From Methanococcoides sp. EBM-47 (GTDB lineage Archaea; Halobacteriota; Methanosarcinia; Methanosarcinales; Methanosarcinaceae): a stretch of 64,000 nucleotides of DNA. The stretch covers positions 124,001 to 188,000 of the forward strand of contig MPPA01000010.1 of the NCBI GenBank assembly GCA_001896725.1, given 5' to 3'. The translations under genes and the position numbers were made by a program. Below, one piece after another: positions 1-64,000 of this stretch. Under the pieces are notes generated by a model. It had not been told where the DNA came from, did not search any database, and saw nothing but the letters and a program-made list of their open reading frames with translations. Each line of letters opens with the position of its first letter. Position 1 is the stretch's first letter.

Positions 1-1
1 T

Positions 2-1401
<1,400 letters not shown>

Positions 1402-1458
1402 AAAAATGCAATCAATCAAATTATATACATTGTTAACACAAGTAAAGGTGAATATCAG

Positions 1459-1863
1459 ATGACCATAAATCTTGGATTTGTCATTGCAGAATTCAACAGG
1501 GACCTTACCTATCAGATGGAATTACTGGGTGAGGAACATGCTAAGTTCCTGGGAGCCACGGTACAGGAAAAAATATTGGTTCCCGGTGTATATGATATGC
1601 CTCTAGCTATAAAGAAGCTTTGTAAGAGGGAGGACATAGACGCTATTGTAACCATTGGTTCGGTAATAGAAGGAGCTACCAGGCACGATGAGATCGTTGT
1701 CCAACATGCTGCGCGAAAGATAACGGACCTTTCTCTGGAATATGAAAAACCGGTCACTCTTGGAATAGCCGGTCCGGGTATGTCAAGACTTGAAGCACAT
1801 GAACGTGTCGATTATGCAAAACGTGCCGTAGAAGCTGCTGTCAAATTAGTAAGACGCCTTTGA
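1459..1863 (+). CDS. ribH: 6,7-dimethyl-8-ribityllumazine synthase (RibH)
   Basis: This 134-residue lumazine synthase condenses a ribitylamino-pyrimidinedione with 3,4-dihydroxy-2-butanone 4-phosphate. Family signatures include the N-terminal GFVIAEFNRD, the VPGVYDMPLAIKKL helix, and GSVIEGATRHDE with the active-site histidine (H of RHDE). The length fits archaeal members. The start at 1459 is supported by AAAGGTGA at about 1443-1450. A TATA-like run (AATTATATAC, about 1419-1428) in the 57-nt gap could give this gene its own promoter in addition to readthrough from ribC. Confidence 0.95.
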   Translation: MTINLGFVIAEFNRDLTYQMELLGEEHAKFLGATVQEKILVPGVYDMPLAIKKLCKREDIDAIVTIGSVIEGATRHDEIVVQHAARKITDLSLEYEKPVTLGIAGPGMSRLEAHERVDYAKRAVEAAVKLVRRL

Positions 1864-1890
1864 ACAATACAAATTATCCGAGGGCTGACT

Positions 1891-3033
1891 ATGGTTTCCA
1901 CAAGACTTGCAAGGATGCAGGAATCTGCTACTATCAAAGCTGCCAACAGGGCCAGTGAGATGCTGAAACAGGGGATCGATGTTATTAATTTTAATCTTGG
2001 AGAGCCAGATTTCGATACTCCCAAACATATATGTGATGCCGCCGCCGATGCAATGTACAGGGGGGAAACGCATTATAGTCCTGCAGCTGGTATCCCTGAA
2101 CTGAGGGAAGCTATAGCCAAGAAGCTCAGATCTGAAAATGGTCTGGAGACAAAGGCATCGAATGTACTCGTTACCCCCGGAGCAAAACAGGCCATATTCT
2201 CTGCAATGATGTCAGTGCTTGGAGATGGAGAGGAAGCCATTCTTTTTGATCCTGCCTGGGTCTCCTACGAAGCATGTGTCCACTTCGCAGGAGCGGAACC
2301 TGTATGGGTACCTACGGATCCGGATAACGGCTTTGAACCGTGTGATATTGGTGAATATATCACTGACAAAACAAAGATGGTCGTAGTAAACAGTCCTTGC
2401 AATCCCACTGGAGGCGTGTACGGTAAAAAGACCCTTCGGTCCATTGCCGATCATGCCATTGATCATGATCTGATCGTGCTCTCAGATGAGATATATGAAA
2501 AGATAATCTATGAAAAAGAACATGTAAGCATCGGTTCTTTGGATGGGATGCAGGATCGCACCATTACTGTGAATGGCTTTTCCAAGGCTTATGCCATGAC
2601 AGGATGGCGGATCGGATATGCATCTGCCGCATCGGATATTTTTAACGATCTTCTTAAAATACAGTCAAATTCAGTGAGCTGCGCCACAACCTTTGTTCAG
2701 TTTGGAGGAGTGGCCGCCTTGGAGGGAACCCAGAAGCCTGTGCATGATATGGTAAAGGAGTTCCATGTAAGAAGGGACATCCTTGTGAACGGCTTGAACT
2801 CAATTGGTCTTCGATGCCATAAACCAGATGGTGCTTTTTATGTATTTGCAGATGTGAGTGAATTTGGGGATGGTGACCAGATAACAGACCAGCTTCTCAA
2901 CGAGGCGCATGTATCAGTGACACAGGGTTCATCTTTCGGCCATAGTGGGAACGATTTCATAAGACTGTCCTATGCAACGTCCCAGCAACGCATCTATGAA
3001 GGGCTGGAACGGATCGGCTCTATTCTTGGATGA
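1891..3033 (+). CDS. Aspartate/aromatic aminotransferase, class I
   Basis: This is a 380-residue fold-type I PLP aminotransferase of the AspC/AspB Igamma group. Visible motifs are NLGEPDFDTP near residues 35-44, NSPCNPTGG near 167-175, LSDEIYEKI near 197-205 and the PLP lysine K232 in GFSKAYAMTGWRIGY. The typical C-terminal arginine is in DFIRLSYA. Such enzymes transfer the amino group between aspartate (or other amino acids) and 2-oxoglutarate. The gene follows ribH by 27 nt and may be in the same transcript. It converges with ribL, whose stop is 3 nt away on the other strand. Confidence 0.92.
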   Translation: MVSTRLARMQESATIKAANRASEMLKQGIDVINFNLGEPDFDTPKHICDAAADAMYRGETHYSPAAGIPELREAIAKKLRSENGLETKASNVLVTPGAKQAIFSAMMSVLGDGEEAILFDPAWVSYEACVHFAGAEPVWVPTDPDNGFEPCDIGEYITDKTKMVVVNSPCNPTGGVYGKKTLRSIADHAIDHDLIVLSDEIYEKIIYEKEHVSIGSLDGMQDRTITVNGFSKAYAMTGWRIGYASAASDIFNDLLKIQSNSVSCATTFVQFGGVAALEGTQKPVHDMVKEFHVRRDILVNGLNSIGLRCHKPDGAFYVFADVSEFGDGDQITDQLLNEAHVSVTQGSSFGHSGNDFIRLSYATSQQRIYEGLERIGSILG

Positions 3034-3036
3034 GAC

Positions 3037-3456
3037 TCAGCTACATTTATCTAATATTTTCTTAACGATCTTTGCGCTGCTGCACAGAACACAGCGTTCC
3101 ACTTTTTCTATTCTTACAATACGGGCGCAAGATCCCCTTTTATTCAGCTCGTTCTTAAGTTTGTTTTCGTCAAAGTACTGATCATAACCCAAAGCAATGA
3201 TATCAGGTTTTATTTCCATGATAGGCACAAAAATGTCTTCTTCGCTTCCAAGAATAGCTTTATCTACCATCCTGAGGGCATTGATCATCTCTACTCTCTG
3301 ATCTTCAGGTATCACTGGTTTAGGCTTGTGCCTGATCATAGAATCCCTTGCAACGATAACATATAGCTCGTCTCCCAATGCTTTGCATTCTCTCAGGTAT
3401 GTAAGATGCCCTGGATGTAATAGATCAAAAGTCCCTGTTGCTAAGACCCTTATCAA
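3037..3456 (-). CDS. ribL: FAD synthetase, archaeal nucleotidyltransferase (RibL)
   Basis: This is an archaeal FAD synthetase of the cytidylyltransferase superfamily, which adenylates FMN. The nucleotide-binding motif HPGH lies close to the N-terminus after ATGTFDLL. The tail carries the cysteine pair RCVLCSS seen in this family. The start is called at TTG (3456). An AGGTGA sits 5 nt upstream of it, and the protein then begins MIRVLATGTFDLLHPGH, as family members do. An upstream ATG at 3513 would add 19 poorly matching residues. Placed tail-to-tail with the aminotransferase and close to ribC/ribH, it completes a flavin cluster. Confidence 0.9.
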   Translation of the reverse strand: MIRVLATGTFDLLHPGHLTYLRECKALGDELYVIVARDSMIRHKPKPVIPEDQRVEMINALRMVDKAILGSEEDIFVPIMEIKPDIIALGYDQYFDENKLKNELNKRGSCARIVRIEKVERCVLCSSAKIVKKILDKCS

Positions 3457-3872
3457 TATTATCACCTGGAATTGTATGGGAAGAAGTACCCTACCTTTAA
3501 TAATCTTATGCACAATTCACACTCTTTTTCAAGCATGGTTCTTGGGAGTTCAATACGCTCTAAAACATCATTCACTGATTTCACTAACACAAATGATTAA
3601 GAAGTAGAAGCGGGATAAAAACATGAACATTTTACTCAAATCAGCTGTGCAACCAATAAGAACATCGTGTACAGAAGGGTAAGGTTTATCCATTGCAGAG
3701 ATGAGCATGGATGTTGATATTTATTCCCTGCCCATATTGCTTAGAGCAGTAATGAAGTTGACATATCAATGAAGATTAATGCGTATCATGCATAATATAC
3801 AATAATATTAATTACCGTATGTAATATATAGTTGTTCTAACTAATTATGTTCGAAGTATAAAGGTAGATATC
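3457..3872 (+). other. Intergenic region with the promoter of the homocysteine module
   Basis: This gap separates the divergent ribL and DUF39-CBS genes. A TATA-like run (AATATATAG, near 3821-3829) lies about 50 nt before the ATG at 3873, giving a leader of roughly 20-25 nt with AAGGT at about 3861-3865 as ribosome binding site. No coding frame or strong inverted repeat was found in the rest. Confidence 0.5.
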
Positions 3873-5375
3873 ATGGTCAGCAAATCTATCAATGAGATCA
3901 ATGAGAGGATCAAAGATGGAAGCGTCAGTGTAGTGACTGCGGAAGAAATGGTCGGGATCGTGGCAGAGCTTGGTGCACAAGGAGCCGCTAAGGAAGTAGA
4001 TGTAGTAACGACAGGTACTTTTGGTGCCATGTGTTCCTCAGGTGTTTTCCTTAACTTTGGCCACTCAGAACCTCCTATAAAAATGCAGAGAATATGGCTC
4101 AATGATGTTGAAGCATACACTGGTGTGGCGGCAGTGGATGCCTATATTGGTGCCACTCAGGTGTCCGAGACGCTTGGAATGGAATATGGCGGAGCCCATG
4201 TGATAGAAGACCTTATCAAAGGCAATGCAATTGAGGTACATGCTACTTCTCCCGGAACGGATTGCTACCCCAGGAAGGTCCTTGACACGACCATTGACAT
4301 AGATGACCTGAACCAGGCAATTATGCTTAATCCCCGCAATGCATATCAAAGATATAATGCAGCTACCAACAGTACTTCTCAGAAACTGTACACCTATATG
4401 GGCTTATTGATGCCTAATTTTGGAAATGTGACATATTCAGGTGCAGGAGTGTTATCGCCCCTTTCCAACGATCCAGAATACAGGACCATTGGCACAGGCA
4501 CGCGTATCTTCCTTGGAGGGGCACAGGGGTATATAGTAGGCCAGGGTACTCAACACTCCTCAACGAACGGTTTTGGTACATTGATGATCCAAGGTGATCT
4601 TAAAGAGATGGACCAGGAATTCATAAATGCCTCCACTTTCACAGGATATGGCACATCTCTGTACGTGGGAATGGGAATCCCCATACCTGTGCTTGATGAA
4701 AAGATCGCACAAGCCACTGCAGTCTCTGATGCTGACATAATTACCAAAGTTCTGGACTATGGGGTACCCAGTCGCGACCGGCCTGTTGTCAGACAGGTAA
4801 CATATGAAGAGCTGCGATCTGGTTCCATTGATATCAAAGGATGCGAAGTTGTAACTTCTTCACTTTCAAGTTTCAAGCGTTCCAGACAGGTAGCCGGTAT
4901 CTTGAAAGACTGGATCGCTCATGGAGAGTTCTTCTTATCACAACCTGCAGAGAGATTACCTTTGGATACCATTTCCAAACCAATGAAACAAACAAGGGGA
5001 ACACCCATGGTAAAAAACATCATGACCAAGAACGTGATCACTATCCATAAAAATGCCAGTGTGTATGAAGCTGCTAAAAAGATCATGGATGTTTCTTTCA
5101 CCCATTTGCCCGTAGTTACAGAAAACAATACCCTGGTTGGCATAGTGACAGCATGGGATATATCTAAAGCTGTTGCACAGAATACATTCGATCTTGTGGA
5201 GAATATCATGACCAAAAAGGTGGTTACCGCCATGGATAGTGAGCAGGTTACCCTTGCAGCCAGAAGGCTTGAGCAGTATAGAGTTTCGGCAATGCCTGTG
5301 GTGGATGGGCAAAACCATGTCATAGGCATTATTACCAGCGATGACATCAGTATGCTTTTTGCCAGGAGGGACTGA
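3873..5375 (+). CDS. Homocysteine biosynthesis protein, DUF39 (COG1900) with two CBS domains
   Basis: This 500-residue protein joins an N-terminal DUF39/HcyBio domain (about 1-370) to a tandem CBS pair (about 385-500). Homologues in Methanosarcina (MA1821) are known to be needed, with the ferredoxin encoded next door, to make homocysteine from aspartate semialdehyde and sulfide. Conserved-looking cysteines at 54 (FGAMCSSG) and 131 (GTDCYPRK) are candidates for sulfur handling. The CBS pair probably binds an adenosyl ligand and senses cell state; that is inference. The stop is followed 1 nt later by the ferredoxin ATG, so the two are cotranscribed. Confidence 0.93.
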   Translation: MVSKSINEINERIKDGSVSVVTAEEMVGIVAELGAQGAAKEVDVVTTGTFGAMCSSGVFLNFGHSEPPIKMQRIWLNDVEAYTGVAAVDAYIGATQVSETLGMEYGGAHVIEDLIKGNAIEVHATSPGTDCYPRKVLDTTIDIDDLNQAIMLNPRNAYQRYNAATNSTSQKLYTYMGLLMPNFGNVTYSGAGVLSPLSNDPEYRTIGTGTRIFLGGAQGYIVGQGTQHSSTNGFGTLMIQGDLKEMDQEFINASTFTGYGTSLYVGMGIPIPVLDEKIAQATAVSDADIITKVLDYGVPSRDRPVVRQVTYEELRSGSIDIKGCEVVTSSLSSFKRSRQVAGILKDWIAHGEFFLSQPAERLPLDTISKPMKQTRGTPMVKNIMTKNVITIHKNASVYEAAKKIMDVSFTHLPVVTENNTLVGIVTAWDISKAVAQNTFDLVENIMTKKVVTAMDSEQVTLAARRLEQYRVSAMPVVDGQNHVIGIITSDDISMLFARRD

Positions 5376-5376
5376 A

Positions 5377-5772
5377 ATGAAGATAAGGATCGTCATAGAT
5401 CAGGACATTGTTACCAAACCTATATTGGCTGAGGCTATACTGGAGACAGGTGTTCTTCTTAATATCGCACAGGCACATTTCGATTCAGCGGCAGGCGAGA
5501 TCATTGTCGATATAAAGGATACAGAATACAGTAAAATCAAGAATGCTCTGGTCTTAAGAGGAGCTAAAGTACTTAAACTCGATACTCCCATTAACTGGGA
5601 CGAGGAAGAATGTGTGGAATGCGGCGCTTGTATATCAGTATGTCCGACAAAGGTATTTTCCATGGATATAGAATGGAATCTAATAGTGGATAATACAAAA
5701 TGTATCCAGTGTGGCACATGCATAGAAATGTGTCCGCATGATGCGCTTTCCCTAATGTATGAATCCAAATGA
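5377..5772 (+). CDS. NIL domain / 4Fe-4S ferredoxin partner of the homocysteine biosynthesis protein
   Basis: The 131-residue protein has an N-terminal NIL domain (about 1-70) and two 4Fe-4S motifs: C79, C82, C85, C89 and C109, C112, C115, C119. The Methanosarcina homologue (MA1822) acts with the DUF39-CBS protein in homocysteine synthesis, presumably as the electron donor for persulfide reduction. The ATG at 5377 is chosen because it follows the upstream TGA by 1 nt and gives the family N-terminus. An in-frame ATG at 5341 would overlap the upstream gene by 35 nt. Confidence 0.93.
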
Positions 5773-6508
5773 GCGGGGCCTCTTAAGATCAGAAATGAGA
5801 GAACGTTTTCAGCTTAAGGAAACAATCGTGACCATTGTAGCAGACAAGAGGTCACACATCTCAAAGGCAAAACAATCTATCCGTCACAATCGTGCGGTTC
5901 TGGAAAGGTTCATTGCATTTGATCCATTTTTTATGTCAACTCTGGAGCCTTATGATATTCAGGAAAATGTACCGGAGGTTGTGAAAAGGATGATCTTTGC
6001 AGGTAATTCCATGGGTATCGGTCCTATGAGCGCTGTTGCAGGTACGATTGCAGCAATGGCAGTGGAATCTATGGTGGATGAGGGGGCTACTTTTGCCATT
6101 ATTGATAATGGAGGGGATATTGCACTGATCAACGACAGGCCTGTTATCATAGGTGCCTATGCAGGCACTTCCCCTGTTAAGGACCTGGCCTTCCGTATAC
6201 CAGTTCATAAGCATATCACAGGGATATGTACTTCTTCAGGTACTGTAGGTCCATCCATTAGTTTTGGGATGGCAGATGCCGCTATAGTTTTCTCGGATGA
6301 CGTTTCTTTGGCCGATGCTGCAGCCACAGCACTGGGAAATGCAACATATGTAGGAATGGAGGCGGTGGAAAAGGCCTTTGATGTTGTGAAAAATATTGCT
6401 GGTATAAAAGGGGCGGTAGTGATACAGGGAAAGTATATAGGGATGTGGGGTTCCATCCCGGAGATGATCAGAGCCAACATTGATTACGACTGTATCACTA
6501 GGGGTTGA
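5759..6508 (+). CDS. COG2122 / UPF0280 protein (ApbE-like fold), third gene of the sulfur module
   Basis: This protein of up to 249 residues belongs to UPF0280 (COG2122), an ApbE-superfamily group. The Methanosarcina member MA1715 has been linked experimentally to sulfide-dependent cysteine/homocysteine synthesis. Visible conserved blocks are [28 protein letters not shown] and [10 protein letters not shown] start at 5759 overlaps the ferredoxin by 14 nt. A second ATG at 5795 gives [12 protein letters not shown], which looks like the family N-terminus and may be the true start (237 residues). Immediate linkage to the DUF39 and NIL-ferredoxin genes supports a joint role. Confidence 0.88.
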
Positions 6509-6510
6509 TC

Positions 6511-7206
6511 TTACGATTGCGAAGTGGATAAGTAAACTTCTTCATAAGGTTGTATTACTACAAAACCTTCGCCTGTGAAAGCCATCTGGAAGCTTTCTCC
6601 GCTTGACCTGCCAACCAGTGTCTTCAGAGATATGTCTGTGCGCAGGTCGGGTTGCAGGTTACCTGACCATGCGACAGTGGCATTAGGGTCTGTGAACACA
6701 GTTCTGTCCTTTGTAACCTGCAGTGTAAGCGGATCGTAATGTGTAGTGATGGCAACCATACCTTTCCCTTTGAGCAGTACATTAAAAAGGCCACCTGACA
6801 TGAACCCTGCTATCCTTTTCATCATTTTGATGTCCCACTGGATAGTTTCTTCAAAAGCAAGCACATCATTACCATTAACAGAAATGGACTGCCCGTCCAG
6901 TTCAAGTATTATCACTTTTTTTCCAGTATCTGCCAGATATAGCTTGCCTTTCCCTTCTGCCTTAGTAAGGTTAAATCCTTCTCCTGTTACAGCTTTCTTT
7001 ACAAGTTTTCCAATACCATGTTCCAGTACCCCTTCCCTTGTGAATCTGATATTCCCATTATAGGCAACCATGGACCCTCTCTTGGTCCAGACCCTGCCAT
7101 CGAGATTAACTTCAAGCAGACGGTCACGCTCCAGCTCGAAAGTACCTTGTCCAAGACCTTTCTGTCCAGTGCTCTCCACGAATTGTTCTATTGAATAACG
7201 TCCCAT
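6511..7206 (-). CDS. AIM24 / TIGR00266 family protein
   Basis: This 231-residue, beta-rich protein has no signal peptide. It resembles the AIM24 (DUF124) family, made of tryptophan-RNA-binding-attenuator-like repeats. Recognisable parts are LDGRVWTKRGSMVAYNG, GFMSGGLFNVLLKGKGMVA and the C-terminal FTGEGFVVIQPYEE. The biochemical role in prokaryotes is not known. It converges with the COG2122 gene, with 2 nt between stops. The upstream region holds AT-rich runs with ATTAATAT-type sequence that could be promoter. Confidence 0.85.
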   Translation of the reverse strand: MGRYSIEQFVESTGQKGLGQGTFELERDRLLEVNLDGRVWTKRGSMVAYNGNIRFTREGVLEHGIGKLVKKAVTGEGFNLTKAEGKGKLYLADTGKKVIILELDGQSISVNGNDVLAFEETIQWDIKMMKRIAGFMSGGLFNVLLKGKGMVAITTHYDPLTLQVTKDRTVFTDPNATVAWSGNLQPDLRTDISLKTLVGRSSGESFQMAFTGEGFVVIQPYEEVYLSTSQS

Positions 7207-7539
7207 ATATCACACCATTTGTAAATTTTCATATTACTATTAATATGTTTTTATTAATATAGTTGATTGGTGTGTTATAGAAAGTTCCGCTTAAACCTTT
7301 GTTTTGTATGTCACCATAAATTTCAAGTGACGTTTATTCTCGATCTGTGTTTTTTTTCTAACCTTTTTTTCCCTCTAACATTCTCAGAGCCTTTGTTCAA
7401 TTGAACTTTATCCTAGCTCTATCAACAGTGATCCTGATCCAGCAATGTTTTTTGTTATCATTATTTGTCTATCCCTAACCGGGAGAAAAAGAGGTGTGAG
7501 CATAAAAGGCTACAAAAATATTACAAGATATTATTCATA

Positions 7540-7574
7540 AGTGACCACAAAACCCCTTAGAATTTGTGGTCACT
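7540..7574. repeat. Perfect 12-bp inverted repeat, 11-nt loop
   Basis: The arms AGTGACCACAAA and TTTGTGGTCACT are exact reverse complements around the loop ACCCCTTAGAA. This is much stronger than chance pairing in AT-rich spacer DNA. No T-run follows directly on either strand, so a simple terminator is not the obvious reading. Confidence 0.75.
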
Positions 7575-7585
7575 CTGTGTTCAGC

Positions 7586-7632
7586 CATGCTATCAACCCA
7601 GAACTTCTCTGCACTGGGCAAAACATAGCATG
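7586..7632. repeat. Nested inverted repeat (8-bp outer, 5-bp inner stem)
   Basis: The outer arms are CATGCTAT (7586-7593) and ATAGCATG (7625-7632). Inside them CCCAG (7597-7601) pairs with CTGGG (7614-7618). Two nested stems suggest a folded RNA or a decayed palindromic element. It lies 11 nt from the neighbouring 12-bp repeat. Confidence 0.55.
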
Positions 7633-7692
7633 ACAAAATCCAACAGGCTTACCTACCTGCCGTTCCCATCCTCAAACGAATAAGTGAGCTCG

Positions 7693-7716
7693 GACCTTCT
7701 GGTTGCGTAGAAGGTC
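7693..7716 (-). terminator. Hairpin across the PPOX gene stop codon
   Basis: GACCTTCT (7693-7700) and AGAAGGTC (7709-7716) form an 8-bp stem with an 8-nt loop. It overlaps the stop codon of the PPOX-like gene (7715-7717, minus strand). It may stabilise or end that transcript, although no U-run follows it directly. Confidence 0.4.
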
Positions 7717-8119
7717 ACAGGATCTTTGCGCCTGCATGCGGACCTGGCATAGAATCGTAGACCTCTTCTACATGTACTATGACAGCTGCCTTCTTGGGCA
7801 TGTTGGGCTTAGCTGAGTCTACCCAATGCTTCATCTCATCGTAGATCTTACCATCAGTGATCACTATTACACTACCCTTTATCTGAAAGCATTTCCTGGT
7901 ATAGCTATCATGTACCACAAATGCGATCTTTGGGTTGTGATCGAGGTTCTCCTCGGTCTTGTTGAAGAAATTATTCGATATGAGAATGGTCTCAGGGTCC
8001 AATACCTTTAAGAAGCCAACCAAGGCAACATTGGGTGTTCCATTTGCGCTTGAGGTGGCTACAGGTACAGGGTTTTGCTTTGCTATAGTGTCCATTATTT
8101 CTTGTGTCATCTTTACCAT
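7715..8119 (-). CDS. Pyridoxamine 5'-phosphate oxidase-like flavin-binding protein
   Basis: This 134-residue split-barrel protein of the PPOX/FMN-binding class starts VKMTQEIMDTI and continues through VPVATSSANGTPNVALVG, typical of the group in which flavin or F420 binds a homodimer. The substrate is unknown; many methanogen relatives are annotated only as PPOX-class proteins. It is monocistronic. The start at 8119 is preceded by an AGGAGTGAT-like run on the minus strand. A hairpin overlaps its stop codon. Confidence 0.85.
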   Translation of the reverse strand: MVKMTQEIMDTIAKQNPVPVATSSANGTPNVALVGFLKVLDPETILISNNFFNKTEENLDHNPKIAFVVHDSYTRKCFQIKGSVIVITDGKIYDEMKHWVDSAKPNMPKKAAVIVHVEEVYDSMPGPHAGAKIL

Positions 8120-8564
8120 TATCCATCACTCCTGTGTGATCCTCAATATCACGTTTTTCTTTAGAAGGGTTTATAATTACATACATATCTTAGTTATGGT
8201 AAACGTTGGCAGAATTTTTATACAGGGCACGTGCCTTGTTCCTATATGTGTCCCTATAAGGGATCACAAAATACGTTGACAAATCTATCAGAGCTAAGAC
8301 AGATTATCATGAGCAAGATGGAATTCAACAGACAGTTCCCAGGCCACGGGAAACATATACCTTCCTGAGAAAGGTGGAAGAGCTTGGAAAATATCTTTTG
8401 GGATAAAACAGAAGTGATGATTCTGGGTGTGAGGGGCAGGATGAATGGGCCCAGAGTTGCAAAGGATTTTTTATTACCATCCCTCGAAAACAACGGATAT
8501 AAGGACAACACTGGAAATACCGGAATGTTTATGTTTTTACCGGCAATTAAGAAGATGATAGACA
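8120..8564 (+). other. Intergenic region with promoter elements, GGCACGTGCC palindrome and possible gene remnant
   Basis: A TATA-like run (ATTTTTATAC) near 8213-8222 is followed by the perfect palindrome GGCACGTGCC at 8226-8235, so a transcript toward the right probably begins near 8245. Between about 8310 and 8560 there are short open stretches in more than one frame with protein-like composition: MSKMEFNRQFPGHGK at 8310 and MILGVRGRMNGPRVAKDF from about 8417. These could be pieces of a decayed gene. No family was recognised. Confidence 0.4.
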
Positions 8565-8876
8565 ATGCAGGAATACACTTTGAAACGCGGATATAAGCCT
8601 GATCTTGAAAGGATCCATGATTGCCTGACCGAGAGCTTCCCCACCGAAATAGCGAAGAGCGGAGATAAGCTCGTAGTATCCTATGGTATCTTCAAGAAAC
8701 TTACAGTATGGATACAGGGCAAGAAAATGGCAGTAGAAACTGAATCCGATACAACGGTCAAAGATGATGAAACGATCCTGGAAACGAACAAGAGATACAG
8801 GGATTTCCTTTACAAAGCTACCGGATATACTGCAAAGGAGCGCCTGAAGAAGGCTAAAGAGGAAGTATCCAAGTAA
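8565..8876 (+). CDS. DUF5611 family protein (archaeal, unknown function)
   Basis: The 103-residue protein begins MQEYTLKRGYKPDLERI and ends with a lysine-rich helix after the TGYTAKERLKKAKEE segment. This matches my recollection of the small archaeal family DUF5611, which is widespread in methanogens and has no established function. It is soluble, with no signal peptide or membrane segment. The chorismate lyase-like gene begins 30 nt downstream, which suggests a two-gene transcript. Confidence 0.8.
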   Translation: MQEYTLKRGYKPDLERIHDCLTESFPTEIAKSGDKLVVSYGIFKKLTVWIQGKKMAVETESDTTVKDDETILETNKRYRDFLYKATGYTAKERLKKAKEEVSK

Positions 8877-8906
8877 GCGTCCTGGAACATCGGTAGACCA
8901 ATTTAT

Positions 8907-9419
8907 ATGGACAGTGAATTCCTTGAAAAACTGAAGGGTTTTTGTATCCCTACCTGCCTGCGGGTCTGCGCCGGTACTGACGGGTCAGTGACGTTCTTGC
9001 TGGAGATAATGACCGGCCATCCAACAACAGTGGTGACGGAATACCAACACATCATCCCTGCAAACGAGTGGATGGCACGGATGTTCCATGTGGAGATAGG
9101 TGCCGATATCAATGACCGTGTGGTTACCCTTACTGCTGGAAAGGTGCCCTACGTGTATGCCCGTTCCCTCTCGGCTATTGAGAAGATGCCTCCTGGAGTG
9201 AAGTGTGATATGATGAAAGCTGATATACCCATTGGCCGAATACTGCGTGACCATAACATCGAAACCCGCCGGGACTTCGAGGATATAAAGCTTCATGACC
9301 AGGGATCTCTTTTCGGTGCAGGCTCTGTGCTCTCCCGCTCTTACAAGATAGTACATCACAATAGTGTGCTCATGTGGATCAACGAGCGGTTCCCCATCGA
9401 TGACCGCTGGCTTTTATAA
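8907..9419 (+). CDS. Chorismate pyruvate-lyase-like protein (DUF98)
   Basis: This 170-residue protein resembles the DUF98 branch of the UbiC/chorismate lyase fold. Visible features are the N-terminal CIPTCLRVCAGTDGSVT, an arginine-rich core near VYARSLSAIEKMP, and the C-terminal ILRDHNIETRRDFEDI followed by SRSYKIVHH. UbiC cleaves chorismate to 4-hydroxybenzoate and pyruvate. Methanogens lack ubiquinone, so a product used in a cofactor such as methanopterin is possible but unproven. It lies directly upstream of tRNA-Thr. Confidence 0.75.
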   Translation: MDSEFLEKLKGFCIPTCLRVCAGTDGSVTFLLEIMTGHPTTVVTEYQHIIPANEWMARMFHVEIGADINDRVVTLTAGKVPYVYARSLSAIEKMPPGVKCDMMKADIPIGRILRDHNIETRRDFEDIKLHDQGSLFGAGSVLSRSYKIVHHNSVLMWINERFPIDDRWLL

Positions 9420-9522
9420 CCGCTCTGCGTCGATGCTGTCAGCCAGCCGGAAAAAGCCGCATCCAACCGAAACCTTATTAACAGATTCTGTATATTAGGG
9501 GGATACCCTACTGATTCTGTGT

Positions 9523-9594
9523 GCCTCGGTGGCTTAGGGGTATAGCGCGTCCTTGGTAAGGACGAGGCCGCGGGTTCAAATCCCGTCCGAGGCT
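9523..9594 (+). tRNA. tRNA-Thr (anticodon GGT)
   Basis: The 72-nt cloverleaf is complete. The acceptor arm GCCTCGG pairs with CCGAGGC, the D arm is GCT...AGC, and the anticodon stem CGTCC/GGACG encloses loop TTGGTAA with anticodon GGT. The T arm is GCGGG-TTCAAAT-CCCGT and the discriminator base is T. CCA is not encoded. A TATA-like TATATTA sits about 30 nt upstream. Confidence 0.96.
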
Positions 9595-10009
9595 TTATCT
9601 TTTCAGTCCAATTCCCTGATTGTAAATTCTACTTTTACTCTTCTTGTAGTTTTAATTGAACTCGAAAATCTGGGCTCACCTGCCTTTTATTGTGTTCATT
9701 GAATGACATACAATGTTCAGTAGACAAGAGTGGAACAAACACATTTTATATCTGTAGAAATGATTGTAAAATCACTATCATTCAGTTTAATCCCGCAAAC
9801 ATGACCAATGTATAGAAGCACATTTGAAAATATCCATATCATGGAAAACTGTATGATCAATGAGGTTCTCTATAGAGCCGAAATAATACTGTTTTATATA
9901 ACATCGCCTCATTTTCTCACATAGGATACTTATATTAAAAAATATAGTATAACATATAGGTATATTGTTACTATATTTATATAGAACATTTGGACTGGTC
10001 GGATAAAGA
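9595..10009 (+). other. Intergenic region with promoter of the first ABC system
   Basis: No gene is visible in this AT-rich gap. The TATA-like TATTTATATAG near 9974-9984 lies about 26-36 nt before the ATG at 10010, so the mRNA is probably leaderless or nearly so. Just upstream, 9943-9975 holds an imperfect dyad (TATAGTATAACATATA against TATATTGTTACTATA) that could bind a regulator. Confidence 0.5.
9943..9975 (+). promoter_or_regulatory. Imperfect dyad upstream of the first ABC system
   Basis: Arms of about 15 nt on either side of GG at 9959-9960 are near reverse complements with a small indel. The position abuts the TATA-like run at 9974-9984, as expected for an operator. It does not share sequence with the perfect palindrome of the second system at 44127-44146. 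The arms are so AT-rich that chance is a real alternative. Confidence 0.35.
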
Positions 10010-11236
10010 ATGAATCATTGTTCGAGAATAACATTCCTCTTTTTATTAGTTCTTGTAATCGGTTCACTAGGAAGTAGCACTGCTGAAGCAGGTTCCGGTG
10101 ATGAGTATCTAAGAGCGGTGATAGAGGACATAAGTCCCAGTTCAGTTGGTATTGATGAGGAGTTCACTGTGGGGATAGGTCTTGAGAACTGTGGCACTCA
10201 AATACCTGAAAATATCACTTTTGAAATAATCAGCATCCCCCCGGACATAATAGTTACGGAAGGTCTGGTCGCCCATTTTCCCAGATTTGTTTACAGTAAC
10301 AGTGAAAGGCAGTTAAGATACCATATGAGAACAACCCCTGATGCCAAACCCGGTCCTCATATCATAAAAATGAAATTGACGTATGGAAATGAGGCTGTAA
10401 AAAGGACAACATATTATGAAGTTGAAATAATAGTGAGGGGGGAACACGCAGAACCAAGGATCTCTTCTGTCACGACCAAACCTGAATATATCTACGAAGG
10501 GGATACAGTTGATCTCAGATTAAGTATAGAGAACTTTGGTAAAGCAAAAGCAAGATCAATAGATGTTAGTTTGGATCATGGGTTCAAAGGAATAAAAAAT
10601 ATTACTCTTGGAACTCTTGGTTCAAATAGAAGTCAAGTCGCATTGTTCAAGTTCAAGGCCAACAGATCAGGAACCTTTGAAGTTCCGGTCATCATGAACT
10701 ATGAGGATGATTATGGTATCCAGAAAGATGAACACAATATTAAGATAAATGTGCTTGACAAAAAGGGAAGTCTGAACCTTGCATCTGTAAAGGTCGATCC
10801 TGTTCTTCCCCGCGCAGACGATACTGTAGAACTGACCATGAGAATTGAGAACTCCGGTGAGAGGACAATAAATTCAATAAAAGTATATGCTGATCACCCG
10901 TTCAAAGGATTGAAAGAATCTTTTATAGGGACCCTTGATACAAAGGAGGATGGGCCGGCAGTAATTACATTTGTGGCCGATAAAACAGGAGAATATCAGA
11001 TCCCTGTAACAATAACATATATTGATGATTTTGGTGAAGAACAAATTGAAACTCAGATCAATCTTATTGTTCTGAAAAAAGATAGTGGAGCAGGCACAGT
11101 TCTGCTTATACTGATCATTTTGGTAATCATTGGCGGTCTTATCTATTATAATTACAGAACGATAAGATCAAAAGATGCGGTGATCAGGCAGTTGATGGAA
11201 GGTGGAGGTAATTCTACTAATAATAAGAAACAATGA
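10010..11236 (+). CDS. Exported CARDB/NEW3-domain protein of an ABC system (COG1361-like)
   Basis: The 408-residue protein has an N-terminal signal segment (about 8-24, FLFLLVLVIGSLGSS) and a C-terminal membrane anchor (about 363-381, LLILIILVIIGGLIYY) with a short charged tail. Between them are about three immunoglobulin-like CARDB/NEW3 repeats with motifs such as VDLRLSIENFGKAKA and VELTMRIENSGERTI. It sits outside the cell, held in the membrane. The FtsX-type permease gene starts 9 nt downstream, followed by the ATPase, so it is probably the extracellular partner of that transporter. A diverged paralogue lies at 42883-44052. Substrate unknown. Confidence 0.85.
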   Translation: MNHCSRITFLFLLVLVIGSLGSSTAEAGSGDEYLRAVIEDISPSSVGIDEEFTVGIGLENCGTQIPENITFEIISIPPDIIVTEGLVAHFPRFVYSNSERQLRYHMRTTPDAKPGPHIIKMKLTYGNEAVKRTTYYEVEIIVRGEHAEPRISSVTTKPEYIYEGDTVDLRLSIENFGKAKARSIDVSLDHGFKGIKNITLGTLGSNRSQVALFKFKANRSGTFEVPVIMNYEDDYGIQKDEHNIKINVLDKKGSLNLASVKVDPVLPRADDTVELTMRIENSGERTINSIKVYADHPFKGLKESFIGTLDTKEDGPAVITFVADKTGEYQIPVTITYIDDFGEEQIETQINLIVLKKDSGAGTVLLILIILVIIGGLIYYNYRTIRSKDAVIRQLMEGGGNSTNNKKQ

Positions 11237-11245
11237 GGGCAGAAC

Positions 11246-12454
11246 ATGATCAATGATATTCGGGTGGGTGCTCTCATTGCATATTGCAGTATAAAAAGAG
11301 GTAACAAAAAGACACTGACGTTCATTGTTTTTGTCCTTTCCCTCATTTTTTTGAATTTAGTATTCCTTCCTTCAATGATAGGGGGACTTTTAGGTATGTT
11401 CACCGGGTTCATTCAGGATTACCCGTACGGGGATATTGTCATTGAGCCAACCGATGGTAATGCCTATATCAACAATGCAGATAACGTTTTGAAGAAGGTT
11501 CGGGCTGTAGAAGGTGTAAGAGCTGCAACAAAAAGATTGGATGTGGGAGCATCCATTAACCATAAACAGAAGGTCGTGGGTGTAATGATAACTGGCATGC
11601 TTCCCACAGAAGAATATGATGTCTCTCGGTATCCATATATTGTCAGTGAAGGGAACTTTTTAAGTGATCTTTCCCGGGACGAAATAATCATCGGGGCCAT
11701 AATAGCAGGAACAGGCCACGGATCAGAGATATATGACAATCTGGGTGAAGTAAGGCCAGGGTCCTTTGTTGATGTAACCTACAGCAATGGAGTAAAAAGG
11801 AACTATAAGGTCAAAGGCATCATGGAAGGAACATTTGAGATCGTTGACCTTAATGCTCTGGTCCATTACAAGGAGATCGAAGATGTGTATGGACTTGAAG
11901 GTAAAGAAGCTACCAGTGTAGTTGTAAGGGTCACCGATCAAGGAACAGAAACACGGGTCCGGGACAAGATCAGGGAGGCTGGAGTGAATGAGCAGATATT
12001 TACATGGGCGGATAAGTCAGAATCCCTTATAAGGCAGGCCATGCAAAGCATGGGTGCTATAGACATTATGTCCAAGATAGTGAGCTTGATCGTAGGTGCA
12101 GCACTTGTCCTTATAATTACCTATATCAATGTGATGAACAGGAAAAAAGAGATAGGGATACTAAAGGCGGTAGGTATCACCCCAAGATCTATAGTTGTAT
12201 CCTATGCATTCCTTAGCACTTTCTATGTTTTATTGGGAATTTTTGCAGGGTTGATACTCTACTTTACACTTATGCTCTATTTTCAGGCAAATCCAGTGGT
12301 TTTCTATGAAACCATAGAAATAAGCCCGGTCATTGATCATGTACTGCTCGTTCAAAGCATAGTTACCATGCTTACGCTGTCAGTGATAGCCGGGATCCTG
12401 CCTGCCTGGAGCGTATCAAGAGAAAGCATACTCAAAGCCATATGGGGTCAGTGA
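11246..12454 (+). CDS. ABC transporter permease, FtsX/MacB/LolC type
   Basis: The 402-residue protein has a membrane segment near 22-50, a large external domain of about 200 residues (MacB-periplasmic-core-like), and three C-terminal membrane segments. The FtsX signature is visible at NVMNRKKEIGILKAVGITP (about 293-311). This class couples ATP hydrolysis to movement of an extracellular domain rather than to ordinary transport across the channel. The gene overlaps the start region of the ATPase gene and follows the CARDB protein by 9 nt. The second system at 41694-42896 encodes its paralogue. Confidence 0.9.
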   Translation: MINDIRVGALIAYCSIKRGNKKTLTFIVFVLSLIFLNLVFLPSMIGGLLGMFTGFIQDYPYGDIVIEPTDGNAYINNADNVLKKVRAVEGVRAATKRLDVGASINHKQKVVGVMITGMLPTEEYDVSRYPYIVSEGNFLSDLSRDEIIIGAIIAGTGHGSEIYDNLGEVRPGSFVDVTYSNGVKRNYKVKGIMEGTFEIVDLNALVHYKEIEDVYGLEGKEATSVVVRVTDQGTETRVRDKIREAGVNEQIFTWADKSESLIRQAMQSMGAIDIMSKIVSLIVGAALVLIITYINVMNRKKEIGILKAVGITPRSIVVSYAFLSTFYVLLGIFAGLILYFTLMLYFQANPVVFYETIEISPVIDHVLLVQSIVTMLTLSVIAGILPAWSVSRESILKAIWGQ

Positions 12455-12456
12455 AC

Positions 12457-13158
12457 ATGATTGTAGTAAAAGATCTGAAAAGATATTATGGGATCGGAGA
12501 AACTGCTGTCAGGGCCCTTAATGGGGTTTCTTTTGAAATTACGAAAAGTGAGTTTGTGGCTATCATGGGGGCATCAGGTAGTGGAAAAACCACTTTGTTG
12601 AGGATACTGGCTTTGTTGGATGATGCAACAGACGGGATTTATACTATCCGGGGGCTAGAGGTTTCAAGTCTGCCTGAAGCAGAAAGGAGCTTTTACAGGC
12701 TGACACAGGTTGGCTATGTCTTCCAGGATTATGCACTCATCAATGAGATGAGTGCTGCAGAGAATGTGTATGTGCTCTCTATGATGGAAGGTAAGTCAAA
12801 AAAGGAATCATATATAACCGCCCTTGAAGCACTGGATAAAGTTGGTCTGAAAGAAAAACATGATAGAGTTCCTGGCGAACTGTCTGGCGGAGAAAAGCAA
12901 AGGGTTGCTATTGCAAGAGCAATTGCAAAAAAACCCGATATTATGTTTGCTGATGAGCCATGTGCAAACCTGGATACCAACAACTCCAAACAAGTACTGG
13001 ATGTGTTCAAAGAGCTCAATGAAAAATATGGACAGACAATTATTATGGTCACACATGAACCATGGCATGTTGAGTACGTTAGCAGGGTAATCACACTTGA
13101 AGATGGTATTGTGATCAGCGATGAGAATAGACAAAACAATAAAATTAGCCCTAAATGA
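12457..13158 (+). CDS. ABC transporter ATPase, LolD/MacB type
   Basis: This ATPase of about 233 residues shows Walker A GASGSGKTT, the Q-loop FQDY, signature LSGGEKQR, Walker B IMFADEP and the switch histidine in MVTHE. The D-loop region reads EPCANLD where most relatives have EPTANLD. The ATG at 12457, 2 nt after the permease stop, gives MIVVKDLKRYYG and fits the family. An ATG at 12442 overlapping the permease is possible. It powers the permease encoded upstream. A terminator-like hairpin follows at 13174-13203. Confidence 0.93.
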   Translation: MIVVKDLKRYYGIGETAVRALNGVSFEITKSEFVAIMGASGSGKTTLLRILALLDDATDGIYTIRGLEVSSLPEAERSFYRLTQVGYVFQDYALINEMSAAENVYVLSMMEGKSKKESYITALEALDKVGLKEKHDRVPGELSGGEKQRVAIARAIAKKPDIMFADEPCANLDTNNSKQVLDVFKELNEKYGQTIIMVTHEPWHVEYVSRVITLEDGIVISDENRQNNKISPK

Positions 13159-13173
13159 ACAACACGGATAAAT

Positions 13174-13203
13174 GAAGCCGAAAGATATACTTCGGGTTTT
13201 TAT
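13174..13203 (+). terminator. Terminator-like hairpin after the first ABC operon
   Basis: CCGAA (13178-13182) and TTCGG (13191-13195) form a short stem directly followed by GTTTTTATT. It lies 15 nt after the stop of the ATPase gene on the coding strand. Confidence 0.55.
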
Positions 13204-13452
13204 TCTTAGATATCTGACCATTCACAACAGAATTTAGATAATTATTTGATAGATAATTACTTGAGACTATATTGTGAAGTGATGGTATCAGATTCTCATG
13301 TTACCTTATAGGGTAAGCCCTTACTGGATTTTTACAAAATCATATATAACAGTATCTGGTGACCTGCAGAAAAATACATATATTGAAAGAGTTTCTTATA
13401 TGTTTTATTTCACGCCTGAACGCATCACAGGGTTAATGAACAGGTGAAGAGG

Positions 13453-14643
13453 ATGGATCATGATGTCATAGTTGTCGGTGGAGGACCAGGGGGTGCAATG
13501 GCTGCACGGACATGTGCTGAAAAAGGGCTGAAGGTGCTCCTTCTGGAAAAAGAGACAGTCCCACGCTACAAAGCTTGTGGCGGCGCAGTTTCCTGTAAAG
13601 CATTACAGATCATTGGCCCTATCGATGAGGTCCGGCCCCAATACAAGTGTTATGGAGCGACGGTATATTCCCCTGCAATGCGCAAGTTGTCATGCAAGCT
13701 CGATGAACCAGCATCAGTACTTGTTTTTCGCAGCTCTTTGGACCATTTTCTTTTAAAGCAGGCTCAAGACAAAGGCGCTAATATAAATACCGGTGAGAAA
13801 GCCATCTCAATAAATGTAACGGATGAACATGTCCATGTCATAACTTCAAAAGGAGAATATACCGCAAAGCTAATTATCGGAGCTGATGGGGTTAACAGCA
13901 CTGTTGCCAGGGAGACAGGTCTGAGAAAAAAATGGGAACCTGAAGGCTATGGGATATGCATTGAAACTGAGATCGAACTAACCCAGGAAGATGCAGAGAA
14001 ATGTGTACTTGACAAAGAACTGATAGAGGCTTATTTCCTCAAAAGCAGGGGATATGGCTGGATATTCCCAAAAGGGAATATAATGTCCATTGGTATAGGC
14101 CTGTGGAAACCGATAACCATTAAACCTATGCAAACCTTTGAGGATTTCATTTACTTCATTTCAAGGGAAAGGGGAGTGGATCTTGCTGCACATATCACTA
14201 AGAAGTTCATACACAGAATACCTGTGGGAGGTATTAGCAGAAAGACATACTCAGAAAAGGTACTCCTTGTGGGAGATGCTGCGGGTTTTGTGGACCCCTT
14301 TCTGGGCGAGGGCATATACTATGCAGTTGAGAGTGGTTTAGTGGCAGGTGAGGTTGCAGCTGAAGCGATCTATCATGGCACCGACCTTTCAACTTACAAA
14401 GAGAGATGTAATGCACTGTTTAACAATGATCTATATGTAGCTTTCAAATTTGGAAATGCATTCCATAAACATATAGAGAAAATATTCTATTTGTTTAGTA
14501 AGGACCCTGAGCTCTTTAAGATGTATGTGCTTACAGGAAAGGGAGTTCTGAATTATAGAAAATACATGAAGAAATGCATCACTCGAATACCTGTGACACT
14601 GCTCAAAGTAGCTGGCAGCATAATGAGGAATGAAAAGGAGTGA
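13453..14643 (+). CDS. Geranylgeranyl reductase family protein (archaeal lipid or quinone saturation)
   Basis: This 396-residue FAD-dependent reductase has an N-terminal dinucleotide-binding GGGPGGAMAARTCAEKG, the family YKACGGAVS, and a distal FAD motif VGDAAGFVDPFLGEGIYYA. Relatives saturate the isoprenoid chains of archaeal ether lipids (digeranylgeranylglycerophospholipid reductase) or of methanophenazine. Several paralogues usually occur, so the exact substrate is open. The start at ATG 13453 is chosen because AGGTGA lies 7 nt upstream; a GTG at 13444 is inside that site. A TATA-like CATATATAAC lies near 13341. The gene's stop overlaps the 3' end of RNase P RNA on the other strand. Confidence 0.88.
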   Translation: MDHDVIVVGGGPGGAMAARTCAEKGLKVLLLEKETVPRYKACGGAVSCKALQIIGPIDEVRPQYKCYGATVYSPAMRKLSCKLDEPASVLVFRSSLDHFLLKQAQDKGANINTGEKAISINVTDEHVHVITSKGEYTAKLIIGADGVNSTVARETGLRKKWEPEGYGICIETEIELTQEDAEKCVLDKELIEAYFLKSRGYGWIFPKGNIMSIGIGLWKPITIKPMQTFEDFIYFISRERGVDLAAHITKKFIHRIPVGGISRKTYSEKVLLVGDAAGFVDPFLGEGIYYAVESGLVAGEVAAEAIYHGTDLSTYKERCNALFNNDLYVAFKFGNAFHKHIEKIFYLFSKDPELFKMYVLTGKGVLNYRKYMKKCITRIPVTLLKVAGSIMRNEKE

Positions 14644-14993
14644 GGAGAGTAAGCTCCCTTCTGTTACTGCAAGGATCCCGATAGCACATGGCACTAAAGA
14701 GATAGCTGGTAGCGTTTGCAGCTGCGGCATTCGGCTAAGCGTCGTTAACTTCGGGCGCGGTCTGAACACCGCTTATCCCTACTTCTGACTTGCACCCACG
14801 AGGATTCGCCGTTCCATCCACGGTCCATACGACCTCAACCTTCTCAGTATCATTGCATTGGTATGGTGTGGTATCGTTTCTGTGCCAGAGCCCTGGCTCT
14901 CACCAGACACCCTTCACAGGTGTTCGTGTGCTCAGATGGTGGGGAGACTTTCCTCAGATCGTTGACCCGGAGGCCGCCCTTCCTCTCTCCAAT
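14642..14993 (-). ncRNA. rnpB: RNase P RNA (rnpB), archaeal type A
   Basis: Read on the minus strand, this stretch of about 350 nt contains the universal CR-I sequence GAGGAAAGTC (14946-14955 on the plus strand as GACTTTCCTC). Near its 3' end it has ACAGAAGGGAGCTTA, matching the CR-V region. The ends GGAGAG (14985-14990) and CTCTCC (14644-14649) pair as helix P1. A TATA-like TTTATAT at 15013-15019 (minus strand) sits about 25 nt before the inferred 5' end. The RNA processes tRNA 5' ends. Ends are inferred from P1 and are good to a few nucleotides. The 3' end overlaps the geranylgeranyl reductase stop codon. Confidence 0.93.
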
Positions 14994-15010
14994 AGATAGA
15001 AATCTGCATC

Positions 15011-15022
15011 AGATATAAATGT
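15011..15022 (-). promoter_or_regulatory. TATA box of the RNase P RNA gene
   Basis: On the minus strand the sequence ACATTTATATCT contains TTTATAT, about 25 nt upstream of the inferred RNA 5' end near 14993. This is the expected archaeal box A spacing. Confidence 0.6.
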
Positions 15023-15243
15023 AATGAAATAAGACCAAAAGAATTGAGAAATAAAATATGAACCTTTTGTGGAAATGAGATACATTGGACCCTTAATAAT
15101 AGGATTGATATCGCTTCTGTTATCAATGACCACAATGTTCTGGCACCACGTCCTAACTCCGTTCTGATCATGGCCGATACCGTTGTTGTAGACTGCTTAG
15201 TGCCATTAAGATAAGAAAGGTTCATTTATTGAACCAAACGAGC

Positions 15244-15468
15244 TCAGAGCTCTTTGACACCACAACCACAGCCTCGTGTCAGCAGAAAATCCATTTTTGC
15301 GCGTATCTCTTCCTGGTGCATTTCAGACAGGATCTCAAACTCTTGTTTATGCTTTTGCAATATGTGTTCCATCATCTTCTGTTTTGCAACTTCACGATCT
15401 TGCTCTATAACAATAAAATCATCATTGAAACCAAGGTCTCTGCATCTCATGATCTGTAGTTTGGCCAT
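15244..15468 (-). CDS. Small DUF1059-like protein
   Basis: The 74-residue protein reads MAKLQIMRCRDLGFNDDF, then a helical stretch, and ends with the cysteine pair GCGCGVKEL. The Cys-X-Asp-Leu-Gly opening and the helix rich in K/E/H resemble DUF1059, a small family of unknown function. The C-terminal CGC is an addition that could bind metal or form a thiol switch (inference). It stands alone, with RNase P RNA downstream on the same strand. Confidence 0.7.
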   Translation of the reverse strand: MAKLQIMRCRDLGFNDDFIVIEQDREVAKQKMMEHILQKHKQEFEILSEMHQEEIRAKMDFLLTRGCGCGVKEL

Positions 15469-15822
15469 AATACTTCTATAGGAAAATAGGAGTTAATAGT
15501 AATTAAGGTTTAAGTAACAAAGTCGCATTTTATAATACAAAGGTAAACAGAGCTGCAGTTAACTGTGCTTTGACCCTCGCGGAAGTAAATACTAAAGAAA
15601 GAACTAATGCAAAGAGACCTTTCAGTTCATAAGAGCCATTATTTTCATTCCTTGTACAGCATCAAAACACCAGTAAAGATGAGTGCAGGGTGAACTTGCT
15701 ACATTCACGATATAATTTTTGTCAGGAACTTGTTCGCGACCCAATCGAATGTGCTTTATATCTCGGATAATAATTGCATCCCATACTATGCCAAAAACCA
15801 AACATATGGAAAGGTTGTTACA
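15469..15822 (+). other. Divergent promoter region between the DUF1059 gene and hisG
   Basis: No gene is visible. The TATA-like GCTTTATATC near 15748-15757 predicts a hisG transcript starting around 15780. That excludes the apparent upstream start at 15730. The opposite side carries the promoter of the DUF1059 gene, without a clear TATA box. Confidence 0.5.
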
Positions 15823-16695
15823 TTGATCGAAATAGCTATTCCAAAAGGCAGCCTGGAAGAACAGACCCTTTTGCTCTTTAAGCAGGCAGACCTTGAAATA
15901 AAAAAGACGGACAGACAATACAATCCTGCCATCAATGATCACCGGATAAAAAAGATCAAGATCCTGCGCCCGCAGGAGATCCCCCGATACGTGCATGACG
16001 GATACTTTGATTTGGGAATTTCGGGGCTTGACTGGGTAACGGAATCAAATTCTGATGTTGTGGAGGTTGCTGATCTGCCATATAGCAAACAGGGTTCAGG
16101 GAACGTTAAGATCGTTATAGCAGTTCCCCAGGAAAGCGATATCCAGTGCGCAAAGGACATTAAACCGGGCAGCAGGGTCTCTACCGAATATCCGAAAATG
16201 ACAAAGAAGTTCTTTGATGACCTTAACATCCCTGTGGAGATCCATTTTTCCTATGGTGCTACTGAAGCAAAGGTACCTGACCTTATGGACGTGGTGGTCG
16301 ATCTCACTGAAACAGGTTCAACCTTGCGTAGAAATGGATTGAAGATCATTGATCTGATCATGGAATCCTCTACAAAGCTTATAGCCAACAAGGAAAGTTG
16401 GCAGGACCCTTTGAAAAGACGAGAGATAGAGGAAATAAAGACATTGCTGCTCTCTGTCATCGAAGCACGGGGAAAGGTACTACTTAGTATGAACGTACCA
16501 GGTGATAGGCTAGAGGCGATCATAGATTTCCTTCCATCTATGAAACGGCCTACAGTATCCCAGCTCTACAAGTCCGATTACTATGCAGTAGAGACCGTTG
16601 CCAGTAAGAACGAGGTCAATCTGCTCATACCAAGGCTCAAGGCACTTGGCGCTGAAGATATACTTGAGATGGATATTTCAAAGATAGTTCGTTAA
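15823..16695 (+). CDS. hisG: ATP phosphoribosyltransferase, long form (HisG)
   Basis: This is the first enzyme of histidine biosynthesis, joining ATP and PRPP. The 290-residue length fits the long HisG form with a C-terminal ACT-like regulatory domain (about 215-290) used for histidine feedback. Catalytic-domain landmarks are IPKGSLEEQTL at the N-terminus, GYFDLGISGLDWV and DLTETGSTLRRNGL. The start is placed at TTG 15823. A GGAAAGG lies 8 nt upstream, the protein then begins MIEIAIPKGSLEE, and the TATA box at about 15749 lies inside any longer version. Confidence 0.92.
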   Translation: MIEIAIPKGSLEEQTLLLFKQADLEIKKTDRQYNPAINDHRIKKIKILRPQEIPRYVHDGYFDLGISGLDWVTESNSDVVEVADLPYSKQGSGNVKIVIAVPQESDIQCAKDIKPGSRVSTEYPKMTKKFFDDLNIPVEIHFSYGATEAKVPDLMDVVVDLTETGSTLRRNGLKIIDLIMESSTKLIANKESWQDPLKRREIEEIKTLLLSVIEARGKVLLSMNVPGDRLEAIIDFLPSMKRPTVSQLYKSDYYAVETVASKNEVNLLIPRLKALGAEDILEMDISKIVR

Positions 16696-16795
16696 AAACT
16701 TATTTTTATCAACTAATGGACATATCGGGTATCTGTCCCCATATGACTTTTTATTACATGGTGAATTTATCTCATCATCATTATAATTAATATAC

Positions 16796-16819
16796 ATATT
16801 AATATAGAAATATTAATAT
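16796..16819 (+). promoter_or_regulatory. AT-rich 10-bp inverted repeat upstream of the small zinc protein
   Basis: ATATTAATAT occurs twice (16796-16805 and 16810-16819) around AGAA; each arm is itself nearly palindromic. The element lies in the promoter region of the 41-residue zinc-binding protein gene and could be a TATA box overlapped by an operator. Low complexity weakens the case. Confidence 0.4.
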
Positions 16820-16955
16820 ACGTGATTTACAAAGGTATGTAATAAGTACAATGAAAAAGAGGTGAACCTACTATAGGGTCATGGGACTTCCAAGACCCTC
16901 AATGATAAAAGTGTGTTCGCTTCCTATACCTATTGAAAAAAAGGAGAAAAACGCT

Positions 16956-17081
16956 ATGAAGTATGTTGCTGTAACATGTCAAAAGTGTGGTCGTAAGATG
17001 TATGTTCTGCGCAGGTGTGCACGTGACAAGATGTATTGCACCATTCGTTGTCTTGAAGCTGGCAATTTATTAAACGCCTGA
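16956..17081 (+). CDS. 41-residue zinc-binding protein
   Basis: This very short protein begins MKYVAVTCQKCGRKMY and has five cysteines: CQKC, one in RRCARD, and CTIRC. The CXXC and CXXXC pairs suggest a single zinc site. The start is firm because AAAGGAG lies about 8 nt upstream. Frames starting earlier (16881) have no ribosome binding site. It has no recognisable family and could bind nucleic acid or serve as a small partner protein. It is monocistronic and followed by a terminator-like hairpin. Confidence 0.65.
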   Translation: MKYVAVTCQKCGRKMYVLRRCARDKMYCTIRCLEAGNLLNA

Positions 17082-17130
17082 ATGATCGTTCTGAGCTATC
17101 AGATCATATCATTCAGATAACATCTTTTTT
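17079..17130 (+). terminator. Terminator-like hairpin after the small zinc protein
   Basis: TGAATGAT (17079-17086, overlapping the stop codon) pairs with ATCATTCA (17108-17115). An alternative inner pairing is TGATC with GATCA. A T-run follows at 17124-17130. Confidence 0.5.
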
Positions 17131-17267
17131 ACTTATGGAATTTTCGATAAACTTTCTCTCTTCATATTACATAAATGGTAGAACTTAATTTAATTAATGA
17201 TGTGAATAAAATAAAGATCTCATTGAAACCTGTAGCTTGCCACCTTTCAGCCTGATTAAAGAAATGG

Positions 17268-17681
17268 TCAGGTATGGTTCGCAGCCTCTTTTGTTTTATT
17301 GACCATCTGTGTAACTGTCTGGTTCAGATTCTCTGATACAACTACCTTTGTTTGATCAATGGTCTGGTTTGCAACGCTTCCCACCGCCTCTTTCGTCTGG
17401 TTCACAGCCTTGCTTACAGTCTGATTTATAGCTTGCCCTGCAGCTTCTTTTGACTGGTTCACAGCCTTGCTTACAGTCTGATTTATAGCTTGCCCTGCAG
17501 CTTCTTTCGTCTGGTTCACGGCTTTGCTTACAGTCTGGTTCATATTCTGTCCTACTGTTTCTTTCGTCTGGTTCACTCTCTCTCCCACAGTCTGCTCTAT
17601 GGTCTTGTCCATACATCCAGAAATTAATACTGCGCCTGTAACCAGCAACATCATTAATAAGAGCTTAAACATTTTCTGCAA
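17268..17681 (-). CDS. Repeat lipoprotein built from N-glycosylation sequons
   Basis: About 137 residues. After a hydrophobic signal (MFKLLLMMLLVTGAVLIS) a lipobox ISGC suggests lipid attachment at the cysteine. The mature part, about 115 residues, consists of repeats of 19 residues such as NQTVSKAVNQTKEAAGQAI. It contains eleven N-X-T/S sequons and no aromatic residues. Archaeal AglB could glycosylate many of these outside the cell. The heptad-like alanine pattern suggests a long helix. The start is uncertain: TTG 17681 has AGGTGA 5 nt upstream, while ATG 17687 and ATG 17672 are alternatives. No known family was recognised. It is transcribed alone. Confidence 0.75.
   Translation of the reverse strand: MQKMFKLLLMMLLVTGAVLISGCMDKTIEQTVGERVNQTKETVGQNMNQTVSKAVNQTKEAAGQAINQTVSKAVNQSKEAAGQAINQTVSKAVNQTKEAVGSVANQTIDQTKVVVSENLNQTVTQMVNKTKEAANHT
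17401..17535. repeat. 57-bp tandem repeats inside the lipoprotein gene
   Basis: The unit beginning TTCACAGCCTTGCTTACAGT occurs at 17401 and again at 17458, identical over more than 50 of 57 bases. A partial third copy starts at 17515. Each unit encodes 19 residues. The near identity points to recent copy-number change. Confidence 0.85.
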
Positions 17682-18219
17682 AATCATCACCTGTTCTGTC
17701 CTAATTGTATTCAGCAATAATGAAACTATTGTCCCCATCTTGTATATAGAACGAAAAATTCTTTGAAATGGAATTCAATACAACTCTCATTTAATATACA
17801 TGACACATCTGTTACTAGATCCCTGAGATGATGTTGTTACTGCTTTCTGGATACCTTTGTGTCCATTTTAGAGGATAAGCTCTGCTTCTTTTGGTCCTCT
17901 CTTTTAAATGTCAGTAAAGATATCTTTCCAGAACATTGCATTTTCTCTATCTATTATCCTTGCTCCCAGTATCTCTCTATATCCGACTTTCATTGCACCT
18001 GCCAATACAAATAAAGCTTTGTTTTTACATCACACATCACACATGGTCTTGCAACTTCCTAGTTATCCAAAATTCTAATAAGTTACAGGAATATCATAAT
18101 ACTATAATAGCAAAATAGGTACACTGCCATGTCCTCAGTTCTAAAAAGAAAGTATATGAGAAAGCCTCTTTGGCTTTAAATAATATTCTGTCAATTCATA
18201 CTATAAATGAGGTATGATC
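17682..18219. other. Intergenic region between divergent genes, nothing else seen
   Basis: The stretch is AT-rich and carries the divergent promoters of the lipoprotein and the DUF5788 gene. No open frame with protein-like composition and no strong inverted repeat was found. Confidence 0.4.
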
Positions 18220-18690
18220 ATGGATAATAGCATAGACACAGAAAAAAGCGATAGGCTGATAACCGAAAAAGAAAGGAAACAATTACTTGCAGAATTACAC
18301 ACTCGTCTTTTCTGGGTGGGGGAAAAAATACCGCATGTTGTGATGATCAAAGGTAAAGAATATAAATTACATGACAGAATATGGTCCCTCATCAATAGGG
18401 AATATATATCTGATAGTGAAAAGCAGGAAATTGAAAAGTATATTGCATTACTAAAAGATGAGGAAAAGATATATGAGCTTGATCTGAAAACTAAAGAAAT
18501 GACCCTGGAAGAAGCAAAAAAACTGTCTGATGAAACAGCGGGTTTGTTGCGTGCTATAATGGACCTGAGAGAGATCAAAGAGGGTGTTTCAAAGGAAAAA
18601 GAGAAGAATTTCCATGAGCTATTTTCGGCCCAACGCACTGAAGAGATACGTAGATGGTTGAGTTTTTTAAAAGATATTGATAAAACCTAA
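18220..18690 (+). CDS. DUF5788 family protein (archaeal, unknown function)
   Basis: This is a 156-residue, highly charged helical protein with RLFWVGEKIPHVV near residue 35 and AGLLRAIMDLREIKEG near residue 110. This matches my recollection of archaeal DUF5788, whose function is not established. It has no signal peptide or membrane segment and is likely cytosolic with coiled-coil helices. The ATG at 18220 is preferred because GAGGT lies 6 nt upstream; ATG 18214 would be too close to it. Confidence 0.78.
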   Translation: MDNSIDTEKSDRLITEKERKQLLAELHTRLFWVGEKIPHVVMIKGKEYKLHDRIWSLINREYISDSEKQEIEKYIALLKDEEKIYELDLKTKEMTLEEAKKLSDETAGLLRAIMDLREIKEGVSKEKEKNFHELFSAQRTEEIRRWLSFLKDIDKT

Positions 18691-18961
18691 CTTTAAGCAA
18701 GTTTAATGTATGCAATACCGATAAGTGATTGGAACAGGCTTCTTCATTTCATAGGGAATTTAAATTTTCCGGCAGTTCTAAAACAGAGTATGAGCTGCTC
18801 TATGGGCCTTGCATAAATTATTGACGCGGTACAGATCACGGCATATTTCTTATTAAAATGTCTGAGACCATTGATCTATATTTAAACAGTGCGAAAGATA
18901 TTTATACAACATAGTTGCATTCTATCAACTGAGAGAAAAAAATATATAGATAACGAGGGAT

Positions 18962-19213
18962 ATGAAAAGACTTGGAACAGTGCTTCACGCTTTGGGGGAT
19001 GCAACTTTGATCATTCGAGGGGATGATAAGAGACCCAAAGGGGATAAGCCACGTATGAATTCTTTTGTGATGGACAAAACTGTCAAGAGGATTGGAAAAA
19101 TCACCAGCTATTTTGGCCCGGTGGAAAATCCATACTATATTGTGAAACTTGACAGCCGGGGTAATGCTCAGGAAGTTCGGCGTTATTTAAATGAACGTAT
19201 ATACGTTCAATGA
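18962..19213 (+). CDS. gar1: H/ACA ribonucleoprotein subunit Gar1
   Basis: The 83-residue protein has the Gar1 beta-barrel pattern: MKRLGTVLHALGDATLII, a short basic loop, then VGRI-like VKRIGKITSYFGPVENPYYIV. Gar1 joins Cbf5, Nop10 and L7Ae in guide-directed pseudouridylation of rRNA. The ATG is preceded by GAGGG, and a TATA-like ATTTATAC lies near 18898. The next gene is tfb, an association widely conserved in archaea. Confidence 0.93.
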   Translation: MKRLGTVLHALGDATLIIRGDDKRPKGDKPRMNSFVMDKTVKRIGKITSYFGPVENPYYIVKLDSRGNAQEVRRYLNERIYVQ

Positions 19214-19304
19214 TTGGAACATATAAAAACCTAATGCCGGATCATTGTCGAATTCACATTAATCACATTCAAGTTCGTCTGTATGTATCTTCAAGGTGAA
19301 TAAA

Positions 19305-20318
19305 ATGGTCGAAGTCGAAAGGGTACGGTATTCAGACACTTCTGAAAGAGAAAAAATACGTGCTATGATAAAAGCACGTAAAGAGAAAGAACAGAACACT
19401 GAAGTTGAAAGTGCAAAGGTACAGTGTCCTGAGTGTGGTAGTCGCAATCTTGTACAAGACTATGAAAGAGCTGAGCTTGTATGTTCTGATTGTGGCCTGG
19501 TAGTAGATGCGGAGTTCGTTGACGAAGGTCCGGAGTGGCGTGCTTTCGATCACGATCAGAGGATGAAACGTTCCCGTGTAGGTGCACCCATGACATACAC
19601 GATACATGATAAGGGTCTATCCACAATGATCGACTGGAGAAACCGTGACTCTTACGGAAAATCAATATCCTCCAAGAACAGGGCACAGCTTTATAGATTG
19701 AGGAAGTGGCAGCGCAGAATACGCGTAAGCAACGCTACGGAAAGGAACCTGGCCTTTGCATTATCAGAACTTGACAGAATGGCATCAGCTCTTGGTCTTC
19801 CAAGAACGGTACGTGAAACAGCTGCTGTCGTGTACAGAAAAGCAGTTGATAAGAACCTAATCCGTGGAAGGAGTATTGAAGGTGTGGCTGCTGCGGCTTT
19901 ATATGCAGCATGTCGTCAGTGCAGTGTGCCAAGAACACTGGACGAGATCGGAGAGGTTTCTAGAGTAAGTAGAAAGGAGATCGGTAGGACCTATAGGTTC
20001 ATTTCCAGAGAACTTTCCCTGAAATTAATGCCTACTTCACCCATCGATTATGTCCCAAGGTTCTGCTCAGGACTTAATCTAAAAGGCGAGGTACAGTCTA
20101 AAGGAGTAGAGATCCTGCGGCAGGCTTCCGAGAAGGAGCTTACCAGTGGCCGCGGACCAACAGGAGTGGCTGCAGCTGCCATCTATATAGCATCTATCCT
20201 TTGTGGTGAGAGAAGGACCCAAAGAGAGGTAGCAGATGTAGCAGGCGTTACCGAGGTCACTATCCGCAATAGATACAAAGAGCTGGCCGAAGAACTGGAT
20301 ATAGAGATCATTCTCTAA
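19305..20318 (+). CDS. tfb: Transcription initiation factor TFB (TFIIB homologue)
   Basis: This 337-residue factor recruits RNA polymerase to TBP-bound promoters. It has an N-terminal zinc ribbon (C41, C44, C60, C63), a B-reader region around 75-100 with [17 protein letters not shown], and two cyclin-fold repeats (about 140-230 and 235-330). The C-terminal repeat contains the recognition-helix region [14 protein letters not shown] used to contact BRE. The ATG at 19305 is chosen because AAGGTGA precedes it by 5 nt; GTG 19296 overlaps that site. A terminator-like hairpin follows. Confidence 0.97.
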
Positions 20319-20333
20319 GAACACTTGCCTATG

Positions 20334-20362
20334 GAAAGGTTTTTACCTTTCTTTTCCTTTTT
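20334..20362 (+). terminator. Terminator after tfb
   Basis: GAAAGGT (20334-20340) and ACCTTTC (20345-20351) form a perfect 7-bp stem with a TTTT loop, followed by TTTTCCTTTTT. It begins 15 nt after the tfb stop. Confidence 0.6.
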
Positions 20363-20391
20363 ACGCTCACAGTATATAGGCGCATTGGATA

Positions 20392-21015
20392 ATGTTAGAA
20401 CTTTTAGAGATGCTTACCATAGGTTTTGCAATCGGTATGTCCGGCGCTCTTGTACCGGGACCGATGTTATTCGCCACGATAGATGGTTCCATGAAGACAG
20501 GCTGGACATCAGGACCGAAGGTGGTACTGGGCCATGCGCTGCTGGAACTTGTCATTTGCATTCTGATCATCCTTGGCATGCCCTCTTTTGGAAGCGAGAG
20601 GGTAATATCTGCAGTATCACTTATTGGAGGCTTAGTGCTGGTCCTTTTTGGAGCATTGACCATAAAAGATGCACGAAACGCGGTGCTCTCGATAAAGGGA
20701 AATATCAATTACATCTCTGCAAATCCTGTGATTGCGGGCATCATAACATCTATATCGAATCCTTATTTCTGGATATGGTGGTTTGCAGCAGGTAGTGCTC
20801 TTGTTCTCAAAGGCCTTGAGATCAGCCTGCTGGCAGCCGTATTATTTCTCTTTGGCCATTGGATGGCGGACCTAAGCTGGTTCAGTATAGTATCTATATC
20901 CTTTAGCAAAGGTAAGCAACTAATGTCTTCAAGGATATATGAGAGCATCCTTCTATTATGTGGAATATTTCTTATTTTCTTCGGCTCGTGGTTTGCCCTA
21001 GGGGTACTGCTATGA
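20392..21015 (+). CDS. LysE/RhtB family transporter
   Basis: The 207-residue membrane protein has about six hydrophobic segments and the family opening GFAIGMSGALVPGPMLFATI with the conserved PGP. A second landmark is SISNPYFWIWWF. Members export amino acids or their derivatives; the substrate is not predictable here. The stop TGA shares ATGA with the trm5 start, so the two are translationally coupled. Confidence 0.88.
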   Translation: MLELLEMLTIGFAIGMSGALVPGPMLFATIDGSMKTGWTSGPKVVLGHALLELVICILIILGMPSFGSERVISAVSLIGGLVLVLFGALTIKDARNAVLSIKGNINYISANPVIAGIITSISNPYFWIWWFAAGSALVLKGLEISLLAAVLFLFGHWMADLSWFSIVSISFSKGKQLMSSRIYESILLLCGIFLIFFGSWFALGVLL

Positions 21016-22010
21016 AGAAACAATGTGTTCAGGTGGACAAAAAAAAGGGTGAGCATGTCCGGAAAGCCCTTATGGAAAAAGGATCACTGGATACAACAGT
21101 ACGTATCGCCTCAGATGAGCGATACATATACATTCCACTTATCCCTGATGCGGACCTCACGGACATACCACTTGAAAATGCACAGGTCATTGAACATGAG
21201 TTCATGTTGCACGAAAAACAAGCTACTTTGGAACATATATTAGGCTACATACCTAAATATGAAATGATCGGCAGTATAGCTCTGCTGGGACCTGAGGAAA
21301 CAGACATAGAGAGAACAGCAAATGCATTGCTGCAGGTGAACCCGCATATCAAGACCGTGCTGGCGGCACTGTCACCTGTGGAGGGAGAATTCCGCACCCG
21401 GAGGTTCATATTCATTAATGGAGAAAATACAACACAGACGATCCACAAAGAGCATGGATGCAGATATGCTATTGACATGGAGAAAGCGTATTTCACCCCA
21501 CGCCTTGCCACGGAACGCTCCAGGATACTGGAACAAATAAAAGATGGTGAAGTGGTCGTAGACATGTTTGCAGGTGTTGGACCTTTTAGCATTCTTATTG
21601 CGAAGAACCGGCCTTCATGCCGTGTGATGGCCATTGACAAGAACCCGGAAGCTGTTAAGTTCCTGAGATACAACACCGCTCTTAATGCAGTGAGCAATGT
21701 AGAGACCATCGAAGGGGATGCTAAGGAAGAGGTCAGAAAATATGCCAGGATAGCGGACCATATCATCATGAACCTGCCCCATACTGCCCAGGGATTCCTG
21801 GATGCTTCTATGATGATCGCAAAACCAGGAACTGTGATCCACTACTACGATATCACACCAGAGGATGACCTGTACTCCGCTTCTTTGGGTCACATCGAAG
21901 CTGCCGCACACAGGGCCGGATTTAGTACTGATACCGTTTCTACTCGCATTGTACGTTCTTATTCACCTCACCAGTTCAATGTCTGCATCGAGGTAAGAAT
22001 TACAGGCTAA
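21012..22010 (+). CDS. trm5: tRNA (guanine37-N1)-methyltransferase Trm5
   Basis: The 332-residue class I SAM enzyme makes m1G37 next to the anticodon, which prevents frameshifting. It is present in archaea in place of bacterial TrmD. Seen are the D2-type middle region, the SAM site VVDMFAGVGPFSILIAK, and the catalytic NLPHTA motif. The start at ATG 21012 overlaps the LysE stop (ATGA) and gives MKKQCVQVDKKKGE. A longer frame from 20958 lies inside the LysE gene and is rejected. Confidence 0.93.
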   Translation: MKKQCVQVDKKKGEHVRKALMEKGSLDTTVRIASDERYIYIPLIPDADLTDIPLENAQVIEHEFMLHEKQATLEHILGYIPKYEMIGSIALLGPEETDIERTANALLQVNPHIKTVLAALSPVEGEFRTRRFIFINGENTTQTIHKEHGCRYAIDMEKAYFTPRLATERSRILEQIKDGEVVVDMFAGVGPFSILIAKNRPSCRVMAIDKNPEAVKFLRYNTALNAVSNVETIEGDAKEEVRKYARIADHIIMNLPHTAQGFLDASMMIAKPGTVIHYYDITPEDDLYSASLGHIEAAAHRAGFSTDTVSTRIVRSYSPHQFNVCIEVRITG

Positions 22011-22253
22011 GTGGGTTCCATTTAAGTACTCTGTAGCACATGCATTATTTTTTTGTCCTTATAGCATTATGTGGTAAACCCATAAGGATCTGGGATTCAA
22101 AATGAAAGATAAGGGATATGTTTTTATGAAGATTTTCCAGAAATGGGCAAATAGTACAATTATCATAGAATCTTAAAAGTAAATAGTTCAAGGATAGCAT
22201 GCACATGACTAGTATAGATAAGCTTTATATATTAGGTTGCATTTGAAAAGAAT

Positions 22254-22802
22254 ATGATACCAACAAAAGCTTTCATGGTCAAAGGCGCTGGTGTCCACAA
22301 AGACAAGCTCGCATCTTTTGAACTGGCTTTAAGGGATGCAGGTATAGAGAAGCATAACCTTGTAACTGTTTCAAGCATATTGCCCCCTAATTGTGAGATC
22401 GTGAATAAGGAAGAATGTCTCCCTGAACTAAAACCGGGAGCTATTGTTCATTGTGTTCTTGCAAGGAACCAGACGAACGAACCTCATCGTCTGATGGCAG
22501 CTGCAATAGGTACTGCCATACCGGTAGCTGCAAAGGAACAATATGGATATATTTCAGAGCACCATTCCTTCGGAGAAGATGAGGTCACCGCAGGAGAATA
22601 TGCAGAAGATCTTGCTGCAACCATGCTAGCAACAACACTAGGTATTGAGTTTAACGTTGAGTCTGCATGGCACGAAAGAGAACAGGTTTACAAAGCAAGC
22701 GGTCATATATTTGATTCCCTTCACATTTGCCAGTGTGCAAAAGGTGATAAAGACGGTAAATGGACTACAGTAGTGGCCGCAATGGTGTTTGTTATACCAT
22801 GA
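22254..22802 (+). CDS. pdaD: Pyruvoyl-dependent arginine decarboxylase (PdaD)
   Basis: The 182-residue proenzyme cleaves itself at a serine in TVSSILPPNCEIV to create the pyruvoyl group, then converts arginine to agmatine for polyamine synthesis. Other conserved parts are MVKGAGVHKDKLASFELAL and the C-terminal catalytic glutamate region AWHEREQVYKASG. A TATA-like CTTTATATATT near 22221 is about 30 nt before the ATG, so the mRNA is probably leaderless. It is monocistronic. Confidence 0.95.
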   Translation: MIPTKAFMVKGAGVHKDKLASFELALRDAGIEKHNLVTVSSILPPNCEIVNKEECLPELKPGAIVHCVLARNQTNEPHRLMAAAIGTAIPVAAKEQYGYISEHHSFGEDEVTAGEYAEDLAATMLATTLGIEFNVESAWHEREQVYKASGHIFDSLHICQCAKGDKDGKWTTVVAAMVFVIP

Positions 22803-23217
<415 letters not shown>

Positions 23218-24273
23218 ATGGAGCAACTGATCGACTCTTTAAAGAGATTATCCAATGCACATGGCATTTCAGGCCATGAAGATAGCATCCGTGCCATTAT
23301 GGAAGCAGGACTTAAGCCTTATGTGGACGAGCTGACCACGGACAAGATGGGTAATCTCATTGGCACCAGAAAAGGTAGCGGACCATCGATCATGATCGCC
23401 ACTCACATGGATGAGATCGGTCTGATGGTGCAGTATATTGACGATAAGGGCTTCCTGAAGTTCGTGAAGATAGGCGGCTGGTTCGATCCCACACTGCACA
23501 GTCAGAGAGTTATGGTCCATACCAAGCATGGACCGGTCCCAGGGGTCATCGGGTCCAAACCACCTCATGTAATGAAAGAAGAGGATAGGAAAAGGCCTGT
23601 GAAATCCGAGGACATGTTCATCGATGTGGGCGCCACAAGCCGCGAAGATGCCGAAAAGATGGGTATAGGCATAGGAACGCCTGTTTCCATGGACAGGGAA
23701 GTAGTTGCCCTTGCAAATGGCAAGATAACAGGTAAGGCCTTTGATAACCGTGCAGGCTGTGCCATACTCCTGGAAGTTATGCGACAACTTGCGGACAAGA
23801 ACATAAAAGCGACCGTGTATGCTGTAGGGACCGTACAGGAAGAGGTTGGCCTCAAAGGTGCCCGAACATCTGCCTTCAGCCTGGACCCGGATATAGCCCT
23901 TGCTGTGGACACGACCATATCAGGAGATCATCCAGGCATCGATAAAAAAGATGCTGCAGTAGAGCAGGGTAAAGGTGGTGTCATTACCGTGGCTGATGCC
24001 TCCGGACGCGGCCTTATTGCCTCACCCAAGGTACTCAAATGGCTGACAGAAACCGCAGATCTTAAGCATATTCCATACCAGCTTGAGGTGGGAGATGGCG
24101 GTACCACGGATGCCACTGCCATACACCTTACAAAGACAGGTATACCTTCCAGTGTCATAAGTGTAGTTACCCGTTACATCCATTCTCCTGTGGAAGTAGT
24201 GGACACAGTTGATGTGAAAGCATGTGTGGACCTGCTTGTAAGTTCCATTGAGACAATTGATAAATATTTCTGA
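23218..24273 (+). CDS. M42 family metallopeptidase (TET-type aminopeptidase)
   Basis: This 351-residue di-metal aminopeptidase of the M42 family forms large tetrahedral assemblies in archaea that trim peptides. Metal ligands and catalytic residues are visible in ATHMDEIG, DNRAGCAILLEVM, GTVQEEVGLKGA, VDTTISGDHPG and the C-terminal TRYIHSPVEVV. The ATG at 23218 is chosen because GAGGT lies about 6 nt upstream and the TATA box lies inside the longer frame that begins at 23125. Confidence 0.92.
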   Translation: MEQLIDSLKRLSNAHGISGHEDSIRAIMEAGLKPYVDELTTDKMGNLIGTRKGSGPSIMIATHMDEIGLMVQYIDDKGFLKFVKIGGWFDPTLHSQRVMVHTKHGPVPGVIGSKPPHVMKEEDRKRPVKSEDMFIDVGATSREDAEKMGIGIGTPVSMDREVVALANGKITGKAFDNRAGCAILLEVMRQLADKNIKATVYAVGTVQEEVGLKGARTSAFSLDPDIALAVDTTISGDHPGIDKKDAAVEQGKGGVITVADASGRGLIASPKVLKWLTETADLKHIPYQLEVGDGGTTDATAIHLTKTGIPSSVISVVTRYIHSPVEVVDTVDVKACVDLLVSSIETIDKYF

Positions 24274-24297
24274 TGCCCATTATATTGGGCATGATTT

Positions 24298-24331
24298 TTC
24301 TTCTTCTTCTACTACTACCACTACCATTACT
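24298..24331. repeat. Pyrimidine-rich triplet run
   Basis: Degenerate triplets (TTC, TAC, CAC) run from just after the M42 gene into the cimA promoter region. It may act as a T-rich terminator for the peptidase transcript. Confidence 0.4.
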
Positions 24332-24359
24332 TTATTATTCTGTGAACAATCGTGATAGA

Positions 24360-24398
24360 TACATCGATATACATATATAGTATAGAGATATCGATGTA
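24360..24398 (+). promoter_or_regulatory. Inverted repeat bracketing the cimA TATA box
   Basis: TACATCGATAT (24360-24370) and ATATCGATGTA (24388-24398) are perfect 11-bp reverse complements around a 17-nt centre that contains the TATA-like ACATATATAG. Binding there would block TBP and TFB. It is a strong operator candidate for the branched-chain amino acid operon; the regulator is not known. Confidence 0.6.
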
Positions 24399-24447
24399 GG
24401 TGCTGTTAGCTATGGCTGGCAGACTAATACCTGTGAGGGGCTTATTA

Positions 24448-25944
24448 TTGGAAAACATCCGCTTTTTGGACACAACTCTGCGAGACGGTGAACAAACACC
24501 AGGTGTGGCACTTACTAATGAGGACAAACTTGCCATTGCCCGCAAACTGGACGAGCTTGGAGTACATATTATCGAGGCCGGATCAGCCATCACCTCCGAA
24601 GGTGAAAGGGAAGCCATCCGTGCAATTGCTGCTGAAGGTCTAAACGCAGATATCTGCAGCTATTGCAGGATCATGCAGTCTGACATAGATCATGCGCTTG
24701 CATGCGATGTGGACTCAATTCATCTCGTAGCTCCTGTATCTGATCTACACATCAGTGTCAAGCTCAAGAAAGATAGGGAAACTGTAATGCAGATGGCCAT
24801 CGAGACCACAGAGTATGCCAGAGATCATGGGCTTATAGTAGAACTTAGCGGAGAGGATGCTTCCAGGGCAGATATGGGGTTCCTTAAATCCATATACCAG
24901 GCAGGTATCGAAGCAGGTGCCGAAAGACTTTGTTTCTGCGATACTGTGGGTATGCTGGTACCCGAAAAGACAGAGGCTATATTCAGGGACCTGTCAGCAT
25001 CCTTAAAGATACCTGTAAGCATACACTGTCACGATGATTTCGGTCTGGGCACCGCAAATACGGTAGCTGCACTTAGAGCAGGTGCAGGCGAAGCTCATGT
25101 TACCATTAACGGTATAGGGGAAAGGGCAGGTAATACATCCCTGGAAGAAGTTGTAATGATCCTCGAATGGCTGTACAAATATAATACAGGTATCAAAACA
25201 ACAGAACTCTTCAAGGCTTCAAGGCTGGTAAGCAGCCTTACAGGTATACCCGTGGCCCCTAATAAATCCCTTGTAGGAGCTAACGCTTTTGCCCATGAGG
25301 CAGGCATCCATGTACATGGTCTTTTGGCAGACACGTCCACGTACGAGCCGATAAGGCCAGAAATGCTTGGGCGTGAGCGTAAGATCATAATGGGTAAGCA
25401 TGCAGGCAAAAGCTCAGTATCTCTTGCCATAAAGGAGATGGGATATGATGTTCAGGATTCACATCTTAACGAGATCCTCAAAAGAGTAAAGGAGCTGGGT
25501 GACTTCGGAAAACATGTTACGGATGCTGATCTTCAGTCCATTGCCGAGACAGTACTGAACATCCATTGTAATTCCAGGGTAAAACTTGAGGATTTTACTG
25601 TAGTATCGGGGAACAGGGTCACGCCTACAGCTTCTGTCAAGCTGAAGGTTGATGGTGAGGAGGTCATCCAGGCAGGGATAGGGTATGGGCCTGTGGACGC
25701 GACCATTCAATGTATAAAGAAAGCAGTTGCCGGAGTAGGTGACATCCAGCTTGAGGAATACCATGTGGATGCCATTACAGGAGGTACTGATGCTCTTGTG
25801 GAAGTACTGGTAAAGCTTTCAAAGGACGGCAGGATGATCACATCCAGAGGTACGCGTACTGACATCATCATGGCTTCAGTGGAAGCGATGCTCAATGGTA
25901 TCAACCGTTTGATACAGACAGAACCATCTAATAAAATAAAATAA
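24448..25944 (+). CDS. cimA: (R)-citramalate synthase (CimA; LeuA family)
   Basis: The enzyme condenses pyruvate and acetyl-CoA to citramalate, the threonine-independent entry to isoleucine. The TIM-barrel half shows [13 protein letters not shown], the CimA-like IEAGSAITS (LeuA enzymes tend to have EAGFP), [13 protein letters not shown] and GIGERAGN. The C-terminal LeuA-dimer regulatory domain occupies about 365-490. The start is set at TTG 24448 because GAGGGG lies 7 nt upstream and the protein then begins [17 protein letters not shown] 24400 and ATG 24412 are alternatives. ilvB, ilvN and ilvC follow. 2-Isopropylmalate synthase is the alternative call. Confidence 0.85.
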
Positions 25945-25960
25945 AATAAAATAAAATTTA
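25928..25960. repeat. (AAAAT)n pentanucleotide run
   Basis: About five to six copies of a five-base unit cover the cimA stop codon and the following spacer. Low-complexity DNA of this kind tends to slip; here it overlaps the last codons (TNK-I-K) of cimA. Confidence 0.85.
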
Positions 25961-26012
25961 CGAACATAGACATACATCTAAAACAGTAATTCATGACCAG
26001 CAGAGTGATCGA

Positions 26013-27704
26013 ATGACAGGACGAACAGAGAAGATGACAGGTGCAAGAGCCATCATCGAATGTTTGCATAGGGAAGGCGTAGATACGATATTTGGATATC
26101 CAGGGGGGCAGGTGCTTCCTATCTATGACGCATTGTACGACTCAAAGATACGTCATGTGCTCGTGCGCCATGAACAATCGGCTGCTCATGCAGCAGATGG
26201 GTACGCAAGGGCAACGGGTAAGGTAGGCGTATGCTTAGCCACATCCGGCCCTGGAGCAACGAACCTGGTCACGGGCATAGCTACTGCTTATATGGACTCC
26301 ATACCAATTGTAGCTCTGACCGGCCAAGTACCCCTGTCCATGATAGGGAACGATGCTTTTCAGGAAGCTAACATCACAGGCATAACCATGCCCATAACAA
26401 AGCATAATTATCTTATACAGGATGCTAACGATATTCCACGGATCATGAAGGAGGCTTTCCATATTGCATCCACTGGCAGACCGGGTCCTGTGCTCATAGA
26501 TATTCCCAAGGACATGACCACTGAAATGATAGATTTCCACTATCCTGAAACAGTGAAGCTGCGCAGTTATAATCCCACTTATGAAGGCAACATCCAGCAA
26601 ATAAAAAAAGCTGCCGAAGAGATAAAAAGATCCTCCAAACCTGTGATCTATGCAGGGGGTGGAGTGATCAGTGCAAATGCCAGTGGGCTTCTGCAGGCAT
26701 TTGCCGAAAAAGTGCAGGCTCCGGTCACCACGACACTTACCGGAATGGGTACATTTCCAGTGGGCCATCCATTGTTCTTAGGAATGCTGGGGATGCATGG
26801 CACCAAATATGCCAACTATGCGATACAAGAATCAGATCTGATCATCGCTGTTGGTGCAAGGTTCGATGACAGGGTCACAGGTAAGATAAAATCCTTTGCA
26901 ACCAATGCCAAGATCATACATATAGATGTAGACCCGGCAGAGATATCAAAGAACGTACATGTGGACATACCTATAGTAGGTAATGCCAAAAGGGTTCTTG
27001 AAGATCTGCTCAAATATGTGGACAAGGCTCCCACTGATGACTGGCTTGAAAAGATAGCACACTGGAAAAGATCATATCCTCTCTATTATGTTGGCGGCAA
27101 GGAAAATATCAAACCTCAGTATATCATAGAACAGATCCATGATGCATGCAAGGATGCGATCATTGTTACCGAGGTTGGCCAGCATCAGATGTGGGCTGCC
27201 CAATACTTTAGGTTCAGTGAACCCCGTACATTTATATCGTCCGGGGGTCTCGGTACAATGGGGTTCGGGTTCCCTGCAGCGATAGGAGCCAAAATAGCAA
27301 AGCCTGACAGGGTCGTCTTTGATATTTCTGGTGATGGTTCGTTCCAGATGAGTTCGCAGGAGCTAGCAACCGTTGTACAGGAGAATATCCCTGTGATAAT
27401 CGCCATATTCAATAATGGTTATCTTGGCATGGTCAGGCAATGGCAGGAGCTTTTCTTCGATAAAAGATATTCTTACACATGTATAAGGGACAGTGTTGAT
27501 TTCGTAAAGCTTGCAGAAGCCTACGGTGCACTCGGACTGCGTGTAAAACAGCCTTCAGAGGTCAGGCCCGCCATAGAGCAGGCAATAGCTTCCGGAAGAC
27601 CTACCCTGATAGATTTCTGGATAGAGTGTGAAGAGAACGTATCACCCATGGTACCGGCAGGGGCGGCTATAAACGAGATACTGGACCTGGAGAGGAAAGC
27701 ATGA
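26013..27704 (+). CDS. ilvB: Acetolactate synthase large subunit (IlvB)
   Basis: The 563-residue ThDP enzyme forms acetolactate or acetohydroxybutyrate for valine, leucine and isoleucine. Seen are the N-terminal [12 protein letters not shown], the ThDP glutamate in [18 protein letters not shown], an FAD-contacting middle region and the ThDP/Mg motif [12 protein letters not shown] ending in FNNGYLG. The start is at ATG 26013; a second ATG at 26034 would also keep the whole domain. Its stop overlaps the ilvN start (ATGA). Confidence 0.96.
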
Positions 27705-28186
27705 AACATACACTTGCAGTTCTTGTGGAGAACAGGTACGGTGTACTTTCACGGGTCGCTGGCTTGTTTGCCCGCCGAGGATATAACATAGACAGTCTTG
27801 CTGTAGGGATCACTGAGGACCCCACAATATCCCGTATGACCATTGTAGTACGCGGTGATGACCTTGTCCTGGAACAGGTCACTAAACAACTAAATAAGCT
27901 GATCGATGTTATCAGGGTAACAGATCTTGGTACCGAGGATACCGTGGAAAGGGAACTTGTACTTATTAAGGTCAATGCTGATGTGAAGAACCGCTCTGAG
28001 ATCATGCAGATAGCAGATATCTTCAGGGCAAAGATCATCGATGTTGCCAGCAAGTCTATGGTCATAGAGATAACAGGTGATGAGAACAAGATCAAGGCAA
28101 TAGAGCAGTTACTTAAGCCCTTCGGTATCAAGGAAATGGTGCGTACAGGTAAAATTGCCCTGCGCAGAGGCCCTAAGAGCATATAA
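27701..28186 (+). CDS. ilvN: Acetolactate synthase small (regulatory) subunit (IlvN/IlvH)
   Basis: The 161-residue regulatory partner has an N-terminal ACT domain ([24 protein letters not shown], about 5-75) and a second ACT-like domain after it. It activates the large subunit and brings valine inhibition. The ATG overlaps the ilvB stop, so the two subunits are coupled for stoichiometric production. Confidence 0.95.
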
Positions 28187-28209
28187 GTTAGAACAAGGAA
28201 GTAATTCAA

Positions 28210-29220
28210 ATGGCAGTGAACATGTATTATGACACAGATGCGGATCTCAGCATTCTGAGAGACAAGAAGATAGCAGTGATGGGATATGGCAGCCAGGGTC
28301 ATGCCCAGGCCCAGAACCTGCATGATTCAGGAATTGAGGTGATAATAGGTCTGCGTAAAGGCAGTAAACGATGGCAACAGGCCGAAGAGGATGGGCTTAA
28401 GGTCATGACCGTAAAAGAAGCGGCCAAAGCAGCTGATATCATTCAGATCCTTCTGCCGGACGAAACACAGTCCCAGGTATACTATGATGAGATAGAACCC
28501 GGACTCGAACCCGGAAATGCCATCGTCTTCTCTCATGGTTTTAACATCCACTATAACCAGATCGTGCCCAGGGAAGATATCGATGTGTACATGGTAGCAC
28601 CCAAAAGTCCGGGGCATCTGGTACGCAGAACGTATAAAGAAGGCCATGGCGTTCCTGGTCTTATTGCAGTCCATCAGGATGCTACAGGTATGGCAAAACA
28701 GTTAGCTTTGGCACATGCAAAAGGTGTAGGTTGCACACGGGCCGGAGTATTTGAGACAACCTTCCGTGAGGAAACGGAAACCGATCTGTTCGGAGAGCAG
28801 GTAGATCTGTGTGGTGGAGTGGCTTCACTGATCAAAACATCCTTTGAGGTTCTAGTTGAAGCCGGTTATCAGCCAGAGATGGCATATTTCGAAACTACTC
28901 ATGAACTGAAGCTCATCGTGGACCTTATACATGAAGGTGGCCTGGAAAAAATGTGGTATTCCGTATCCAACACCGCGGAATACGGCGGAATGACCGTTGG
29001 GCCTAAGATCATAAATGAACTGTCCAGAGAAGCTATGTATGAAGCTCTGGAGCGTATCCAGAACGGCCAATTTGCAAAGGAGTTCGTTCTTGAGGGCAAG
29101 GCCAATAGGCCAGTGCTCACAGCCATGGAGCGCCAGGACAGGGAGCATCCTGTGGAAGAGGTAGGCCGCAGATTGCGTGCAATGATGCCCTGGCTTAACA
29201 GTGGCCTTAATGAGAAGTGA
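28210..29220 (+). CDS. ilvC: Ketol-acid reductoisomerase (IlvC)
   Basis: The 336-residue class I enzyme converts acetolactate to dihydroxyisovalerate using NAD(P)H and magnesium. The nucleotide-binding loop reads [17 protein letters not shown] followed by GLRKGSKRW. Metal and substrate ligands lie in [20 protein letters not shown] and [16 protein letters not shown] about 8 nt before the ATG is the likely ribosome binding site. A strong terminator follows at 29259-29294, ending the cimA-ilvBNC operon. Confidence 0.96.
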
Positions 29221-29258
29221 GATCCATAGAACTAGAAATTGATTGATCGGTGAGTTAT

Positions 29259-29294
29259 AAGACGTGTTTTATAATAAGGCGCGTCTTTTTTTTT
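29259..29294 (+). terminator. Terminator of the cimA-ilvBNC operon
   Basis: AAGACG (29259-29264) pairs with CGTCTT (29282-29287), and the stem runs into a run of nine T at 29286-29294. It lies 39 nt after the ilvC stop. Confidence 0.7.
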
Positions 29295-29306
29295 GAAGTG
29301 ATATAA

Positions 29307-29831
29307 ATGCAGGGAACTATAGAGACCATTCTATCAAGAAGAAGCATTCGCAATTATACGTCTAAGCCAGTGGCAAGAACAGACATCACAATGATACTTG
29401 AAGCCGGACGCTGGGCACCATCTGGTCTTAACAACCAGCCCTGGAAATTTATAGTCGTGCAGAACAGGGATACAATAGAAAAACTAGCTGGTTGTACGCG
29501 CTACTCATCTATTGTAAAGGGTGCAAGTGTCATTATAACTGTTTTTCTTGATACACCCACAATGTATGATCGCACAAAAGATGTACAGTCCATAGGTGCA
29601 GCTATACAGAACATGTTACTTGCCTGCTGTGAACTTGGACTAGGGGCCGTCTGGCTTGGAGAGATCCTAAATAACAAAGAACAAGTGAATTTGATTTTAG
29701 GAACGCCAAAATCACTAGAGCTCATGGCAGCATTGGCCATAGGGTACCCCACCGGTAGTAAAACAACATCATTAAGGAAAGAACTTCATGAAATAGCCTT
29801 TGATGAGCTTTATGGAACTCAATGGAGGTAG
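29307..29831 (+). CDS. Nitroreductase family protein
   Basis: The 174-residue FMN-binding oxidoreductase opens with the family ILSRRSIRNYTSKPV, followed by WAPSGLNNQPWKFIVV and GAAIQNMLLACCELGLGAVW. Such proteins form homodimers and reduce varied electrophiles with NAD(P)H; the physiological substrate is unknown. The gene begins immediately after the ilvC terminator and converges with topA. Confidence 0.9.
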   Translation: MQGTIETILSRRSIRNYTSKPVARTDITMILEAGRWAPSGLNNQPWKFIVVQNRDTIEKLAGCTRYSSIVKGASVIITVFLDTPTMYDRTKDVQSIGAAIQNMLLACCELGLGAVWLGEILNNKEQVNLILGTPKSLELMAALAIGYPTGSKTTSLRKELHEIAFDELYGTQWR

Positions 29832-30039
29832 AGATGAAGAAAACAACCGGAATTAAGGAGGTTTAAGGGTATATTTTGGATTTAGACACCAGTTTTTTAG
29901 TAGAAGATCTTCCTGTTCTGCCCTTCATCTCTAAATTATAAGTAGGTACTCCTTATATTTAAAGATTTGTTCGTAACATAACTAATCAAGAATAATTGAT
30001 TTAAACTTGAATTAAATCGGTTTGAAAGGCTTTTTTACC

Positions 30040-32352
30040 TTAAGTTTTCCCACAGCTACGGTTTACACACATCTCGATCGCTTCTTTATCCTTTTCCTTT
30101 ATGCGGACCTTTTTCCATCCGCACACCTCACACCTGTGCTCAAGTATCGTAAGCCTTCCCTTCTGAGGCAGGGACTGAGTGCGCCCACATCGTTTGCTGC
30201 AACCCAGAAAACGCGAATCCTTTATAGTGATAAGGCACATTTCGCCGTCACATACAGGACATGGTCCAGCCACTTCAGGGGGAAAGCATTCTTTTACCCT
30301 GTCACACGCAAAGCAAGGTCCTATACCCACTGCCCAGCAATACTTGTTCGCGACCTTGATCACAGCAACTCCACCCTTTGGGCATTCTTTTGAGCGCAGT
30401 ATAGAAAGTGCACCATCCCTGGGCAAAGGATGGGTGTTCCTGCATTGCGGATACCCGGTACATCCCACAAAGCGCCCTTTATCAGTGCTTATTATGCGCA
30501 GCACATGCCCGCAATCCGGACATTTGCCAATGTAGTTCTTCTTGTCCTCAATGGCAATATCATCATTGATGGAGCCTGCCAGCCGGGATACGATGGAATC
30601 CCGGCTCCCAATAAGCTGTGCATACATCATCCTGATAAGCTCTGTTCCCTCTGCAACAGCAACATCAAATTCCTTGCTACCATCCTCAACCTCCTGCACG
30701 AGAGTCTCTATATGTGCCCTTATTTCAGGCTTCACTACAAGAGGTACGGAAGTGCTCAGGGCATCCATAAGATTGAAACCTGTTTCCTGAATGACTATGG
30801 TCTTGCCTTTAGTATCAAAATAACCACGCTTCTTGTTAGTTTCTATATGAGAAGGAGCTGTTGCTTTAGTACCAATGCCATGCTTATCCATAAGGGTCAG
30901 CAGTTCTGCTTCAGTAATGTGTTTTGGAGGGGTGGTTTTGGAAGCTATGTTCTCCAGTTTTTTCACTTTAACTTCTTCGTCTACCTGAACATCAGGCAGG
31001 AGTTTGTCGTTCTTTGTCTCAAAGGGATATACGGCCATCCATCCTTCACTTTTCATTACAGATCCTGAAGAGTCGAACAGCTCTTTCTCCACTGTGATCT
31101 CAATATGGGTTTTTTCAAATAAGGTCGCAGGCATGAGGTTAGCAAGGAAATGCCTGGTTATCAGGTCATATACCTTACCTGCACCTTCCACCTTTACAAC
31201 TTTTTCCACTTCTTTTACATCAACTGCGTTTATCGGATGTATGGGCGGGTGGTCATGTCCATCCTTTGTACCATTGCGCACAGCAATATCACCAGCAGAA
31301 AGTATGGCAAGTGCATGGTCCCTGTATCCAGTGGATGTGAAGGCTATGACCTTTGATTTAAAATCAAAGTCATCGGCATATTTATTGGTCTCGGTCCTTG
31401 GATAACTTGTAAAACCGTGCAGATATAGTTGCTCAGCGATCTCAAGAGCAGCTTCCGGACTGATGCTTAGGAACCTGGATGCACGTTTGAGGAACTCAGT
31501 GGTATTAAGAGGATATGGAGCATTCGTCTTTACTTCAATGACCTTCTTTTTTATGACCAGTCCGGCCTTGCATGCTTGTATACGCTCGAATATTTCAGCT
31601 GCTTTTACCTTATCCTTGATATTGCCTGCCCGGTGCACTCCTTTGAAGTCCATGCCCCCTGCATGGAAAAGTGCTTCGATCTTCCAGAAATCCTCCGGAG
31701 TGAAGTCTTTAATGGCCTTCTCTCTTTCATATACAAAGCCGCATGTAGGTGTCTGGCAGGGTCCTATGGAGAGAATGTTCTTGGTACGCGCTCTTTCTCT
31801 TACGGCCAGGGTCAGATACCGGGTAAAAGCAGCTCCCATCTTAAGATCGAGGATCTGGCGGGCATCCGCAGACATTGCCATGGCTGTATCAGGTTCCAAG
31901 GGATTATCGAAGGCTCTAGTTATCTCTGATGCTGACAAAGAAGAGAACCTTGCTCTTTTTACAGGAGCACGGGACACCCTGGATGCAAGTTCCTTTGCTT
32001 CAAAACCTATATTCTCGCCCTCTCTGTCAAAATCGCAGGCAAGTATTATCCCATCAGCTTCCCTGGCAAGAGACATAATGGCATCTGCAAACGGTTTTTT
32101 TGTGACTGTCTTGATGGGTTGTGTATCTATCAATTTAGCTGGGTCCACTGATCGCCAGTCATTGAGCTCCTGTGGAAAATCATAACCCATGATATGACCG
32201 GAAAGACCCATTACCTGCCAGTCTTTACCATCCCTGCGGAATACATAGACAGGCACCCCTTCGACAAGCTTTCTGTCAGGCTTGCCTCCACTGAGGATGT
32301 TGGCTATCTGTGAAGCAGCTTTGTTCTTTTCGGTAAATACAACAACGGTCAT
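30040..32352 (-). CDS. topA: DNA topoisomerase I (type IA)
   Basis: This 770-residue enzyme relaxes negative supercoils. The TOPRIM domain opens with VVVFTEKNKAASQIA and has the acidic DFDREGENIG. The active-site tyrosine is in GFTSYPRTETNKY (about residue 320). From about residue 590 several cysteine-rich zinc ribbons follow (CPDCGHVL, CPKGG, CPVCDGEM, CEVCGWKK). The start at ATG 32352 has AGGTG about 9 nt upstream; GTG 32364 is inside that site. It is transcribed toward the nitroreductase gene. Confidence 0.94.
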   Translation of the reverse strand: MTVVVFTEKNKAASQIANILSGGKPDRKLVEGVPVYVFRRDGKDWQVMGLSGHIMGYDFPQELNDWRSVDPAKLIDTQPIKTVTKKPFADAIMSLAREADGIILACDFDREGENIGFEAKELASRVSRAPVKRARFSSLSASEITRAFDNPLEPDTAMAMSADARQILDLKMGAAFTRYLTLAVRERARTKNILSIGPCQTPTCGFVYEREKAIKDFTPEDFWKIEALFHAGGMDFKGVHRAGNIKDKVKAAEIFERIQACKAGLVIKKKVIEVKTNAPYPLNTTEFLKRASRFLSISPEAALEIAEQLYLHGFTSYPRTETNKYADDFDFKSKVIAFTSTGYRDHALAILSAGDIAVRNGTKDGHDHPPIHPINAVDVKEVEKVVKVEGAGKVYDLITRHFLANLMPATLFEKTHIEITVEKELFDSSGSVMKSEGWMAVYPFETKNDKLLPDVQVDEEVKVKKLENIASKTTPPKHITEAELLTLMDKHGIGTKATAPSHIETNKKRGYFDTKGKTIVIQETGFNLMDALSTSVPLVVKPEIRAHIETLVQEVEDGSKEFDVAVAEGTELIRMMYAQLIGSRDSIVSRLAGSINDDIAIEDKKNYIGKCPDCGHVLRIISTDKGRFVGCTGYPQCRNTHPLPRDGALSILRSKECPKGGVAVIKVANKYCWAVGIGPCFACDRVKECFPPEVAGPCPVCDGEMCLITIKDSRFLGCSKRCGRTQSLPQKGRLTILEHRCEVCGWKKVRIKEKDKEAIEMCVNRSCGKT

Positions 32353-32449
32353 GATATATCGCACCTGGTCAGAATCTTGGGTGATACATTAGAATTGCCA
32401 TTACATAACTTTACCCAAGATTATTGGAGAAAAATATAAGGTGCCAGCC

Positions 32450-32872
32450 TTAAACTAAAAGACTGGTGGCATAGCTGAGCACCAGATAGACGGGACTGAC
32501 AAAACCTACCATCACAAGCAAGTTATTGAGTATTATTATGATCCCCATTATTGCAATGGTATGTCTGAGGGCATTCCATGCAAAGATCTGGCCCTGTTTT
32601 CTTCCTGCAGAGGAACGCATGATATAAACATGACTTCCCAACAGTGCTATTATGAAAAAGACCTTGAACAACACGATGCTATAGATACCATTCATGGAAG
32701 CGAATGCAGATACGACCGGATTACCTTCCTGTGCAAGACCGGTCTGTATAGCATATATGGTGGTCAACAGGTCCCCTATCACATAGAACAACAGAACAAA
32801 CCTTATGTCCTTGAGGAATCCATAAATATCCAGACCGCAAGCTAATGAATACTTTTTAACACTATAGGTCAT
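32450..32872 (-). CDS. Small membrane protein, DUF5658-like
   Basis: The 140-residue protein has about four hydrophobic segments (about 25-40, 60-80, 100-120, 122-138). A polar motif LLTTIYAIQTGLAQEGNP in the first loop recalls the DUF5658 family, which has conserved D, T and ENP-like residues. Function is unknown. It is divergent from thiC and 85 nt upstream of the topA start region; it may share a transcript with topA. Confidence 0.65.
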   Translation of the reverse strand: MTYSVKKYSLACGLDIYGFLKDIRFVLLFYVIGDLLTTIYAIQTGLAQEGNPVVSAFASMNGIYSIVLFKVFFIIALLGSHVYIMRSSAGRKQGQIFAWNALRHTIAIMGIIIILNNLLVMVGFVSPVYLVLSYATSLLV

Positions 32873-33053
32873 TGTACCACCGCGACCTTACTGCGCTATT
32901 TTTCACGCAGCTAATTAGTAGTTAGTAGTTATGTATATAAAAATATCTATTCTTAAGTATATGATACTGCTCATCATAATGACATATTCTCACAAGATAA
33001 CACTCACAGCTTCAGCAAAAGATTTTTATATTCGTTTCCATACGAGAGTAGCA

Positions 33054-34331
33054 ATGACACTCATGGAAGATGCAAAAAAAGGGCTAATAACTCCCCAGAT
33101 ACTGGAAGTAGCTAAAAAAGAAGGTATCGATCCTGACCTTATGTGTTCCTGCATAGCAAAAGGCATCATTGTCATACCTGATAACCCTGCAAGGGAATCA
33201 ATACCAATAGGTATTGGCAGATATATGAGCACAAAGGTCAATACGAATATCGGAACTTCCAGAGACTACATCAATGTGCAGGAAGAGATCGAGAAGGCTC
33301 GCATTGCAGAAAAGTTCGGCGCTGATGCGCTCATGGACCTTTCCACAGGCGGGGATCTGGATAGTGTTCGGTCCATGATCATGAAAGCTGTGCATATCAC
33401 CATAGGTTCCGTTCCCATATATCAGGCAGCAGCATCCAGAAAAGCAGTTGTGGATATGACATCCGATGATATGTTCAATGCTGTAAGGAAACATGCAAAA
33501 GATGGAGTGGATTTTGTTACAGTGCATGCAGGAGTGAACCTCAATTCTCTTGAATGGATCAAAAAAGGAGGGAGGATCACTGAAGTTGTCAGCCGTGGTG
33601 GTGCGTTCACTCTTGCATGGATGTTGCATAATCAGGAAGATAATCCGTTCTACACTGAGTACGACTATTTGCTTGAAATAGCCTATGAGCATGATATGGC
33701 TGTAAGCCTCGGGGATGGTATGAGACCGGGATGTATCCATGATGCATCCGATGGTGCAATGTTCACCGAGATCGTCACCTTGGGAGAGCTTGTGCAAAGG
33801 GCACGTACTGCGAACGTGCAATCCTTTGTGGAAGGCCCGGGACATGTACCAGTAAATGAGATAGGGACATGTGTGAAGACCATGAAAAGCCTGTGTCATG
33901 ATGCCCCTGTTTATCTTCTGGGTCCCCTGGTAACGGATATAGCTCCCGGGTATGATCACATAACAGGTGCTATAGGTGGTACTCTTGCAGGCATGTATGG
34001 TGCAGATTTCCTGTGCATGACCACACCTTCGGAACATCTGGCACTTCCAACGGTAGATGACATAAGGGAAGGGGTCATCGTGACAAAAATCGCAGCACAT
34101 GCTGCAGATATTACAAAAGAAGGGCAAAAAGAAAGAGCACGTGCAATGGACGACAGGATGTCTCACGCACGTCATAGATTCGATTGGGAAGAGCAGTACA
34201 GGCTGGCCATTGATGGTGAACGTGCGCGCACTATCAGAGAAAGCCGCGTGATCAGCAGTGATACCTGCTCGATGTGCGGGGACCTCTGTGCACTGAAAAT
34301 AGTAAAAGAAGCCCTTTCAAAAGAAAAATAA
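33054..34331 (+). CDS. thiC: Phosphomethylpyrimidine synthase ThiC
   Basis: This radical SAM enzyme of about 425 residues converts aminoimidazole ribotide to HMP-phosphate in thiamine synthesis. The family's unusual C-terminal cluster motif [11 protein letters not shown] is present, as are [28 protein letters not shown] and TPSEHLALP. The start is set at ATG 33054. A TATA-like TTTTTATATTC at about 33023-33033 lies inside the longer frame that begins at 32931 and would give a leaderless mRNA from 33054. No TPP riboswitch was recognised upstream. Confidence 0.95.
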
Positions 34332-34454
34332 TTATACTCAGCTCTTATCCTTCCTTTTGTTAGAATAAAGCTTTTATGCGTTTGAGGTAATCTGTAATGA
34401 AAATTCGTACTGTGGATTTCAGTCTGAGCAATAACTCCTCAACGCAGATCTAAA

Positions 34455-35096
34455 ATGGACGACCTGGCCTTTCTCACATATACGCTCATATCCATCTTCG
34501 TTATAGTGAATCCCATCAGTGGGGTTGTCACTTTTATATCCCTTACCAGCCGTATGACCTATGAGGAAAAGAACATCCTTGCAAAAAGAGCCGTGTTCCT
34601 TGCTTGTATTATAGCTCTGTTCTTTGCCATTACCGGCAAGATGATGCTGGACCTTTTTGGGATAAATGTCGATTCACTACGCATTGCCGGTGGCATATTG
34701 TTGTTCCATGTAGCATTGGACATGATGTTCGCAAAAGTATCCAGGGAAAGTATCACTAAGAGCGAGATCAGTGAATCACAGGACCGTTCTGATATCTGGA
34801 TATTCCCTATTGCTCTGCCTCTGTTGACAGGTCCGGGGGCTATCACGACCGTGATCGTGCTCATGGGAAGCACTGATTCCATGATACAGAAGTTCCTGGT
34901 GATATTTGGCATACTGATCATATTTTTAGTGTGCCTGATGATATTCCTGTTCTCCCGGAGCATCTATAAGTATATAGGCTATACCGGAATGCTTGTATTT
35001 ACCAGGATAATGGGCCTTTTCCTTGCAGCATTGGCTGTAGACTTTGTAACAACAGGCATCTGGAACGTATATGCTGCTCTGTCTTCATCAGCCTGA
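34455..35096 (+). CDS. MarC family integral membrane protein
   Basis: The 213-residue protein has six hydrophobic segments and the family patterns FVIVNPISGVVTFISLT, LRIAGGILLFHVALDM and PLLTGPGAITTVIVL. MarC proteins (UPF0056) were once linked to drug resistance, but their transport role is unsettled. It stands alone between thiC and the convergent S-layer gene. Confidence 0.9.
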   Translation: MDDLAFLTYTLISIFVIVNPISGVVTFISLTSRMTYEEKNILAKRAVFLACIIALFFAITGKMMLDLFGINVDSLRIAGGILLFHVALDMMFAKVSRESITKSEISESQDRSDIWIFPIALPLLTGPGAITTVIVLMGSTDSMIQKFLVIFGILIIFLVCLMIFLFSRSIYKYIGYTGMLVFTRIMGLFLAALAVDFVTTGIWNVYAALSSSA

Positions 35097-35232
35097 GATT
35101 GATACTTATCAAGAGATAGTGGTGAGCTCACAGATGAACTAACGAAATTGGATGCAGAAAAGGACTTGGAAACAATAGATAAAATGTCAATAAAAAGAAA
35201 GAGAAATGAGGATACTCTCCTCACTCACAAGC

Positions 35233-37812
35233 CTATCCTTTTCTGCGACCCCTGAATGCAGCGGCCATCATCACTATGACCATTGCTGCAACCATTCCCA
35301 AAAACGGGGTCTTTGCAGTTACGTCAAATGAGCCCTTCTGATCACCTATCTGCACATCGATCGTACCAGGCTGGTCTCCTTTTGCAGTAAATTCTACAGT
35401 CTTTTCTTCACCAGCTGCAAGGGAGACTTTTTGTGAGCTTGTTACATTGCCGTTCACTAAAAGCTCCACATTGATCTCTCCTGCAGAAGTACCAGCATTG
35501 ACAACTTTCACACTGACAGCCACAGGTTTACCCTGTTCAGCTATAGCCGGATCGATCACAAGGTCAGAATATCTGAACATGTTTTCTGCAGCTTCGACCT
35601 CAAATGTCAGTTCCGCAGGAAGGAATCCATTTGCTTCAACTCTTATTTTGTGTATACCTGCATCTTTTGGCGTGTATGAAAGAATACCCTTTGCAGAAGT
35701 GGCGCCTATGGCGCTGCCATCATAGTAAAGTTCAGCCCCTCCCACAGGTTCTCTGCCTATCGCCTTCTTTACAGAGATAGATATTACATCCCCAGCAAAC
35801 ATAGTTTCAGGGATGACCTCTATGTCAAGCTTCTTTGTAGCATCTTCTGCAGAAATCACATCAATGTTCAGAGTACCTGTAACATAACCATCCTTTTCTG
35901 CGGTCACTTTGAAAGTGCCGGTATCGCTCAATATAACAGATAGCATACCTTCGTTGGATGTCGTCCCTTTCTGCACATTGTTAAACTTCACAACAGCATC
36001 TTCTACAGCTGCTCCCTGAGAAGTTACCTTTACACGCACTGAGGTTCCAGTTGTGATGGTATCAGGCATCTCCAGGGACAATTGCTTGGATGAAGGCGTT
36101 GTTGCCATTACAAATGGATAATATCTCAATGCATCTGAATCTGCCACCTTAATGGAAATATCTCCCATAAGACTGATCACATTATCCTTGGTGAGTGAGA
36201 CCGAATTCCTGTTCTTCAGAACGATACTGTCCTCTGAGATACTGGCAACTTCCATTCTACCAAACCTGTCCGAACCCTCAAGGGTAATATAGTCCTCAGA
36301 TATCTGGAAAATACCCTGTATAAAAATGGCATCTAATTCACGTCCCCTAAAGATCTCGTTGAAGTGAACGGCTATCTGAGGTACATCATCAGAGGAACCC
36401 ATTTCGGTAATGTACACATAATCTTTGTTGGACCCAAGAATGGAACTGTCTACTTCTTCTCCGTTCTTTTTAAGTGAAACACGCACTTTATCGCCATTAA
36501 GATCAACTTCGACCACTTCAAGGACATATCCTTCTTCCAGCACCAATGCCGATCCTGGATATACTGATTTCTTATCATCGTTATCTATCAGCACCTTAGA
36601 AAGCTGTCCTTGGGAAACTATACTGACAGCCTTGGTGAACTCATTGTCCGGGTAACCTGCAAAATATTTTTGTGCAAGGAACCCTATCACTTCGAACTGT
36701 CCCCAGGCCGAATGATCAAAGCTTACCTGCTGAGCTTCTGTGGAATACACGAGATTTTCAGCGCCTATTGTCCTGCCACTGAGAGCTTTGACCTCCAGCG
36801 ACTCGGTACCTATGCCTTCATCTATGTTGTAGTAGAATCCTTCAAAGTTCAGTGAGGTCCAGTTAAAGGTTCCATTAGCAACTGTACCACGCAATTCATA
36901 TGTTCCCGGCTCTGTCATGTCGACCACAGGAGCAAAACGCAACATTTTATCATCAGCAACAACAAATTTTAGCTTTCCCATTATATCTATGGTCCTGCCT
37001 GCATTCAGATTTATGACATTGGGATTTGACATTGTGATCCTTTCAGGGGCTACTATATCAACTGTCATTCTTCCATATTTATCGCCCCCGTTAACAGATG
37101 TATAGCTGTCAGATACCTGAAAGATACCTTTTACGAACACGGCATTGCTTTCAGTTCCTCTGAATATGTTATCCAGATGTACTGCTATAATAGGGATATC
37201 ATCTGTTGAGCCGAGTCTTGCCTTGTAAATGTAATCCTGACCAGAGGCGACCACGGTACTATCTACCTGCATCCCATTTTTCTTAAGTGTGATGAACACT
37301 TTATTCCCATTTAGGTCGACTTCGGTTATGTCCAGCACATACCCTTCCTGCAGAACAAGTGATGAACCTGTGAAAAGTGATTTTTTATCATCAGTGTTTA
37401 TAAGCACTTTTGCAAGCTGGCCATCTGCTATAAGGCTGACCTCTTTTGTAAAGACAGTATTCTCAGAATAACCCGCAAAATATCTTTCTGCCATAAAACC
37501 GATTATCTGGAACGAACCCCACCCATCATGTTCAAAAGCAGTCTCTATTGGTCTTGTGGAATACACAAGGTCATCCTCTTCAATGGACCTGTCAGTATAG
37601 CTGTCCAGTTTAACTGTCAGCATTTCAGATCCTTCTCCTGAATCTAGGTCATAATAGAAACCTGAAAAGCTGAGTGGTGACCATGAATATTCAAGCGATG
37701 GTCCATGGGCAGCATCCCATATCCTGTTACCTGTTGAACCGTTGGCTGCTAAAGCCGTAGTGGATAATAAGCTCAGGCAAATTATGGTAACTGCCAACAC
37801 TTCGATTCTCAT
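35233..37812 (-). CDS. S-layer protein with tandem Methanosarcinaceae S-layer domains
   Basis: The 859-residue protein has a signal peptide (IICLSLLSTTALAA), two homologous S-layer (DUF1608-type) domains (about 34-305 and 306-575), then Ig-like and CARDB-like domains, and a C-terminal anchor FLGMVAAMVIVMMAAAFRGR. The duplicated blocks share FAGY, KVLI, DDKKS and EVDLNG. Proteins of this kind tile the cell surface of methanosarcinae. The anchor resembles an archaeosortase-type C-terminal signal, though the usual PGF triplet is not exact. GGAGAG precedes the ATG. The extra C-terminal domains make it longer than a minimal S-layer protein, so it may be an accessory surface protein. Confidence 0.88.
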   Translation of the reverse strand: MRIEVLAVTIICLSLLSTTALAANGSTGNRIWDAAHGPSLEYSWSPLSFSGFYYDLDSGEGSEMLTVKLDSYTDRSIEEDDLVYSTRPIETAFEHDGWGSFQIIGFMAERYFAGYSENTVFTKEVSLIADGQLAKVLINTDDKKSLFTGSSLVLQEGYVLDITEVDLNGNKVFITLKKNGMQVDSTVVASGQDYIYKARLGSTDDIPIIAVHLDNIFRGTESNAVFVKGIFQVSDSYTSVNGGDKYGRMTVDIVAPERITMSNPNVINLNAGRTIDIMGKLKFVVADDKMLRFAPVVDMTEPGTYELRGTVANGTFNWTSLNFEGFYYNIDEGIGTESLEVKALSGRTIGAENLVYSTEAQQVSFDHSAWGQFEVIGFLAQKYFAGYPDNEFTKAVSIVSQGQLSKVLIDNDDKKSVYPGSALVLEEGYVLEVVEVDLNGDKVRVSLKKNGEEVDSSILGSNKDYVYITEMGSSDDVPQIAVHFNEIFRGRELDAIFIQGIFQISEDYITLEGSDRFGRMEVASISEDSIVLKNRNSVSLTKDNVISLMGDISIKVADSDALRYYPFVMATTPSSKQLSLEMPDTITTGTSVRVKVTSQGAAVEDAVVKFNNVQKGTTSNEGMLSVILSDTGTFKVTAEKDGYVTGTLNIDVISAEDATKKLDIEVIPETMFAGDVISISVKKAIGREPVGGAELYYDGSAIGATSAKGILSYTPKDAGIHKIRVEANGFLPAELTFEVEAAENMFRYSDLVIDPAIAEQGKPVAVSVKVVNAGTSAGEINVELLVNGNVTSSQKVSLAAGEEKTVEFTAKGDQPGTIDVQIGDQKGSFDVTAKTPFLGMVAAMVIVMMAAAFRGRRKG

Positions 37813-37836
37813 ATATTTATCTCTCCTATAATATTT

Positions 37837-37854
37837 ACTATTTACAAAAATAGT
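37837..37854 (-). promoter_or_regulatory. Inverted repeat in the leader of the S-layer gene
   Basis: ACTATTT and AAATAGT form a perfect 7-bp inverted repeat with a 4-nt loop. It lies 25 nt upstream of the S-layer start codon and just downstream of a TATA-like run at about 37862-37876. It could be an operator at the start site or an mRNA-stabilising hairpin. Confidence 0.4.
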
Positions 37855-37938
37855 ATTATTTTAACAATATATACATTTTATCCATTAAAATGAACGGATA
37901 TCATGGGAGCTGATCCAAAGACGATAGCATTGGCTATT

Positions 37939-38814
37939 TCATTGGGATGGGAAAACAGAACGATCGCTTTCTTCATTTTCTACCAAATTTGCCGGAACAT
38001 TATCAGCGAACCAGAGAGTACGTTGTGGCAAGGCTATTTTTATGCCATTTGCCTCAAGTGTTTTTTTAATTACCCACAGCAATCTCGTCTTGACAGAATA
38101 CCACTCAGTGGAAGGGGCCCATATCCTTACGAAGATATTGACACCATTATCATCCAGCTTGTCAACAAAGACAGTAGGAGTTGGATTTTTAAAAGCTATA
38201 GGATCATCATCTATGACGCTTTTGATTATTCCAATGGCTTTATCAGCATCGCTGTCATATGTGATCCTTATGACATATTCAAATCTTCTTGCTACATTGG
38301 CAGCATAATTAGTGATATTGTTGAGAAAGACCTTATCGTTCGGTAAACGTACATACAGCCCATCAAAGGTCCTGATGATGGTAGAAACAAAAGTGATGTC
38401 TTCAATGATCCCTGCATTGTTATCTATGTTAACCTGATCCCCTATCTTAATGGGCCTTTCAAGGATCAGGAAGATCCCGGAGATCAGATTTGCAACAATG
38501 CTCTGACCTGCGATACCTAGGATCAAACCCAGTACACCTCCAGCAACAAGTAAACTTGAAAGCTCTACGCCCATGAAAGGAAGTATGAAAAAGACACTGA
38601 TAAAGAAAATAAAACTATAACGTATAAATTTGAGCAGCATGCTCATTTGTTTTCTGTCCTTCTTATCCTGTAAGGCCCTCATAAGGTATATGGAAAGGAT
38701 TTTTCCTGCGATCATAGAGATGATCACAACAGAAGCCACGAACATGATCCTGAAAAAAAGAACGGAATAATCAGACAATGGAACAAATATCGTATCATTC
38801 ATCGTGATGGTCAT
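37939..38814 (-). CDS. Small-conductance mechanosensitive channel (MscS)
   Basis: The 291-residue channel has three membrane segments. The pore helix with GGVLGLILGIAGQSIVANLISG is followed by the beta domain beginning RPIKIGDQVNID. It releases solutes on osmotic downshock. The ATG at 38814 overlaps the stop of the DUF432 gene (ATGA) and has GGAG about 8 nt upstream, so an earlier ATG at 38835 is less likely. Coupling to DUF432 and nearness of corA suggest a shared ion-balance role. Confidence 0.93.
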   Translation of the reverse strand: MTITMNDTIFVPLSDYSVLFFRIMFVASVVIISMIAGKILSIYLMRALQDKKDRKQMSMLLKFIRYSFIFFISVFFILPFMGVELSSLLVAGGVLGLILGIAGQSIVANLISGIFLILERPIKIGDQVNIDNNAGIIEDITFVSTIIRTFDGLYVRLPNDKVFLNNITNYAANVARRFEYVIRITYDSDADKAIGIIKSVIDDDPIAFKNPTPTVFVDKLDDNGVNIFVRIWAPSTEWYSVKTRLLWVIKKTLEANGIKIALPQRTLWFADNVPANLVENEESDRSVFPSQ

Positions 38815-39521
38815 ATCCCGTACTCCATGATGCATCTGCTACCTATCACCCTTAGTTTGGAAGATATATAGAGTTCGGTGGCCTTTTTGAACCTGGTTTT
38901 ACCTGAGCAGTTTACGGACTCGGTTTCTGCTATATTTCTGCTTTGGACCTTCATGACCGCTTTCATTAAAACATTATTTCCTTTATAGTAGATCTTCATA
39001 CTATATGCGTTGAACAAAGACCTGCTAACCTCTACCATGTGTTCAGTATCATTAACTATCTTCAGATCTATACAGCCTGTGTACCAGGGATCTGTATCCG
39101 GTGGTGAAAGAAACACGTCACTTTCCCAATACTTGCAAATGATCCCATTGCTTGGAGCACCGTATAACGTGTACTTCAACCGCGAAAATGAAAAAATATC
39201 TATTACCTCAAAGTCATCTTTTCCATGCGATACGAAAACTCCTATCTCTATAGGAAAAGTGATGTATATGTTCTTTGAAGCGCCGGGCTCAAGTATCAAT
39301 GTCTTTTTAAAGTTCACCAATAGGAAATGAGTAAGCCTTTTTGGTGTATTTACCGGTTCCACTGGGTTGAGCAATATGCTGCACGACTTCCGTAATAGTA
39401 ATCTTTCTGTGTTTCCCAGAAGACCCCATCTGCGATATATGAGCGAATCATTATATGGTTCCATTGATAGAAAGGCACCTTCGATTTCCATGTTAAGAGG
39501 AGATGAATATAAGCCGAACAT
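38811..39521 (-). CDS. DUF432 family protein
   Basis: The 236-residue soluble protein resembles archaeal DUF432, beta-rich, with PVEPVNTPKRLTHFLLV and YWESDVFLSPPDTDPWYTGC. Function is unknown. The next gene, an MscS channel, overlaps its stop, which supports a regulatory or assembly role for the channel (inference). The ATG at 39521 is preferred over TTG 39533. A TATA-like TTTTTATATT about 25-30 nt upstream predicts a leaderless mRNA at that ATG. Confidence 0.8.
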   Translation of the reverse strand: MFGLYSSPLNMEIEGAFLSMEPYNDSLIYRRWGLLGNTERLLLRKSCSILLNPVEPVNTPKRLTHFLLVNFKKTLILEPGASKNIYITFPIEIGVFVSHGKDDFEVIDIFSFSRLKYTLYGAPSNGIICKYWESDVFLSPPDTDPWYTGCIDLKIVNDTEHMVEVSRSLFNAYSMKIYYKGNNVLMKAVMKVQSRNIAETESVNCSGKTRFKKATELYISSKLRVIGSRCIMEYGI

Positions 39522-39560
39522 AATAATATCCAATAAATAATATAAAAAGTACTTTATCCT

Positions 39561-40646
39561 TTATAACCATTTCTTCTTTCGGAAATAGAAGAACATGGAA
39601 ATTGCCATTACTGACATAATGCACCAGAGCACAGGATATCCCCATTTCCATGAGAGTTCCGGCATATACTCAAAGTTCATACCATACACGCCTGCGAGAA
39701 AGGTCAAGGGAATAAATATAGTAGCGATGATAGTAAGCACCTTCATCACTTCATTCATCTTGTTATTAATGCTGGACAGATATATATCCAGCATGCCAGA
39801 AAGCATATCCCTGTATGTTTCTATAGTATCTATCACTTGTATGGTATGGTCATATATGTCTTTGATATATATTTGCGTGGGTCTTGTTATAAGATCAGAT
39901 TCGCTTCTTAAAAGGTTGTTTGATACTTCACGCAGGGGCCATACAGATTTGCGCAAAAATATCATTTCATTTCTCAGAACATGTAACTCTTCAAGGGTGT
40001 CAGGTGTGGGTCGATCAAGCAGTTCATCTTCCAGCGTTTCTATTCGTTCTCCCAGTTTCTCCAGAACGACAAAGTAGTTATCAACAATAGAATCAATGAG
40101 TGAATACGCGAGATAATCAGTTCCCATCTCACGAATACGGCCTTTTGAACCTTTTAGCCTAATAAGTACAGGGTCAAAGATATCTCCTCCTACCTCCTGG
40201 AAAGATATTACGAAATTGCGACCCAGGAGAAGGCTTATCTGCTCGGATATGATCTTTGGACCATCATCCTGTTCATCTGTTGTGTCAGAGTGATAGAGCA
40301 TTCGCAGCACTATATATATATAATCTTCAAACTCCTCTATCTTCGGGCGCTGGGTGGTATGAAGGATATCTTCAAGAACAAGAGGGTGTATATTGAAATA
40401 TTTTCCCAGGCGGTCGATGATCGTTACATCGTGTATACCATCTATATTTATCCATGTTACAGTAGGACTGTCCCTGAAAGGGAACACTTCTTCTACATCA
40501 GATATTTTCTGTACCTGACAATGGTCTTTATCGTAATCGATCACTGTTATTTTTATTGGCCCTGTCCACTTATCTCCTACATGCACAATTGTTCCCGGAG
40601 GCAGGCCACACTTCTCAGAAGCCCCTTTTACAAACCTGTTTGCCAT
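39561..40646 (-). CDS. corA: Magnesium/cobalt transporter CorA
   Basis: The 361-residue protein has a cytosolic N-terminal funnel domain (about 1-295) and two C-terminal membrane helices carrying the CorA signature YGMNFEYMPE between them. It forms a pentameric channel for Mg2+. The C-terminus is basic (FRKKKWL), as usual. It precedes the DUF432-mscS pair on the same strand, 40 nt from the DUF432 start. Confidence 0.95.
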   Translation of the reverse strand: MANRFVKGASEKCGLPPGTIVHVGDKWTGPIKITVIDYDKDHCQVQKISDVEEVFPFRDSPTVTWINIDGIHDVTIIDRLGKYFNIHPLVLEDILHTTQRPKIEEFEDYIYIVLRMLYHSDTTDEQDDGPKIISEQISLLLGRNFVISFQEVGGDIFDPVLIRLKGSKGRIREMGTDYLAYSLIDSIVDNYFVVLEKLGERIETLEDELLDRPTPDTLEELHVLRNEMIFLRKSVWPLREVSNNLLRSESDLITRPTQIYIKDIYDHTIQVIDTIETYRDMLSGMLDIYLSSINNKMNEVMKVLTIIATIFIPLTFLAGVYGMNFEYMPELSWKWGYPVLWCIMSVMAISMFFYFRKKKWL

Positions 40647-40995
40647 AATTTATCCTTCTTAATCAAATAATGTTGATTGCTGGTTGAGCCCCATAGTATC
40701 CTGACAAAACATTTTAGCTATATTAATAATACTTTGTTGGCTCTGTAGAAAAACCGTTAATCATACAATTTCCTATGTCCTGAACATTTTCAAATATGTT
40801 CCTATATATAGGTTTTATCTGAGGGAAACTTACACCAACTGAAGATACTCGTACATAAGGCAACTACTTAGGATAGTAGAAGTGATCATATGGTCAAGTT
40901 AAATAAAGAAATAATGTAAAACAGAAATAAGAAGAATATCTATCAAAATCCATGATGACATGAAAAAATATATGAATCTTCTATTACTTTTGATA
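40647..40995 (-). other. Intergenic region, promoter of corA; nothing else seen
   Basis: This 349-nt AT-rich gap lies between corA and the end of the second ABC operon. It contains the corA promoter region and T-rich DNA (near 40965-40972) that may end the ABC transcript. No gene or strong repeat was found. Confidence 0.4.
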
Positions 40996-41691
40996 TTAGA
41001 TGCTCTTCAGTTTTTCCATATCCAATAATCCATCCTTGACCCAGATTATCCGGTCTGCCTTCTCACCTTCATCTTTCTCATGCGTGACCATTACTATAGT
41101 TTGACCGATCTCTTTATTGAATTTTCTGAACAGGTTTATGACATCCTCCGAGGATGCAGAATCAAGATTAGCTGTTGGTTCATCTGCAAAAAGGATCTTT
41201 GGTTTATTGACCAGTGCCCTTGCAATGGACACTCTCTGCTGTTGCCCTCCGGAAAGCTCAGAAGGGTAGTGATGCATCCTGTCTTCCAATCCCACTGCAG
41301 CAAGCATTTCCTCTGCCAATCTCTCGTACTCTTCTCTTTTGAGATCTCTTGCCATCGCCGTGATATAGACATTCTCAATAGCTGTAAGTTCTGGTATCAG
41401 GTTATACGATTGAAAAACATAACCTAATTCATTGAGTCTGAATCTGGTCCTTTCTTTTTCAGAAATATTTATAACATCATTTCCACCTATAGTTATACTT
41501 CCTTTTGTAGGCTTATCCAGAAGTCCCAGCTGATGCAACAAAGTACTTTTACCACTTCCGCTCTTCCCCATGATGGCAACAAACTCACCCTCTTTTATTT
41601 CAATACTTATATCTCTGAGGGCATATGTCTTAACAGCACCAGTGGTATAGACCCTTTCAAGATTCTTGGTCTTGATTATTGTTCTTTCCAT
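40996..41691 (-). CDS. ABC transporter ATPase, LolD/MacB type (second system)
   Basis: The 231-residue ATPase shows Walker A GKSGSGKST, Q-loop FQSY, signature LSGGQQQR, Walker B ILFADEPTANLD and switch MVTHEKDEG. The ATG at 41691 has GGAGG 6 nt upstream; an ATG at 41697 overlaps the permease stop and is too close to that site. Last gene of a three-gene operon that mirrors 10010-13158 in order and type. Confidence 0.93.
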   Translation of the reverse strand: MERTIIKTKNLERVYTTGAVKTYALRDISIEIKEGEFVAIMGKSGSGKSTLLHQLGLLDKPTKGSITIGGNDVINISEKERTRFRLNELGYVFQSYNLIPELTAIENVYITAMARDLKREEYERLAEEMLAAVGLEDRMHHYPSELSGGQQQRVSIARALVNKPKILFADEPTANLDSASSEDVINLFRKFNKEIGQTIVMVTHEKDEGEKADRIIWVKDGLLDMEKLKSI

Positions 41692-41693
41692 CC

Positions 41694-42896
41694 TCATCCT
41701 CCGAATATTGCATCCAGTATATTTTCATCAGCTGCTTTTCTGGAAGGGAAGAAACCAGCAACGATCGATGCAAATATAAGTATGAAACTAGTTGTCACAA
41801 GCCTCTCCATGGTAAGGATAGGGACCACAGGACCTATAGGCATGCTAAGTGGATGCACCGATAGAAGGAAGAGTAACAGTTTCATTATTATATTTCCTAT
41901 TATGACTCCAGTGATTCCATAGGCCAATGACTGTATGACATAAGAACCTAGGATTATTTGTTTTTTAATGCCCACGGCCTTGAGTATACCTATCTGCTTT
42001 CTTTTGTTCGTGACGTTGATAAATATTATAATATATATTGTAGCAAAAGCAGTTAGAAGCCCAATGGTGCCTGTTATCTGATTTGTGATCTGAAGACTTC
42101 CCACAAACTGATTTACAGCTCCCATTTTTGTCTGCCACCTGTTTATTTGCTTACTAACCCCAAGATCAATGATTTTTTCTGCATAGGAGTCTTCCACACC
42201 CCTTTGAGGAAGTGATACCAGAATGTTAGATGCAATATCGTCAGTGAAATTAAATATCAATTGATACTGATCAAAGTTGATCATCATTTTATCATCAACA
42301 AACCGGGACCCTGTTTTGTATATACCCTTTATTCTATACTCTTTTACGAACCCATTGCTAAAGCTTAATGTGACCTTATCTCCCACATCCACATCAAACC
42401 TCTTTTGTGTGTCTCCTTCTGCAGCATAGGACTTAACCAGATTTGCTCCCATCAGCATTTCGTTCGTATCTTTCTTTGAAAGATATTCTCCTGCAATAAC
42501 ACTTCTCCAGTAATCTGATACATCTTTCTCATTTTCAGGCTCTATAAAGAGAACTGGATTCCCGATTTCTATAGTTTCGTATCGCGCTACCGCACTTGCA
42601 TCAAGTCTTCGTGCAACCCCAACAACTCCGGGAATTCTGCGGATATCTTTTACAAGGTCCCCAGAATCTGTAATATAAAGTTCATCTTCATGAGGCTCTA
42701 TCATGAGATGGCCAGTTTGTCCCTTGATCATCCCTTCTTCGAATTCATATCCTAAACCATCGATGATCGAAGCAAAGAAGGTGATGGAGAGAAAACTCAT
42801 AGCCATTACGGCAACAATGACCATGAAAGTGATCTTACTTTTTGTAAGATTCTTGTACGCCAGATAAAACATTACTTTAAGATCATTGCTCTCCAT
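41694..42896 (-). CDS. ABC transporter permease, FtsX/MacB/LolC type (second system)
   Basis: The 400-residue protein has one N-terminal membrane segment (TFMVIVAVMAMSFLSITFFA), a large external domain and three C-terminal segments. The FtsX motif INVTNKRKQIGILKAVGIK matches the corresponding block of the first system. The ATG at 42896 has GGAG 5 nt upstream and slightly overlaps the CARDB gene. It also overlaps the ATPase region downstream, so the operon is tightly coupled. Confidence 0.9.
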   Translation of the reverse strand: MESNDLKVMFYLAYKNLTKSKITFMVIVAVMAMSFLSITFFASIIDGLGYEFEEGMIKGQTGHLMIEPHEDELYITDSGDLVKDIRRIPGVVGVARRLDASAVARYETIEIGNPVLFIEPENEKDVSDYWRSVIAGEYLSKKDTNEMLMGANLVKSYAAEGDTQKRFDVDVGDKVTLSFSNGFVKEYRIKGIYKTGSRFVDDKMMINFDQYQLIFNFTDDIASNILVSLPQRGVEDSYAEKIIDLGVSKQINRWQTKMGAVNQFVGSLQITNQITGTIGLLTAFATIYIIIFINVTNKRKQIGILKAVGIKKQIILGSYVIQSLAYGITGVIIGNIIMKLLLFLLSVHPLSMPIGPVVPILTMERLVTTSFILIFASIVAGFFPSRKAADENILDAIFGG

Positions 42897-44052
42897 TTTC
42901 ACTCCGCCTTCTCTTATACACATGATAAGCCACTGGTATGGTCATTATAACCAATAGGGCAATTAACAGGATAACATTGGTCTTTGACCTTTCTACTTCC
43001 ATTGGTATTGACTGCTGGATCTTATGTGGGCCAAAATCATCGATGTAGTTTATTGTTATGTTAAGGTCCTTCTTTCCTGCAGTGCCCGGGTCTATATCAA
43101 AATAGAAAGGAGAATCATCTTCACTTCTAAGTTGGCCAATGAAAGACTTATAGCTTTTATCCCCATTTTCCAGTTCCACAACTACCTTCTCTGCAGCACC
43201 ATTGCCTGTATTCTCGATAATTCCAGTAATATGAACTTTGTCAAGGGAAGTGATCTGGGTTGGGCTTAATTTTATACTCTGGATCCCAATATCTGCTCGA
43301 TTAAGTATATTGATCCCTATATTGTAGGTCGATGTATAGTTTGCACCCAGCTCATCAATATACTTAAGTGTTATAGGAAATTGATGAGCATCGGGTTTCA
43401 GTTCATTCTTTGCAATGAAACCACTTTCGATCAGTGCTGTCTCTGCAGGCATTATCTTTTCGATCAGTTCAACATTGGAACCAAGGACAAATATACTTTC
43501 AGATTCAGAAACGATCTTAACATTCTTTGCCATGCCCGTACCAATATTATACACAGAGAGCTTTAGCGGAAATGCATCACCTGGAGCAATATTGTCAATA
43601 GCGTTAGCTTTTATTGCAAGGTCTGGTCTTCCCACTACTTGCACAAAAACGTTGTTATATGAGGAATCAAATATAACATCGTTAACATAAATATCGAATT
43701 CTACAGGATAGATGCCAGATATTGCATCTGGATCAATTGTCATATAATAGACATTATCTATGGATGAGCCAACACTTAATGTCCTTTTGTTCTCTAAGTT
43801 CTTGCTTTCGCTCTTTAGATAGAAAGGATATTGCACATCCATTTTAACTGAAAAATCTTCGATTTTTTCCACACCTTCATTTGTGACCCGCACCTTAAGA
43901 GTAATATCTCCCCCTGGCTCTGCTGGCTGTGGACTGATTTCTATGACCGTTATTCCAATTCCATTGATTTTTGCAGAGGATATAATTGGTGTAACAGTGA
44001 TCAGTACTAGGACCAATATTAAGATAGTGATTTTTTGTATATTTATTTTCAT
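42883..44052 (-). CDS. Exported CARDB/NEW3-domain protein (second ABC system)
   Basis: This protein of about 389 residues has a signal segment (ILILVLVLITVTPIISSA), about three CARDB/NEW3 repeats (ITLKVRVTNEGVEKI, FPLKLSVYNIGTGMA, VHITGIIENTGNGAA) and a C-terminal anchor (VILLIALLVIMTIPVAY). Shared words SFIGQL and YIDDFG link it to the paralogue at 10010-11236. It is probably the extracellular partner of the permease. The ATG at 44052 is used, since the 13-residue extension to 44091 weakens the signal peptide. It is divergent from the TrmB-type regulator. Confidence 0.85.
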   Translation of the reverse strand: MKINIQKITILILVLVLITVTPIISSAKINGIGITVIEISPQPAEPGGDITLKVRVTNEGVEKIEDFSVKMDVQYPFYLKSESKNLENKRTLSVGSSIDNVYYMTIDPDAISGIYPVEFDIYVNDVIFDSSYNNVFVQVVGRPDLAIKANAIDNIAPGDAFPLKLSVYNIGTGMAKNVKIVSESESIFVLGSNVELIEKIMPAETALIESGFIAKNELKPDAHQFPITLKYIDELGANYTSTYNIGINILNRADIGIQSIKLSPTQITSLDKVHITGIIENTGNGAAEKVVVELENGDKSYKSFIGQLRSEDDSPFYFDIDPGTAGKKDLNITINYIDDFGPHKIQQSIPMEVERSKTNVILLIALLVIMTIPVAYHVYKRRRSENGEQ

Positions 44053-44126
44053 TGGGAACACTCTGTTGTTCAATAATGTTTTGTAAATCAATTTTTGTGT
44101 ATGATATTACACCACACAATGCTTAT

Positions 44127-44146
44127 AAACAACTAAGTAGTTGTTT
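44127..44146. promoter_or_regulatory. Perfect 20-bp palindrome, operator for the second ABC system and its regulator
   Basis: AAACAACTA and TAGTTGTTT flank AG, forming a perfect dyad. On the plus strand it lies between the TATA-like CTTATAAA (44122-44129) and the regulator's ATG at 44151. On the minus strand its edge contains TTTATAAG, the likely TATA box for the ABC operon. One bound dimer could therefore repress both directions. Confidence 0.75.
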
Positions 44147-44150
44147 GTAT

Positions 44151-45038
44151 ATGGGATTTTCACTCCACAATAAACTTCAAAATAGTTCAACACTAGAATC
44201 TGAACAGTTGTTAAGGAGTATAGGATTCAATAAGTATGAGGCATCTGCCTATTTGACCCTTCTAGAAGAAGGATTTACAGATGCAAGTGTGCTTTCAAAA
44301 AAATCAAAAATACCAATGGGTAAAATTTACTCAGTGCTTGATAACCTGGAAAACGTCGGATTTATCGAAGTACAGCATTCCAGACCAAAAAAATATCGTG
44401 CAATAGAAGCAAACATAGCTCTTGAAAATTATTTTATGTTCAAAGAAAACGAAATTAAGAAAGAAATGAACACATTAAGAAAATCAATAGATGTTCTTAA
44501 AAAGGCTTTATCGAATTATAGTGTGCAGGGAGAGAAAGAAAAACATTTCTGGTCGGCTGCAATGGGTAGCGATGAGGTCATGAAAATGATCAAAAACGTT
44601 TACCACGAAGCTAAAAATGAGATTTGTGTTGTTGTTCCAGGGAATATAAGATCAATGGAACCAAATCAATTCAAGAACATGTTTACTTCAATGTTTCATA
44701 ACACCCTTCTTCCGTTAGTGAAAAAGGGGGTTAAGATAAGAATGATAGATCCAAATCCAGCACTTTCTGAAGCTCTGAAGGAATGGTATAATTCTACAGA
44801 AGATGGGGTGTCAATGAAAATTTTATCGGAACATCTGCAAATAAAGGCTCTGGACACTCCAAACAGGTTTATATTGATCGACCTGGACCTGGTCATATTG
44901 GAAATCAATGATCCGCTTTCTGCTGAAAATATTTTTGGTATGATAAAAATATATGACCGAGACTTATCAAATGAATTACATGCAAAATTCGAGGAATTTT
45001 GGCAAAAAGGTAAGAATAAACTGTCTTATGGTTATTGA
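44151..45038 (+). CDS. TrmB-family transcriptional regulator
   Basis: The 295-residue regulator has an N-terminal winged helix of the TrmB type (about 15-85: LLRSIGFNKYEASAYLTLL, then KIPMGKIYSVLDNLENVG). A coiled segment follows, and a C-terminal ligand domain with VVVPGNIRSMEP and GVKIRMIDPNP. TrmB proteins sense sugars or other small molecules and act as repressors or activators. The ATG at 44151 is about 25 nt after the TATA box, so the mRNA is likely leaderless; an upstream in-frame extension to 44052 overlaps the promoter. The palindrome at 44127 suggests autoregulation and control of the divergent ABC operon. Confidence 0.88.
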   Translation: MGFSLHNKLQNSSTLESEQLLRSIGFNKYEASAYLTLLEEGFTDASVLSKKSKIPMGKIYSVLDNLENVGFIEVQHSRPKKYRAIEANIALENYFMFKENEIKKEMNTLRKSIDVLKKALSNYSVQGEKEKHFWSAAMGSDEVMKMIKNVYHEAKNEICVVVPGNIRSMEPNQFKNMFTSMFHNTLLPLVKKGVKIRMIDPNPALSEALKEWYNSTEDGVSMKILSEHLQIKALDTPNRFILIDLDLVILEINDPLSAENIFGMIKIYDRDLSNELHAKFEEFWQKGKNKLSYGY

Positions 45039-45266
45039 ATAATGCCCTATTCTCTTTTGGATTTTGTAGCATATCAGTTTTTAAGATTTATAGAATTACA
45101 AAACAATTCATAAGAAAAAGTTCATTTAGAGGTTCTTTTAAAAAATTATTATTCAGTTAAAATAAGAACTTTTTGTACCAAGTTATATGTTCTCAGTTTA
45201 TCTAGATGATCCCTGACAGTTAGATTTATAATTAATACCTGTATTACTGCTATCTTGAACATGAAT

Positions 45267-45349
45267 GCGGGAGTAACCAAGTGGCCAACGGTGGTAGACT
45301 CAAGATCTACTCGCGCAGGCGTTCGGGGGTTCGAATCCCTTCTCCCGCA
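45267..45349 (+). tRNA. tRNA-Leu (anticodon CAA)
   Basis: The 83-nt class II tRNA has acceptor GCGGGAG pairing with CTCCCGC, anticodon stem GTAGA/TCTAC around loop CTCAAGA (anticodon CAA), and a long variable arm TCGCGCAGGCGTTCG. The T arm is GGGGG-TTCGAAT-CCCTT and the discriminator is A. CCA is not encoded. Confidence 0.95.
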
Positions 45350-45725
45350 CCTATAAAACAAGATCTGCTCCTGCTGGGACATTGCTTATTTCACCTGGTC
45401 CTGACCTTACCAGTATATCCATGTTGTCTCATGGCAAAAATTTCCAGCTTTATGCATAAGAAATATTAATATAATTGACCTTCATTGTGAAGGTCCGTGA
45501 AAGGAACAAGACGGATAATCGTTCCAAAAAACGTTTATTGGCCCAATGAAGGTTTCCCAAGCCTGATTTCATGGATGGATGGTGGAATGATAATAAAAAC
45601 TATCAAGTTTGGGATATATGGCTGCATAATAGTCGCGGCAGTGATCTATGCCCAGCTTAACAGCAAATAATGATAATAACAAATTAGTGATCAACTATGG
45701 GTAATCGTTTTTCCAGGGTGTTCAT
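45350..45725 (+). other. Spacer with hairpin and possible 31-residue membrane peptide
   Basis: A perfect 8-bp hairpin GACCTTCA-TTG-TGAAGGTC lies at 45477-45495, just after an AT-rich possible promoter. Further on, a frame ending at TAA 45668-45670 could encode a short peptide (MDGGMIIKTIKFGIYG, then CIIVAAVIYAQLNSK) with one membrane segment. No good ribosome binding site was found. The coding claim is weak. Confidence 0.3.
45477..45495. repeat. 8-bp perfect hairpin, 3-nt loop
   Basis: GACCTTCA pairs with TGAAGGTC around TTG. It may be the 5' end of a small RNA or an operator; no T-run follows. Confidence 0.5.
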
Positions 45726-46559
45726 GTGACAGGCCGAATAGGTTTTGAGGATGTAGCTCTGGCAACAGTGAATGTTATAAGAGAAGCAGAGGTTTGTTTG
45801 CCTCCAGATGTCATTGCTTCTATTGAACATGCATATGAACGGGAAACATCTGAGATTGCCAGAGCACAGCTTGCAGCGATCTTAAAGAACATCGAGCTTT
45901 CTAAAATAAGATCAGTGCCAATGTGCCAGGATACCGGTATTATGGTATTCTTCGTAGAGATCGGTCGTTCCTTTATTCTTGACTTTGATCTTGAAGGTGC
46001 CATTGTCGAAGGTGTGCGCCGTGCAACAGTACAAGTTCCTCTGAGACCAAATGCTGTATCTCCTCTTTCCAGGCAGAACAGCGGCGACAATACTGGTCTG
46101 GGACTACCAGATATCAATTACAGTTTTGTGGAAGGTAATAAGCTCAGTATCACAGTAGCTCCAAAAGGTGCTGGCTCTGAGAACATGAGCGCTCTGCGAA
46201 TGTTCAATCCCACAGAAATCCCCAAGATCAGGGAATTCGTGCTGGAGACGGTGCTCAAGGCAGGAGGGATGCCATGTCCCCCAATCGTTGTAGGGGTGGG
46301 CATCGGTGGTTCTTTTGATAAGGCTGCAAGACTTGCAAAGCAGGCCCTTCTAATAGATATGAGTACAATGGACCCTCAGGAACTTGAGTTGCTTAAGGAT
46401 ATCAATGCACTGGGAATAGGTACCATGGGCATGGGTGGATGTACAACTGCTCTTGCTGTACATATAAAGCAGGCATATTGTCACACCGCATCTTTGCCTG
46501 TGGCTGTGAATATACAGTGCTGGGCAAACAGGCACGCAAAAGTGGTACTGGAGAGATAG
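45726..46559 (+). CDS. Fumarate hydratase class I, alpha subunit
   Basis: The 277-residue iron-sulfur hydratase subunit interconverts fumarate and malate. Cluster and catalytic regions are visible in VPMCQDTGIMVFFVEIG, PKGAGSENMSALRM, GGMPCPPIVVGVGIGG and MGMGGCTTALAVHI; the three cysteines can bind a 4Fe-4S cluster. The start is GTG 45726, with AGGGTG about 6 nt upstream. The beta subunit gene begins 1 nt after its stop. Confidence 0.93.
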   Translation: MTGRIGFEDVALATVNVIREAEVCLPPDVIASIEHAYERETSEIARAQLAAILKNIELSKIRSVPMCQDTGIMVFFVEIGRSFILDFDLEGAIVEGVRRATVQVPLRPNAVSPLSRQNSGDNTGLGLPDINYSFVEGNKLSITVAPKGAGSENMSALRMFNPTEIPKIREFVLETVLKAGGMPCPPIVVGVGIGGSFDKAARLAKQALLIDMSTMDPQELELLKDINALGIGTMGMGGCTTALAVHIKQAYCHTASLPVAVNIQCWANRHAKVVLER

Positions 46560-46560
46560 T

Positions 46561-47142
46561 ATGAGCACCTATGAGCTAACCACACCCCTTAAAAAAGAGG
46601 ATATTAAAAAGCTGGCCATAGGTGACGTTGTGTACTTAAGTGGTATTATATACACCGCCAGGGATGAAGCCCACGTCCACATACTAGAACTGGACAGCAG
46701 GAACGAAGAACTGCCATTTGATCTGGAAGGTGCAGCGATATACCACTGTGGCCCTCTGATGGTCAAAGAGGATGAAGGGAAATGGAAAGCTGTTGCTGCA
46801 GGTCCTACCACAAGTTCCAGAATGTCTGACATGACCCCAAAGCTGCTTGAAAGACATGCTGTTCGTGCCCTCATTGGAAAAGGGGGCATGCAGGGAGTGG
46901 GGGATGCACTTAAGGAAGAATGTGTATACCTTGCCTATACCGGAGGATGTGCAGTTCTTGCAGCGGGATCTATAAAAAAGGTCAGATCGGTACACTGGCC
47001 ACAATTAGGGATGCCCGAAGCAGTATGGGAGCTTGAGGTAGAACGCTTTGGTCCACTTGTTGTAGGTATAGATGTTCATGGGAATGACCTTTTTGAAAAG
47101 GTGAGGAAGGATGCCCTCAGTGCATTCTGCCAGCTCAGATAA
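46561..47142 (+). CDS. Fumarate hydratase class I, beta subunit
   Basis: This 193-residue partner of the alpha subunit has the family VYLSGIIYTARDEAHVH, AIYHCGPLM, GPTTSSRMSDMTPKLLE and GKGGMQGVGDAL. GGAGAG lies about 5 nt before the ATG, inside the alpha gene. Its last 8 nt overlap the end of the membrane platform gene on the other strand. Two-subunit class I fumarases are the common archaeal form. Confidence 0.93.
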   Translation: MSTYELTTPLKKEDIKKLAIGDVVYLSGIIYTARDEAHVHILELDSRNEELPFDLEGAAIYHCGPLMVKEDEGKWKAVAAGPTTSSRMSDMTPKLLERHAVRALIGKGGMQGVGDALKEECVYLAYTGGCAVLAAGSIKKVRSVHWPQLGMPEAVWELEVERFGPLVVGIDVHGNDLFEKVRKDALSAFCQLR

Positions 47143-48130
47143 AGAAAGTGAACGTGATCCAGGCAATCAGTGACAGAACTATTGAATGTTTTAGTCCGGC
47201 CGATATTGCTCCTTCCCCCATCTGTCCTGCTACAAGCCCGCTGAAGAATCCCTGAACAAGAGCTGCATGGAACATCAGCCTTATGAACAGGTCAGGTTTG
47301 AACGCACCTATGAACTGACCGCCTGCACCAACATCTGTTGCTGCCTGGCCTGCTGTTGCCATTGTTGGCACAAAGGTCTTTGCAAGCATGGCTATGACAA
47401 AGAGGAACACAAAGAAGGACATGTAAATGATCACCAGATAGACCATCATGTTACCTTTTCGTTCCCTTTCGAGCTGTTTCACTTCAGTAGAGTCTCTGGC
47501 AGCAGCTTCCAATACCTGAGAAACCCGACCACCAGCTTTACTGGCCTGGGTGATCAGAGCAACGGATCTGTCAATGAGGGCAGTGTTCATACGGTGTGCG
47601 AAAGTGAGCAATGATCGTTCAAAAGAGATTCCCCATGACATCAGATCATTCATCTTTTTTATCTCTGGAGAAAGTTCACCATATTCCCCTTTTGACACTG
47701 TGGCCACTGATCTGGAAAGAGTAAGACCGGCGCGACTCATCTCAGAAATATCTCTCAGGAACGTAGGCAAGTATTCTTCGATCTTCGTGATATGCTTTGC
47801 CTTCTTCTGATACATCACAGAAGCTGGGAATATGGCTATCAGAACACTGAAAAAGATAACATCATCTATTATCGGGTCTGGCCAATTGTGCATAAGACCC
47901 ATGATGAGAAACACCAGGGCAACTGGTGTGCTTATAATGAACGTATAATCCGGATAGGTACACAATGTCGCATAAGGGTCTTTTATGAACTGTTTCAATA
48001 CTACGTTCTTACGTGAATTTTCCAATCCTGCTCTTACAGTGGCATCTTCCATCTGACGGAGAGTTTCCTCATCAAAGTTTGGGTCCACAGGGAAGTCATT
48101 CTTAAAGAGTTTCTTCCATTCCATTTTCAT
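47135..48130 (-). CDS. Type II/IV secretion platform protein, TadC/GspF-like
   Basis: The 331-residue membrane protein has the type II secretion F domain (about 130-250: LPTFLRDISEMSRAGLTL and QLERERKGNMMVYLVI) and hydrophobic segments near 80-110, 230-250, 285-300 and 312-330. It forms the inner-membrane base of pilus-like machines. The gene start overlaps the end of the neighbouring F protein gene (ATGA). Together with the ATPase and a second F protein it matches the archaeal Tad-like arrangement. Confidence 0.88.
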   Translation of the reverse strand: MKMEWKKLFKNDFPVDPNFDEETLRQMEDATVRAGLENSRKNVVLKQFIKDPYATLCTYPDYTFIISTPVALVFLIMGLMHNWPDPIIDDVIFFSVLIAIFPASVMYQKKAKHITKIEEYLPTFLRDISEMSRAGLTLSRSVATVSKGEYGELSPEIKKMNDLMSWGISFERSLLTFAHRMNTALIDRSVALITQASKAGGRVSQVLEAAARDSTEVKQLERERKGNMMVYLVIIYMSFFVFLFVIAMLAKTFVPTMATAGQAATDVGAGGQFIGAFKPDLFIRLMFHAALVQGFFSGLVAGQMGEGAISAGLKHSIVLSLIAWITFTFFI

Positions 48131-49050
48131 GCCTCCGGTGTCATGCTGCTGATAAGCAGAATGTACATTGCGCTTCCAAAGGGTATGATCGCATAGATCA
48201 ACAGATAGAGGAAGATCATTTCAGCTCCTCCCATTATTGCCATGATCGATACAACAACTATCATGAACAAAGGTCCGGCAACAAAGGCCGTAACATAGGT
48301 CTCACCCAGCAGCCCCAGAGTTTCTAGGAACTCTTTTTGTTTTTGTCTGTTCTCAATAAGATACTGCTCGGTCTTGATCTTGAAATAAGGTTCCAGTTCC
48401 CCTCCTGATGTGATGACAGTAATAGCCCCTTGCAGAAAATCCTGTAAAGAAGGTGAAGGTGTTGTAAGAGCAAGGTTTCTCATGCCTGTAAGAAGATTAC
48501 CTCCCAGCACTTCGATATCCTTTACAAGATATCTGGCCTCTACTGCAACATCCTTATATACATCGTTAGATGCAAGCGAACGGAACAGATCTAGTGGCAG
48601 CACTCCTGCCCCTGACATTGAGGACATATAGTTGATGGCATAAGGAAGCATACGCTCTATTCCTCTTTTCCTTTCTCCTGCCATGACTGCCGGATATAGC
48701 ACAAATGTTTTGTATACAGCAGTAAAGACAAATATTCCTGTAATGGCATTCAGGGTCAGCCACACAGCCGTCCTTTTGTATGCACTGAACTGAAATAACC
48801 ATTGGGGTGCACTGATCCTTGATCCTGTGAGTTCAGGGACACCGAAAAAATAGAATAGCAGGTTTATAGAAATAAGCGCTAAGAGCATACATAAAAAAGA
48901 AGTGAGCATAGCACCGGACAAATACATGTCATAGCCTATGCGCATTCGATTTCTGAGCATGTTCAACCGAAGACCATAATATTCATGCCTTCGGTTCTCA
49001 TAATATTTCCCAAATATCTCATAGGCTACATTAAAATAAATATTAGTCAT
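48127..49050 (-). CDS. Type II/IV secretion platform protein, TadB/GspF-like
   Basis: This 307-residue membrane protein has an F domain (about 130-240: ERMLPYAINYMSSMSGAGVLP and FLQGAITVITSGGELEPY) and four or so hydrophobic segments. It pairs with the F protein encoded next to it, with which it overlaps by 4 nt. It overlaps the secretion ATPase gene by 8 nt. Paired F proteins are typical of Tad-type systems, whereas archaella have a single FlaJ. Confidence 0.88.
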   Translation of the reverse strand: MTNIYFNVAYEIFGKYYENRRHEYYGLRLNMLRNRMRIGYDMYLSGAMLTSFLCMLLALISINLLFYFFGVPELTGSRISAPQWLFQFSAYKRTAVWLTLNAITGIFVFTAVYKTFVLYPAVMAGERKRGIERMLPYAINYMSSMSGAGVLPLDLFRSLASNDVYKDVAVEARYLVKDIEVLGGNLLTGMRNLALTTPSPSLQDFLQGAITVITSGGELEPYFKIKTEQYLIENRQKQKEFLETLGLLGETYVTAFVAGPLFMIVVVSIMAIMGGAEMIFLYLLIYAIIPFGSAMYILLISSMTPEA

Positions 49051-50956
49051 TCAGATCCTGCCTTACATTCTTCATTATAGTTTCAGGTTCCCTGCTATAT
49101 GCCACGATAAGCTTAGAAAAATCCTTATAATGACTGATATTTTTCAGACGCGCCCATTCAAGAACGTCCTGCCTTCTCTTAAGTTCATCCTTAAGTGTCT
49201 TTTCATTCCAGCCCCTGTTCTCCATAATGCTTTCCAGAATATATGAACGACCTGAATACTGGAAACTGTCCCTTGATGCATCCCAGATAAAAACCTCGTT
49301 CGTGAGCAATTCACCTGTTCTTGGATCTACACCCACTATCTCGGTAAGTGATTTGCATCTTCTTACCCTTTCATCTTTCACTTTTACCTGCGCCTGAATA
49401 GAAACGATATCCAAGGCCTGTATCATGATCCTTGGGACATTGATTGGAGGATTTTCAAGCCTATGTACTACAGACTGTACTGAATCTGCATGCATGGTAG
49501 AGAATGTGGTGTGACCTGTGGACATGGCCTGGAAAAGCACGTAAGCTTCTGCTCCTCGTACTTCACCTACAAGAATATATTCTGGCCTTTGCCGTAGGGA
49601 TGCCCTGAGAAGTTCATACATTTGGATAGAACCCTTTTCCTCACCAGCAAAGGATTCCCTGGTCACGCCAGGTATCCAGTTAGGATGTGATAGATTAAGC
49701 TCTCTGGTATCTTCTATTGATACTATTTTCATTTCAGGCTGAATGAAAAGGGACACAGCATTCATTGCAGTGGTTTTACCGGATGCAGTACCTCCCACGA
49801 ACACTATGCTCTTACTGGAGTCTACAGCCATCCAAAGATATGCCATCATAGCTGTTGAGAACGTATGGAAGTCCACGAGATTTGCCGGGGTGATGGGATT
49901 TTCATTGAACCGCCGTATAGTGAATGTGCTTCCTCGGGTAGTAACTTCCCTTCCAAGTGTAATCTGGATACGTGACCCATCCGGCATCGTTGCATCAAGA
50001 AGTGGATTTGCTATAGATATGTGTCTTCCGCACAGCTGAGCTATACGGGTGGCAAAGGTGTCAAGCTCATCGTCATCTGAGAAAATAACGTTCGTTGATA
50101 CTGAATTATAAGCTTTGTGGTATATATAGATGGGAGTATTAGGTCCATCGCATGATATATCCTCAAGCTTCATATCTCGCATAAGAGGGTCTATTCGTCC
50201 GTAGCCCAGAAAATCCCGGATCAAGTGATACATCACTCTTTCTTTTTTACGGACTGAGATATGTATCTTATAATCCCTAAGATATTTTTTTATGTGATTC
50301 CTAAGATAATCTTCAGCATCTTTATGATCCGTTTCTTCGAGATTAAGTTCCAAGGTTTCTATCAACTGTTGTTTTATGTTGTCCAGTAATCTCTTTTCAT
50401 CCTCCGAGAGTAGGGGTTCAAGCACCTGATATTGATATTCATGTACGAACGGGTCATATGCGATCCTTATATATGCATATGGAGGATTAACAGCATACAT
50501 TTCTATCTCTTTGAAAGTGCTTTCTTCGGGTATGCCAAAATCTACGATCGGACCATGCACTGCAATATTATATTCCTCTTCATCATCTTCAGAATTGTTA
50601 AAGACCAGTGATATTATTCGCTGATGTAATGGAGCCTGTTCATCTTCTTTTGCTTTGGCAGTGGTCTTTACATCTAGTTCTTTGCTGGAAATAACATTTC
50701 TTATTTCCTGTTCCCATGATGTGTTGGTATCAAAATCGATATTATGTCCTGTGAGCAGTTGTACATGATCAGTGACTATACGCGTTTTAAGACCATCGGT
50801 ATTAATATCGGACACAGGATCATTATTAATACTGGAAAGGAAATTGGTAGTTTCTTCAGGTATAGGATCCCTGTCTACATTTTTTGTTCCCCGTAACACA
50901 GAAAGAGAACCTTTACCTGAATTTTGGTCTTGTTGGACTGTTTCAGTAAGAGCCAT
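49043..50956 (-). CDS. Type II/IV secretion ATPase (TadA/VirB11-like)
   Basis: The 637-residue ATPase has a long acidic N-terminal region (about 1-150) of no recognised fold, then the GspE-type core. Walker A GGTASGKTT is at about 388-396, the Asp box follows at SIEDTREL, Walker B at YILVGEVRG (about 460-468) and the His box GHTTFSTMHA at about 481-490. It powers pilus assembly or secretion. The N-terminal extension is longer than in many relatives and may link to the MinD protein encoded just upstream (inference). Confidence 0.92.
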   Translation of the reverse strand: MALTETVQQDQNSGKGSLSVLRGTKNVDRDPIPEETTNFLSSINNDPVSDINTDGLKTRIVTDHVQLLTGHNIDFDTNTSWEQEIRNVISSKELDVKTTAKAKEDEQAPLHQRIISLVFNNSEDDEEEYNIAVHGPIVDFGIPEESTFKEIEMYAVNPPYAYIRIAYDPFVHEYQYQVLEPLLSEDEKRLLDNIKQQLIETLELNLEETDHKDAEDYLRNHIKKYLRDYKIHISVRKKERVMYHLIRDFLGYGRIDPLMRDMKLEDISCDGPNTPIYIYHKAYNSVSTNVIFSDDDELDTFATRIAQLCGRHISIANPLLDATMPDGSRIQITLGREVTTRGSTFTIRRFNENPITPANLVDFHTFSTAMMAYLWMAVDSSKSIVFVGGTASGKTTAMNAVSLFIQPEMKIVSIEDTRELNLSHPNWIPGVTRESFAGEEKGSIQMYELLRASLRQRPEYILVGEVRGAEAYVLFQAMSTGHTTFSTMHADSVQSVVHRLENPPINVPRIMIQALDIVSIQAQVKVKDERVRRCKSLTEIVGVDPRTGELLTNEVFIWDASRDSFQYSGRSYILESIMENRGWNEKTLKDELKRRQDVLEWARLKNISHYKDFSKLIVAYSREPETIMKNVRQDLND

Positions 50957-50967
50957 TATATAACCTC

Positions 50968-51768
50968 TTATTTTTTAGACTGGGAAAAAGGAATCTTTGT
51001 ATTTAGAACGCGCTTCTTTTCATTTTTTTGCGCTTTCCCTTCCTTAGGTTCCGGTATTTTTATGCCACAGAGTAATGCTGCACATCTGTTCATAGCTATA
51101 GAGATCTCTGAATAAGGATAATTTGCGACTGCAGGGCTTTTAGCTATAATACTATTGGGTATGCTCGCATCTTCAGGTAGCACTTCAAGTACATTCAGAT
51201 CAACAGAGCTCGCAAGTTTCTCTCTATATGTTTCGTCATGCTCAGGCATAGTTCTATTGAGCACAATACCTGCGACCTCTTTACCTAACATTGCTGAAAA
51301 AGCCTTCATTTTGGACCCATCGGTAATAGATGTGATCTCAGGTGTAAGGACCATTATGACCTCATCACAGATTTCAATGGAACTTGCGGTTACATGATTT
51401 ATGCCACTGGGTGTATCAATTACTATGAACTCAAAGTTTGGTGAAACTTCGGCTATAACATCTTTAAGCTTAGCAGGATCTGCTTTTTTGAAACCCTGTA
51501 AAGATAGACCACTGGGAATAACCTTAAGACCATTAGGTCCATCGTACAGTGCATCAGCTACGTTTGCTTCATCCGCCAATACTTCGTGTAATGTGATCTT
51601 ACTGTCCTCCAATCCCAGCATAAGGCATATGTTCGCCATACCAAGGTCAGCATCGATCAGCAGGGTCTTTTTTGCAAGACCGGAAATTGCTGCTGCCAAG
51701 TTGACAGCAAATATGCTTTTTCCAGTCCCTCCTTTTCCAGAGGTTATTGTATATATTTTGGCAGCCAT
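50968..51768 (-). CDS. MinD/ParA-like ATPase of the secretion locus (TadZ- or FleN-like)
   Basis: This 266-residue deviant Walker A ATPase has GKGGTGKSIFAVNLA, switch I ADLGMANICLML and switch II VIDTPSGIN. The C-terminus is basic (KKRVLNTKIPFSQSKK) rather than a clear MinD amphipathic helix. The ATG at 51768 gives MAAKIYTITSGKGG; a TATA-like ATATATAAG about 25 nt upstream of the inferred start supports it over 51810. It heads the four-gene operon with secretion ATPase and two platform proteins, so it probably positions the machine at a cell pole or membrane site. Confidence 0.88.
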   Translation of the reverse strand: MAAKIYTITSGKGGTGKSIFAVNLAAAISGLAKKTLLIDADLGMANICLMLGLEDSKITLHEVLADEANVADALYDGPNGLKVIPSGLSLQGFKKADPAKLKDVIAEVSPNFEFIVIDTPSGINHVTASSIEICDEVIMVLTPEITSITDGSKMKAFSAMLGKEVAGIVLNRTMPEHDETYREKLASSVDLNVLEVLPEDASIPNSIIAKSPAVANYPYSEISIAMNRCAALLCGIKIPEPKEGKAQKNEKKRVLNTKIPFSQSKK

Positions 51769-51914
51769 CTTCTTCACAACTTTGATAATCGGTTTTTGCT
51801 TTTGATCCAAACCTTATATATGGAAATAGGTGATAAATATATAAAAAGATAACTATAATATTTAATAAATGGACTTTCGCTCAAGTTTTATACAGAAAGG
51901 TCCATCAGCAATCT

Positions 51915-52433
51915 ATGGAAAAAGGCTTTAGAGAAATTAGGCTGTATATTTATCATACAGAACAATGTGATCCTAAAAAGTGCACTGGCAAGAAAATGGC
52001 ACGTTTCAAGCTTGCCCGCCTTGTGGAAAAGGTAAATGCCATTCCCAGAGGTTGCATTCTCCTCGATCCTATGGCTGAAAAAGCCATCTCTCCTGCTGAT
52101 AGCAAAACAAAAGGGCTTACAGTGATGGACTGCTCATGGGAGCATGTAGAAGCTGCCTTTCCTCAATTGCTCATGCTTGACCTGCAGCATCGAGCATTAC
52201 CATATCTGGTTGCAGGTAATCCGGTGAACTTTGGCCGCCCATTCAAACTTACATCTGTAGAGGCGTTTGCTGCATCTTTATACATACTTGGGTATAAAGA
52301 ACAAGCTACACATATACTTTCCAAGTTCAACTGGGGACATACATTTCTGGAACTTAACAGAGAGCCTTTGGAAGAATATTCCAGGGCCAAGGACAGCAGA
52401 GAGGTGCTTAAGATCCAAGCTGAATATATATAA
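51915..52433 (+). CDS. tsr3: 16S/18S rRNA aminocarboxypropyltransferase Tsr3 (DUF367)
   Basis: The 172-residue SPOUT-like SAM enzyme adds an aminocarboxypropyl group to a hypermodified pseudouridine of small-subunit rRNA. Family parts are the N-terminal [30 protein letters not shown] and [15 protein letters not shown], ending with [11 protein letters not shown]. It is divergent from the MinD operon. Length and motifs are typical. Confidence 0.92.
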
Positions 52434-52543
52434 ATAACCAAATGGATCGTTGATGATATGGGAAGGCCAGACGATCCGGTGTAAACTGTGTATCTAACTC
52501 TAAGTGCAATGCATGAACAAAGCTGTTCCACTGGATGAAGAAC

Positions 52544-53317
52544 TTAAATATCGAGTTCTATACCAATGGGACAGTGGTCCGAACCCATGACCTCCGGCAG
52601 TATAAAGGCGGATGTTATGTTATTCTTCAAATTGGCACTGGCAAAGAAATAATCGATCCTCCAGCCAACATTTCTTTCTCTTGCTTTTGTTTTCATGTCC
52701 CACCATGTGTATTGGCCAGGCTGATCACTGAACATGCGAAGCGTATCCAGGTATCCATGGTCTATTAATTTATCTATCCAGGCTCTTTCCTGGGGAAGGA
52801 AACCTGAAACTTTCTCATTCTCCTTTGGGCGTGCCAGATCTATTTCCTTGTGTGCTGTATTCACATCCCCGCAAATTATGAGTTTTCTGCCCTGTGCCTT
52901 AAGAGCATCGAGACGGTCCAGAAATACATCATAGAACCCCATTTTAAAATCAAGACGTTCCTTAGAGGCTTTCCCATTAGGAAAATAAACATTAAAAAGT
53001 ATAAAATCCCCAAAATCAGAAGCTATTACCCTACCTTCACCATCGAAGTTTGTATTCCCCAGCCCATAACAGACCTCAATAGGCTCTTGTTTTGTATACA
53101 TGGCCACTCCACTGTATCCTTTTCTTTCTGCAGAAGAAAAATATGCTTTATACCCATCCACATGTCGCAGAGCGGAAGGTAACTGATCTTCCCGTGCTTT
53201 TGTTTCCTGCAGACAGATGATATCTGGCCCATGTGCAGTGAAAATTTTCATAAATCCTTTTTTATATGCAGCCCGCAGGCCATTTACATTCCATGAAAGC
53301 ATCTTGATCTTGCTCAT
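52544..53317 (-). CDS. xthA: Exodeoxyribonuclease III / AP endonuclease (XthA)
   Basis: The 257-residue enzyme cleaves DNA at abasic sites and has 3' exonuclease activity. Catalytic motifs are [49 protein letters not shown] and the terminal [11 protein letters not shown]. It is soluble. The start at 53317 aligns with the family N-terminus. It stands alone between tsr3 and the oxidative-stress operon. Confidence 0.94.
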
Positions 53318-53628
53318 CTTGATCTATATTTCATTGTACAGGTTGATATATAAATAGAACCTTTTAGACAAATTTTTAACATATATTAATTCAAATATAA
53401 TATACATATCTTTTGTAATCCATCTCATATATATTCAAAAATACTAATACATTTAAATAATTAGTGAAATTGATCTTAAGAAAATATTTACAAAAAATAT
53501 CAGTTATCAAATTTATTTGTAAATCATTTTAATTGAACGTAAATATTAAATAATAATAAGTATTGTTTAGAGCCAGTTATTGTATGTACCTATGTTAAAA
53601 TTGCCTTTACCAGCAAATGTTTGGAGAG
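53318..53628. other. AT-rich divergent promoter region (xthA and fur-like gene)
   Basis: This spacer is very AT-rich and has several TATA-like runs on both strands. AT-rich short dyads that could be Fur/PerR boxes occur before the regulator gene, but none stands out clearly. No gene was found. Confidence 0.4.
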
Positions 53629-54048
53629 ATGACCTTGGAAACAACAGGAAAAGCTGATATGAAATACACTAATCAAAGAGTGGAGATAATCACCTTCCTG
53701 CGGGAGCATAAGGGTCATCCTACCGTAGATGAGATATATGATGGTGTCAGAAAGAAGCTAACCCGCATAAGCAAAGCTACGGTCTACAAAAATCTCAAAT
53801 TCCTTTCAGAGAAAGGATTGATTGAGGAGGTGAATGTAAAAGGGGTAACAAGGTTTGAAGCTAATTTCGTACCACATCATCACCTTATCTGTAGGGAGTG
53901 TGGAAAAATAGAGGATTTTGAGTCAGATGAACTATTTGATTATTTAATGAAAGTAGCTGGCGATATAGAAGGATTCAATATCGATTCAGTGAACACTAAT
54001 TTCTATGGAGAATGTAAAGATTGCAAGGAGAAGAATAGAAATGGATGA
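53629..54048 (+). CDS. Fur/PerR-family metalloregulator
   Basis: This protein of about 139 residues has the Fur winged helix (MKYTNQRVEIITFLREH through SKATVYKNLKFLSEKGLI), the metal-binding HHHLICRECGKIEDF and a second CKDC zinc pair at the C-terminus. The operon with peroxiredoxin and a ferritin-like protein suggests a PerR-like peroxide sensor. ATG 53629 is the likely start, though TTG 53635 and ATG 53617 remain possible. Its stop overlaps the peroxiredoxin start. Confidence 0.9.
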   Translation: MTLETTGKADMKYTNQRVEIITFLREHKGHPTVDEIYDGVRKKLTRISKATVYKNLKFLSEKGLIEEVNVKGVTRFEANFVPHHHLICRECGKIEDFESDELFDYLMKVAGDIEGFNIDSVNTNFYGECKDCKEKNRNG

Positions 54049-54721
54049 AGAAATAGTAACTATGCCTTTAATAGGCGACGATGCACCAAGCTTCGCAGCA
54101 AAGACCACAATGGGAGATATCAAATTCCCTGAAGACTACAATGGTAAATGGGTGATCCTTTTCAGCCACCCCGCTGATTTCACCCCTGTATGTACCACAG
54201 AGTTCATGACCTTTGCTTCTATGCAGGAAGAGTTCAGAAAACTCAACACAGAGCTTATTGGTCTTTCCATTGATAGTATATATGCTCACATCGCATGGCT
54301 TAGGACCATTAAAGAGAAAATAGAGTTCAGGGGTATGAAGAATGTAGAAGTGAACTTCCCTGTAATTGAAGATCTCAGAATGGATGTAGCCAAGAAATAC
54401 GGAATGGTCCAGCCTAACGCTTCTAGTACACAGGCAGTAAGGGCTGTGTTCATAATCGATCCGAAAGCAAAAGTAAGAGCTGTGCTCTATTACCCTCTGT
54501 CCAATGGCAGGCACATGGATGAGATAAAAAGACTATTGCTGGCCATGCAAAAATCAGATGCCGAAGGTATTGCAACCCCTGCCAACTGGCAACCTGGGGA
54601 GGATGTCATTATCCCACCACCGGGCTCATGCGGTGTTGCAAAAGAGCGTGTCGAGCAAAAAGAAGAAGGGAAATATTGTCTGGATTGGTTCATGTGCTTT
54701 AAGAAAGAGACAAAACAATAA
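54041..54721 (+). CDS. Peroxiredoxin, Prx6-like
   Basis: This 226-residue thiol peroxidase reduces peroxides. The peroxidatic cysteine is in HPADFTPVCTTEF (about residue 50); C-terminal cysteines in PGSCG and YCLDWFMC could act as resolving residues, as in archaeal Prx6-type enzymes. The ATG at 54041 overlaps the Fur-like gene end and has AAGGAG about 8 nt upstream. The frame from 54005 is longer but inside that gene. Confidence 0.94.
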   Translation: MDEEIVTMPLIGDDAPSFAAKTTMGDIKFPEDYNGKWVILFSHPADFTPVCTTEFMTFASMQEEFRKLNTELIGLSIDSIYAHIAWLRTIKEKIEFRGMKNVEVNFPVIEDLRMDVAKKYGMVQPNASSTQAVRAVFIIDPKAKVRAVLYYPLSNGRHMDEIKRLLLAMQKSDAEGIATPANWQPGEDVIIPPPGSCGVAKERVEQKEEGKYCLDWFMCFKKETKQ

Positions 54722-54761
54722 GGGAATAGAAGCGAAGAAGTGTAACCGGAGTTGAGGATCA

Positions 54762-55259
54762 ATGGGAACTAAAGGAATAGAGATCTTAGGGATCAATGCC
54801 GAAGAACTGATAGCTAAATTAAACAGAGCACTCGCAGATGAATGGTTTGCATATTACCAATACTGGGTGGGTGCAAAGGTTATCAAGGGCCCAATGAGGG
54901 AAGTAGCTGCTGCAGAACTCATAGAGCATGCAGCCGATGAACTGCGCCATGCCGATATGCTGTCCAGCAGGATAGTGCAACTTGGAGGAACACCGATACT
55001 GTCCCCTGCAGAATGGGAAAAGCTTTCACACTGCAGCTATGAAGCTCCAGCAGATCCTTTTGTGAAAAAGATCCTTGAGCAGAACATCAAAGGTGAACAG
55101 TGCGCCATCCAGGTATATAATGACATCCTACAAATGGTCAAGGATAAGGATCCTGTGACATATAGTATTGTATTGCAGATCCTTACCGATGAAATAGAGC
55201 ATGAGGATGACCTGCAGGCTGTGATGGAAGACTTTGAATTGTTGCAGCGCAAAGATTAA
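54762..55259 (+). CDS. Ferritin-like Dps-like protein (thioferritin / DPSL type)
   Basis: The 165-residue four-helix protein has the di-iron ligands DEWFAYYQYW, IEHAADELRHAD and DEIEHEDDL. Cysteines in LSHCSYEAP and KGEQCAIQ lie near the iron site, the pair that marks DPSL thioferritins in archaea. Such cages use peroxide to oxidise and store iron, protecting DNA. GAGGATCA leads into the ATG. It is the third gene after the Fur-like regulator and peroxiredoxin. Confidence 0.88.
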   Translation: MGTKGIEILGINAEELIAKLNRALADEWFAYYQYWVGAKVIKGPMREVAAAELIEHAADELRHADMLSSRIVQLGGTPILSPAEWEKLSHCSYEAPADPFVKKILEQNIKGEQCAIQVYNDILQMVKDKDPVTYSIVLQILTDEIEHEDDLQAVMEDFELLQRKD

Positions 55260-55748
55260 AACTTTAATGGCTCATGCCTTAAAAGGTATGAGCCTCAGTT
55301 CTTTAGTTGATAGTGCGATATAAGCTCTTATCTGGCTCTGCAGATAGGTATTGTATAAGAAATGATTTTTCGTACACTGTTCCTTCACCCAGCGAAAAGG
55401 CGTATGTGATCAGTGAGAGATTTGTTGATCTTGATCTTACGAGCATTGAGATATATTTGGAAAGAATTGGCTTTATTGTTCTTCCACAATGATCCCTGGT
55501 TAAGTTCTTTTATATTAAAGTCGGGAGCCTTAAGATTTTGTAGTAGAGCTGCCCTTTATTTTATTTTATTTTAATTAAATAATTATTAAAAAAATATAAA
55601 ATCCTTAGCGTAGCCTGCCATCAAAAATGCAATGAAGAAAATATCCCTACAAAACCAGTTTTGATACATAAAATATTTGTGTATGAGAGACCATAGGATT
55701 TTTACAAGAATTAATATATACAAAATACGTAATTTTGATGAGAAGACC
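55260..55748 (+). other. Spacer with terminator hairpin and T-rich repeat
   Basis: Besides the hairpin at 55269-55294, this stretch has a possible but weak frame (55307-55492, no ribosome binding site) and a (TTTAT)n run near 55556-55575. A TATA-like ATTAATATATAC near 55711 is the probable promoter of the winged-helix gene. Confidence 0.4.
55269..55294 (+). terminator. Hairpin after the oxidative-stress operon
   Basis: GGCTCATGCC (55269-55278) pairs with GGTATGAGCC (55285-55294), with one G-U pair in RNA, around a TTAAAA loop. It begins 9 nt after the ferritin-like gene's stop. Only a weak U-run follows. Confidence 0.6.
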
Positions 55749-56027
55749 ATGACCGACGATACAATGAAAGAACTGCTCAAGTGGATAGTTAGTGTTGACA
55801 GGCGGCTTATACTCATGGAGTACATGAATAAGCATAAAGTTGCCAATGCTTCTGATATTGCGCATGAGAAAAAAAGATCTACCCAGAATATCAGTCGCGC
55901 TTTAAAAGAGCTGGAAGATATGGGATTAATAGAATGCCTTACTCCCACAAAAACCACATGGAAAAAATATATACTTACAGATAAGGGAAAAACTGTAATG
56001 GGTAAAATGGAAGGAAAATATATCTGA
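55749..56027 (+). CDS. Winged-helix DNA-binding protein (MarR/ArsR-like)
   Basis: The 92-residue regulator consists of one winged helix: NASDIAHEKKRSTQNISRAL with the recognition helix, then KELEDMGLIECLTP and a wing ending YILTDKGKTVMG. The ATG at 55749 lies about 40 nt after a TATA-like run, consistent with the promoter; frames from 55677 would begin upstream of that box. The target is unknown. Confidence 0.8.
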   Translation: MTDDTMKELLKWIVSVDRRLILMEYMNKHKVANASDIAHEKKRSTQNISRALKELEDMGLIECLTPTKTTWKKYILTDKGKTVMGKMEGKYI

Positions 56028-56084
56028 CCAATATCCTCCTTCTTCCTATTTTAAAAGAGGTTCACAAGGTCTCTTGATCACATA

Positions 56085-56630
56085 TTATACTTCCATTTCA
56101 AGTGCCTGGTAACCATGCACAAGGTCGATGTTGGCCTTGACAACTGAACCTTTGAACTCTGCCAGATCAGGCGTAACGGTATCCAGGTCTTCCACGACAG
56201 CCTGCTTGCTAATGGCCATACCATCTGGTATCACTTTTCCATCTGGCACGATGATCTTGCGCACCGTAGCATTATGCATTACCAAAGTATCATCTCCGAT
56301 AATGGAATCAAAGACCACTGACCCGAATCCAATGAAACATCCTGCTCCAATTTTGCATGGACCATGCACTATGCAACCATGGGCAAGGGATGTTTCAGGA
56401 CCGATGAGAACCTGAGAATGCGAAATGGCATGGATGATAGCGTTATCCTGCACATTGCAACCATTGCTGATAACGATCGAAGAACATGGTTCATCTGCTC
56501 TAATGATAGCATTGTGAGCCACATATACATTATCACCAATGTGGACATTTCCAATAATGATGGCAGTTTCAGAGATCCATGCTTTTTTACTTATCTTTGG
56601 TCTTTGTTTCTGTGGGTTTTGCGCTTGCAT
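56085..56630 (-). CDS. Gamma-class carbonic anhydrase-like protein (CamH type)
   Basis: The 181-residue left-handed beta-helix protein has the three zinc-ligand histidine positions in NAIIHAIS, SLAHG and CIVHGP. The active-site set R and D in IIRADEP and Q in NVQDNA is present. It lacks the acidic loop and signal peptide of the secreted Cam enzyme, so it matches the CamH branch. It hydrates CO2, or in some relatives is an acyltransferase-like protein of unsure activity. Confidence 0.85.
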   Translation of the reverse strand: MQAQNPQKQRPKISKKAWISETAIIIGNVHIGDNVYVAHNAIIRADEPCSSIVISNGCNVQDNAIIHAISHSQVLIGPETSLAHGCIVHGPCKIGAGCFIGFGSVVFDSIIGDDTLVMHNATVRKIIVPDGKVIPDGMAISKQAVVEDLDTVTPDLAEFKGSVVKANIDLVHGYQALEMEV

Positions 56631-56941
56631 ATCATCACCTCTCTTCTTTAGGGATCGTAAATACCTGAAGCACCCCTGATGTGTCTATTGCAATATAATA
56701 TGAGAAAATATGAGAATTTATTTAAATCTGTTGCTTGAAGTGTTTTAGCATCCTCTCTAGGAACTGGTATGCATCTAAGTTTCTATAGCTGTCTTATTAG
56801 AAATTATATTCCTACTTCATGATAAACTAAGGCAGCTAAATTTATATTTAAAGATGACAAAATCTGAACGTTGTTATAGCACTATGCTAAGATACACATC
56901 ATACGTTCTAATAAACATTTCTTAACTGTGATTTAAAAATT
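56631..56941. other. AT-rich divergent promoter region
   Basis: Between the CamH-like gene and the broken acetyltransferase. AT-rich, with several TATA-like runs. No coding frame or strong repeat was seen. Confidence 0.4.
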
Positions 56942-57607
56942 GTGATATCCATGATCAGATCCAAAGATGACTATAAATACTATCTGGAAGCAGACAGGAT
57001 TGCCTTGTCAAGAAAGGGTAAAAAGCCAAAACATTTCGACTATGACCATATATGGACTTTTGAACGTCTGCTAAGGAAAGTTGAATACTATCAGAATTGC
57101 AAAAAATCGATTATTTGGAAACCGTATATTCTTTTTTTAAAAAGGAAATATTATTCATTGAGCACCAAATTAGGGTTTACTATACCCTTGAATGTTTTTG
57201 GTCCGGGATTGAGCATTGCCCACAGAGGTACCATAGTTATTAACACCGCTACAAGAGTAGGGGCCAATTGCCGATTGCACGCTTGTGTGAACATTGGGAC
57301 AAAAGCTGGCTACGAGAACATAGCACCAATAATTGGAAACAATGTTTACATTGGTCCCGGGGCTAAGATATTCGGACAGATAGAAATAGCGAATGGAATA
57401 GCCATTGGTGCAAATGCTGTCGTGAACAAGTCCTTTTTGGTCTAAACTATAATTCAGGTCAGCATTAGATATATTATTGGTGCAAATGCTGTCGTGAACA
57501 AGTCCTTTTTGGAGCCAAACATCTCGGTCGCAGGAGTGCCTGCTAAAAAGATCAGTGATAGGGGTTCTGAGGGCATGCTTGTAAAGGCAACGGAACGTAT
57601 GAAGTAA
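56942..57607 (+). pseudogene. Serine acetyltransferase-like hexapeptide protein, interrupted by a 72-nt in-frame insertion
   Basis: The frame opens with an N-terminal helical region, then LbH hexapeptide repeats (FGPGLSIAHRGTIVI, IIGNNVYIGPGAKIFG), like CysE-type and other surface-sugar acetyltransferases. A TAA at 57443-57445 ends it at residue 167. The insertion repeats 37 bp (57404-57440 and 57476-57512) and adds 35 unrelated bp. Because 72 is a multiple of three, the original end of the gene (EPNISVAGVPAKKISD to the TAA at 57605) continues in the same frame. Removing one repeat plus the 35 bp restores a full gene of about 197 residues. As sequenced it is probably inactive, unless the shortened protein still works. 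Confidence 0.8.
57404..57512 (+). repeat. 37-bp direct repeat pair with 35-bp spacer inside the acetyltransferase gene
   Basis: ATTGGTGCAAATGCTGTCGT and the following 17 bases occur identically at 57404-57440 and 57476-57512. The 35-bp spacer between them shows no similarity to the flanks and contains the in-frame TAA. Confidence 0.95.
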
Positions 57608-57642
57608 TGATCACAATTGGTAATAGTATACAGTAGAATGGA

Positions 57643-58821
57643 TCAAAACAGGGTCTTATATATATCCACTATGTTCTTTCCGATCTCTGCCCATGTGAAT
57701 TGCTCAGAATATGCTTTGATCTTCGTTGTATCCCAGGTTTTATCCAATGCCAGCAAAATGGTCTCTGCCAGTTCCTCCGAATTTGCTGGCTCAACCAGCA
57801 ACCCATAATCATCTGAAACAATGATCTCCGGAATGCCGCCTACTTTTGTTCCTATAAATGGCTTGCCACAGCCTAAGCATTCGAACATAACCGTAGGGTT
57901 ACCTTCGTTCAAGCTTGGTAATACGAATATATCACAAGAGTTCACCCACATGGGGATCTCATTATGCAATTTACTTCCCGGAAGCTTTACATAATCTTCT
58001 AAACCTGCATTTTTGATCTGCTTTCTGAGCTTGTTCTCTGTTTCCCCGCCACCAACTATGAGGCAAAGCACATCTTTTCTATGCTTCACCACTTCTTTCA
58101 TAGCTCCTATCAGGTAATTGTGGCCTTTGATCTCCACCAGGTTCCCCACTGCAAGCATTATTTTCTTATTCATGGGTAAACCTAAGGCCCTTCTACATTT
58201 TTCCATATCCATAGGATGGAATTGATCAGGCCTGTACCCGTTAGGTAAAATATGAACAGGGGTTTTCACGTTCAATTTCTTGATACAGGATAAATTGCTA
58301 TTGCTCACAGTTATTATCCTGTCTGCCGAATTGAGCACGTACTCAATCCTTTCTTTCCATTCATCATCTTTAAATGGCAATCCATAAATATCATATCCAT
58401 GCCCTGTTACCACAAAAGGAACATTATATTTCTCCTTAAGTTTTGCACTTGCATATCCTGAAGACCATGTGAAATGGGAATGGATCAGATCGAACTTTAT
58501 ATTATGTTTTCTGATAGACTTTTCAGCGGCTTTGAAATGTTTCTCCCCAAGTTTCTTATATTGGGAATTAAGAGGAGCGTATAAGATCGGGGTCGGATGA
58601 ACAGATAGATTTGAAGGGATATTATTAAGGTCTATCTTGTAGTCCAGCTTGAACGTTTCCAAAAATGGTGTCTTTACATATTTATATAACTCTGAGATAG
58701 GATTGGACCTAACTAAAACAGAACATTCATTAAAATAATAACATGTGCTGTTTATAGATTCCTTTTGGAAATTATTATACGCCTGTATTATGAACAATGC
58801 TTTTTTGTCAGTCTGGTTCAA
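57643..58821 (-). CDS. Glycosyltransferase, GT4 family
   Basis: The 392-residue GT-B enzyme has the acceptor half with DLIHSHFTWSSGYASAKLK and GHGYDIYG. The donor half has LAVGNLVEIKGHNYLIGAM and the GT4 PSLNEGNPTVMFECLGCGKP with the catalytic E-X7-E pattern. It builds surface polysaccharide or glycolipid from a nucleotide sugar. The start is TTG 58821, with AGGTG 5 nt upstream. It is in the surface-glycan cluster but about 110 nt from the next gene, so it may form its own transcript. Confidence 0.92.
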   Translation of the reverse strand: MNQTDKKALFIIQAYNNFQKESINSTCYYFNECSVLVRSNPISELYKYVKTPFLETFKLDYKIDLNNIPSNLSVHPTPILYAPLNSQYKKLGEKHFKAAEKSIRKHNIKFDLIHSHFTWSSGYASAKLKEKYNVPFVVTGHGYDIYGLPFKDDEWKERIEYVLNSADRIITVSNSNLSCIKKLNVKTPVHILPNGYRPDQFHPMDMEKCRRALGLPMNKKIMLAVGNLVEIKGHNYLIGAMKEVVKHRKDVLCLIVGGGETENKLRKQIKNAGLEDYVKLPGSKLHNEIPMWVNSCDIFVLPSLNEGNPTVMFECLGCGKPFIGTKVGGIPEIIVSDDYGLLVEPANSEELAETILLALDKTWDTTKIKAYSEQFTWAEIGKNIVDIYKTLF

Positions 58822-58934
58822 GAAAACACCTACTGTTGATCATTTTCAATGGCTGTTACATATTGTAGCTTGCAGTTGTTACAATCTGCCTTTTTGTTTA
58901 TGGACTGTAATTTATGTTTGAAAAGGAACAGCTT

Positions 58935-59987
58935 TCAAGATGGATAGAATTCCACCTTGCATTCATTCGTCCACCACTTATAAATCTCTTCACCACTTGT
59001 CATCCATGCATTTTTATCATAACAATATTTAAGTATTTTCTCATATAATAATTTCCAATTTTTCCGAATAGGCCAGCTGAACGGACCGTTATGCCACAGA
59101 ATAGTGATGACACCATTATATTTCTCTACTGTATCGATGAGCCTTCTCGAATATTCGAATGCCTCATCCAAAGATTTTGCATAGGAGAACAAGGCCCCAT
59201 CCATAATGACCAATGGCAGCTCCAGTATATCTATAATCCCATTTTTATCTAAGTTGTATGGCTTAAAGGGGTGACACATGCCATTCCTGAATCCTATCAT
59301 ATCATCGTATCCCAGCGTGGAATCATACTTAAAACCAGCTTTAGCCAATAATTCCCAGGTATCCGGAGCCTTGAACCTTAAATAATGATTCCTGTATCCT
59401 ATGACTTTTTTTCCCAACACTTTTTCCAATCTCGATTTTTCTTCTTTCATACTATTCAGGTCATTATAGGTATAATAACCACCGTGTACTCCTACTTCAC
59501 ACCCTTTGTCCAAAATATTTCCCAGTTCATGTCCTATCTCTTCGATGTCATATCTGAACCTGATCGGATCTCTCTTTGCAGTTATAAAATAGAAAGAGGA
59601 AATCGCATCATACTTCTTTTCTATGTCCATGATCTCGTTAAAGTTCAGATAGGGAGAATGCTCCTTTCCTTTTATCTTCCATGCTACCTGAGGCTTAAAA
59701 GTATTATAATCCAGTGTCTTCATACAATAGAAAAAAGAAGACAGGATGTGACTGTAAGGAGGATAGATGTCATCAATATCATGGGTCAGACAAACTGCAA
59801 ACCTTTTATTATCCGGATATTCCACCTTCAAGCCATCCGCTACCAAAAACTCGGAGACCACTGGGTCAAAGGCATTTTTATTTTTACTATTAGCGTAATT
59901 AAATCTTTGATGTTTATCCAGTTTAACCGGAGAGTACTCTTCTTTGATGGTAAATATATCCCATAGTTCAGAACTCTGATCTAACAT
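58935..59987 (-). CDS. Polysaccharide deacetylase-like protein (CE4 fold)
   Basis: This is a cytosolic protein of about 350 residues with the NodB-like barrel. Metal and catalytic motifs are CLTHDIDD, GVHGGYYTY, YRNHYLRF and ITILWHNGPF. Such proteins occur in archaeal surface-glycan clusters and may deacetylate an intermediate, as N-acetyl sugars are made by the neighbouring epimerase (inference). The ATG at 59987 shares bases with the epimerase stop; a TTG one codon earlier has better spacing to GGAGG. Confidence 0.85.
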   Translation of the reverse strand: MLDQSSELWDIFTIKEEYSPVKLDKHQRFNYANSKNKNAFDPVVSEFLVADGLKVEYPDNKRFAVCLTHDIDDIYPPYSHILSSFFYCMKTLDYNTFKPQVAWKIKGKEHSPYLNFNEIMDIEKKYDAISSFYFITAKRDPIRFRYDIEEIGHELGNILDKGCEVGVHGGYYTYNDLNSMKEEKSRLEKVLGKKVIGYRNHYLRFKAPDTWELLAKAGFKYDSTLGYDDMIGFRNGMCHPFKPYNLDKNGIIDILELPLVIMDGALFSYAKSLDEAFEYSRRLIDTVEKYNGVITILWHNGPFSWPIRKNWKLLYEKILKYCYDKNAWMTSGEEIYKWWTNECKVEFYPS

Positions 59988-61054
59988 CAATGGAGACCTC
60001 CAATGATAGAAGCGATCTTTTCTGCAGCATCTCCATTTCCAAATCTGTTCCTGTGCAATTGCAATGATGGACGGAACGAATTCACCGCCTGGAATATTTT
60101 TTCTTTATCGGTCCCTACAAGGATATTCCAGCCATCTTCAATAGTCTCACCCCATTCGGAGTTCTCTCTGAGCGTTATACATGGTACCTTTAGAATATAT
60201 GCTTCTTTTTGGATCCCACCGGAATCAGTGAGTATCATTTTTGAATGGTTCATCAGCTTTATGAAATCCAGGAATCCAAGAGGTTCCACCAGTTTCACGG
60301 ATGAGTTTAGCCTTTCATAGAGACCATACTCTTTCAGCAGTTTCTGGGTCCTTGGGTGCACTGGGAATACAATGGTCTCATCCAGTTGAGAGAACGCATC
60401 GACAATATTTTGCAGATTTTCCTTAATATCTGTATTGCTTGCCCTATGAATTGTAGCTACTATATACTCTTTGTTCTTTAAGTTAAGGTCAGATAAGATG
60501 GTTGATCTTGTTTCTGCTATTTCCTTATTATGCAAAAGGGAATCAGCCATCACATCTCCGGTCAAATACACGTTGTCCTTTATTCCCTCCATTTTTAGAT
60601 TATCAACTGCATTTTCAGTGGGGCAGAACAACAGATCAGAACAGTGGTCGGTCAAAACCCGGTTGATCTCTTCAGGCATGGACCTGTCAAAACTCCTTAA
60701 CCCGGATTCCACATGTGCACTTTTAATATGCAATTTTACAGCTGCAAGAGCACCAGCAAGTGTTGAATTAGTATCACCATATGTCAGAACAAGCTCAGGT
60801 TCTTCTTTGATCAGGACCTCTTCTATCTTCTTGAGCATTTCCCCTGTCTGATATCCATGTGAACCTGAACCTATCCCAAGAAAATATTCTGGTTCAGGAA
60901 TATTTAGCTCAGTGAAGAAAACGTTATTCATTTTATAGTCGTAGTGCTGGCCTGTATGGATCAATACCTCATCATGGTCTTTTCTTAATTGTCTGGAAAC
61001 AACAGATGCTTTTACAAACTGAGGTCGCACACCGACTATACTTGCTATCTTCAT
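59987..61054 (-). CDS. wecB: UDP-N-acetylglucosamine 2-epimerase (non-hydrolysing, WecB)
   Basis: The 355-residue GT-B-like enzyme makes UDP-ManNAc from UDP-GlcNAc. Landmarks are VGVRPQFVKASVVSRQL, HTGQHYDYKMNNVFF, YGDTNSTLAGALAA, HVESGLRSFDRSMPEE, HRASNTDIKENL and DSGGIQKEA. AAGGTGA lies 5 nt before the ATG. It overlaps the deacetylase gene by one base, and the DUF354 gene ends 9 nt upstream, making a coupled glycan operon. Confidence 0.96.
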   Translation of the reverse strand: MKIASIVGVRPQFVKASVVSRQLRKDHDEVLIHTGQHYDYKMNNVFFTELNIPEPEYFLGIGSGSHGYQTGEMLKKIEEVLIKEEPELVLTYGDTNSTLAGALAAVKLHIKSAHVESGLRSFDRSMPEEINRVLTDHCSDLLFCPTENAVDNLKMEGIKDNVYLTGDVMADSLLHNKEIAETRSTILSDLNLKNKEYIVATIHRASNTDIKENLQNIVDAFSQLDETIVFPVHPRTQKLLKEYGLYERLNSSVKLVEPLGFLDFIKLMNHSKMILTDSGGIQKEAYILKVPCITLRENSEWGETIEDGWNILVGTDKEKIFQAVNSFRPSLQLHRNRFGNGDAAEKIASIIGGLH

Positions 61055-61063
61055 GATCTCACC

Positions 61064-62140
61064 TTAATTTGAAATAAAGGGAACACCCGCCTTCGTTTCC
61101 TTTATACTTTCCGGATAATTTTCAATGAACCACACTATAAATGCAGTGACATCAATTTTATCGCGCAGCAGCTTTTCTCTTTTTTTGCTCCACTCTTCCT
61201 TGAGCTTAGGCACTTTCACAAGCTCAAGTGCCTTGTTCAATGCCTCTTCAGAATCACTATAATTAAAAATGAGATTATATTTCTCCTCAAGTTCTATGAA
61301 ATTGGACATATCATCTTTTCCGACAAAGGAATTGCAGCGGATAGCAGGCACTCCCAATACGGCGGCTTCCGTTGTCATGGTCTGGCTATCACCTACGAAC
61401 ATCTGTGCATAGTATAGCAGATCATGTATCTTTTCCGGAGAAACCCTGACCCTGTATTTTTCCAGCTCCGGTTCTAGTTTGCCTTCTGAAGTGATAAGTA
61501 CACGTCCATATTTCTCGAGCTCTGTAGCAAACTTTATCTTATTTTTTATACCATGGTGACCAATGTCATGATCTGCATCCCACGTGACAAACCTGAAAAT
61601 TATGTATTTATCCTCTGAAGTCAGACCAAGATCTTTAAGAGTAGCTTGTGAGGGATGAAAATAATCAGGATGCAAGTAAGCTAGTTCTTTAAAACCATTG
61701 AAATATAGTTGATTATCTCCTATTTTCTTTTTGTATGAGGTTGGGGTAAATATCACAGTGGCAAAACGATCTGTCAAAAGGTGTTCAATGGTTCCTTTTT
61801 CAGAATCCTCAAAAACAATAGAAGGCTTGCGTATAAGTTTGCCCACATGAGCACTATATGCATTACCTGAACCGCCCACCAGAATATCAGGTTTGAACGA
61901 GCGGGCAATCCTGTAGAGTTTTTTCTCGATCTTCAATAATTCAACGGCTTTTAAGAACAAAGTGGGATGAGCCCTTCCCACTATATCATATTCAAACCCG
62001 TAAGCATTCAACAGATCTAAAGATACATCTTTATCAACCGCTGTCATTTTACAGACATGGCCTTTATTTTCAAGTATCCGCATTGCGTTCCTGAAGAAAT
62101 GGACCTGAGCAGGATGACCAACATTAAAAAGCACTCTCAT
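61064..62140 (-). CDS. DUF354 family protein, glycosyltransferase-like
   Basis: The 358-residue protein belongs to DUF354, with a GT-B fold related to MurG and WecB. Motifs include LFNVGHPAQVHFFRNAM, PDILVGGSGNAYSAHVGK, EDSEKGTIEHLL and MFVGDSQTMTTEAAVLG. The exact reaction is not established, but it is common in archaeal surface-glycan loci beside wecB. The ATG at 62140 has GGTGA 6 nt upstream; the ORF extension to 62176 lies inside the methyltransferase gene end. Confidence 0.85.
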   Translation of the reverse strand: MRVLFNVGHPAQVHFFRNAMRILENKGHVCKMTAVDKDVSLDLLNAYGFEYDIVGRAHPTLFLKAVELLKIEKKLYRIARSFKPDILVGGSGNAYSAHVGKLIRKPSIVFEDSEKGTIEHLLTDRFATVIFTPTSYKKKIGDNQLYFNGFKELAYLHPDYFHPSQATLKDLGLTSEDKYIIFRFVTWDADHDIGHHGIKNKIKFATELEKYGRVLITSEGKLEPELEKYRVRVSPEKIHDLLYYAQMFVGDSQTMTTEAAVLGVPAIRCNSFVGKDDMSNFIELEEKYNLIFNYSDSEEALNKALELVKVPKLKEEWSKKREKLLRDKIDVTAFIVWFIENYPESIKETKAGVPFISN

Positions 62141-62172
62141 TTTTTCACCGTTATAAGATTTCTGCATGATGA

Positions 62173-62850
62173 TCAAATATCGTTCTTACTTTTACTTACA
62201 ATGAATACTATTGCACAGGGCAATTTCGTTATTTTAGATATGAGAATGTGTATTTTTGTAGATAGATCGGTTATGGCAAAGCGACGTAATATCTTTATAG
62301 TGATATGCCTGTCATAAAAATATATTCTTTCAATATTGCTTCCTACACTTTCAAAGAAAGATCTGAGATCTTCAATTTTATGGTTTTTCCAATTCGTTTT
62401 CCTGACAAGTCCGGTTAGATTTGAATTATGTATCAGGACCAATATACCTCCTTCATTCAGCATGGATAGATATTTTGTCATTATTGGTTTATTTAGCTCA
62501 ATGCCAAAAATTGAGAAGCCTGCCATAAAAATAATATCATATTTTTCAGTGAAATATTTTTCCGGATATCTTCCATCAGCAATAAGGAATGTGACGTCGG
62601 AGTTATTTTTCATTTTGTTTTCCTTTGCCTTCTCAATCACACTTTCATCATAATCGAAGGCTGTAACCTTTGCTCCGTATCTTTCAAACAATAAAGAATG
62701 ATGTCCTGTCCCGCAGCCAACATCAAGGACACTAGGATCTTTCTTATTAGAGTATTTTATACATTTTTGAATTAGGTACTTATCCTCATCATAATATTTA
62801 AATCCCATTTTTACAATAAGTTTAGTTTGGATGCTTTCAATGATCTTCAT
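62173..62850 (-). CDS. Class I SAM-dependent methyltransferase
   Basis: The 225-residue protein has the SAM motifs VLDVGCGTGHHSLLFERYG and VTAFDYDESVIEKA, then DIIFMAGF. The C-terminal half is basic and hydrophobic. The acceptor is unknown, but membership in this cluster points to a surface sugar or glycolipid. The ATG at 62850 overlaps the stop of the upstream deacetylase gene (ATGA); the longer frame to 62919 lies inside that gene. Confidence 0.85.
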   Translation of the reverse strand: MKIIESIQTKLIVKMGFKYYDEDKYLIQKCIKYSNKKDPSVLDVGCGTGHHSLLFERYGAKVTAFDYDESVIEKAKENKMKNNSDVTFLIADGRYPEKYFTEKYDIIFMAGFSIFGIELNKPIMTKYLSMLNEGGILVLIHNSNLTGLVRKTNWKNHKIEDLRSFFESVGSNIERIYFYDRHITIKILRRFAITDLSTKIHILISKITKLPCAIVFIVSKSKNDI

Positions 62851-63623
62851 CTTCTCATCATCCTCAGTGCTTTCTTTGCGGAATTGAATGCCATGTCCTG
62901 GACCCAGAATAAAGCCCACCTGAAAGTGGTCGATGTCCAGCGGTCAGGATGCAGCGTGATGTATAGATTTTCCATCTCGTTGCTCTTTATCAATCGGATA
63001 AGATCATCAGTTGTCTCAGCAACGAACTTTTGCGTACCTCCCGGAATAAAATCTCTCAGGTTGTTCTTTGAGTTCCAGCCCCTTCCAGTGTCAGTAAAAT
63101 AATTAAGGTCTTCTCCGAGTGACAAATACGCTTCACCAATGATCCCAAAATCCTTGAAATCATATCGGTCCCAAAGGTCTCGATTATCATACTTTGATAG
63201 AGAGGCCCCATGCATACTTATGGTTTTCAGGGTACATATACTTCTGAATCTCTGTACTTCTTCCTCGAACATCTTTATCGCCTTTTCATAGTCGCCATTG
63301 GAGTCGCTCAAAGTCTCATAATGATATCCGATCTCATGTCCCATTGCCTCGATCTGTTGTATGATCTCGGGAACATAGATGTTCTTTTTTGCTCTGAAAT
63401 AATAAGTTGCACGTATGCCAAATTCCTTTTCAATGAGCGCCGTTCTCAGTGAAGGGACCGCCTTTCCATCAACATCATGGCGCATCAGAACAAAACGTTC
63501 TGGCAGATCATTACCAGCAGTCAGGTATTGCTCAATGGTTACAGAAGTATAGTTCTCAGCTAAGGCAGCACAGAGCTCACGAAACTTCTCAGTGGTAAAA
63601 TCAAGGTCCTGAAAATTTAACAT
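62847..63623 (-). CDS. Polysaccharide deacetylase-like protein (second)
   Basis: The 258-residue NodB-like protein has LMRHDVDGKAVP near residue 47, GHEIGYHYETL and a late ITLHPDRWT, with the histidine and aspartate pairs that bind metal in the CE4 fold. It differs from the deacetylase at 58935 by lacking most of its N-terminal part. GGTGAT precedes the ATG by about 5 nt. It overlaps the previous gene's stop by 7 nt and the methyltransferase start by 4 nt. Confidence 0.85.
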   Translation of the reverse strand: MLNFQDLDFTTEKFRELCAALAENYTSVTIEQYLTAGNDLPERFVLMRHDVDGKAVPSLRTALIEKEFGIRATYYFRAKKNIYVPEIIQQIEAMGHEIGYHYETLSDSNGDYEKAIKMFEEEVQRFRSICTLKTISMHGASLSKYDNRDLWDRYDFKDFGIIGEAYLSLGEDLNYFTDTGRGWNSKNNLRDFIPGGTQKFVAETTDDLIRLIKSNEMENLYITLHPDRWTSTTFRWALFWVQDMAFNSAKKALRMMRR

Positions 63624-64000
63624 TCAGAATCACCAGCTGATCTCAAACCATCTACTACGTCCCGCAATGGGACTATATTCACGTCATCTAAGTTCTCTAA
63701 AATATAGCGTATCCTCTGCTCAACAATGTCTCCTTTAATAATCCAATAGAAAGGACGGCCTTTACCAACTTTCGGAAACTCTTCCCTGCTGATATCTATC
63801 GGATGGAAGTAAAATATAGCATGTCCTCTGTTCAAGCTCTGTCTGATGCCTTTAAGGATAAGGTTAGCACCAAGGAACCTCAGCATTGGTCCACCAGATG
63901 TAGGTATTTTTATCCCTACGTCATAATAGGACCAAGGGAATTCAATTAGATCCCCAACAGGGGCAGGTTCAAGGCTGCCCTTTGCCGGGTAATAAGGAAT
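63617..64000 (-). CDS. Polysaccharide deacetylase-like protein (third), C-terminal part
   Basis: The gene runs off the right edge. About 127 residues are visible: SLEPAPVGDLIEFPWSYYDV, then GHAIFYFHPIDIS, and the C-terminal QRIRYILENLDDV. The HP motif and hydrophobic pattern match the final strands of a CE4/NodB-type barrel with a DUF3473-like tail, as in exopolysaccharide deacetylases. The frame remains open to base 64000, so the Met at 63886 is internal. Confidence 0.78.
   Translation of the reverse strand: MPYYPAKGSLEPAPVGDLIEFPWSYYDVGIKIPTSGGPMLRFLGANLILKGIRQSLNRGHAIFYFHPIDISREEFPKVGKGRPFYWIIKGDIVEQRIRYILENLDDVNIVPLRDVVDGLRSAGDSEC

Follow-up and report, generated by a model that had tools for sequence, protein, structure and literature searches.

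What kind of product is encoded by a small archaeal gene in which candidate N-glycosylation sites follow one another along nearly the whole exported chain, and are these sites maintained for their own sake? The question is raised by positions 17268-17681 (minus strand) of the window, the 64,000-nucleotide stretch of DNA analyzed here, which comes from a genome that GTDB places in one genus with Methanomethylovorans sp. PtaU1.Bin093. The original prediction, made from the sequence, placed a sequon-rich lipoprotein at these coordinates; in the literature we found nothing specific on sequon-rich archaeal lipoproteins or on the cell walls of Methanomethylovorans, and no glycoproteomic results for this genus.

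Both the coordinates and the lipobox of that prediction are right. The reading frame specifies a precursor of 137 residues, starts with TTG and ends with the stop codon TGA at 17268-17270. A ribosome-binding site, AGGTG (17688-17692, minus strand), is kept in five of the six orthologues and lies 6 nt before the TTG; since AGGTG and TTG recur in this arrangement in most orthologues, the right end at 17681 is the likely start. About 60 nt upstream of the start, TATATA (17743-17748, minus strand) forms a putative TATA box with a presumed promoter function, and ATATA or TATATA is recurrent upstream of the gene in most orthologues. The signal peptide, MQKMFKLLLMMLLVTGAVLISG (17616-17681, minus strand), closes with the lipobox LISG followed by Cys; the motif, LLMMLLVTGAVLISG before the Cys, contains an SGC that is invariant across all orthologues. 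This lipobox supports the lipid anchor that had been proposed, and suggests that the mature Cys is lipidated and the protein thereby anchored in the membrane. The mature part (17271-17615, minus strand) comprises this Cys and 114 further residues, carries 11 sequons and is predicted to form a single helix; as first described, it lacks Phe, Trp and Tyr, and it also lacks Pro.

At the window locus the gene stands by itself, flanked on one side by a DUF5788 gene and on the other by a small zinc-ribbon-like ORF. The small ORF (16881-17081, plus strand), just downstream and on the opposite strand, contains CxxC motifs, and its resemblance to a zinc ribbon falls below the cut-off. In five genomes of the genus the lipoprotein gene follows an MFS transporter gene, which in the window genome is located elsewhere (L049), so that the gene appears to have moved; its neighborhood gave no clue to function. 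Elsewhere in the window, an archaeal RNase P RNA gene (14638-14989, minus strand; 186 bits) underlies listed ORFs that are spurious, and about 16 AAT units (22882-22928) lie downstream of a gene for pyruvoyl-dependent arginine decarboxylase.

The sequons far exceed what composition would yield. Eleven in about 115 mature residues had been claimed, and the count over exactly 115 residues confirms it: 11 of the 13 Asn lie within N-X-T/S sequons, whereas 100,000 shuffles of the residues gave a mean of 2.35 and a maximum of 8. Among 792 ORFs from 789 kb of stretches, about a third of the own genome, the lipoprotein ranks first by a wide margin in sequon density: its 9.6 sequons per 100 mature residues compare with 0.52 for the pooled ORFs and 3.5 for the runner-up lipobox protein. 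Chance or composition as the source of the sequons is ruled out by the shuffles together with this ranking.

The 19-residue repeats described initially are present, as a 57-bp tandem array (17389-17576, minus strand; Tandem Repeats Finder) whose unit carries two sequons and which extends over 3.3 copies with 88% matches, but they span only about half of the mature part. Near-identity of the repeat DNA, also part of the original prediction, holds for one pair of units (55 of 57 bases) and not for the third (44-46 of 57). Within the window protein the sequon spacing alternates between 11 and 8 and then changes to 15, 8 and 7 nearer the C-terminus. The gene occurs in all six genomes of the Methanomethylovorans group, with 10-12 sequons in each, and in G051 there is an additional partial copy; among 186 genomes of the order, no other gave a match to the orthologue alignment at E<=1e-8. 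Repeat number, suspected to be variable, does differ between species and by whole units: the window protein has one 19-residue unit more than its orthologues and the G036 orthologue an additional unit of 8 residues; the orthologues also vary in their C-terminal tails. Four of the six genomes further encode a shorter paralogue (L042:5824-6099 on C35 of the own genome, and L039, L040 and L041), which is likewise saturated with sequons (5-7 over 56-72 residues, irregularly spaced) and adjoins the genes for Trm56 and AMP phosphorylase.

Maintenance of the sites can be judged from the way in which the three positions of a sequon diverge. Across six related orthologues, whose repeats homogenize in concert and whose pairs are non-independent and phylogenetically uncorrected, mean pairwise column identity is 0.93 for the sequon Asn and 0.97 for the third position with Ser and Thr merged, whereas the middle residue reaches 0.58 and the remaining mature columns 0.64 (Asn versus middle, p=0.0009; third versus middle, p=0.0003). 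Codon pairs from the same sequences, and under the same reservations, show 49 synonymous and 10 non-synonymous differences at the Asn, 62 synonymous, 26 Ser-Thr and five sequon-breaking differences at the third position, 20 synonymous versus 63 non-synonymous at the middle position, and 290 versus 364 in other columns. The middle residue is a fair control, because it is mostly Gln, Glu or Lys, with two-fold codons like those of Asn; sequon columns were chosen by majority, a bias which the middle position shares and the other columns do not. As Asn and Ser/Thr are nearly fixed while the middle drifts and Thr is exchanged almost only with Ser, the aligned sequences indicate purifying selection on the sequon itself. 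Fixed ends around a free middle are what an oligosaccharyltransferase reads.

The corresponding enzyme is encoded in the same genome. Absence of an aglB gene had been named as a finding that would speak against glycosylation; the genome contains two AglB genes with STT3, AglB_core and AglB_L1 domains, and this genomic refutation therefore fails. One of them (L070:3719-6208) has a WWDYG motif and is located just after a family 2 glycosyltransferase gene, and the other (L085:12338-14689), with a WWDFG motif, stands at the end of a row of three glycosyltransferase genes. In Methanosarcina mazei, a member of the same family, surface proteins are N-glycosylated and an AglB was recovered by lectin capture (PMC4350412).

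A strongly helical pattern had also been noted, and structure prediction is in keeping with it: AlphaFold2 models the six orthologues as one unbroken helix over residues 2-133, with a pLDDT of about 91 over the core, in monomer runs only and with a method that favors long helices for such low-complexity sequences. In each of the six orthologues the hydrophobic stripe along this predicted helix recurs at 3.77-3.80 residues per turn, a periodicity that none of 500 shuffles reached. A straight helix has 3.63 residues per turn, higher values lead to a right-handed coiled coil, and a periodicity of 15/4, or 3.75, is right-handed as strongly as heptads are left-handed (PMC4786415); the stripe thus lies in the right-handed range of that criterion. 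The 19-residue unit itself corresponds to 19/5, or 3.80 residues per turn, and nonadecads are named among the known non-canonical coiled-coil classes (PMC10425188). The sequon spacings of 4, 8, 11 and 15 are each close to whole turns at the stripe period, and every sequon Asn keeps the same phase relative to the stripe, at 83-152 degrees from its centre (R 0.94-0.95), a statistic that is in part a consequence of the repeat. This phase is also kept where the 19-residue repeat breaks down. Oligomerization as a coiled coil may follow from such a geometry.

A relative in the sister genus g5, probably Methanolobus, places these features in a wider context. Its acidic helical lipoprotein is a likely homologue, judged by a closely similar signal peptide, the SGCAD motif, helical repeats and the lack of aromatic residues; it differs in being strongly acidic, in having 11-residue repeats (AENVTED...) in several members and in carrying 0-6 sequons. 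Those g5 members that have at least three sequons exceed the shuffled expectation. Over nine g5-type proteins, the less negative the charge, the higher the sequon density (Spearman 0.92, with no correction for relatedness and partly compositional), which suggests that the coat of the rod may consist either of acidic residues or of glycans. Because the likely homologue can have as few as no sequons, glycosylation appears dispensable in the wider family, whose members would not all share its high density. At each of the ten loci seen (L017, L019, L020, L030, L032 and others), the g5 gene adjoins that for pyruvoyl-dependent arginine decarboxylase, and a polyamine neighborhood is possible there; a GNAT acetyltransferase gene adjoins it in five of the ten and also occurs near the paralogue of the Methanomethylovorans group.

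Sequon runs were encountered in further genera. Secreted proteins of genus g8 (L013, minus strand, from the ORF at 1468, and L034, plus strand, from the ORF at 446) have an N-terminal run of NxSV sequons at four-residue spacing; a folded domain comes next, and a C-terminal segment is hydrophobic. The long NQSI runs of L012, L021 and L027, from other genera, were rejected as relatives and are unrelated simple NxS repeats; being open in two or three frames, they represent tandem DNA repeats and not genes.

An unmodified amphipathic helix, LEA-like or phasin-like, would account for part of these observations, with the N-Q-T motifs serving packing or solubility and the sequons arising as a by-product of repeat amplification. 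Amplification does copy motifs, the likely g5 homologues are helices of acidic, Ala/Glu type in which sequons are few or absent, and such a protein would be consistent with the weak matches, below threshold, that were obtained to helical families such as PhaP and perilipin. Nevertheless, we regard this explanation as unlikely, since the retention of Asn and Ser/Thr around a free middle, with a third position that alternates almost only between Ser and Thr, is the signature of an oligosaccharyltransferase and not of packing; moreover, the paralogue retains sequons at other spacings, and, at 3.78 residues per turn, the stripe would wind round the helix rather than lie flat on a membrane.

Two further explanations, both of which we consider quite improbable, accept a role at the cell surface and shift the emphasis. 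The lipoprotein could be the scaffold of a long surface polysaccharide, in which the chains on the sequons build an outer matrix instead of being short N-glycans; some Methanosarcina have a methanochondroitin layer (PMC5744192), and a high density of sites on a protein without any other domain would suit a carrier, yet no polysaccharide-synthesis genes were seen beside the gene, whose neighbor elsewhere is an MFS transporter. Alternatively, it could be a spacer or tether between membrane and S-layer whose length, set by the repeats, matters more than its glycans. Variation of the repeat number by single units and an unbroken helix that begins at the lipid anchor would agree with this, but a spacer alone leaves the conservation of the sequons unexplained, and an S-layer-binding motif was not seen.

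The reading which we prefer, and hold to be somewhat better than an even chance, is that of a lipid-anchored, N-glycosylated and glycan-coated helical rod or bristle of about 17 nm. The secreted lipoprotein would be held in the cell membrane via its lipidated N-terminal Cys, and the remainder would be a continuous alpha helix, of the stated length if extended (115 residues x 0.15 nm), which probably associates with further copies of the protein as a right-handed coiled coil via a stripe of Val, Ile and Ala at about 3.8 residues per turn. AglB would add N-glycans at many of the sequons during export, although sequons within a stable helix are less usual substrates of oligosaccharyltransferases than those in turns. 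With the Asn on one side and away from the stripe, the rod would stand as a bristle or spacer with a glycan coat in the space that separates membrane and S-layer, and would hydrate and shield the cell surface. Of this picture, the sequence anatomy, the selection on the sequons, the locking of their phase to the stripe and the presence of AglB are established and the helix is predicted, whereas lipidation, occupancy of the sites, oligomerization and the shielding role are what we infer. More tentatively, and with considerable doubt, the lipoprotein may represent a new class, namely a lipid-anchored, right-handed coiled-coil bristle with a 19-residue (19/5) repeat that sets a site for an N-glycan on one face at intervals of two or three turns. 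In such a family glycans and acidic residues would be interchangeable as a coat, sequons being fewer where the helix is more acidic.

If the sites are used, the protein would be a far denser substrate of N-glycosylation than the archaeal lipoproteins available for comparison, small enough to act as a reporter for site use by AglB, and a naturally occurring case in which to test how an oligosaccharyltransferase handles sites that finally lie within an unbroken helix. The protein also offers a lead on how the space between membrane and S-layer is filled in methylotrophic methanogens.

Searches of family collections assign the lipoprotein to no named family: all Pfam matches remain below the cut-off, including the PhaP phasin (PF09602; 17.7 against a gathering cut-off of 28.3 bits), LEA group 3 (LEA_4) is absent among Pfam matches at E up to 1, and a sequence search of the PDB gave no match at E<=0.01. 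The best NCBIfam match, the Ag473 family (NF047840), scores 32.2 bits (E 1.5e-7), so far below the cut-off of 100 bits that the lipoprotein is not a member but an analogue. Ag473 of Neisseria is likewise a small surface lipoprotein with tandem repeats, rich in Ala and devoid of aromatic residues (PMC3402496); unlike the window protein it is bacterial, has 7-residue repeats and carries O-linked glycans, being listed among O-glycoproteins (PMC11130364). Closer in their chemistry, lipobox proteins of Haloferax volcanii also have N-X-S/T sites and are glycosylated there by AglB; those examined here have one or two confirmed sites each, against 11 helix-phased candidate sites in 115 residues of the window protein, and the highest site count given for the species, 19, belongs to its largest protein (PMC8241124).

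The architecture recalls tetrabrachion of Staphylothermus marinus (PMC5744192), the stalk of an archaeal surface glycoprotein and a right-handed coiled coil with a period above 3.63. As an S-layer stalk 70 nm long, with 11-residue repeats and arms rich in beta structure (PMC5744192), tetrabrachion differs from the window lipoprotein, which is small, has a 19-residue repeat and no other domain; homology between the two was not found by sequence (Pfam and PDB searches). The likeness to a small mucin in the original prediction does not hold, because a mucin has disordered tandem repeats, rich in Pro, Ser and Thr, for O-glycans, whereas here the helix is predicted to be ordered, is free of proline and bears sites of the N-type rather than the O-type, most of its Thr lying inside N-sequons; the lipoprotein is better compared with a coiled-coil stalk.
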